A stretch of DNA of 37,400 nucleotides. Source: Flavobacteriaceae bacterium (GTDB taxonomy: Bacteria > Bacteroidota > Bacteroidia > Flavobacteriales > Flavobacteriaceae). A program made the position numbers and the translations under genes. The first letter of the stretch is position 1. The number at the start of each line of letters is the position of its first letter. Location: contig JAURCF010000010.1 in NCBI GenBank assembly GCA_030828565.1, positions 1-37,400 on the forward strand, in the 5' to 3' direction. Of the stretch, positions 1 to 37,400 are shown in pieces. The notes under the pieces were generated by a model that saw nothing but the letters and a program-made list of their open reading frames with translations, was not told the DNA's origin and searched no databases.

Positions 1-243
1 CAAGTTCCCGACGAAGCTTTGAGCCCAGAAGATTTATTGATTTCAGAACAAAATTTGGCAACGTTGTTAACCAATATCAAAAAGCTAAAACCTCATTACC
101 AGGAAGTTATTCAGTTGCGGTTTTTCAATGAATTAACTTACAAGGAAATTGCTGAAAAAACACTACAGCCCATTGGAAATGTAAAAGTTAAATTACTTCG
201 TGCTAAAAAGCTTTTAGCAGAAATCATTCAAAACAATCAATGA
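1..243 (+). CDS. ECF-type RNA polymerase sigma factor, C-terminal part (5' end outside window)
   Basis: Only the last 80 residues are in the window, because the reading frame is open from the first base. They match sigma-70 region 4. A helix with LKPHYQEVIQLRFFNEL leads into a helix-turn-helix (YKEIAEKTLQPIGNVKVKLL) that in this family binds the -35-like promoter element. A helix rich in Lys and Arg follows. The size and the form of region 4 suggest an extracytoplasmic-function sigma factor rather than the housekeeping one; regions 1 to 3 cannot be checked. The stop codon overlaps the start of the next gene by four bases (ATGA), so the two are probably translated together. No anti-sigma gene is seen downstream. 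Confidence 0.85.
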   Translation, partial: QVPDEALSPEDLLISEQNLATLLTNIKKLKPHYQEVIQLRFFNELTYKEIAEKTLQPIGNVKVKLLRAKKLLAEIIQNNQ

Positions 244-1445
244 ATTTTCTTAAAAAATTAGGCCCAGGACTTCTTTTTGCTGGAGCTGCCATTGGTGTCT
301 CTCACTTGGTTCAATCCACTCGTGCTGGAGCCGATTTTGGGTTTGGGTTGTTGTGGGCTTTATTGTTAGTTAATTTGTTTAAATATCCCTTTTTTCAATT
401 TGGACCTCGCTATGCAATGGCAACCGGCGAAAGCCTGCTCGAAGGATATCAAAAACTCGGCAAAGGAGTCTTACTTGCTTATTTTGCGTTGAGTTTGGGA
501 ACAATGGTTACCATTCAGGCAGCCGTAACCATCGTTACAGCTGGATTGGCAGTTCAATTATTTGGCATCACTACCGATATTACTTTGTGGTGTTTTATAA
601 TTACGGCTATTTGTTTTGCCATTTTGATCATTGGAAAATACAAAGTATTGGATACGGTGATGAAGGTTATCATTAGTATTCTTACCGTAACCACAGTTAT
701 AGCTGTTGCTTCCGCAGTCGGCTTCAATGAATCATCGATTGAATGGACACAAGTGCTTCCAAAAAACAATACACAATGGGTCTTTTTAATAGCTTTTATG
801 GGGTGGATGCCAGCCCCCTTAGATGTATCGGTTTGGCATTCATTATGGACTATTGAAAAGCAAAAAACCCTTTCGAAACCACCAAACAAAAACATGATTG
901 ATTTTAAGATTGGGTATCTAATCACTCTATTTTTAGGAGTTTGCTTTTTGTCACTCGGCGCTTTGGTGATGTTTGGCTCTGGGCAAACTTTTTCCAATCA
1001 AGGAGTAACGTTTTCAAAACAACTTATCGATTTATACACTACAAATCTTGGGAGCGGTGCTTTTGTAATTATCGCCTTAGCCGCTTTTACAACCATGTTT
1101 AGCACTACACTTACGTGTTTGGACGCCTCTCCTCGCGCTATGGCAAAAACCAGCGAACTTTTGAATTTTTCTTTTCTAAAAAAATATACTGTTTGGCTTG
1201 CGATATTGGCTATTAGCACCCTAATTGTTCTTGTTTTTTTTCTATCAGAAATGGGATTGCTGGTAAAAATTGCCACCGTATTATCGTTTTTAACAGCTCC
1301 ATTTTATGCTGTCATAAACCTTCGATTGATTACCAGTCAACACACGCCAAAAGCATGGCGCCCTTCTCTTTTAATCAAAATTATAAGTGTTTTAGGAATT
1401 GTTTTCTTACTTGGATTTAGCTTTTGGTATTTGAGTATTTTATAG
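240..1445 (+). CDS. Nramp-family (SLC11-like) transporter lacking the usual metal-binding motifs
   Basis: An integral inner-membrane protein of 401 residues with about eleven hydrophobic segments. The N-terminus (LGPGLLFAGAAIG, then RAGADFGFGLLW) aligns with transmembrane helix 1 and the following loop of Nramp/MntH divalent metal-proton symporters. In canonical members helix 1 carries DPGN and helix 6 carries MPH, which coordinate Mn2+ or Fe2+. Here the aligned positions are G19-V20-S21-H22 and M190-P191-A192. The fold is therefore Nramp-like, but the substrate is open and should not be assumed to be manganese. The ATG overlaps the stop of the sigma factor gene, indicating one operon. The length is typical of the family. 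Confidence 0.85.
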   Translation: MNFLKKLGPGLLFAGAAIGVSHLVQSTRAGADFGFGLLWALLLVNLFKYPFFQFGPRYAMATGESLLEGYQKLGKGVLLAYFALSLGTMVTIQAAVTIVTAGLAVQLFGITTDITLWCFIITAICFAILIIGKYKVLDTVMKVIISILTVTTVIAVASAVGFNESSIEWTQVLPKNNTQWVFLIAFMGWMPAPLDVSVWHSLWTIEKQKTLSKPPNKNMIDFKIGYLITLFLGVCFLSLGALVMFGSGQTFSNQGVTFSKQLIDLYTTNLGSGAFVIIALAAFTTMFSTTLTCLDASPRAMAKTSELLNFSFLKKYTVWLAILAISTLIVLVFFLSEMGLLVKIATVLSFLTAPFYAVINLRLITSQHTPKAWRPSLLIKIISVLGIVFLLGFSFWYLSIL

Positions 1446-1449
1446 CGCA

Positions 1450-1476
1450 TTGATTCCTCTTTTGTTTGTATATTTG
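1450..1476 (+). promoter_or_regulatory. Promoter of lipA
   Basis: TATATTTG at 1469-1476 matches the Bacteroidota -7 element TAnnTTTG exactly. A TTG at 1450-1452 lies 16 bases upstream as a possible -33 element, a slightly short spacing. It starts just after the transporter stop codon and places the transcript start about 10 bases before the lipA ATG, so lipA is probably a separate unit. Confidence 0.65.
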
Positions 1477-1493
1477 CACCGAAATACACGACT

Positions 1494-2369
1494 ATGTCTG
1501 AAACAGTTGCTATCGCTAAAAGTACTAAAGTTAATAAGCCTAAATGGCTTCGTGTAAAGCTCCCTACTGGAAAAAAATACACCGAACTCCGCGGATTGGT
1601 TGACAAGTACAAACTCAACACCATTTGCACCTCAGGAAGTTGCCCTAATATGGGAGAATGTTGGGGAGAAGGAACAGCAACCTTTATGATTCTAGGAAAC
1701 ATATGCACGCGCTCGTGTGGATTTTGTGGTGTACAAACAGGCCGCCCCGAAACTGTAGATTGGGACGAACCCGAAAAAGTGGCGCGTTCTATTAAAATTA
1801 TGAATATCAAACATGCAGTATTGACTTCGGTGGATCGAGATGATTTGAAAGATATGGGAACCTTAATTTGGGCAGAAACCGTAAAAGCGGTTCGAAGAAT
1901 GAATCCCAATACCACTATGGAAACCCTAATTCCTGACTTTCAAGGAAATGAAAAGCACCTGGATCGTATCGTAGAAGTCATGCCCGAAGTGGTTTCACAC
2001 AATATGGAAACGGTTCGAAGACTAACCCGCGAAGTTCGTATCCAAGCTCAATACGATCGGAGTCTTGAAGTATTGCGTTACCTCAAAAAAGCAGGAGTCC
2101 GAAGAACAAAATCCGGAATCATGTTGGGATTGGGAGAAACCGAAGAAGAAGTATTTCAAACCATGCGTGACTTGAGAAATGCCCAGGTAGATATTGTAAC
2201 TATCGGTCAATACCTTCAGCCCTCCAAAACACATTTGCCTGTCAAAGAATTCATTACTCCCGAACAGTTTAAAAAATACGAAGTGTTTGGAAAAGAAATG
2301 GGCTTTCGCCATGTAGAAAGCGGTGCTTTGGTGCGATCATCTTACAAAGCTCACAAGCATATTCAATAA
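1494..2369 (+). CDS. lipA: Lipoyl synthase
   Basis: Radical SAM enzyme that inserts two sulfur atoms at C6 and C8 of protein-bound octanoyl groups to make lipoate on the 2-oxoacid dehydrogenase and glycine cleavage complexes. Both clusters can be read. Auxiliary cluster ligands are C45, C50 and C56 ([12 protein letters not shown]), with the conserved RSSY motif at 281-284 near the C-terminus. The radical SAM cluster motif is C71-x3-C75-x2-C78 (CTRSCGFC). The length of 291 residues is normal. The octanoyltransferase lipB that supplies its substrate lies in the same window at 20756-21487 but in another transcription unit. Confidence 0.97.
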
Positions 2370-2582
2370 TGCATTTCGATTTGGATTGTAGTTAGTTTCT
2401 TTTTTTTAAAAAAATTAGTATCTTGTAGTTTAAAATGAACCCAAATCATTTTTCTTGACATGAACACTGCCTATGCTAATTTTTCTTTCCCTTGTATGTT
2501 TTTTTGTAGTGGTATCGTTTGTTGTTTTGAATGTGAATTTGGTTTCATTCGATAGATATAATAAACCTTAAAACACACAAAA

Positions 2583-3266
2583 ATGAAAAAATTGATTGCG
2601 GAGGGCATTGGCACCTCTTGGTTGGTATTAGGCGGTTGCGGAAGCGCCGTATTAGCAGCTTCATTTCCTAGCTTAGGCATTGGATTTGTTGGGGTTGCAA
2701 TTGCATTTGGACTTACGGTCGTAACCATGGCATACGCCATTGGGCACATTTCAGGATGTCACCTCAACCCGGCAGTAACTTTAGGACTGTGGATTGGTGG
2801 GCATTTTCCTGGAAAAGAAGTTCTTCCCTATATCATTGCTCAAGTGATAGGAGGTATTGTAGGAGCCGCCATACTGTATGTTATTGCAACTGGAAAGCCC
2901 GATGTCTATCTGGGAGCCCTTGCGTCGAATGGCTATGGAGCTAACTCCCCTGGTGGATACAGCATGATTGCGGCATTGGTTACAGAAATAGTAATGACTT
3001 TTATGTTTTTAATGGTCATTTTAGGCGCTACGCATTCCAAAGCCCCCAAAGGTTTTGCCGGATTGGCCATTGGACTTGCATTGACCTTGATTCACCTCAT
3101 TAGTATTCCTATAACCAATACATCTGTCAATCCAGCTAGAAGTACAAGTCAAGCCGTTTTTGCTGGAGGCTGGGCTATCGATCAACTATGGCTGTTTTGG
3201 GTAGCACCCTTAGCAGGGGCTCTTTTGGCAGGAATAATTTATAAGTGGTTATCGCCTTCTGAATAA
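2583..3266 (+). CDS. aqpZ: Aquaporin Z-like water channel
   Basis: MIP-family channel of 227 residues with six transmembrane segments and two half-helices bearing NPA motifs at 62-64 (HLNPAVT) and 183-185 (SVNPARS). The aromatic/arginine filter can be aligned with E. coli AqpZ: F42, H171, T180 and R186 match its F43, H174, T183 and R189. This is the water-selective pattern rather than that of the glycerol facilitator. It should sit in the inner membrane and allow rapid osmotic water flow. It is convergent with lpxK, with only six bases between the stops. The 213-base upstream gap shows no exact TAnnTTTG element, so its promoter is not assigned. Confidence 0.95.
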
Positions 3267-3272
3267 GCAAAA

Positions 3273-4286
3273 TCAGACTAAATGCTGTTTGATTGTAGCA
3301 ATCAAGGGCTCAGAATCATTGAGAAAGACCGTTTCTATTGGTAATTCAAAAAGTGATTTGTCAGAAAGCAAAGATCGCAATCGAACAGCATCTTTTTCAG
3401 TAGTCAAAATGGGTTTTTGACCCGCCGTTTGAAGGATTCGATGGATATCTCCTTTGGAAAAATTATGGTGATCTGAAAACAAAAGGTGTGTGTATTTTGC
3501 ATCCAAAGAATCCAAATATTGGATCAAATTGGAAGGATTGGCAATTCCGGTTACAAGCACAAATTCCTTTTTGATAAAATCACTCACTAAGGGTGTATTT
3601 TCACCCTTTAATCGAGAAGCATACCCTATGGTGGCAAAAAAACAAGATTGATGCGATTGAAGCCCAAGTTGATTTTTAAAATTTGATTGCATTTCGCTAG
3701 ACAACTCTATGGGACACTTAGTAACTACAATCAAGTCAGCTCGCTGAGCTCCAGACTGCGATTCCCGAAGATTTCCAGAAGGCAGAACACAATCTTTGTG
3801 ATACGGATTGTCGTAAGTAGTTAACAAGATTTTTAGATCCGAAGCTACCCATCGGTGCTGAAAAGCATCGTCTAACAATATCACTTGCACATGGGGACGT
3901 TGTAGCAACAATTGTTCAATACCATTGCGCCTATTGGCATCCACTGCCACAGTTATGTTTGTATATTTTTGTGCCAATTGAAAGGGTTCATCACCCATTT
4001 GAGCCGCCGATGATTGGGAGTCAAACAACTGGAATCCCGAAGAATTGCGTTTGTATCCTCGACTCAAAACAGCAACCTCCATAGTGGTTGAAAGGTGTCG
4101 AATCAACCATTCAATCATGGGTGTTTTTCCTGTGCCTCCCACACTCAAATTCCCAACGCAAATAATGGGAATACCAAACGACTTACTTTCAAAAACCCCC
4201 CAATCAAAAGCTTTGTTTCGAAGGGAAGTAGCCCCTTGGTAGATCCAAGAAAAGGGAAACAATAATTTTCTCCATGAATAATTCAC
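3273..4286 (-). CDS. lpxK: Tetraacyldisaccharide 4'-kinase (lipid A synthesis)
   Basis: Inner-membrane kinase that phosphorylates the 4' position of the tetraacyldisaccharide 1-phosphate to form lipid IVA. The N-terminus has a membrane-associating stretch ([11 protein letters not shown]), followed by the family's P-loop in [11 protein letters not shown] at about residues 46-56. Further LpxK blocks are [14 protein letters not shown] and [11 protein letters not shown] chose the GTG at 4286 because it gives an N-terminus ([12 protein letters not shown]) like that of other flavobacterial LpxK proteins, with 337 residues. The frame also stays open to a TTG at 4313, which would add nine residues. 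Its presence confirms an outer membrane with lipid A. Confidence 0.93.
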
Positions 4287-4379
4287 AAAACGAAAATATA
4301 CATTTAATATCAAAAATCATCTTAAGGATTTAAAAACTTAACGAATCCTCAAAGGATCAATTAAACAGAAACTGTTAGC

Positions 4380-4407
4380 TTGTTTTATTTGAAAAATTTT
4401 ACATTTG
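4380..4407 (+). promoter_or_regulatory. Promoter of the Nif3-family gene
   Basis: TTG at 4380-4382, 17 bases, then TACATTTG at 4400-4407: a complete Bacteroidota-type promoter. It overlaps the in-frame TTG at 4405, which rules that codon out as a start and supports the ATG at 4423. Confidence 0.75.
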
Positions 4408-4422
4408 AAAAAAATAGTGTTC

Positions 4423-5517
4423 ATGAAAATTCAGGATGTAATTGATGAAATGCAAAAATGGGCTCCGTTAGCTTATGCTGAAGACTTTGATAATGTGGGA
4501 CTTCTTGTTGGAAATTCTGAAAACAAAGTCAGTAAAACCTTAATTACGCTAGATACTTTAGAATCTGTTATTGAGGAAGCTATCGAAAAAGACTGCAATC
4601 TTATTATCAGTTTCCACCCTATTGTTTTTGAAGGATTAAAAAAAATCACTGGAGCTAATTATGTAGAGCGGGTTGTCCAAAAAGCCATTAAAAATGACAT
4701 TGCCATATATGCTGTTCATACGGCTTTGGATAATCATTTTTATGGCGTAAATCATCAAATTTGTGAGCAATTGGGATTGAACAACCGCAGTATTCTCATT
4801 CCCCAACAAGGGACCCTTCAAAAACTATCAACCTACGTTCCCTTAGATTCCTTGGAAGCTGTTCGTGAATCGCTTTTTGATGCGGGCGCTGGTAATTTAG
4901 GCAATTACGATCAATGCAGCTTTGTTAACCAAGGAAAAGGTAGTTTTCGCGGAAATGATCAAAGCAACCCAACCTTGGGTAAAAAAAACCAATGGCATCA
5001 AGAAAACGAAGCCAATCTGAACTTGACGTTTCCCAAGCACCTTCAATCCAAAGTACTTTCGACATTGTTCAAAACTCATCCCTATGAAGAAGTCGCCTAC
5101 GAATTGACTGCATTGGAGAATACGTATCAAAAAATTGGTATGGGTATGGTGGGTGAATTATCCCAACCTTTGGCTGAAACTGAATTTTTAGATTTTGTAA
5201 AAAATCGAATGAAAACACCCTTGATTCGTCATTCTCAATTGTTAGGAAAATCCATTCAAAAAGTGGCTGTTTTGGGAGGTTCTGGAAGTTTTGCTATTGA
5301 AAAGGCGTTGCAAAAGAGAGCAGATGTACTGATTACATCTGATTTAAAATATCACGATTTTTTTAAAGCAGAAAACCGATTGGTAGTAATGGATATTGGC
5401 CATTTTGAAAGTGAGCAGTTTACAAAAAAATTAATGATGGACTATCTTACAAAAAAAATGCCTAATTTTGCATTCGTTTTGTCTGAAACAAACACAAATC
5501 CGGTTAACTATTCTTAA
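4423..5517 (+). CDS. Nif3-like dinuclear metal centre protein (YbgI/YqfO family)
   Basis: A 364-residue cytosolic protein of the Nif3/DUF34 family, hexameric in known structures with a two-metal site in each subunit. Visible metal ligands are H65 (SFHPIVFEG), H99 and D103 (YAVHTALDNH), and H327 and E329 (DIGHFESEQ) near the C-terminus. About 100 residues in the middle form the inserted domain found in the longer YqfO-type members. The biochemical role of the family is unsettled, so I give no reaction. The ATG at 4423 is preferred over an in-frame TTG at 4405, which falls inside the promoter. The next gene starts three bases after the stop and is probably cotranscribed. Confidence 0.92.
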   Translation: MKIQDVIDEMQKWAPLAYAEDFDNVGLLVGNSENKVSKTLITLDTLESVIEEAIEKDCNLIISFHPIVFEGLKKITGANYVERVVQKAIKNDIAIYAVHTALDNHFYGVNHQICEQLGLNNRSILIPQQGTLQKLSTYVPLDSLEAVRESLFDAGAGNLGNYDQCSFVNQGKGSFRGNDQSNPTLGKKNQWHQENEANLNLTFPKHLQSKVLSTLFKTHPYEEVAYELTALENTYQKIGMGMVGELSQPLAETEFLDFVKNRMKTPLIRHSQLLGKSIQKVAVLGGSGSFAIEKALQKRADVLITSDLKYHDFFKAENRLVVMDIGHFESEQFTKKLMMDYLTKKMPNFAFVLSETNTNPVNYS

Positions 5518-5520
5518 AAT

Positions 5521-6300
5521 ATGAGTAAGAAAAAAGAAGTCACTGTAGAAGAGCGCCTAAGAGCCTTGTATGATTTACAACTCATTGATGCTCGCATCGA
5601 TGAAATTCGAAATGTTCGGGGAGAACTTCCTTTGGAAGTTGAAGACTTGGAAGATGAAGTAGCTGGACTTACCAAACGACTTGAAAAAATAAATACAGAG
5701 TTGGAGGATATCAATTCCGATATCAAAACCAAGAAGGAAAATATTGAAAACTCAAAAGCACTTATCAAAAAGTACAACGAACAACAAAAAAACGTTCGAA
5801 ACAATCGTGCTTTTGAATCGCTAAATAAAGAAATTGAATTTCAAGAATTGGAAATCCAATTGTCTGAAAAGAAAATCAAAGAAGCCAAAGCGCAAATTGA
5901 ACTCAAAAAAGACACAATCGTTCAAACACAAGAACGCTTGGATCAACGCTCTAATCACTTGAAACACAAAAAGGATGAATTGGACGCCATTATGGCTGAA
6001 ACTCAAAAAGAAGAAGAATTGCTCCAATCAAAGTCAGAAGAATTTGAAAAGAAAATTGAGGAACGCTTAGCAACTTCTTATCGAAAGATTCGCGCAAGTG
6101 TTCGCAATGGATTGGCAGTTGTTCCCGTTGAACGAGGTGCTTCTGCAGGATCATTCTTTACCATTCCGCCTCAGGTTCAACTTGAGATTGCTTCACGTAA
6201 AAAAATTATCACAGACGAACACAGCGGGCGTATTCTTGTTGACAAAGTTCTTGCTGAAGAAGAAAAAGAAAAAATGGCAAAACTTTTTGGAGGTTTTTAA
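5521..6300 (+). CDS. Coiled-coil protein related to C4 zinc-ribbon proteins, cysteines lost
   Basis: A soluble protein of 259 residues. Residues 10 to about 185 are almost continuous charged coiled coil (for example EVEDLEDEVAGLTKRLEKIN). The C-terminus matches the zinc-ribbon end of the CT398/zf-RING_7-like family, in which two Cys pairs flank a segment like the one seen here at 212-226 (FFTIPPQVQLEIASR). The paired positions here read GASAGS at 206-211 and DEHS at 232-235. The whole protein contains no cysteine, so it cannot form a Cys4 zinc site. It follows the Nif3-family gene by three bases, a pairing I recall as common in flavobacteria, and ends at a clear terminator. Function unknown. 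Confidence 0.85.
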   Translation: MSKKKEVTVEERLRALYDLQLIDARIDEIRNVRGELPLEVEDLEDEVAGLTKRLEKINTELEDINSDIKTKKENIENSKALIKKYNEQQKNVRNNRAFESLNKEIEFQELEIQLSEKKIKEAKAQIELKKDTIVQTQERLDQRSNHLKHKKDELDAIMAETQKEEELLQSKSEEFEKKIEERLATSYRKIRASVRNGLAVVPVERGASAGSFFTIPPQVQLEIASRKKIITDEHSGRILVDKVLAEEEKEKMAKLFGGF

Positions 6301-6325
6301 ACGTATCGCATTTTTAAAAAAAATC

Positions 6326-6353
6326 AAACCCTGGCAAATGCTAGGGTTTTTTT
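6326..6353 (+). terminator. Rho-independent terminator after the coiled-coil gene
   Basis: AAACCCTGGC and GCTAGGGTTT form a ten-pair stem (one G-T wobble) with an AAAT loop, followed by a run of T. It lies 25 bases after the stop codon. Confidence 0.9.
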
Positions 6354-6377
6354 ATAAAATAAAATACGATTTTTTTC

Positions 6378-6411
6378 AAAAAAAATCCTGACGAAAAAAT
6401 CATCAGGATTT
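6378..6411 (-). terminator. Rho-independent terminator after tRNA-Val
   Basis: AAATCCTGA at 6383-6391 and TCAGGATTT at 6403-6411 form a perfect nine-pair stem. On the minus strand it runs into a T tract, as expected for a terminator of the tRNA transcript read right to left. Confidence 0.88.
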
Positions 6412-6420
6412 CAAATAAAG

Positions 6421-6495
6421 TGGGCGATGAGGGATTCGAACCCCCGACCCCTTGGGTGTAAACCAAGTGCTCTAAACCAACTGAGCTAATCGCCC
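6421..6495 (-). tRNA. tRNA-Val (anticodon UAC)
   Basis: The minus strand folds into a full cloverleaf of 75 bases. The acceptor stem is GGGCGAT paired with ATCGCCC, with discriminator A. The D stem is GCTC/GAGC. The anticodon stem is CTTGG/CCAAG around the loop TTTACAC, giving anticodon TAC for valine GUA codons. The T loop is TTCGAAT. CCA is not encoded. It has its own promoter upstream and a hairpin terminator downstream. Confidence 0.97.
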
Positions 6496-6506
6496 CAAAA
6501 GGTGTG

Positions 6507-6536
6507 CAAATATAGATTCGTTTTTCTGAATAACAA
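6507..6536 (-). promoter_or_regulatory. Promoter of tRNA-Val
   Basis: On the minus strand TTG (6536-6534), 19 bases, then TATATTTG (6514-6507), about 11 bases before the mature tRNA 5' end. This matches the Bacteroidota consensus fully. It lies in the gap after the folC stop codon. Confidence 0.8.
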
Positions 6537-6554
6537 AACGTTTTTTAATAAAAA

Positions 6555-7766
6555 TCAATCGATTTCAGCAACAACAAAAGTACTTCCCCCAACAAATACA
6601 AGTTCGTTAGGCAGAGCATTATGGAGTGCAGAGCGATACGCTTCAATTACGCTTTCAAAAGTTTGACTAGAAAGATCTAATTCCTGCGCTTTTCTTTCCA
6701 AAACAGATACAGGCATTGCGCGAGAAATAGCCGGAGCACAAAAATAATACTGAGCGTCTTTAGGTAAGATCGAAAAAATACGATCGAGGCTTTTATCCGA
6801 AACACTTCCAAAAACAATGTGAAGCCTCTCAAACGATTCTTCCCTGATTTGACTCATTACCAAAGACAAACCCTCATAGTTATGAGCAACATCGCAAATT
6901 ATTTTGGGGGAATGACCCAAAACGGACCACCTTCCTTTCAATCCTGTTTGAGAAACCACTTGCTGTAGCCCCAACTTTATTTGAGATTCCGAAACAGTAA
7001 ACTGCCTTAACAAACGAACCGCCTGGATTGCTGATTGCCTATTTTTCAATTGATAATTTCCTTGTAAATCGGTTGGGAAATTCTCGGAAACACTTTCAGA
7101 AGCAAGAAAAAGAGGGGCATTGTTTTGATGAGCAATTTTTTGAAATACTGGGAATGTTTCCTTTTGAAACTCACCGATAACAACTGGCGTGTTTTTTTTA
7201 ATAATCCCAGCTTTTTCTTGAGCGATTTCCTCCAATGAATTTCCTAAAAACTGCGTATGATCCAGTCCAATATTAGTGATAACACTAACTTCAGGCGTTA
7301 GGACATTGGTAGCATCGAGTCGACCTCCTAAACCGACTTCAATAACGGCTATATCAACCGATTGGTTGGAAAAAAAATCGAATGCCATACCCACAGTCAT
7401 TTCAAAAAATGACATTTGATGGGTCTCAAAATAGGGTTGATGTTGCGCAACAAAATCGATTACATTTTGCTTTGAAATTTTTTTCCCATCCAACCGAATG
7501 CGCTCTCTAAAGTCCTGAAGATGGGGCGAAGTATAAAGCCCCACTTTATAACCTGCTGTTTGCAAAATCGATGCTATCATATGGCATGTAGAACCTTTTC
7601 CGTTGGTTCCTGCTACATGAATGGAAGGGAATTTTTTATGCGGTTGGCTCAAGTATTCACACAAATCGTGAATACGATCCAAATTTGGCTTATAACTAGC
7701 AGCACCTTGCCGCTGATACATCGGCAACTTCTCAAACAACCAATCAATTGTTTGAGCATAGTTCAT
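6555..7766 (-). CDS. folC: Folylpolyglutamate synthase / dihydrofolate synthase
   Basis: Mur-ligase-like ATP enzyme of 403 residues that adds glutamate to dihydropteroate and/or folates. The N-terminal ATP-binding loop reads HVAGTNGKGST, followed by the FolC signatures SPHLQDFRERI and LGGRLDATNVL. TNIGLDHTQFLG contains the metal-binding region, and ICDVAHN opens the C-terminal glutamate-binding domain. Whether it performs both reactions cannot be read from the sequence. Its ATG overlaps the stop codon of nhaD by one base (TAATG), so it is the second gene of a two-gene unit transcribed from the nhaD promoter. Confidence 0.95.
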   Translation of the reverse strand: MNYAQTIDWLFEKLPMYQRQGAASYKPNLDRIHDLCEYLSQPHKKFPSIHVAGTNGKGSTCHMIASILQTAGYKVGLYTSPHLQDFRERIRLDGKKISKQNVIDFVAQHQPYFETHQMSFFEMTVGMAFDFFSNQSVDIAVIEVGLGGRLDATNVLTPEVSVITNIGLDHTQFLGNSLEEIAQEKAGIIKKNTPVVIGEFQKETFPVFQKIAHQNNAPLFLASESVSENFPTDLQGNYQLKNRQSAIQAVRLLRQFTVSESQIKLGLQQVVSQTGLKGRWSVLGHSPKIICDVAHNYEGLSLVMSQIREESFERLHIVFGSVSDKSLDRIFSILPKDAQYYFCAPAISRAMPVSVLERKAQELDLSSQTFESVIEAYRSALHNALPNELVFVGGSTFVVAEID

Positions 7767-9097
7767 TATCCTAGAATGAAAAATCTAAGAGCGATAAAAA
7801 CAAAAGATCCTGCCAAAAAACCGACAAAAGCTAGCCAGCTGATTTTTTTGAGATACCAAACAAAATCGATTTTCTCCATGCCCATCGCAACGACTCCTGC
7901 AGCAGATCCAATAATAAGCATACTCCCCCCTGTACCTGCAGAAAAGGCAATGAAATGCCAAAGCGGATGATCAATAGGTTCCGCAAACATTCCCATACTG
8001 GCAGCAACCAATGGAACATTGTCAATAATTGCCGATCCAATTCCTAACAGAAAAACTACAATATCTGTATTGGGTATGGCAGTGTTCATGTCTTGAGCAA
8101 ATTCAAACAAAATTCCTAACGATTCCAAAGCTCCTACGGCCATTAAAATTCCCAAGAAAAATAAAATGCTAGGAAGCTCGATTTTAGAGAGTGATGTATG
8201 AACAGGGCTATGGTGTGCCGCCGCGTCGCTTTCAGAATCAATTTCAGTCAAACTAAATTTGGTTCGACTGTATATTTCCGCAAAAGTAGCTACTACAGCC
8301 AAAGAAAGCATCATTCCTACATAGGGTGGTAAATGGGTGATTGTTTTAAAAATGGGTACAAACAAGATGGATCCCAATCCAAGATAAAGCATAGTTCCTC
8401 CAAATTTTGAAGTATTTTCAGTACCGTCTTCAGTAATAGCAGGCAGTTCCCCTTTGAAAACTTTCAATCGAGAAGCGAGCACCGTGGGTATCGCCATACA
8501 TACAATGGAAGGAATAAGCACAAACTTAATAAGTTCTACTGTACTCACTTTGTCGCCAATCCAAAGCATTGTAGTAGTAACATCCCCAATGGGAGACCAG
8601 GCGCCTCCCGCATTAGCTGCAATAACAATAAGTCCTGCAAACCACAAACGAGAATCGCGATCTTTTATAATTTTCTGAAGAATGGTAATAAGAACAATAG
8701 TCGCGGTAAGATTATCAATAATTGCAGATAGAATAAACGCTAAAATTGAAAATATCCACAACAATTTTGTTTTTTTCCTTGTATGAATATAATTTTTAAT
8801 TGTTGCGAACCCATTGAAATAATCAATGATTTCAACAATAGTCATTGCACCCAAAAGAAAGACTAAAATTTCTGCAGTTTTTCCAAGATGATGCAATAAA
8901 ATTTCTTCTAAATGAGTCGGCTCGAGCTCTAGAAGCGTGGTGTTTACTTCAAAAACATCCATATGTGTCAATGCAATCATTGCCCACAAAATTGCCATCA
9001 TTGCCAATGCTGGAATAAGTTTGTCTAACTTTAAATTATGTTCTAAGGTAATGGCCAAATAGCCTAAAACAAAAACGATAATGATAAGGGTTTCCAT
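7766..9097 (-). CDS. nhaD: NhaD-type sodium:proton antiporter
   Basis: Inner-membrane transporter of 443 residues in the ion transporter superfamily, with about twelve hydrophobic segments. Conserved-looking blocks include SAIIDNLTATIVL and NAGGAWSPIGDVTTTMLW in the first half, and the inverted-repeat counterparts SAIIDNVPLVAA and GTGGSMLIIGSAAG in the second. NhaD exports Na+ (and Li+) in exchange for protons and is common in marine and halotolerant bacteria, which fits the suspected habitat. It is the first gene of a unit with folC. Members of this superfamily also include arsenite permeases, but the paired ND and GG motifs favour NhaD. Confidence 0.92.
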   Translation of the reverse strand: METLIIIVFVLGYLAITLEHNLKLDKLIPALAMMAILWAMIALTHMDVFEVNTTLLELEPTHLEEILLHHLGKTAEILVFLLGAMTIVEIIDYFNGFATIKNYIHTRKKTKLLWIFSILAFILSAIIDNLTATIVLITILQKIIKDRDSRLWFAGLIVIAANAGGAWSPIGDVTTTMLWIGDKVSTVELIKFVLIPSIVCMAIPTVLASRLKVFKGELPAITEDGTENTSKFGGTMLYLGLGSILFVPIFKTITHLPPYVGMMLSLAVVATFAEIYSRTKFSLTEIDSESDAAAHHSPVHTSLSKIELPSILFFLGILMAVGALESLGILFEFAQDMNTAIPNTDIVVFLLGIGSAIIDNVPLVAASMGMFAEPIDHPLWHFIAFSAGTGGSMLIIGSAAGVVAMGMEKIDFVWYLKKISWLAFVGFLAGSFVFIALRFFILG

Positions 9098-9127
9098 AAA
9101 ATAAGTTTAGTTGGTATCAACAAAAAG

Positions 9128-9157
9128 CAAATATAATCAGGGAAATAGATTTAACAA
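9128..9157 (-). promoter_or_regulatory. Promoter of nhaD-folC
   Basis: On the minus strand TTG (9157-9155), 19 bases, then TATATTTG (9135-9128). The expected transcript start is about 25 bases before the nhaD ATG. Confidence 0.8.
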
Positions 9158-9228
9158 GTGTGTTTTACATATTTTAACTTCCTTTATAAAAATAATTTTG
9201 CAATAATTATAACTCTATAATTTGAAGT

Positions 9229-9308
9229 ACAACCCCTCTTTAAAAAAATATTATATAAAGATATGGGTTGTTTGCATAAACATACCCTTTATTTATAGGG
9301 GTTTGTTT
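9229..9308. promoter_or_regulatory. Alternating half-site array in the nhaD-gltB intergenic region
   Basis: Four related half-sites in alternating orientation: ACAACCCC at 9229-9236, GGGTTGTTT at 9265-9273, AAACATACCC at 9278-9287 and GGGGTTTGTTT at 9298-9308. The middle two form a palindrome around GCAT with one unpaired base. The outer ones can each pair with their neighbour instead, so in RNA they would give mutually exclusive hairpins. This could be an operator for a dimeric regulator of gltB or nhaD, or an attenuator-like leader if an upstream transcript exists. No regulator is identified. The rest of the 429-base gap is AT-rich, with a 7-bp inverted repeat at 9359-9378 and no convincing gene. 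Confidence 0.45.
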
Positions 9309-9502
9309 TAAAAAACTTATAAATTCATTAGATTTGCCTACTCCAAATTAGATTAACAAGTTTTTGAAATTAAAAACTCATCAAATTATCAATATTAAAG
9401 GGTAATATTAGCAATCTATCAAAAACCACATCTGCAAATTGTAGAGTTTGTATTATGAGTGTTTTTGTTTGCTAACAAATATGAAATCCGCAATTGATAG
9501 TT

Positions 9503-9510
9503 TATTTTTG
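9503..9510 (+). promoter_or_regulatory. Possible -7 element of gltB
   Basis: TATTTTTG matches TAnnTTTG and lies 16 bases before the gltB ATG. No TTG is found at a usual distance upstream, so this promoter may need an activator. Confidence 0.45.
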
Positions 9511-9526
9511 TAAAAATTAAAAAAAG

Positions 9527-12500
9527 ATGCTTCCACCAAAACAAGGCTTATATTCTCCAAATTTCGAACACGATAACTGTGGCGCGGGATTTATTTGTAG
9601 TTTACAAGGAGAAAAAACAAACGATATTATTCATAAAGCTCTTGATATTCTTGTCAAATTAGAGCACAGAGGCGCCGTTAGCGCTGATGGAAAAACAGGA
9701 GATGGTGCTGGAATATTGATTGAAATTCCTCATGATTTTTTAAAACTCAATTGTGATTTTGTTTTGCCTGATCCGCAAGAATATGCAGTAGGAATGGTTT
9801 TTCTCCCCCAGAAATCAAATCAACGCCAATTTTGCATCGATACTTTTGAAAAAGAAATTACGGATCAAGGGCTTTCAATTCTTGGTTGGAGAGAAGTTCC
9901 TGTCGACAAAAACGTAGTCGGAAAAATCGCGGCCCAAACAGAGCCTGTCATTTGTCAAATATTTGTTGGTAAAAATGAATTAGAGCTTACCGAAGCTGAA
10001 TTCAATATCAAACTTTTTATTGCTCGAAAAAAAGCAGAACATGCGGTTTACGGAACCAAATTGTCTCAAAAAACTTATTTTTATTTAACAAGCTTACATA
10101 CAAGAACACTTATCTACAAAGGCTTATTAGTTCCTGAAGATATTCAAAAATATTATCTCGATTTGAACGAACCCAAGCTAGTGACTCGATTGGCATTGGT
10201 TCATCAACGATTTTCCACCAATACCTTCCCAACATGGGATTTAGCACAACCTTTTAGATACATGTGCCATAACGGTGAAATTAATACGTTCAAAGGAAAT
10301 TACAGCCGAATGAAAGCTCGTGAAGAATTGTTAGAGAGCGATTTGTTTGGAGATGATATTAAAAAAATTCTTCCCACAATACTTGAAGGAAAATCAGACT
10401 CTTCCTCAATGGATATGGTGGTTGAGTTGCTCATAGCTACTGGAAGATCACTGCCAGAAGTAATGATGATGATGGTTCCAGAAGCTTGGGAAAAGCACCA
10501 CTCCATGTCAGATGAGAAAAAAGCTTTCTACGAATACAATGCTTGTATTATGGAGCCTTGGGACGGCCCTGCCTCCATTCCGTTTACAGACGGAAAATTT
10601 ATCGGAGCCTTGTTGGATCGAAACGGATTGCGTCCTTCGCGCTATACCGTAACCAAAGATGGCTATGTAGTCATGGCTTCCGAAACAGGAGTCACAGAAA
10701 TCGCTCCTGAAAACGTGATTCAACACGGTCGATTGGAACCAGGAAAGATGTTTTTAGTAAACATGAATGAAGGGCGTATTGTAGAAGACGAGGAAATCAA
10801 GTCGATGGTAACTTCTGAAAAACCCTATAAAAAATGGCTTGACGAAAATTTATTGAAACTTAAAGATGTTGCCTACACAGGGAACAATACTCCCATAGAA
10901 TCTGAACCGTTTGAAAAGAGACTTAAAACCTTTGGATATACCGAAGAGGATATAAAAACCCTTATCAATCCAATGAGTTCTTTGGGAAAAGAGGCTATTG
11001 GATCTATGGGAACCGATACTCCACTTGCTGTTTTATCGAACAAACCACAACTGCTTTACAACTATTTCAAACAGTTATTTGCCCAAGTTACAAACCCTCC
11101 TTTGGATGGAATTCGTGAAGAAATTGTAACCGACACCAGTTTAACGCTCGGTAGCGATATTAACTTGTTTGATTTAATTCCTGATCAGTGTAAAAAATTG
11201 AAAATCCAAAACCCTGTGATTTCCAACGAGGATTTGGATAAGATAAAATTCATTGAACATAAAGATTTCAGCACCGTATCCATAAGCTGTCTGTATCCTA
11301 TCAAAAAAGGGCTTAACGGTCTTGAAAAAGCATTGGATAAAATCGTCAAAGAAGTTAAAATAGCCGTTGAGGATGGCGTCAATATTGTGATTCTCTCTGA
11401 TCGAGGTGTCTCAAAATCCATGGCACCAATTCCTATGGCACTGGCCTGTTCGTATGTTCACCACTCCAGTATCAGCCAAAAAATTCGTTCCAAGTTTGGA
11501 ATTATTATCGAATCTGCTGAGCCTCGTGAACCGCATCATTTTGCCGTTCTTTTCGGATACGGAGCTAGTGCTATTAATCCCTACATGGTTAATGAAATCA
11601 TTACCTATCAAGTAGAAAACAAAAAACTACACAATATTACTGTTGAAAATGCCATTGATAATTTTAATAAAGCCATTGCAAAGGGTATTATTAAGATTAT
11701 GAATAAAATTGGGATTTCCACTTTGCTTTCCTACCGAGGATCTCAAATATTTGAAGCCCTAGGTTTGAATGAAAAATTTATAAATAAATACTTTACCAAT
11801 ACACCCACACGAATTGAAGGAATTGGTCTTTATGAAGTAGAAAAAGAAATTTCAAAACTTCACCACAGTGCCTACAAGTCTTTGGCCGTCGAAGGAACCA
11901 TGGACTTGGAAATTGGGGGTAGCTATCGATGGAGAAGAAGCGGGGAAGCTCACATGTTCAATCCAGCTACTATTTCCAAACTTCAACAAGCTGTTCGGCA
12001 AAACAAATACGAAACGTATGAGGTTTACTCTGATTTGATCAACAAACAGAGTGAGCAATTGATGACTCTAAGAGGCATGTTTGAATTTTCTGACTTTGAT
12101 CCGATTCCTTTGGAGGAAGTAGAACCTTGGACAGAAATCGTAAAACGCTTCAAAACCGGAGCCATGTCTTACGGATCTATTAGCGCCGAAGCCCATGAAA
12201 ATTTGGCCCTAGCGATGAACAAGCTAGGAGGAAAAAGCAACTCTGGAGAGGGAGGCGAAGACGAAGCTCGCTTCATCAAACAACCCAATGGAGATTGGAA
12301 AAACAGTGCTATCAAACAAGTCGCTTCAGGACGCTTTGGTGTTTCCTCACATTATTTGAGCAGCGCTAAAGAAATACAGATTAAAATGGCGCAAGGCGCC
12401 AAGCCAGGCGAAGGAGGACAACTTCCTGGTCCAAAAGTAAACCCGCTCATTGCAAAAGTGCGAAATTCAACGCCTTATGTAGGACTTATTTCTCCACCAC

Positions 12501-14035
12501 CTCATCACGACATCTATTCGATCGAAGATTTGGCGCAATTGATTTACGATTTAAAAAATGCCAATCGCGAAGCACGTATCAATGTGAAGTTGGTTTCTGA
12601 AGTGGGTGTGGGTACAATTGCCGCAGGGGTAGCCAAAGCCAAAGCCGATGTTATCTTAATTTCTGGATTTGACGGTGGTACTGGAGCTTCTCCGCTTACT
12701 TCTCTAAAACACGCTGGTTTGCCATGGGAATTGGGAATTGCGGAAGCACAGCAAACTCTAGTCATGAATGATCTTCGCGGACGTGTGGTCATGGAATGCG
12801 ACGGTCAGCTCAAAACGGGCCGCGATGTAGCAGTAGCCTGTCTATTAGGTGCAGAAGAATTTGGATTTTCAACGGCGCCACTTGTTGCTTCTGGATGCAT
12901 TATGATGCGCGCTTGTCACCTCAACACTTGTCCTGTAGGAATCGCAACCCAAGATCCAGAACTGCGAAAAAACTTCAAAGGGACTCCTGAAAACGTTATC
13001 AACTTTATGCACTTTGTAGCCGAAGAACTTCGACAAATCATGGCACAATTAGGGTTTAAAACGATTGACGAAATGGTAGGGCAAAGTCAAAAATTGAATA
13101 TGAATTCTGCCATAGAGCACTATAAAGCACAAGGCGTGGACTTGTCCAATATTCTATACAAGCCCAATGTAGGCGAAGACATTTCTCTACGAAACAAAAC
13201 CTCTCAAGATCATGAGTTGGACAATGTGTTGGATATGACAATTGTTAAAGAAGCCAAAGCGGCTATCGAAAAACTTGAAAAAACTTCACTTTCGTATTCT
13301 ATCAAAAACACCGATCGTGCTGTAGGAGCTATTTTGAGCAACGAAATTTCTAAAATTCACGGTTCTAAAGGATTGCCTGAAGATACGTTGGAGTTGAATT
13401 TTAAGGGTTCTGCAGGACAAAGTTTCGGAGCATTTGCCACACGTGGATTAACAATGAAGGTCGATGGAAATACCAACGATTATTTTGGAAAAGGACTTTC
13501 TGGAGCTACATTGATTGTGAAAACACCCAAAGAGGCCACTTTCAAAGCTGAGGACAACATCATTACTGGAAATGTTTCTTTGTATGGAGCAATTAACGGC
13601 GAAGCCTATATCAATGGAATTGCCGGAGAGCGTTTTTGTGTTCGTAACTCAGGAGCTACAGCGGTTGTTGAAGGTGTGGGTGATCACTGTTGTGAATACA
13701 TGACGGGAGGAGTTGCTGTAATACTCGGAAAAACAGGTCGAAATTTTGCCGCTGGAATGAGTGGTGGAATTGCCTATCTATACTCAGAAGACGGAACCTT
13801 TGACGATCGAAATTTCAATATGGAAATGATTGGGCTGGAGGATCTTTCTTCCAATGACAAAGAGCAACTCAAACAATTGATTGAAAATCATGTACGCCAT
13901 ACGGAAAGTGAATTGGGAGCTAGAATTTTGTCCGATTGGGATACAAGCATTAAAAACTTTATAAAGATTATGCCAACCGACTACAAACGAGCTTTGGCGC
14001 GTTTGGAAGCAGAAAAACTGGCTGAAACAAAATAA
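9527..14035 (+). CDS. gltB: Glutamate synthase large subunit
   Basis: Large subunit of GOGAT, which makes glutamate from glutamine and 2-oxoglutarate with electrons from the small subunit. Its 1502 residues are the usual length. The N-terminal class II amidotransferase domain begins after a short propeptide, with nucleophile C18 in DNCGAGF. The central and FMN-binding synthase domains follow. The 3Fe-4S cluster ligands are C1124, C1130 and C1135 (spacing x5, x4) in a [12 protein letters not shown] segment. Blocks such as [11 protein letters not shown] and [10 protein letters not shown] are typical of the synthase channel. The C-terminal GXGXG beta-helix domain contains repeated Gly-rich turns. 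gltD starts four bases downstream. Together with glutamine synthetase (not in the window) it assimilates ammonia. Confidence 0.98.
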
Positions 14036-14039
14036 AATC

Positions 14040-15497
14040 ATGGGAAAATTAAGAGGATTTTTAGAATACAATCGAGAAGACGAAAGCAATCTTCCCGTAG
14101 AAGAACGTGTTCAGAATTATAAAGAATTTACGGTTGCTCCCTCGGAAGAAAAACTCAAAGAGCAAGGCGGTCGTTGCATGGATTGTGGCGTTCCTTTTTG
14201 TCACAGTGGGTGCCCGTTAGGAAACTTGATTCCTGACTTTAACGATGCTGTTTACAACAACGAATGGCAGAAAGCCCTTCGAATTTTACATTCCACAAAC
14301 AATTTTCCTGAATTTACGGGACGTTTGTGTCCAGCTCCTTGTGAAGCGGCTTGTGTACTGGGGATTATCAATCCACCCGTTTCCATTGAGTTGATTGAAA
14401 AATACATTGTAGAGCGTGGCTTTAGCGAAGGATGGATAAAACCCTCTCCTCCAACCTCTCGAACAGGCAAAAAGGTAGCTGTTGTAGGTTCTGGACCCGC
14501 CGGTTTGGCAGCCGCCCAACAGCTCAATCGAGCAGGACACACCGTTACCTTGTTTGAAAGAGATGAAAAGGTTGGCGGGTTGTTACGTTATGGAATTCCT
14601 GATTTTAAAATGGAAAAAAATGTAATCGATCGTCGTGTGAAAATTTTGGTTAAAGAAGGCATTATTATCAAAACAGGCATTGAAGTGGGCAAGAATTATC
14701 CCGCAGAAAAACTCAATGAATTTGATGCTGTACTACTTTCTGGAGGTGCAACGGTCAGAAGACCGCTTCCCATTCCAGGATCCGACCTTAAAGGAGTTGT
14801 TCAGGCGATGGATTTCTTGAAATTACAAAATCAAGTGGTGGATAAAGCAGCCAAAACAACTGCAGATTTGAATGCTAATGGAAAAGATGTGATTGTTATT
14901 GGAGGAGGTGATACAGGATCTGACTGTATAGGAACTTCCAATCGTCATGGGGCTAATTCGGTAACCAATTTTGAAATTATGCCGATGCCTTCCAAAGACC
15001 GTACTGAAGAGCACCCTTGGCCTTTTTGGCCCTTCAAACTCAAAACCAGTTCTTCGCATGAAGAAGGGATTCATAGAGAGTGGAGTATTTTAACAAAAGA
15101 ATTTATTGGGGACAAAGACGGAAACGTTATTGGATTGAAAACCGTGGAAGTTGAATGGGTCAAAACTCCCGGACAACGTCCCGAGCTTAAAGAAAAACCC
15201 GGTTCTGAAAAACAATGGCCTTGTGATATGGCGTTGTTGGCCTTAGGATTTTTAGGTCCAGAAAACACACTGGTTGATCAACTGGGAATCGAAACTGACG
15301 AGCGTACCAATGTCAAAGCGAACGGATACCAAACCAATGTTCCAAACATTTTTGCTGCGGGTGATATTCGAAGAGGTCAATCTTTGATTGTCTGGGCAAT
15401 TTCAGAAGGACGCGAAGCCGCTCATCAAATCGATACGTTTTTAATGGGAAGTTCAACGCTTCCAACCAAAGAAAAGGGAGATTTACCCTCGGTTTAG
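14040..15497 (+). CDS. gltD: Glutamate synthase small subunit
   Basis: FAD-dependent NAD(P)H oxidoreductase of 485 residues that feeds electrons to GltB. The N-terminal part has two cysteine groups for 4Fe-4S clusters (CMDCGVPFCHSGC near residue 44 and CPAPCEAAC near residue 100). A first dinucleotide-binding motif for FAD follows (VAVVGSGPAGLAAAQ), then a second for NADPH (VIVIGGGDTGSDC). The C-terminal motif NIFAAGDIRRGQSLIVWAI is the family's flavin-binding end. It is translated right after gltB, which indicates a single operon. The stop is seven bases from the convergent porin gene, and no hairpin is visible between them. Confidence 0.97.
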   Translation: MGKLRGFLEYNREDESNLPVEERVQNYKEFTVAPSEEKLKEQGGRCMDCGVPFCHSGCPLGNLIPDFNDAVYNNEWQKALRILHSTNNFPEFTGRLCPAPCEAACVLGIINPPVSIELIEKYIVERGFSEGWIKPSPPTSRTGKKVAVVGSGPAGLAAAQQLNRAGHTVTLFERDEKVGGLLRYGIPDFKMEKNVIDRRVKILVKEGIIIKTGIEVGKNYPAEKLNEFDAVLLSGGATVRRPLPIPGSDLKGVVQAMDFLKLQNQVVDKAAKTTADLNANGKDVIVIGGGDTGSDCIGTSNRHGANSVTNFEIMPMPSKDRTEEHPWPFWPFKLKTSSSHEEGIHREWSILTKEFIGDKDGNVIGLKTVEVEWVKTPGQRPELKEKPGSEKQWPCDMALLALGFLGPENTLVDQLGIETDERTNVKANGYQTNVPNIFAAGDIRRGQSLIVWAISEGREAAHQIDTFLMGSSTLPTKEKGDLPSV

Positions 15498-15504
15498 CTC
15501 ATTT

Positions 15505-17505
15505 TTACATAAAGAAATTCCACACCAGCCCAAAGCGAATGATGTAATCGCGGTAAGGATATCCGGGAGCACTGTAAAAAGTATTTCCTGTGAATCCAGA
15601 ATTCATATGTTCCGCTTTAATGTACAATCGTGTTTGTCGAACTTTGGCATTTACAAACAAATCAATCAAAGGGAATCCTCCGTATTGGGTGTCGCTTTGT
15701 GAATAAAATTCTCCGATTACCGGATGGTATCCGTTCATATAGTATTTGGTAAAATAGTTGAACGTAACCCCTGTTTGCAAAAACATTCTTCCTTCAAACA
15801 ATGTGTCTGAATAATAGAAGGTGTTGCGTGTTACTATTTCAGGAACGTTCAAAATTGCGGCGTCTTGTGTTACATTCTGATACATCACCGTATTGTCAAG
15901 TGCAAATCTCCAAAAACGAAACTCTTGGTTCCAAGTGAGTTTTAAGTGCTGAATGGAAGCATCCGCTTGTGTTGGACTTACCAACAAGGATGGAACGGAA
16001 GTATCGGCTAAAGGTGTTTGTTTGAAATACGAATGGTTTTCGATATTGGATACGGAACCTGATAATTTTCCGACATACGGAACATTAGCTGATGCATGCA
16101 ATTGGGTAGTTCGAACCATTTTTGGGTCGAGTTGCCAATCAAAAGACGAATAATCGCTTTGGTAACGTTCAAATGAAAATCCAGGGTGCTGAACGGAACG
16201 ATTCATTCCTGCATTCAGAATTATTTTTTGAAAAATTGGCAGTTGAGCTTCGACCGACAGCCGATCGCCGCCACGGATTCCTCCCAAACTTTTGGAAAAA
16301 GATGCGTTCAAGTCAATGTTGGCTATTTTGTTTTGCCAAGAGCCGCTCAAAGCAGATTCATTTGCCTCAATACGCTTATCGAATTGGTTTGCGGTAACTA
16401 ACGTATCTACAATATTATACTTGTAATTGTATTGCGTCCATTTTGCTTCCAATTGCCCCAACACATCCGAATCGAAACGTCCGTAAAAGCTATTTTCGGT
16501 TGTTCGCAATTCTGTACGGTCAGAAACAGTCGTTGCGTCTGTAACCAAATCGCCATAGGGAGTATACGCCCCAGACTGAAAGAAAAAATTTGTGTTGGAT
16601 TGGTATTCAAATCGATGTCCTACAGAAAGTATAGAACGCGAGAGGCTGTCTTTTTTTGGAGTCAATTCATAGAAATGATCCAAAAAATAGCGTTTGGAAT
16701 TGAAACCATTGACCGCATCTTCGTATTCGACGGATAGTTTTGCGCGCTCATCAAACTCTTTGTCTTCAGACTCAAAATCGGTTACAGATTCGGCAGTAAG
16801 ACCTCCGTTCTCTTCTTGATCGCTGTGTTGATTTTCGTAATGAAATCGCAGAAAATAGCGTTCGTTGGGAGATCGATAGTTGGATGTAAAACGAAACTGC
16901 CCTCCGCTGGTAAGAATGTGTTGGTATTTACCCAAAGATCGTATTCCTTTAAAAGAAATTGAAAAATTAAACCGCGGTGAGGTATTGGTCGTAAATAGAA
17001 TGTCTGTCGTTTGTCCTTGTTCCATAACCGTTTTGTAAAACATTTCCGTAAAGGGAGTGGGAACTTCATAATACGTAACCTCGTCAGCAGCAGTATATGG
17101 AAACTGTTTGGCAGCAAAGCCCATTGTTGGAAAAATGGAGTTCGAAACCTTTGCTAACGACAATCGATTGTAGGTTTGTCCTGTATTAGAAAAGCGCAAC
17201 AATTCAAACGTATCTTTTCGCAAATAGTTAAAGCGATATTCTTTTCGGATGGTTAAGGAAGTATCTACAAAGGTAGTGTCCCGATCTACAGAAATGATTT
17301 TGTAATCTGTAACCGGCGGCTTTTTATCTTTAGAAATGACCGAATTTGGTGATGAAGTAAATCCCGGAACGGAGTCATTTTGTAGGGTTCTCGTATTCAA
17401 TTCTGGGTTCCTAGAGGGTTTCTTTTCAACAAAAGGGCGCCCTTGAGCCATTACAAAAGACGAGGTCAAAAACAGCGTTAAAAATAAGAAGTATTGGGTA
17501 CGCAT
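15505..17505 (-). CDS. Outer-membrane porin-like beta-barrel protein (Porin_10 type)
   Basis: A 666-residue protein with a signal peptide (MRTQYFLFLTLFLTSSFVMA, cut near residue 20) and no other membrane helix. After a Ser/Pro/Asn-rich linker, most of the chain consists of alternating short amphipathic strands with aromatic girdles, such as FRFTSNYRSPNERYFLRFHY. It ends in an aromatic residue region (IIRFGLVWNFFM), as outer-membrane barrels do. The pattern and length match the putative porins (Pfam Porin_10) widespread in Bacteroidota. The substrate is unknown. It is divergent from rnhB, with 94 bases between the frames. Confidence 0.8.
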   Translation of the reverse strand: MRTQYFLFLTLFLTSSFVMAQGRPFVEKKPSRNPELNTRTLQNDSVPGFTSSPNSVISKDKKPPVTDYKIISVDRDTTFVDTSLTIRKEYRFNYLRKDTFELLRFSNTGQTYNRLSLAKVSNSIFPTMGFAAKQFPYTAADEVTYYEVPTPFTEMFYKTVMEQGQTTDILFTTNTSPRFNFSISFKGIRSLGKYQHILTSGGQFRFTSNYRSPNERYFLRFHYENQHSDQEENGGLTAESVTDFESEDKEFDERAKLSVEYEDAVNGFNSKRYFLDHFYELTPKKDSLSRSILSVGHRFEYQSNTNFFFQSGAYTPYGDLVTDATTVSDRTELRTTENSFYGRFDSDVLGQLEAKWTQYNYKYNIVDTLVTANQFDKRIEANESALSGSWQNKIANIDLNASFSKSLGGIRGGDRLSVEAQLPIFQKIILNAGMNRSVQHPGFSFERYQSDYSSFDWQLDPKMVRTTQLHASANVPYVGKLSGSVSNIENHSYFKQTPLADTSVPSLLVSPTQADASIQHLKLTWNQEFRFWRFALDNTVMYQNVTQDAAILNVPEIVTRNTFYYSDTLFEGRMFLQTGVTFNYFTKYYMNGYHPVIGEFYSQSDTQYGGFPLIDLFVNAKVRQTRLYIKAEHMNSGFTGNTFYSAPGYPYRDYIIRFGLVWNFFM

Positions 17506-17524
17506 ACAAAATTTTGATTTGCGA

Positions 17525-17532
17525 CAAAGGTA
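17525..17532 (-). promoter_or_regulatory. -7 element of the porin gene
   Basis: Minus-strand TACCTTTG fits TAnnTTTG and sits 19 bases before the porin ATG. No TTG occurs at the usual -33 distance. Confidence 0.5.
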
Positions 17533-17592
17533 TCAATTTTGCCACTTATCTATAGAATGCTCCTGAGAAAATATGTAACGGGTAAATTTTTA

Positions 17593-17600
17593 TACATTTG
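17593..17600 (+). promoter_or_regulatory. -7 element of rnhB
   Basis: TACATTTG fits TAnnTTTG exactly. Its last base is the G of an in-frame GTG at 17600, so translation more likely starts at the GTG at 17615. The -33 element is not clear. Confidence 0.5.
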
Positions 17601-17614
17601 TGAAAACTCCAACA

Positions 17615-18211
17615 GTGTTAAAGCCTTATTTTTCGGAGCATATCGAATGTGGAACAGACGAGGCTGGGCGCGGATGTTTGGCAGGCCCGGTTACCGCAGC
17701 AGCGGTAATATTGCCTAAAGACTTTCGACATCCGCTCTTGAACGACTCCAAACAGCTTTCTGAAAAAAAGCGAGAACTCCTTCGGCCGATTATAGAAGCG
17801 GAAGCATTGGCTTTTGGTGTAGCTCACATCCAACCAAAAAAAATTGACGAAATCAACATCCTCAATGCTTCCATTTTGGCGATGCACAAAGCCATAGACA
17901 AACTCCGTTTGCGTCCCGAATTTGTGTTGGTGGATGGCAATCGTTTCAAACCCTACCAGGATATCCCATACGAATGTATGGTAAAAGGAGACGCTCGATT
18001 TTTAAACATTGCAGCCGCATCGGTTTTGGCAAAAACCTATCGAGATGATTTTATGAAAACGCTAGCTCAAAAATACCCGCACTACCAATGGGAAAACAAC
18101 AAAGGATACCCCACAAAAGCACACCGATTGGCCATTCGAAAACACGGCTCCACAAGCGAACACAGAAAAAGCTTTCAATTGCTACCCAATCAGTTGGAAA
18201 TTGAGTTTTGA
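17615..18211 (+). CDS. rnhB: Ribonuclease HII
   Basis: Cytosolic endonuclease of 198 residues that cuts the RNA strand of RNA-DNA hybrids and removes single ribonucleotides from DNA. The catalytic block [14 protein letters not shown] (D15, E16) is near the N-terminus. VLVDGNRF carries the third acidic residue. [11 protein letters not shown] carries the fourth and precedes the basic substrate-binding end. The start at GTG 17615 gives MLKPYFS, as in relatives, and lies after the -7 element; a GTG at 17600 is the other in-frame option. Confidence 0.95.
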
Positions 18212-18332
18212 GTTTCTTACTTTTGTACAAACGGAATCTATAATTCGGTTTGCCTCATTCCATGATATGCTCCTTTGAAAACTCGTTTTTTTGTTCAAAA
18301 AAAGAAGGTCGTTAAAAAATAAATAGTAAGTG

Positions 18333-20759
18333 ATGAAAATAAAAATTGGTCTTATTGGAATTTTACTGATTGTAGCCTGCGAATATGCTCCCCACTCCAA
18401 AAAGGAACTGATTGATTATATTCCTCCCAATCCGTTGGTTGTTGTAAAAACCTCCGACTTGGCCTCTGTGCAAAGCCAAATGAGCAACACTCATTTTTTG
18501 GAAGAGCTTTCCCTTTTTTTTAAAGAATTACTTCCCAAAAACCTACCCAATTCCCATCATGCACCTGCCGTGATCAGTTATCATTCGGTAGGGAAAAATC
18601 AACTTTCTTATGTGCTAATTCGTCCGTTTGAAGTTGATACATTGGCTCCCATGGAGCGAGATTCGATGTATTACAACAATCAATTGATTGAAAAAATGGT
18701 GGTTAAAGAAAGCGTTGTTTTTCAAACTCACCTCGATGGGGCTCAACTGCTTTCTCCGTCTCAGCTTTTGATAGAAAATAGCATCCGAACACGCACCAAA
18801 AACAGAGAATTGTTGTCTGATAATTTTGAGAAACTGTACCAATCAAACGACAGTTTTTTTTCACTGATGATTCACGAAGATTTTTCGAACTACGCAGCGG
18901 GAAAGTTTGCAACAGCACCGCTACTGTTTAACGAGCTTTCGGATTGGAGTTTGCTAGAAATAGAATTGTCTCCAGAGGGCGTCTATGGAAGTGGCTCTGC
19001 CATTGTTCAAGATTCACTTGCTCGAAAAATCAATTTACTCAATAATATGCCACCAACGGCTTTTGAAACCGATGCGGTGATTCCCGAGCAAAGCGAAGCT
19101 TTTCAATCGTATTCGTTTTTGTACGATGCATATGTTGATAATGTAAATACCTACCGAATTTCCCGCAACCAAGGCTTGTCGGAAGTGGACTCGTTGTGGG
19201 TTGAAGCGACAGAAATTACCGCCATTCATTCCGCAAATGCAACCGCTTTTGCGGTTCGCTTTAAGAACATCGATGGTATCAAACAACACCTTCAACGATT
19301 CGATTTTAACAAAGAAACCTATCGGGACTATGAATTGCAATCGTTAACAAACGATTCCCTATCCGTTCCTTTGTTTGAGGATTCTTTCTCAAATCATTTT
19401 GCATTTATTGACAATATTTTGGTGGCAAGTGCCCATAAAAATGCCGTAGAATCTATCATCACTCATTTTCAAAATGGGACAACACTCAACAAATCCGATT
19501 CGTTTGCAGCCATAAAAAAACAATTGCCCGAAGAAAATTCGTTTGTATTGATGGGGCTTCAACCCAAGTTTCAAAACCGGTTGGTTTCTCAACTCAGTGA
19601 GGCACTTCAAAAGCCATTAAAAGCCGCTGACTTTTCAAAAACACCGTATTTGATATTGCAGGGAACCTTGGAACAAGGAGTTGCTCATCTGTATTTTTCG
19701 CTACGCAAAGCATTGCCCAAATCAAAAGAATCGCAAAAGGTTTCGCAACGATTTAGCTACACGCTGGAAGCCCCGATTGCGATGCAACCCCAATCGGTAG
19801 TCAATCACCGAACCAAAGAAAAAGAATGGGTAGTGCAGGATCAAAATCATGCTTTGTACCTGATTTCGCATCAAGGGAAATTGATCTGGAAAAAACAGCT
19901 TTCAGCTGCCGTTCAAGGATCGATTTTCCAAATAGATTTGTTCAAAAACGGAAGGCTTCAACTGGCTTTTACAACCGAAAAAGAGTTTTTGGTATTGGAT
20001 CGAAATGGAAAAGAAGTCCGTGGATTTGGCGAATCGTTTCAAAAAGGAACTCCGCCGCTTCCATTGGCTGTGTTTGATTATGATCGAAACAGAAATTACC
20101 GCTTGTTGTTGACCCAGGACAATCGCGTTCAAATGTTTGATCAAAAAATGAAAGCCGTTCGTGGATTTTCAAAAACAAAAACAAAAAAACCTGTGTTGTT
20201 TGCACCCAAGCATTTTCGAATTGGATCCAAAGACTATATTGTATTGGGAAGCCGAAATGCGCCCCTCGAAATTTTGAACCGAAAAGGAGCCGTTCGTATT
20301 CAAAACAAGCAAAACATTCAGTTGTTTGAAAACGATGTGTATGTTCACAAAAACCGATTTACCACCATTGATGCCAAGCAGCAATTGATTCAGATAAGTA
20401 CGCAAGGCAAGGTGTATAAAACCACGCTGCCTCTCGAAACGCCTTATAGAATGGATGCCAATAATCAAACCTTGGCGATGCTTTCTGAAAATTTATTGAC
20501 CATCAACGGCCAAACCGTAGAACTCGAATTTGGCGCCTATACGGCTCCCAAGATTTTTGTGATTCACAACAAAACCTATGTAGCAGTCACCGATCGGCAG
20601 GCCAAAAAAGTATATCTGTACGATGCCAATGCGCAGTTGCTTCCCAACTTCCCAGTGTATGGATCCCATGCCGTAAGCATGACAGCTGCTAGCTCAAAAG
20701 GCGGTATTCGTTTTGCCGTTCAGGGTGATTCCGATAGGGTGTTGGTGTACGAGTTCTAG
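18333..20759 (+). CDS. Large uncharacterised lipoprotein with propeller-like C-terminal half
   Basis: I do not recognise a named family. The 808-residue protein has a lipoprotein signal ending in LLIVAC (C16), so it should be anchored to a membrane and face the periplasm or cell surface. Residues 20 to about 440 are a mixed region with no motif I can name. From about 460 to the end there are repeated beta-strand units with D/N-G turns, for example ALYLISHQGKLIWKKQL, EFLVLDRNGKEVRGF, RVQMFDQKMKAVRGF and APLEILNRKGAVRI. They resemble blades of a PQQ- or WD-like beta-propeller. It starts about 120 bases after rnhB. Its stop overlaps the lipB stop in the shared sequence CTAG. Confidence 0.75.
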   Translation: MKIKIGLIGILLIVACEYAPHSKKELIDYIPPNPLVVVKTSDLASVQSQMSNTHFLEELSLFFKELLPKNLPNSHHAPAVISYHSVGKNQLSYVLIRPFEVDTLAPMERDSMYYNNQLIEKMVVKESVVFQTHLDGAQLLSPSQLLIENSIRTRTKNRELLSDNFEKLYQSNDSFFSLMIHEDFSNYAAGKFATAPLLFNELSDWSLLEIELSPEGVYGSGSAIVQDSLARKINLLNNMPPTAFETDAVIPEQSEAFQSYSFLYDAYVDNVNTYRISRNQGLSEVDSLWVEATEITAIHSANATAFAVRFKNIDGIKQHLQRFDFNKETYRDYELQSLTNDSLSVPLFEDSFSNHFAFIDNILVASAHKNAVESIITHFQNGTTLNKSDSFAAIKKQLPEENSFVLMGLQPKFQNRLVSQLSEALQKPLKAADFSKTPYLILQGTLEQGVAHLYFSLRKALPKSKESQKVSQRFSYTLEAPIAMQPQSVVNHRTKEKEWVVQDQNHALYLISHQGKLIWKKQLSAAVQGSIFQIDLFKNGRLQLAFTTEKEFLVLDRNGKEVRGFGESFQKGTPPLPLAVFDYDRNRNYRLLLTQDNRVQMFDQKMKAVRGFSKTKTKKPVLFAPKHFRIGSKDYIVLGSRNAPLEILNRKGAVRIQNKQNIQLFENDVYVHKNRFTTIDAKQQLIQISTQGKVYKTTLPLETPYRMDANNQTLAMLSENLLTINGQTVELEFGAYTAPKIFVIHNKTYVAVTDRQAKKVYLYDANAQLLPNFPVYGSHAVSMTAASSKGGIRFAVQGDSDRVLVYEF

Positions 20760-21487
20760 AAATTTGTATCCAACTGCGCCCCAAACAATTCTTGGAAATG
20801 AGATACAAAACGGTTTTTAACCTTTTGTGTATCCATTGTAGTCGAGTTGCATTCCACCGCCATTGAGGTAACGGCTTTTCCTTGAATGCCGCAGGGTACA
20901 ATATGATCAAAATACCCCAAGTCGGGTTGTATATTGAGTGCCAATCCGTGCATGGTAACCCAACGACTTGCCTTAACACCCAATGCGCAAATTTTTCGAG
21001 CAAAGGGCGTTCCCACATCGAGCCAAACGCCTGTTTCTCCAGTACTTCGAGTTGCCGTAATGCCAAAGTCTGCCAAAGTCAAAATAGCCGCCTCTTCGAG
21101 CAAGCGGAGGTATTTGTGAATGTCTGTGAAAAAATTATCCAAATCCAAAATAGGATACACCACCATTTGGCCTGGACCGTGATAGGTAATGTCTCCTCCC
21201 CGATTGATTTTATAAAACGCAGCGTTTTTGTCGGCCAACTGCTTGTTGTTGATCAATAAATGGTCGATATCACCGCTCTTGCCCAGCGTATATACATGCG
21301 GGTGTTCGACGAGCAACAAATGGTTTTGAGTCGGTTGATGGGTCTGCGAACGGCGGTTGTTCATTTTGGTTTTGACAACTTCCTGAAACAAGGATTCTTG
21401 AAAATCCCAGGCTTCTTTGTAATCCATCAAACCCAAGTCTTGCAATAAAACCGTTTTGTTTTTTTTAGGAGCAGCTGAAACAGTCAT
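20756..21487 (-). CDS. lipB: Octanoyltransferase (lipoyl pathway)
   Basis: Transfers octanoate from acyl carrier protein to lipoyl domains, the step before LipA. The 243-residue protein has the LipB signature RGGDITYHGPGQMVVYP at about 96-112. The catalytic pair is visible as K165 in ARKICALG and C199 in HIVPCG, with MHGLALN between them. A stretch of about 15 polar residues near position 45 (MNNRRSQTHQPTQ) looks like a lineage-specific loop. It starts five bases after the YqaE-like gene and is probably expressed with it. Confidence 0.95.
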   Translation of the reverse strand: MTVSAAPKKNKTVLLQDLGLMDYKEAWDFQESLFQEVVKTKMNNRRSQTHQPTQNHLLLVEHPHVYTLGKSGDIDHLLINNKQLADKNAAFYKINRGGDITYHGPGQMVVYPILDLDNFFTDIHKYLRLLEEAAILTLADFGITATRSTGETGVWLDVGTPFARKICALGVKASRWVTMHGLALNIQPDLGYFDHIVPCGIQGKAVTSMAVECNSTTMDTQKVKNRFVSHFQELFGAQLDTNF

Positions 21488-21492
21488 ACCTG

Positions 21493-21654
21493 CTATGAGT
21501 TATCGGGGTTGTTCAATATAACCAGAGCGGCAATCACTCCCGGAACCCACGCACAGAGCGTTAACAAAAACACAATCAATACCGAGCCGCATCCTTTGTC
21601 CAAAACCGCCAAAGGAGGAAATACAATTGCTAATAATACACGAAAAAAACTCAA
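21493..21654 (-). CDS. YqaE/Pmp3-family small membrane protein
   Basis: A 53-residue protein with two transmembrane helices (RVLLAIVFPPLAVLDKGCG and SVLIVFLLTLCAWVPGVIAAL), the full signature of the YqaE/Pmp3 family (UPF0057). Members are small inner-membrane proteins, some induced by salt or cold, with no defined biochemical activity. The frame stays open for 20 more codons upstream, but a complete promoter lies inside that stretch. I therefore take the TTG at 21654 as the start. The resulting length is what the family normally has. Confidence 0.88.
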   Translation of the reverse strand: MSFFRVLLAIVFPPLAVLDKGCGSVLIVFLLTLCAWVPGVIAALVILNNPDNS

Positions 21655-21672
21655 TAGATGTTCGATTTTTAA

Positions 21673-21702
21673 CAAAGATACACAATCGCAGGGTTTCGCA
21701 AA
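21673..21702 (-). promoter_or_regulatory. Promoter of the yqaE-like gene and lipB
   Basis: Minus-strand TTTG (21702-21699), 18 bases, then TATCTTTG (21680-21673). It is back to back with the lysS promoter region. Confidence 0.75.
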
Positions 21703-21732
21703 TTCGAAAGCCAAACCTTGCTTTCTATTCCG

Positions 21733-21740
21733 TATATTTG
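21733..21740 (+). promoter_or_regulatory. -7 element of lysS
   Basis: TATATTTG ends 19 bases before the lysS ATG. The nearest upstream TTG is only 12 bases away, so no good -33 element is assigned. It rules out the in-frame TTG at 21718 as a start. Confidence 0.55.
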
Positions 21741-21759
21741 GGGCATTAAAATAATACCT

Positions 21760-23460
21760 ATGTCAGTTTTGTCGGAACAGGAACAAATTCGAAGAGAAAA
21801 ACTAGTGCAACTCAAGGCAATGGGAATCAATCCCTACCCTGCTGCGCTGTATCCCGTCACACATACCAGCAAACAAATTCACACCGATTTTACGGAAGAA
21901 ACAGCTGTTGTGATTGCAGGTCGATTGATGTCGCGAAGAATCCAAGGAAAAGCGAGTTTTGCAGAACTTCAAGACAAAGACGGACGCGTTCAGGTGTATT
22001 TCAATCGGGATGAAATTTGTGAGGGCGAGGACAAAACTTTGTACAACGATGTGTACAAAAAGCTCCTCGATATTGGTGATATTATTGGCGTAGAAGGAAC
22101 CTTGTTTACGACCCAAGTGGGCGTAAAAACTGTTTTGGTTAAAAAATTTACGTTGCTGAGCAAAGCCTTGCGACCGCTTCCGTTGCCCAAGCAAGATGCG
22201 GAAGGAAACATTTATGACGAATTCAACAATGCCGAGCAACGATATCGGCAACGGTATGTCGATTTGATTGTCAATCCAAAAGTGAAAGACACCTTTGTCA
22301 AACGAACTAAAATCACCAATAGCATTCGAGACTTTTTCAACGCCAAAGACTATTTGGAAGTGGAAACGCCAATTTTGCAACCCATTCCTGGAGGGGCAGC
22401 AGCTCGCCCTTTTTTGACACACCACAATGCCTTGAACATTCCCTTGTATTTGCGAATTGCCAACGAATTGTATCTCAAACGGCTGATCGTTGGAGGGTTT
22501 GATGGGGTGTATGAGTTTTCCAAAGATTTTAGAAACGAAGGGATGGATCGCACCCACAACCCCGAGTTTACCGTCATGGAACTGTATGTGGCTTACAAAG
22601 ACTACCATTGGATGATGGAGACCACAGAATCTTTGCTCGAAAAAGTCGCCGTTGACAGCAACGGAAGTTCTCAAGTAACGGTGGGAAATCACAGCATTGA
22701 TTTCAAAGCACCCTATCCTAGAGTGCCTATTTTATCCGCGATCGAACAACATACCGGAGTGGATGTTTCGGGAATGGATGAAGACGCATTGCGAAAGGCT
22801 GCAAAAAATATGGGCATAGAAGTCGATGATACGATGGGTGTTGGAAAATTGATTGATGAGATTTTTGGAGAAAAATGCGAACATCACTACATCCAGCCCA
22901 CTTTTATTATCGATTATCCCAAAAAAATGAGTCCGCTTACCAAAGAACATCGCGACAATCCAGCGCTCACCGAACGCTTCGAATTGATGGTCAACGGAAA
23001 AGAACTTGCCAATGCGTATTCGGAATTGAATGACCCTATAGATCAACGCAAGCGTTTTGAAGATCAGTTGGCACTTTCAGAAAAGGGCGACGATGAAGCC
23101 ATGTTTATCGATCAAGATTTTTTACGCGCACTCGAATACGGAATGCCTCCTACCTCAGGAATTGGTATTGGAATCGATCGACTGGTGATGCTATTGACCA
23201 ATAACAGCTCGATTCAAGAGGTCTTGTTTTTTCCTCAAATGAAGCCCGAAACACAAACTGGGCCGTCAATTGACCTAAACGATGATGAAAAATCGATTTT
23301 GGAGATTTTGAAAAAGGAACAAAAAATGCTGTTAAACGACTTAAAATCTCAAAGTGGTTTGTCCAACAAAAAATGGGATAAATCAATAAAGTCGCTCAGT
23401 AAAAATAACCTTACTAAGGTCGAAAAATCGGAAGAAGGCTTGTTTGTGATTTTACAATAG
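21760..23460 (+). CDS. lysS: Lysyl-tRNA synthetase, class II
   Basis: Charges tRNA-Lys. The 566-residue protein has an N-terminal OB-fold anticodon domain (GRLMSRRIQGKASFAELQD) and a class II catalytic core. Motif 1 is around ETPILQPIPGGAAARPF, motif 2 is FRNEGMDRTHNPEF, and motif 3 is GIGIGIDRLVMLL at about 466. After the usual end (LFFPQMKPE, about 490) there is an extra segment of about 70 residues, with a helix-rich DDEKSILEILKKEQ block. This resembles a small winged-helix-like appendix and is, as I recall, a regular feature of Bacteroidota LysRS. The start at ATG 21760 follows the promoter. Confidence 0.96.
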   Translation: MSVLSEQEQIRREKLVQLKAMGINPYPAALYPVTHTSKQIHTDFTEETAVVIAGRLMSRRIQGKASFAELQDKDGRVQVYFNRDEICEGEDKTLYNDVYKKLLDIGDIIGVEGTLFTTQVGVKTVLVKKFTLLSKALRPLPLPKQDAEGNIYDEFNNAEQRYRQRYVDLIVNPKVKDTFVKRTKITNSIRDFFNAKDYLEVETPILQPIPGGAAARPFLTHHNALNIPLYLRIANELYLKRLIVGGFDGVYEFSKDFRNEGMDRTHNPEFTVMELYVAYKDYHWMMETTESLLEKVAVDSNGSSQVTVGNHSIDFKAPYPRVPILSAIEQHTGVDVSGMDEDALRKAAKNMGIEVDDTMGVGKLIDEIFGEKCEHHYIQPTFIIDYPKKMSPLTKEHRDNPALTERFELMVNGKELANAYSELNDPIDQRKRFEDQLALSEKGDDEAMFIDQDFLRALEYGMPPTSGIGIGIDRLVMLLTNNSSIQEVLFFPQMKPETQTGPSIDLNDDEKSILEILKKEQKMLLNDLKSQSGLSNKKWDKSIKSLSKNNLTKVEKSEEGLFVILQ

Positions 23461-23535
23461 TTTGTGTTTTTTCCGACGCTTTTTAGCTACAAGTAGTTTA
23501 TTTTTTTTAACTTTCAAAAGATATAATACAATCTT

Positions 23536-26034
23536 ATGAAAACTCTTGCCCACAAATTACTGATTCTCGTCCTAGTTTTTTCATTTTCTACCCCTGTAGA
23601 AGCCCAATTAAAATGGCTAAAGAAAAAAAAACCGCCTGTTGTTACTGATACGGTCAAAAAACCTGAGAAAGACAAAGATGCCCTAAAAACCTACGATGAG
23701 GTTATTACCAAAAAGGCCAAAACCGATAAGGGATTGTTTGACACCCACCAAGTAGGTGAAAATTTTTATTACGAAATCCCCGATTCGCTTTTTAACCGCG
23801 AAATGCTCATGGTCACTCGTATTGCGAAAACCGCCTCAGGCATTGGTTTTGGTGGAGGAAAACAAAACACTCAAGTATTGCGTTGGCAGCGAAAAAATCG
23901 CAAAGTGCTGCTGCGGGTTGTTTCGTATCAAGTGGTTGCTGCAGATTCGCTCCCAATTCACGAAGCGGTTGTAAACTCGAATTTCGAACCGATTTTATAT
24001 AATTTTGATGTTGCAACAATCAACAAAGACTCAACGGCTACGGTCATTGATGTTTCCAGTTTTTTTACAAGCGATGTAAAGGCCATTGGATTTCCAGCAA
24101 GCAATCGAAAAACCTATAAAATCACTCGCTTGGATGAAAGTCGTTCTTTTATTGAAAGTATCAAAAGCTACCCGCTCAACATTGAATCTCGAACAGTAAA
24201 AACCTATGAGTCTTCCAGCCCTCCATCCAATTCGAGTACAGGATCGATTTCATTGGAAATAAATAATTCGATGATTTTATTGCCCAAAGAGCCGATGAAA
24301 AAACGAATGTTTGATCAGCGTGTGGGTTGGTTTGCCCGAAGCCAAACTGACTACGGATTGGACGTTCAAGAAAGTAAATCTGTAAAATACCTAGATCGCT
24401 GGCGATTGGAAGTCAAAGAGGAAGATCGCGAAAAATTCCAAAGAGGCGAATTGGTAGAACCCAAAAAACAAATTGTTTATTATATCGATCGGGCGACTCC
24501 CAAAAAATGGATCCCCTATATCAAACAAGGAATTGAGGACTGGCAAATTGCTTTTGAAGAAGCGGGTTTTAAAAATGCAATTGTTGCCAAAGATCCTCCT
24601 AGCAAAGAAGAAGATCCGGATTGGAGCCCGGAAGATATTCGGTATTCGGTTGTGCGTTATTTGGCCTCACCAATTCCTAATGCAAACGGACCGCACGTAA
24701 GCGATCCTCGCTCTGGAGAAATTTTAGAATCCGATATCAATTGGTACCACAACGTAATGACGTTGCTTCGGAATTGGTATTTTGTACAAACAGCAGCAAT
24801 CAATCCCGATGCTCAGGGCGTTGCTTTTAAAGACGAAATTATGGGGCGTTTGATTCGATTTGTATCGGCACATGAAGTCGGGCATACCATTGGATTGCCC
24901 CACAATATGGGGAGTAGTTTTGCTTATCCCGTAGACTCCTTACGATCGGCTAGTTTTACTCAAAAATATGGAACAGCTCCTTCCATTATGGACTATGCAC
25001 GCTTTAATTACATCGCTCAGCCAGGAGATGAAGGTGTTGCACTAATGCCAAATATTGGGCCTTACGACAAACATGCTGTGAGGTGGGGATACCGACCTAT
25101 TTTGGAAGCCAACACTCCAGACGATGAAAAACCTATTTTAGATGCTTGGATTCTGAAACATCAAAACGATCCAATGTATCGATTTGGGAAGCAGCAGTTT
25201 GGTGTTATTGATCCCAGCTCACAAACCGAAGACTTGGGAGATAATGCCATCAAGGCCAGCAAATACGGTATCGCAAATCTAAAGCGTATTGTTCCCAACC
25301 TTATTGAGTGGACAGCCGAAGATGGAAAAACCTATGAAGATCTTGAAATATTATACGGTCAGGTGCTTTCTCAATTCAATCGCTATATGGGGCATGTGAG
25401 CTCAAACATTGGAGGAGTTTACGAATACTACAAAACCTATGACCAAGAAGGGGCTGTTTATACCCATGTCGATCGAGCATATCAAAAAGCATGTTTGAAA
25501 TTTATTCAAGAAGAATTGTTTAAAACTCCTTATTGGTTGATCGATACAAATCTTTCCAATAAAATTGAATTCGATGGAACTGTTGACAGAATTCGAGTCA
25601 ATCAAGCACGAACACTCAACAATATATTGGATTTTGGTCGTATGGGGCGAATGATTGAAAACGAAGCCCTGCACGGAAACAAAGCTTACAGTCTGACCCA
25701 AATGATGACCGATTTACGCAGAGGGATTTGGAGCGAGCTGTATTCACAAGAAAACATTGATCCGTATCGACGCAATTTGCAACGCGCCTATTTGGATCGT
25801 TTGGAATACTTAATGACCGAAAGCCAAGAACCGGTAAGTCCGTTAATGCGTCGCTACTCAAACCAAACCCGTGTTCAAGTCAGTCAGTCAGACATAAGGG
25901 CCGTTGTTCGTGCACAACTTCGCAATTTAAAACAAACGATTTCAAATCAATCGAGTGCTTCAAAAAATCGAATTACGCGCTATCATCTTCAAGATATTGT
26001 GGATCGAATTGATCAGATATTAGATCCTTCCTAG
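23536..26034 (+). CDS. Secreted zinc-dependent metalloprotease (DUF5117/DUF4953 type)
   Basis: An 832-residue exported protein. The signal peptide (MKTLAHKLLILVLVFSFSTPVEA) is followed by a Lys-rich stretch. The catalytic zinc motif is H446-E-V-G-H450 with a third ligand at H456 (HEVGHTIGLPHNMG), the extended metzincin-like HExxHxxGxxH form. A Met-containing turn (PSIMDYARFNY) follows, as expected for metzincins. The size and these motifs match the large Bacteroidota metalloproteases annotated with DUF5117, DUF5118 and DUF4953. The substrate is unknown. No sorting domain of the type IX secretion system is evident at the C-terminus, so periplasmic location is likely. Confidence 0.85.
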   Translation: MKTLAHKLLILVLVFSFSTPVEAQLKWLKKKKPPVVTDTVKKPEKDKDALKTYDEVITKKAKTDKGLFDTHQVGENFYYEIPDSLFNREMLMVTRIAKTASGIGFGGGKQNTQVLRWQRKNRKVLLRVVSYQVVAADSLPIHEAVVNSNFEPILYNFDVATINKDSTATVIDVSSFFTSDVKAIGFPASNRKTYKITRLDESRSFIESIKSYPLNIESRTVKTYESSSPPSNSSTGSISLEINNSMILLPKEPMKKRMFDQRVGWFARSQTDYGLDVQESKSVKYLDRWRLEVKEEDREKFQRGELVEPKKQIVYYIDRATPKKWIPYIKQGIEDWQIAFEEAGFKNAIVAKDPPSKEEDPDWSPEDIRYSVVRYLASPIPNANGPHVSDPRSGEILESDINWYHNVMTLLRNWYFVQTAAINPDAQGVAFKDEIMGRLIRFVSAHEVGHTIGLPHNMGSSFAYPVDSLRSASFTQKYGTAPSIMDYARFNYIAQPGDEGVALMPNIGPYDKHAVRWGYRPILEANTPDDEKPILDAWILKHQNDPMYRFGKQQFGVIDPSSQTEDLGDNAIKASKYGIANLKRIVPNLIEWTAEDGKTYEDLEILYGQVLSQFNRYMGHVSSNIGGVYEYYKTYDQEGAVYTHVDRAYQKACLKFIQEELFKTPYWLIDTNLSNKIEFDGTVDRIRVNQARTLNNILDFGRMGRMIENEALHGNKAYSLTQMMTDLRRGIWSELYSQENIDPYRRNLQRAYLDRLEYLMTESQEPVSPLMRRYSNQTRVQVSQSDIRAVVRAQLRNLKQTISNQSSASKNRITRYHLQDIVDRIDQILDPS

Positions 26035-26101
26035 TTTTTGTGAGTTAAACCTTTTGAGAATACATTCGTCTTAAGGACATACAACATAAAAATAGTAACA
26101 C

Positions 26102-26521
26102 ATGAAAACAACAATTTCTTTTATTCTACTATGCTTTCTGGGTTTGCAAATGCACGCACAACCTCGAAAAAGCGACTTATCTCCTGAGGATCAGGCACGT
26201 CTTCAATCGAAAAAAATGGCGTTGGCATTGGACCTTTCCGAAGCCCAACGACTTCAGGTGGAGAAAATTCAATTGAATGAAATTCTTTTTCATCAAAAAA
26301 TGAAGCAAAAGCGCAAAACTTCTATTGAAAATGGAAATAAATTGACAAAGGAACAACGTGCAGAAGGTATGGAAATGATGCTTGATCGCAAGCTCGCCCT
26401 ACAAAATCAAATGAAAAGTACGCTTTCGGAAGATCAGTTTCAAAAATGGAAAAAAATTCAAATGCGCAAGCATCGAAAAACGAAAAAAAAGGTTCGTAAG
26501 AAAATAAAAAAACACTCTTAA
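26102..26521 (+). CDS. Small secreted basic protein, Spy/CpxP-like in layout
   Basis: A 139-residue protein with a signal peptide (MKTTISFILLCFLGLQMHA). The mature part is helical and highly charged, with two LTxxQ-like units (LDLSEAQRLQVEKIQ and STLSEDQFQKWKKIQ) as in the periplasmic Spy/CpxP group. It ends in a strongly basic tail (RKHRKTKKKVRKKIKKHS). By layout it may be a periplasmic chaperone or stress protein, but the similarity is weak. It follows the metalloprotease by about 65 bases. Its last codons and stop lie inside the terminator palindrome. Confidence 0.7.
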   Translation: MKTTISFILLCFLGLQMHAQPRKSDLSPEDQARLQSKKMALALDLSEAQRLQVEKIQLNEILFHQKMKQKRKTSIENGNKLTKEQRAEGMEMMLDRKLALQNQMKSTLSEDQFQKWKKIQMRKHRKTKKKVRKKIKKHS

Positions 26522-26533
26522 GAGTGTTTTTTT
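26506..26533. terminator. Bidirectional terminator palindrome
   Basis: A perfect 28-base palindrome: seven A, CACTCTT, AAGAGTG, seven T. As RNA in either direction it gives an A/T-flanked hairpin followed by a U run, ending both the plus-strand secreted-protein gene and the minus-strand hemL unit. It contains the stop codon of the former and touches that of hemL. Confidence 0.88.
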
Positions 26534-27821
26534 ATGCCCAATTTTTAAGTACAGTTTTCAAAGCCTCAAGGGTGAAGTCCAAATCAGCGTAGCTAATTGC
26601 ATCGTTTAAAAAATAACTTTCAAATGCACTAGGAGGTAAATAAATTCCATGATCAAGCATTCCATGAAAATACGATTTGAATTGATCGTTATTCCCCAAT
26701 ACTGCGCTATCAAAATCGGTTACAGGGGTTTCTGAAAAATGGAGCGAAATCATAGATCCAACACGATTGATTTGGTAGGGAATTCCTTCGTTTTGAAGAA
26801 TGGATTCCATTCCTTGGTGTAAGTATGCTGTTTTTTGATTCAGGCTATCAAAAATTTCAGGGCGGTTGTTTAATTCGGTCAACATTGCCAATCCTGCAGC
26901 CATCGCAAGGGGGTTTCCACTCAATGTTCCCGCTTGATATACTTTTCCAGTTGGAGCCAAATGATCCATAATTTCGGTACGCGCAGCAAATGCTCCCACG
27001 GGCAATCCACCACCAATTACTTTTCCAAAAGTAACAATATCAGCCCCTATGCCTAAAAGCTCCTGAGCACCTCCACGAGCAAGTCGAAATCCAGTCATGA
27101 CCTCATCAAAAACCAACAGGGCACCGTGTTGGTTACACAGATCTCTCAATCCTTGTAAAAAACCCTCTTGGGGAGGAATGCAACCCATATTCCCAGCAAC
27201 AGGCTCAATGATTATTGCGGCGATTTCGTTGGTGTTTGCTTCAAACAATTGCGCTACTTGTGTTAGATTGTTGTACGATGCCAGCAATGTGTCTTTTGCT
27301 GTTCCTTGGGTAACTCCTGGACTGTTTGGGCTTCCAAAAGTAACCGCTCCACTTCCGGCCTGAATTAAAAACGCGTCGGAATGTCCGTGATAACAGCCAG
27401 CAAATTTTATAATTTTTTCTCTACCCGTAAAGCCCCGTGCCAATCGAATGGCACTCATACAAGCTTCCGTACCAGAATTTACAAAACGGATTTTATCTAT
27501 GTTTGGAACCATAGAAACGACCAACTCCGCAATCGTAGTTTCGATTTCGGTGGGCATTCCAAAAGACGTTCCTTTGTGAGCTTTATTGACAATCGCTTTG
27601 ATTACTGGCGGGTGAGCATGTCCCAAAATCATGGGACCCCATGAGGCAATATAATCGATATAGCGGTTTCCATCTTCATCGAACAAATAAGCTCCTTTGG
27701 CATGGTTTACAAAAATGGGAGTTCCGCCAACAGCTTGAAACGCCCTTACGGGAGAATTGACTCCTCCAGGTAAAACTTGTTGTGCTTTTAAAAAAAGGGC
27801 ACTGCTTCTTTGGTATCGCAT
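26532..27821 (-). CDS. hemL: Glutamate-1-semialdehyde 2,1-aminomutase
   Basis: PLP enzyme of 429 residues that isomerises glutamate-1-semialdehyde to 5-aminolevulinate, the first tetrapyrrole precursor in the C5 pathway. The aminotransferase fold is clear: [17 protein letters not shown] binds cofactor phosphate, DEVMTGFR holds the Asp contacting the PLP ring nitrogen, and the Schiff-base lysine is K267 in [15 protein letters not shown]. The N-terminus [10 protein letters not shown] is characteristic of this enzyme among class III aminotransferases. It is the last gene of a minus-strand unit, one base after the glucosaminidase gene. Confidence 0.97.
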
Positions 27822-27822
27822 A

Positions 27823-28650
27823 TTATTGAATTATAATGAGTTCTTGTCCAATTTGTAGGCTTGTATCGGACATATTATTGGTTTGTTGTAAATCCTCTAC
27901 ACTAACATTGTAGCGCTTTGAGATTGAGTACAATGTATCTCCTGATTGTACCTTATGGCGCAGTGTGATTGTTTTCTTTTGTGAAAGGGCTTGTTGCGAA
28001 TCGTCGTAAAACTTAACACGATCCCATCGGGATAAATTGTAGCGTTCAATGATAGAAATCAATTTGTTAGCATACTTTGGGTCGGTAGCATAGCCTGCTT
28101 TTTTTAGACCTTTGGCCCAGCCTTTGTAATCTTTTGTTTTGAGTGTAAACAGAGATGCATAGCGATCGCGATTGGCTAAAAACAACGAATGATCCCGAAA
28201 CGAAGTTCGTGGATCTTTGTATTTGCGAAAACACTCGCCTCGAGCATCGTCATCGTGATATACTTTGGGACCTGTCCATGTTTTATGGCATTTTATTCCA
28301 AAGTGGTTGTTGGATTTTAGTGCCAATTCACCCACCCCCGATTGCGATTCTAGAATTCCTTGAGCCAAGGTAATACTGGCTGGGATTTTATACCGTTTCA
28401 TTTCTTCTTGAGCAACCGGCGCGTAGGTTTTAATGTACCATTGGCGACGTTGTTCGTTACTCATTTTAAGTAGTTTTTGTTGCTCCTTTAAGACAACTGA
28501 AGGCTTTTTTTGTTCTGTTTTTTGCGTGGTTTTAGAGGTGTTTTTAACAGCTTTTTTTGAGGAACCACAGCCTGTAAGCATTGACAAACTCATCGCAAGA
28601 ATTATCAGACAGGCTGATGAATGGAAGGCCATCCTTTTTGGCGAAGCCAT
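27823..28650 (-). CDS. LysM-containing glucosaminidase lipoprotein (peptidoglycan hydrolase)
   Basis: A 275-residue predicted lipoprotein: basic n-region (MASPKR), hydrophobic core and lipobox MLTGC. After a Lys/Thr-rich linker comes a glucosaminidase domain of the FlgJ/LytG type. The Glu in [18 protein letters not shown] is the likely catalytic residue, followed by [12 protein letters not shown] and the typical FRDHSLFL block. One LysM peptidoglycan-binding motif closes the protein ([19 protein letters not shown]). It should cut the glycan strand of the cell wall. The frame is open further to 28719; I chose ATG 28650 because it gives a proper lipoprotein signal, though ATG 28632 is also possible. 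Either start overlaps the upstream gene. Confidence 0.88.
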
Positions 28651-29531
28651 TGATTCATTCCGGAAATGCTTTGTAGTCCTCCTGTATGAATTAGTAGTAT
28701 TTTCTTTCCGTGTTTCCATTGGTTTGTTTTCATTTTTTCAATCAATCCAAATACCATTTTAGCAGTATAAATAGGATCCCACAATATCGCTGTTTGATCA
28801 AAATATTGGTTGATAAATGTAACCAAAATTGAATTTATTTTGGCATAACCGCCAAAGCGATCATCCGATTCGAGAGACCAACGATTGTTGGATGCAAATT
28901 TACGAATCTCTTCTTGGATGTCAGTACCTTTTAGTGCCGAAAATCCTATGACATGTTGGTGTGGACTGGAGCTATTGATTAAGCCCGCTAAAGTTCCGCC
29001 AGTTCCTACAGGGCAACAAATCACATCAAAAAAAGCATCTTGTGGTGTTAGAATTTCTTCGCAACCCTTTACTGCTAGGGTATTGGTTCCTCCTTCAGGA
29101 AGCACATAAACACGTCCATATTGGTTGTCTATTTTTTCCAACCACTCGGATGTGTGCTTTAAACGATACGATTGTCTGGAAATAAATTCCAGTTGCATGT
29201 TTTGAGAAGCACAGTACGCCAAGGTAGGATTTTGCCAAAATTTTGCGGATAATTCTTCACCGCGAACAAGTCCTATGGTTTTAAATCCCATTTTTTTTCC
29301 TGCAGCTGCAGTAGCCGCCAAATGGTTGGAATAGGCTCCTCCAAAAGTCAAAAGTGTATGGTGGTTTTGGGATTGAGCTTCGGACAAATTGTATTTGAGT
29401 TTTCTGTATTTGTTTCCTGAAATTTGAGGATGAATTAGATCTTCCCGTTTCACATGAACCTCAAATCCATAGCGATCAAACACAGGGTGGTTGAGTCTTT
29501 GATTTTCTATTTTTGGTTGTTGAGAAAACAT
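28605..29531 (-). CDS. PLP-dependent enzyme of the ACC deaminase / D-cysteine desulfhydrase family
   Basis: A 308-residue fold type II PLP enzyme. The cofactor lysine is in the N-terminal block SGNKYRKLKYNL, followed by TFGGAYSNHLAATAAAG, which holds the substrate-binding Ser-Asn-His. The phosphate loop is PVGTGGTLAG. The family includes 1-aminocyclopropane-1-carboxylate deaminase and D-cysteine desulfhydrase. In most bacteria without plant contact the latter type of activity is more likely, but residues cannot settle it here. It is the first gene of the unit with the glucosaminidase and hemL, and its 3' end overlaps the start of the next gene. Confidence 0.88.
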   Translation of the reverse strand: MFSQQPKIENQRLNHPVFDRYGFEVHVKREDLIHPQISGNKYRKLKYNLSEAQSQNHHTLLTFGGAYSNHLAATAAAGKKMGFKTIGLVRGEELSAKFWQNPTLAYCASQNMQLEFISRQSYRLKHTSEWLEKIDNQYGRVYVLPEGGTNTLAVKGCEEILTPQDAFFDVICCPVGTGGTLAGLINSSSPHQHVIGFSALKGTDIQEEIRKFASNNRWSLESDDRFGGYAKINSILVTFINQYFDQTAILWDPIYTAKMVFGLIEKMKTNQWKHGKKILLIHTGGLQSISGMNQWLRQKGWPSIHQPV

Positions 29532-29589
29532 TGGATGTTTGTAAAATCATCAGCAAGGTACTTATTTCCTCGCTTATAAATTCGCATGA

Positions 29590-29766
<177 letters not shown>

Positions 29767-29796
29767 AATGGCATGATTGTTGTAAAATAACTTTTT

Positions 29797-30339
29797 ATGA
29801 AAGCATCCTTTGTTATTCCTATTTTGTTGTTATTTGTTTTGAATTCTTGTCAATCAATTCGTGTGGCTTCCGATTATGATAAAGAAGCCCATTTTACTTC
29901 CTACAAAACCTATGCTTTTCTAAAGCAAGGCATTGATAAAGTCGAAATCAATGACTTGGATAAAAAACGCATTCTGAAATCTATTGAAAATGCGTTGTCT
30001 GTTAAAGGGTTTTCTGCTTCCGAAAATCCAGATATTCTAATCAATATTGCTACGGATTCACATAAAAATATTTCGATTCACCAAGATCCCTTTGCGTACT
30101 ATGGTTTTGGGTGGGGTTGGAGTCCATTTTATGGGGGGTATTACGACAACAGAGTTCAAAGCACAACCGAAGGTGTTTTGTACATTGATGTTATTGATGC
30201 TAACACAAAAAGTCTTGTTTGGCAAGGGAAAGGTGTGGGTTATTTGAGTGAGTTTTCAAAAAACAGGGACACTCGAATCCAAGATTTTGTCAATCAAATT
30301 ATGGAAGCCTACCCTCCTCAACCGGAAGTCAATAACTAA
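29797..30339 (+). CDS. DUF4136 lipoprotein
   Basis: A 180-residue protein with a lipoprotein signal (lipobox VLNSC, C18). The mature part has the DUF4136 features: an early [11 protein letters not shown] strand, a helix with [22 protein letters not shown], a Gly/Tyr/Trp-rich loop ([16 protein letters not shown]), and the strand [17 protein letters not shown]. The family is widespread in Gram-negative envelopes and has no known reaction. It starts 30 bases after the small cysteine-rich gene. Its stop overlaps that of the convergent alaS gene by three bases. Confidence 0.9.
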
Positions 30340-32951
30340 TTTTCAGTGTATTTTTTGGCCATCGAAAGAGCCTCTTTGAGCCCGGCTACATTTTTACCTC
30401 CAGCTGTTGCGAAAAAGGGTTGACCACCTCCACCTCCTTGGATGTATTTTCCTAATTCACGGACTACATTTCCTGCATTCAAATCGGAAGAAGCAACTAA
30501 TTCTTTTGAGATATAACACGCTAGCATTGGCTTGTTGTTTTGAACAGTTCCCAAAACCAAAAACAAGTTATTGTGTTCTTCACCCAAGCCAAACGCTAAA
30601 TCTTTCATACCATTTGCGTCCAAAGGCACTTGAGTTGCCAAAAACTGGATGTGGTTATGAGCTTCTAATTGTGGGGTCAATTGCGCGTGTAGTGCTTTGG
30701 CTAAAGTTTTGGTGACCGATTCCAGTTGTTTTTTAAGTATGTTATTTTCACTTTGCAAATCGCCCACTGCTTTTTCGGGATCTTTCGTATTTTGCAATAA
30801 CAACTGAATCTTATCGAGTACTTTGGATTGTGAATGAAAATGTTTTTTAGCTGCCTCACCAGTAATAGCTTCAATTCGACGAACTCCAGAGGCAATAGCG
30901 CTTTCTGAAGTAATGATACAGTGCCAAAGCTCGGATGTATTGGAAACGTGTGTACCTCCACACAATTCCATAGATTTCCCAAATCGAATGGTGCGGACCG
31001 TATCTCCGTATTTTTCTCCAAACAAAGCAACAGCACCCTCATCAATGGCTTTTGCATAGGGCGTATTTCTTTTTTCTTCCAAAGGCAATTGTTCGCGAAT
31101 TCTTGCATTGATAAATTGTTCCACTTGCAACAATTCGTCGCTACTTAATTTTGAAAAATGGGAAAAGTCAAATCGGAAATAACCGCTATGAACCATCGAT
31201 CCTTTTTGTTCGACATGGTCGCCCAATACAGCTCGTAAGGCTTGATGAAGCAAATGCGTTGCAGAGTGGTTGCTTGCAGTAGCCCCACGTTGTTTTTTAT
31301 CAACAACAGCTTGGAAGATGTTTTTTGGGTTTTTGGGTAAGTTTTTGGTGTAATGGACAATCAGATTATTTTCCTTTTTGGTGTCAATGATATAAATCAC
31401 ATCGCCATTGGAAGCTTCCAAATATCCTTTATCACCCACCTGACCTCCACCCTCGGGATAAAAAGGAGTTAGATTGAATACCAACTGGAAAAGAACACCA
31501 CTTTTCTTAGAATTTACTTTTCGATATCGGGTTATTTTCACAGGAGTCGATAAAATATCATAACCCACAAATTCCTCTTCATTGTCCTCTGCGAGCACTA
31601 CCCAGTCGTCGGTTGTGGTTTCGGTTGCTGCGCGAGAACGTTCTTTTTGTTTGTTCATAGCAACTTCAAAACCAGCCTCGTCTAGCTCAATTCCTCTTTC
31701 GCGTAAAATCAAAGCCGTCAAATCGATAGGAAATCCGTAAGTATCATACAATTCAAATGCTTTGTCTCCCGACAAGGTGTTCCCTTGAATGGATGCAATG
31801 ACATTTTCTAAAAGTACCAATCCTTGATCCAGTGTTTTCAAAAAGGATTGTTCCTCTTCTTTGATCACATTGGTGATTAAATTTCCTTGGGCTTGAAGCT
31901 CAGGAAAGGTTTCTTTGAGTTGTTGAGTGAGTGTAGGAACTAGTTTGTAAATAAACGGTTGTTTTTGATTCAAAAAGGTAAATCCGTATCGAATTGCTCT
32001 TCGCAATATTCTTCGGATTACGTACCCAGCGCCGGTATTGCTAGGGAGTTGACCGTCGGCAATTGAAAAAGAAACAGCACGAATATGATCGGAAATTACA
32101 CGAATGGCAATATTGACTTTTTCATCCTCACCATATCGGTGGTGGGTAATGGTTTCGACTTCGCTAATTAAAGGTGTAAAAACATCAGTGTCGTAGTTGG
32201 ATTGAACTCCTTGGAGTACCATGCACAATCGTTCGAATCCCATTCCGGTATCAACGTGTTGTGCAGGAAGTTTTTCGAGGCTTCCATTGGCTTTTCGGTT
32301 GAACTCCATAAAAACCAAGTTCCAAATTTCGACGACTTGAGGATGGTCTTTATTAACGAGGGTTGCGCCAGAAATTGCTTTTCTATCGGCTTCAGAGCGA
32401 ATATCGACATGGATTTCTGAACATGGACCGCAAGGACCTTGATCACCCATTTCCCAGAAATTATCATTTTTATTACCCATCAAGATACGATCTTGGGGTA
32501 CAATGGATTTCCAATAGTCATAGGCTTCTTGATCCAGAGAAAGTCCGTCGGATGCATCTCCTTCAAAAACTGTAACGTACAACGAATCTTTATCTATTTT
32601 AAAGACTTCTGTCAGCAATTCCCAAGCCCATTCAATGGCTTCTTTTTTGAAATAATCTCCAAAACTCCAGTTTCCCAACATTTCAAACATCGTATGGTGA
32701 TAGGTGTCCATACCGACTTCTTCGAGGTCGTTGTGCTTACCCGAAACTCGTAAGCATTTTTGGGTATCACAAACTCGAACCCTTTTGGGTTTTTTATTGC
32801 CCAAAAAGTACTCTTTGAATTGGTTCATCCCTGCATTGGTAAACATCAATGTAGGATCGTTTTTAATTACCATTGGAGCTGAGGCAACCACTTGATGTTT
32901 TTTGGATTCAAAAAAAGCTAAAAATTGTTTGCGTACCTCTTGGGATTTCAT
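30336..32951 (-). CDS. alaS: Alanyl-tRNA synthetase
   Basis: Charges tRNA-Ala. Its 871 residues are full length. The N-terminal class II catalytic core begins with [20 protein letters not shown] and includes [14 protein letters not shown] and [20 protein letters not shown]. The editing domain carries the zinc site as HSATHLLH and the CGGTH motif, which hydrolyses mischarged Ser- and Gly-tRNA-Ala. The C-terminal oligomerisation domain ends with the Gly-rich [19 protein letters not shown]. It is divergent from the M23 peptidase gene. No exact TAnnTTTG was found on its side of that gap. Confidence 0.98.
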
Positions 32952-32975
32952 AAAAATTGGAATCGATTGTTCGTA

Positions 32976-33008
32976 TTGGTCTTACTAAAAAACATTTTTT
33001 TATATTTG
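32976..33008 (+). promoter_or_regulatory. Promoter of the M23 peptidase-merR unit
   Basis: TTG at 32976-32978, 22 bases, then TATATTTG at 33001-33008. This is at the long end of the usual spacing and leaves a leader of about 60 bases before the ATG at 33076. Confidence 0.6.
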
Positions 33009-33075
33009 TAAAGCGCCCGAGAATGAATTGGGTGTCAACAAAATAAGATTGTGTAAAAATAACACATTTTAACTA

Positions 33076-34053
33076 ATGTCAAAGGCAAAGTATTATTTCG
33101 ATTCGGAAAGCCTTTCTTATCGAAAAGTAGAATCTAGTAACGTAAAAAAAGTCAGAAATTTTATGGCTTTTCTATTGGCGTCTTTTTTCTTTGGAGTACT
33201 GGTATTGTTGTTGCTGATCAATTCTCCCATTATCAATACTCCGACTGAATTGGCGCAAGCTCGCGAGTTGGAAAATTACAAGTTACAATTTGAGCTATTG
33301 GATAAAAAAATGGATCAGGTGGAGAGCGTGTTGGCCAACTTACAAGGACGTGACAACAACATTTACCGAATTATTTTTGAAACTAATCCAATCCCGGATG
33401 ATGTTCGTAAGGCAGGTTTTGGAGGGGTTAATCGCTACCAAGACCTAGAGGGCTATAACAATTCGAGCTTGGTTATTGAAACCACTCGCCGATTGGATAT
33501 CATATCGAAACAATTGGTCGTTCAGTCCAAATCGTTGGATGAGATATATCGATTGGCCAAAGATAAAGAAGCCCTGTTGCTAGCTATTCCCTCCATACAG
33601 CCCATTAAAAATGAAGATGTAATTCGTATGGCTTCTGGATTTGGGTACCGCACCGATCCGTTTACCAAAAAAAGAAAAAAACACAAAGGAATGGACTTTT
33701 CTGCCAAACGAAACACCCCTATTTACGCTCCTAGTGATGGTGTTGTAACTCGTGCAGACAGTCGATCTTCAGGATACGGAAAGCACATCCGAATTGATCA
33801 TGGGTTTGGCTATACAACCTTGTATGGTCATTTAAACAATTATAACGTGCGCCGTGGTCAAAAAGTTGAGCGCGGAGAGATCATTGGGTATGTAGGAAGC
33901 ACCGGCAGATCCAAAGCCCCTCACCTTCATTACGAAGTATTTAAAGATGGAGTACAAGTCAACCCTATTCATTTTTACAATGGAAATTTGACTGCATCAG
34001 AGTATGATGAGTTGTTAGCACTATCTAGTATTGAAAATCAATCGTTGGATTAA
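33076..34053 (+). CDS. M23-family (LytM-type) metallopeptidase, membrane anchored
   Basis: A 325-residue protein with a short cytoplasmic N-terminus, one transmembrane helix at about 29-49 (no cleavage site seen), a coiled-coil-prone segment at 57-90 and a C-terminal M23 domain. All zinc and catalytic positions are present: H203 and D207 (KHKGMDFSA), H252 (LYGHL), and H283 with H285 (APHLHYE). It should therefore be an active endopeptidase cutting peptide cross-links in peptidoglycan, facing the periplasm. Its stop overlaps the start of the MerR-type gene by one base (TAATG). Confidence 0.92.
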   Translation: MSKAKYYFDSESLSYRKVESSNVKKVRNFMAFLLASFFFGVLVLLLLINSPIINTPTELAQARELENYKLQFELLDKKMDQVESVLANLQGRDNNIYRIIFETNPIPDDVRKAGFGGVNRYQDLEGYNNSSLVIETTRRLDIISKQLVVQSKSLDEIYRLAKDKEALLLAIPSIQPIKNEDVIRMASGFGYRTDPFTKKRKKHKGMDFSAKRNTPIYAPSDGVVTRADSRSSGYGKHIRIDHGFGYTTLYGHLNNYNVRRGQKVERGEIIGYVGSTGRSKAPHLHYEVFKDGVQVNPIHFYNGNLTASEYDELLALSSIENQSLD

Positions 34054-34379
34054 TGAAAACCCAACTACTTCCCGAAAAGTTATACTATAGTATAGGAGAA
34101 CTTGCTGCGTTTTTAGATGTTAAAACATCGCTAATTCGCTATTGGGAAAAGGAATTTGATATCCTTAAGCCCAAAAAAAACGCCAAGGGGACGCGTCGTT
34201 TTAGTGCCAAAGATGTTGAGCATTTGCGTACAATTTATCACTTGGTAAAAGAAAAAGGATTTACACTAGAAGGTGCTAAAAGCTATCTTAAACATGGCGA
34301 AAATGCAACGCTTAAAACAGTTCGACGCTTGGAAAAAATAAAGTCCGTACTTGAAAAGCTAAAGGACGAGCTTTCTTAA
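34053..34379 (+). CDS. MerR-family transcriptional regulator
   Basis: A 108-residue protein with an N-terminal winged helix-turn-helix of the MerR type (YSIGELAAFLDVKTSLIRYW at about 11-30, then KKNAKGTRRFSAKDVEHLR) and a helix for dimerisation. No cysteine or other effector-binding residues are present and the C-terminal part is short, so the signal it senses is not apparent. It is translationally coupled to the M23 peptidase and may act on envelope genes. This gene pair is, as I recall, conserved in flavobacteria. Confidence 0.9.
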   Translation: MKTQLLPEKLYYSIGELAAFLDVKTSLIRYWEKEFDILKPKKNAKGTRRFSAKDVEHLRTIYHLVKEKGFTLEGAKSYLKHGENATLKTVRRLEKIKSVLEKLKDELS

Positions 34380-34381
34380 AT

Positions 34382-35686
34382 TTATTTTTTTCGTAGGAAA
34401 ATATCAACGGGAACCCCTTCAAAATCAAACGCTTCACGAAGTTTGTTTTCTAAAAACCGTTTGTAAGGTTCTCTAATGTATTGCGGAAGATTACAGAAAA
34501 AAGCAAATTGAGGGTAATGGGTGTGTAATTGAGTGCAAAACTTGATTTTAACGTATTTACCTTTGTAAGCAGGAGGCGGATTTTTCTCAATGACAGCCAA
34601 CATTACATCGTTAAGTTTTCGTGTTGGAATTCTTTTTTCTCTTCTTTGATAGGTTTCAACAGAGGTTTCAATTGCCTTAAAAATTCGTTGTTTTGTTAAG
34701 GTTGAAATAAAAACAATAGGAACATCAGTAAAGGGTTCCAGCTCTTTACGGATGGTTTGTTCAAATTCTTTAGTGCTTGCAAGTTTTTTATCGACCAAAT
34801 CCCATTTGTTAACCAAAATAACAATCCCTTTGTGATTGCGAGCGGCTAGCCAAAAGATATTTTTGACTTGAGAGTCAAAGGTTCTTGTGGCATCAAATAC
34901 GAGCATGCACACATCTGCGTATTCGATGGTTCTTAGTGCTCGCATTACCGAATAAAATTCTATGTCTTCCTTTACTTTGGCTTTTCGTCGAATCCCTGCC
35001 GTATCGACAAGATTGAATTCAAATCCAAATCGATTGTAGGTGGTGTCAATACTATCGCGCGTAGTTCCTGCCTGATCGGTTACAATGTATCTGTCTTCTC
35101 CAATCAGTGCATTGATAAAAGATGATTTTCCAGCGTTAGGTCTACCAACAACCGCAAATCGGGGTAGTTCAGTATCAGAAACTTCAGGTTGTTTAGGCAT
35201 CATAAGAACCAAGTCGTCTAACAACTCTCCTGTTCCGCTTCCGTTGACGGCAGAAATATGGTGTGTTTTTTCAATTCCTAAAGCAAAAAAATCAACCGTA
35301 TCGGCTACCCGCTGGGCATTGTCCACTTTATTAATAGCCAATAAAATAGGTTTGTTTGAACGATGCAATAGGCGAGCAACATCTTCATCCATTAAGGTGA
35401 TGCCTGTTTCGACGTCGACCACAAAAATTATTATATCGGCCTCTTCAACAGCAATCTCGACCTGCTTATCAATTTCCTTTTCAAAACTATCGTCACCTCC
35501 CAAAACATATCCCCCTGTGTCAACTACCGAAAATGCAACGCCGTTCCAGTCGGATTTTCCATAATGGCGATCGCGGGTAACTCCGCTAACAGCATCAACA
35601 ATGGCTTCCCGTCGCTGAATCAAGCGATTAAATAGTGTTGATTTTCCAACATTAGGGCGTCCTACAATAGCAACAATGGCACTCAT
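34382..35686 (-). CDS. der: GTPase Der (EngA), ribosome assembly
   Basis: Tandem GTPase needed for 50S ribosomal subunit maturation. Two G domains are visible, each with its own P-loop: GRPNVGKS at 9-16 and GRPNAGKS near residue 180. Their G3/G4 motifs are DTGG/NKVD and DTAG/NKWD. The C-terminal KH-like domain ends with FDFEGVPVDIFLRKK. The length of 434 residues is standard. It lies downstream of era with 52 bases between them and has its own -7 element. Confidence 0.98.
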   Translation of the reverse strand: MSAIVAIVGRPNVGKSTLFNRLIQRREAIVDAVSGVTRDRHYGKSDWNGVAFSVVDTGGYVLGGDDSFEKEIDKQVEIAVEEADIIIFVVDVETGITLMDEDVARLLHRSNKPILLAINKVDNAQRVADTVDFFALGIEKTHHISAVNGSGTGELLDDLVLMMPKQPEVSDTELPRFAVVGRPNAGKSSFINALIGEDRYIVTDQAGTTRDSIDTTYNRFGFEFNLVDTAGIRRKAKVKEDIEFYSVMRALRTIEYADVCMLVFDATRTFDSQVKNIFWLAARNHKGIVILVNKWDLVDKKLASTKEFEQTIRKELEPFTDVPIVFISTLTKQRIFKAIETSVETYQRREKRIPTRKLNDVMLAVIEKNPPPAYKGKYVKIKFCTQLHTHYPQFAFFCNLPQYIREPYKRFLENKLREAFDFEGVPVDIFLRKK

Positions 35687-35705
35687 GGGTTCTAGAAATT
35701 TGGTT

Positions 35706-35713
35706 CAAAAATA
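35706..35713 (-). promoter_or_regulatory. -7 element of der
   Basis: Minus-strand TATTTTTG fits TAnnTTTG and sits 19 bases before the der ATG, in the short gap after era. No good -33 element. Confidence 0.45.
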
Positions 35714-35738
35714 CGGTTTAATCTGCTAATTAATGGAA

Positions 35739-36620
35739 TTACTTTTGGTGATACCCAAAGCGTTTGAGTTGTTGAATATTGGAGCGCCAGTCTTTGTTTA
35801 CTTTAACATACAATTCAATATGTACTTGTTTTCCAAAAAAAGCTTCTAGGTCTTTTCGGGCTTGAATTCCTACTTTTTTTAGAGCCGCTCCTTTGTGACC
35901 GATAATGATTCCTTTTTGAGTAGAACGCTCGACCATGATATTGGAACGAATACGAATTAAGGAAGGGGTTTCTTCAAAAGATTCGGTTTCAATTTCCACA
36001 GCATAGGGAATTTCTTTGCTGTAATTGAGTAGTATTTTTTCTCGAATATTTTCATTGACAAAAAAACGTTCGGGCTTGTCTGTCAATTGATCTTTGGGAA
36101 AATACGGCGGATTTTGTGGTAATAATTCTACAATTCGATTGAAAAGCTCTGATACTTGAAATTTTTCGGTGGCAGAAATGCACCAAACCTCAGCATTGGA
36201 GACTTGCTCTTTCCAATAGTCCACTTGAAGTTCGAGGTTTTCTTGATCGGCGGTATCGATTTTGTTAATTACCAAAAGAACCGGTTGTTGAGTGGTGGTT
36301 ATTTTTTTAAAAAAATGGGGGTCTTTGAGTGCCTTTTCGCCAATTTCAATCATATAAATGAGTACATCGGCATCTTCAAAGGCATTTTTAACAAAATCCA
36401 TCATAGAATTTTGCAATTGATAGGCCGGCTTAATGATTCCAGGAGTGTCTGAAAATACAGCTTGAAAATCATCTCCATTCACAATTCCGAGGATGCGATG
36501 GCGAGTGGTTTGAGCTTTAGAGGTAATGATTGAGAGTTTTTCACCCACAAAAGCATTCATGAGCGTAGACTTTCCTACGTTCGGATTCCCTATAATGTTA
36601 ACATATCCAGCTTTATGCAT
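35739..36620 (-). CDS. era: GTPase Era, 16S rRNA processing
   Basis: A 293-residue GTPase that binds the 3' end of 16S rRNA and acts in 30S assembly. The G domain has the P-loop GNPNVGKS at 11-18, the switch residues TTRHR, the DTPG motif and NKID. The C-terminal KH domain carries the RNA-binding loop IIGHKGAALKKVG. The ATG gives MHKAGYVNIIGNP, as in relatives, although a -7 element lies only four bases upstream (see finding). Confidence 0.98.
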   Translation of the reverse strand: MHKAGYVNIIGNPNVGKSTLMNAFVGEKLSIITSKAQTTRHRILGIVNGDDFQAVFSDTPGIIKPAYQLQNSMMDFVKNAFEDADVLIYMIEIGEKALKDPHFFKKITTTQQPVLLVINKIDTADQENLELQVDYWKEQVSNAEVWCISATEKFQVSELFNRIVELLPQNPPYFPKDQLTDKPERFFVNENIREKILLNYSKEIPYAVEIETESFEETPSLIRIRSNIMVERSTQKGIIIGHKGAALKKVGIQARKDLEAFFGKQVHIELYVKVNKDWRSNIQQLKRFGYHQK

Positions 36621-36624
36621 TCAG

Positions 36625-36632
36625 CAAAGGTA
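36625..36632 (-). promoter_or_regulatory. -7 element immediately before era
   Basis: Minus-strand TACCTTTG fits TAnnTTTG and ends four bases before the era ATG, which would give a transcript with almost no leader. No clear -33 element. Confidence 0.4.
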
Positions 36633-36660
36633 CAATTCGGAATTTTAATGCTCGATTGTT

Positions 36661-36691
36661 TTTGCTAGAAATATTAAATGTTGTAATTTTG
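36661..36691 (+). promoter_or_regulatory. Promoter of tRNA-fMet
   Basis: TTTG at 36661-36664, 19 bases, then TAATTTTG at 36684-36691, ten bases before the mature 5' end. A full consensus match. Confidence 0.8.
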
Positions 36692-36701
36692 CGCCTCACA
36701 T

Positions 36702-37192
<491 letters not shown>

Positions 37193-37237
37193 CTAAATAG
37201 AAAATATCGAGATGTCATGTGACTAAAATTAAAAAAA

Positions 37238-37399
37238 TTAGTTTGCAGGTTCAACCCTATACCTTCTATTAATTCTAATATCGGTCATTTTTCGAAGTTC
37301 GTCAGTTGACAAATCCATTTTATACTCCTTTTTTAGCTCATCCAGACGGACTTTTAGTTTTTTAATCACCTCCTCATATGCAGGGTTTTCAATCAAATT
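37238..37399 (-). CDS. Sulfatase, C-terminal 53 residues (5' part outside window)
   Basis: A reading frame enters from the right edge and stops at TAA. It encodes NLIENPAYEEVIKKLKVRLD, then ELKKEYKMDLSTDELRK, ending in RYRVEPAN. The opening N-L-x-x-N-P-x-Y-x-x-V-x-x-x-L-K pattern with a long charged helix is the usual C-terminal end of sulfatases of the alkaline phosphatase superfamily (type I, formylglycine-dependent). The active site would lie far outside the window, so the substrate cannot be judged. Such genes are common in polysaccharide-degrading marine flavobacteria. Confidence 0.65.
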   Translation of the reverse strand, partial: NLIENPAYEEVIKKLKVRLDELKKEYKMDLSTDELRKMTDIRINRRYRVEPAN

Positions 37400-37400
37400 A

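Follow-up and report, generated by a model that had tools for sequence, protein, structure and literature searches.

A recurrent CCC-N11-GGG palindrome pair upstream of gltB and other ammonium-assimilation genes: a predicted tandem operator in Flavobacteriaceae

Flavobacteriaceae are abundant marine bacteria that feed on polysaccharides rich in carbon and poor in nitrogen. No description of a nitrogen regulator or nitrogen operator of this family was found in the literature that we searched, most subscription journals lying outside its reach. The known nitrogen regulators NtrC, GlnR/TnrA, NtcA, AmtR and NrpR have targets that overlap with those described below (amtB-PII, glutamine synthetase and glutamate synthase), and to our knowledge none of them is associated with CCC-N11-GGG in 53-bp pairs. 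The site sequence of E. coli Lrp also differs from CCC-N11-GGG. At CRP promoters, tandem sites lie near -41.5 and -93.5, and the half-sites form a dyad of 16 bp with an even centre. The present element is like these promoters in that two dimer sites stand five turns apart upstream of a primary-sigma promoter, and unlike them in its half-site, its odd centre and its unit centres, which are estimated here at -38 and -91.

The nearest parallel known to us is the gltBDF operon of E. coli, where, according to the part of the source used here (PMC1784095), Lrp activates from sites at -152, -215 and -246 and helical phasing matters, since an insertion of 5 bp hurts and one of 10 bp does not. In both cases several sites are located far upstream of gltB; however, the spacing differs, and in the present case the activation, the protein and the ligand are predicted at most. 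In the archaeon Sulfolobus acidocaldarius, the glutamine-responsive Sa-Lrp binds the control regions of gltB, gdhA and glnA, as stated in the consulted section of PMC3584215. That is to say, a nitrogen-assimilation regulon is read there by an Lrp-type protein, of which the flavobacterial counterpart is a candidate only; Sa-Lrp differs in being archaeal and in its AT-rich sites.

The window, that is, the whole stretch of DNA analysed here (37.4 kb), is contig 60 of a genome assembly of 1.55 Mb that is 92% complete (G000), and the sister species (G001) is the sole other genome of the window's genus that was compared. The element at 9229-9308 lies between the divergent genes nhaD and gltB, and sequence comparison makes it very probable that this is the copy, at gltBD, of a tandem operator serving a predicted nitrogen-assimilation regulator of the Flavobacteriaceae. 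The features of this region are as follows:

7766-9097, minus strand: nhaD, Na+/H+ antiporter of the NhaD family.
9128-9135, minus strand: TATATTTG, possible -7 box of an nhaD promoter, kept in the sister species.
9233-9249, plus strand: site 1, a half-site (C-run 9233-9236) whose GGG partner is absent from 9247-9249, where it would be expected; its centre (about 9241) is 52 bp away from that of site 2, and the sister species has a C-run at the same spacing.
9265-9273, plus strand: GGGTTGTTT, the second half-site of the preliminary description, outside the conserved operator, absent in the sister species and without a counterpart in the 48-element alignment.
9285-9301, strandless: site 2, the full palindromic core CCC-TTTATTTATAG-GGG with its centre at 9293, with flanks ACCCTTTATTTATAGGGGT (9284-9302); CCC-N11-GGG is kept in relatives.
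9329-9336, plus strand: TAGATTTG, possible -7 box of an upstream promoter towards gltB, 27 nt past the site-2 core; TAGCTTTG in the sister species.
9400-9402, plus strand: GGG close to one more position of the grid (about -134 relative to the gltB start), a tentative third site; GGGG in the sister species.
9503-9510, plus strand: TATTTTTG, gltB-proximal -7 box, 24 nt ahead of the start codon.
9527-14035, plus strand: gltB, large subunit of glutamate synthase.
14040-15497, plus strand: gltD, small subunit of glutamate synthase.

Past gltD, an ORF of 666 aa on the minus strand (15505-17505) gave no NCBIfam match at 0.001. The four alternating half-sites upstream of gltB and nhaD that the preliminary description had reported are all present, namely ACAACCCC at 9229-9236, GGGTTGTTT at 9265-9273, AAACATACCC at 9278-9287 and GGGGTTTGTTT at 9298-9308. 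What is not supported is their pairing into neighbouring hairpins; the half-sites group instead into CCC-N11-GGG units 52-53 bp apart. When conservation upstream of gltB was checked as had been proposed, the C-runs and their spacing were found to be kept in the sister species, whereas GGGTTGTTT was not. With a weight matrix built from the pairs of other species (79 of the 119 loci described below, 316 site strands), site 2 (9282-9304) scores 25.1 bits, the best value in the 37.4-kb window; the runner-up reaches 7.6 bits when the shifted registers of site 2 are set aside, and 25.1 bits was reached in none of 30 Markov-random windows, the largest value being 22.8. Site 1 (9233-9236) fails the same matrix, with -5.9 bits in its best register, and this putative site is counted solely through its spacing and the homologous arrays. 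In the window, no second full unit lies 53 bp away and a C-run half-site stands alone at 52 bp; the strict paired pattern gives no match in the window's genome. Half-site arrays at gltB are also found in L002, L004 and L013. The window copy looks like a worn one, in which site 2 is intact and site 1 reduced to its C-run.

Among 30 loci compared, the recurrent unit upstream of gltB consists of CCC, eleven mostly A/T bases and GGG; it is often extended to TACCCC(C)TAAAAAATA(G)GGGGTA, and many loci carry two copies about 53 bp apart. The paired pattern, defined as ACCC-N11-GGG, a gap of 33-39 nt and CCC-N11-GGG with AT-rich spacers, is present in 60 of 299 Flavobacteriaceae genomes and absent in its strict form from the other 239, while the reversed-pattern control matches 1 of 299. 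The gap between the units is 36 nt (53 bp from centre to centre) in 46 of the 50 loci used for the spacing count, 37 nt in three and 35 nt in one. Since a distance of 52-54 bp corresponds to five helical turns, the units lie on the same face of the helix. In the 48 elements taken for the logo and the alignment (L047-L076 and L125-L144), a conserved T-tract lies about midway between the palindrome centres (element positions 31-34) and might mark a bend or a third contact. In a phylum-wide sample of 198 genomes the pair occurs in four, which are 4 of the 19 Flavobacteriaceae, and in 0 of the 179 outside the family. As for single cases elsewhere, the gut bacterium Bacteroides cellulosilyticus carries a full 53-bp pair before a GSIII gene (L194, about 3488-3557), and a Carboxylicivirga MAG has a pair near the end of the stretch (L242, about 7849), with the right-hand gene beyond it.

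When a collection with one genome per species (84,980 species) was scanned, at least 119 loci with the pair were obtained; their organisms overlap with those of the 299-genome set, and the two counts are not independent. Among the matches listed, 114 of 119 face genes of PII-amtB, porin-amtB, gltBD, GSIII/GlnII or alanine dehydrogenase (78 of the first 80 were assigned). The classes among these 119 are PII (48), gltB/porin divergent (36), porin (14), GSIII (6), gltB (4), GSIII/GlnII divergent (2), ald (2) and amtB (2), with five left without assignment: in L196, L239, L242 and L254 the pair is near an end of the stretch or record and one side is missing, and L217 has a short unnamed ORF. The class of a locus is that of the nearest outward-facing gene within 600 bp, determined by BLAST to 11 reference proteins, which were checked by Pfam and NCBIfam (P-II, Ammonium_transp, BBP2 porin, GSIII_N, glutamine synthetase GlnII and alaDH); the P-II and GlnII references are above the Pfam cut-offs and below those of NCBIfam. 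In wider loci of 18 kb, amtB is present in 17 of 20 and the porin gene in 18 of 20. These comparisons speak strongly for the earlier proposal, a multi-site operator for a nitrogen regulator, as the tandem palindrome marks ammonium-assimilation genes across the family. It was also observed that an OmpL-like BBP2 porin gene (L125 7940-8962 and relatives) is a frequent partner of amtB/PII in Flavobacteriaceae, which suggests a porin for the uptake of ammonium or amino-nitrogen.

A search of the window's genome for further palindromes, which had also been proposed, gave a divided result. The looser form ACCC-N10..13-GGGGT is no commoner than its control (9 + 9 against 16 + 11), whereas the strict single unit MCCC-N(W9)N-GGGK occurs at three places against 0 in the control; the AT-rich N11 form is the informative one. 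The three places are gltB, the divergent intergenic region of GSIII-GlnII and the interior of one ORF. At GSIII-GlnII, a second C-run follows 53 bp on, and the -7 box TAAATTTG begins 15 nt past that core. In the sister species, the strict unit occurs at two places (control 1), inside an ORF and before amtB, where it is 18 nt from TATATTTG and a G-run half-site lies 52-54 bp further upstream; amtB itself has no match in the window's genome assembly (92% complete), which may be a gap. Within the genus, then, units stand at gltB, GSIII-GlnII and amtB, in agreement with a nitrogen operator. The ORF that holds the third strict palindrome of the window's genome is asparaginase-like (L123 2180-3208, identity read from the sequence), hence a nitrogen-related gene, and the palindrome inside it is probably there by chance. 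In a stringent single-unit search of 62 genomes, matches were found in 24 against 3 for the reversed control. Extra single units at nitrogen genes are those at GSIII-GlnII (L109, L111, L112), ald (L114, L117, L118) and gltB (L116), and others are inside or beside other genes (L107, L108, L110, L113, L115, L119-L121); among the extra places read in this search, none belongs to a regulator gene with a unit of its own.

The position of the unit relative to the promoter is fixed in many of these loci. In the majority of PII operons and roughly half of the porin operons, a sigma-A -7 box follows the end of the near unit by 16-18 nt. Among the matches listed, TAnnTTTG is located 15-21 nt past the core in 36 of 48 PII flanks (24 at exactly 17), 24 of 50 porin flanks (21 at 17), 4 of 8 GSIII and 2 of 2 amtB flanks, and in 0 of 2 GlnII, 0 of 2 ald and 0 of 40 gltB-side flanks; an exact TAnnTTTG at this distance is thus lacking in 12 of 48 PII, 26 of 50 porin and 4 of 8 GSIII flanks. 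At the control distances of 35-41 and 55-61 nt the count is 0 for PII, porin, GSIII and amtB, with one gltB-side flank at 35-41. In Flavobacterium psychrophilum the sigma-A -7 box spans -12 to -5, according to the portion of PMC9723704 consulted, which places the unit centres near -38 and -91. As for the -33 TTTG motif, the consulted part of PMC7366714 describes it for Bacteroides fragilis and reports it as not found in Flavobacterium johnsoniae; little could therefore be concluded from its absence. The fixed distance from unit to box at PII operons is like the geometry of an activator. Within the window's genus, two boxes fall in the range of 15-21 nt, one of them 18 nt from the unit at amtB of the sister species, the other 15 nt away at GSIII-GlnII in the window's genome. 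In the window, the distance from site 2 to the nearest -7 box is 27 nt and not 17, so the window does not have the PII/porin geometry.

At gltB a different regularity is seen. The centres of the C/G-runs lie at about -287, -235 and -181 from the gltB start in L004, L005, L009, L010, L013, L014 and L301 (two of the three in L014), at -283, -232, -179 and -134 in the sister species and at -284 and -236 in the window, which falls on the same grid (about -284, -234, -181). The wider locus search gave a match in 189 of 279 genomes, and 28 loci beyond the window's genus were taken, two of them repeats. The grid count comprises 53 of the 58 gltB loci, including loci whose paired sites belong to porin operons; no start was given by rule in L029, L030 and L302, and L292 and L297 repeat L003 and L004. 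In this set, 22 of the 38 C/G-run pairs that are 25-75 bp apart fall at 50-56 bp, against a mean of 2.7 and a maximum of 10 in random sets, none of 5000 having as many as 22. The grid derived from the sister species gives 30 matches in the 51 other loci, with at least two positions in 10 loci, while 70 shifted grids give a mean of 3.9 and a maximum of 15 matches and at most 4 loci with at least two positions. In 28 of the 53 loci, a TAnnTTTG box begins between 45 and 15 nt upstream of gltB. Measured from the window's proximal box (9503-9510), the unit centres are at about -222 and -274; measured from the possible upstream box (9329-9336), they are at -48 and -100, ten bases off the PII geometry. 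Conservation within the genus is also good between the operator and gltB (9337-9526), a stretch that might serve as a leader if the 9329 box is used.

An ion regulator had been named in the preliminary description as another possible user of the element. nhaD is divergent from gltB in 7 of the 53 loci (window, L002, L003, L283, L295, L300 and L305), and the array is visible in four of them (window, L002, L295, L300) and not in L003, L283 and L305. Loci that lack nhaD show the gltB grid too, which makes gltB the likely target, and the ion regulator is not borne out. A GltB search of viral contigs gave no match.

Besides the operator, the same description had offered an attenuator, that is, transcription from an upstream start with two mutually exclusive hairpins that would switch gltB or nhaD. 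The window sequence indeed folds well on both strands: the plus strand of 9229-9308 as RNA forms the two described hairpins at -22.4 kcal/mol (z -3.06, matched by 1 of 200 shuffles), including the inner TCTTTA/TAAAGA stem of the left one, the minus strand gives z -2.90, and a terminator-like match with the tail TTTGTTTT is located at 9284-9302. In the sister species, the C-runs, with 7 and 6 C, exceed those of the window in length and keep their distance of 52 bp. The G arms that would pair with them are gone, however, and the element folds at only -6.3 kcal/mol (z -1.4), which is no good hairpin. Because the spacing and the half-site are kept and the pairing is lost, the operator and hairpin readings can be told apart here. 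Of the homologous gltB arrays at three other loci, two show weak folding (L295, z -1.1; L004, z -1.2) and the third folds largely as the single palindrome (L300, z -1.9), an Rfam search gave no match within the element, the unit falls outside the transcript at PII and porin operons with the -7 box at 16-18 nt, and the window's -7-like boxes place the likely gltB starts downstream of the element. The attenuator was thus rejected as very improbable. Even less credit is given to chance G/C-runs or intrinsic terminators in AT-rich DNA; the result of the looser palindrome search would fit them, and in L005 and L014 an acyl-CoA dehydrogenase-like gene (named from the sequence) ends ahead of the distal palindrome, which is then placed like a terminator, but the AT-rich N11 form exceeds its control in the window's genome, and 114 of the 119 matches listed are at nitrogen genes, counts that tell against chance as an overall account. 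NtrC-type control with sigma-54 promoters would account for the target set, which is like an NtrC regulon, and NtrC sites are typically 17-bp dyads with an odd centre, which counts in its favour. Among the matches listed, however, the sigma-54 core GG-N10-GC is present in 1 of 103 promoter-side flanks and missing in 102, unlike at NtrC promoters, while TAnnTTTG within 60 nt is found in 64 of 103 against 5 of 103 for the control pattern, so that sigma-54 promoters were discarded and this kind of control is highly improbable. One GG-N10-GC does occur in the window's intergenic region, on the minus strand at 9274.

For the predicted nitrogen operator, the following course is proposed: a dimeric regulator would bind each CCC-N11-GGG unit, the bound dimers would pair cooperatively across the five turns, and under nitrogen shortage the regulator would activate these promoters. 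At gltB it would act from a distance (-222 and -274 from the proximal box) by DNA bending or wrapping, as Lrp does at gltBDF of E. coli. That the operator serves activation is held with moderate confidence. A repressor of nitrogen-assimilation genes, which would block RNA polymerase when nitrogen is ample, is possible and rather doubtful: in PII and porin operons the near unit occupies roughly -46 to -30, so that a protein bound to it could keep the polymerase out, and nitrogen repressors (GlnR, AmtR, NrpR) are common elsewhere, but the array of gltB, placed on its conserved grid some 170-290 bp ahead of the start codon, agrees better with activation from afar than with occlusion. As for the protein itself, a member of another family (CRP/FNR, a response regulator or some other palindrome binder), for which the units would be tandem activator sites near -38 and -91, comes only a little short of an even chance. 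The fixed unit-to-box distance and the five-turn spacing resemble CRP promoters, and among the 10 genomes searched for CRP-type genes, the window's genome and the sister species have one each. Against CRP, the core CCC-N11-GGG is 17 bp long with an odd centre and does not match the standard CRP/FNR dyad of 16 bp and even centre; moreover, G162 (86% complete), which has the pair before PII, gave no CRP-type match over the cut-off, and G215 (78% complete) gave no match.

Returning to the Lrp/AsnC family, three paralogues were followed in 62 genomes, namely the 60 with the pair, the window's and the sister species. LrpA is about 5.5 kb from many PII-amtB operons and is present by the identity cut in 53 of 62; there is no match in eight, the window's genome and the sister species included, and a 37% match in one more. 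LrpA was therefore rejected as the regulator, and its absence from nine genomes means that its nearness to PII is probably synteny. LrpB, which is beside ald in some genomes, is present in 58 of 62 and was set aside because three of the four genomes that lack it are at least 99% complete. LrpC has 159 aa with an AsnC-type HTH and a ligand domain (contig 69 in G000), and LrpC-type rows are found in 61 of the 62 genomes by hand count among the matches listed, the identity having been read in seven; the exception is G004 (80% complete), which carries the pair at its PII operon. In 52 genomes, orthologues of at least 70% identity are confined to Flavobacteriaceae and one other family of the order, represented by G037, in which C-runs stand 54 bp apart at gltB; two more families of the order show 55-59% identity, and values elsewhere are under 50%. 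An LrpC-like gene adjoins the gltB-porin cluster in five other loci. On this sequence evidence LrpC may be the regulator, as the first candidate, though one regarded with considerable reserve. Somewhat less probable still is the full scheme, in which one dedicated Lrp/AsnC nitrogen regulator would activate through five-turn CCC-N11-GGG pairs, from next to the promoter at PII-amtB, porin-amtB and the glutamine synthetase genes, and from afar at gltBD, where it would wrap DNA on a 52-bp grid; if true, the same protein would work in two geometries within one regulon. In practice, a short pattern found at ammonium-assimilation genes (114 of 119 among the matches listed) makes nitrogen sensing approachable with one DNA probe, and the strict 53-bp spacing together with the fixed promoter distance makes the mechanism testable by spacing mutants. 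In the window's genome, LrpC adjoins the phosphoenolpyruvate carboxylase gene (ppc, by Pfam). An AsnC-family regulator lies directly upstream of ppc there (L326 1650-3999), and by likeness the same arrangement is seen in the sister species and in G162.
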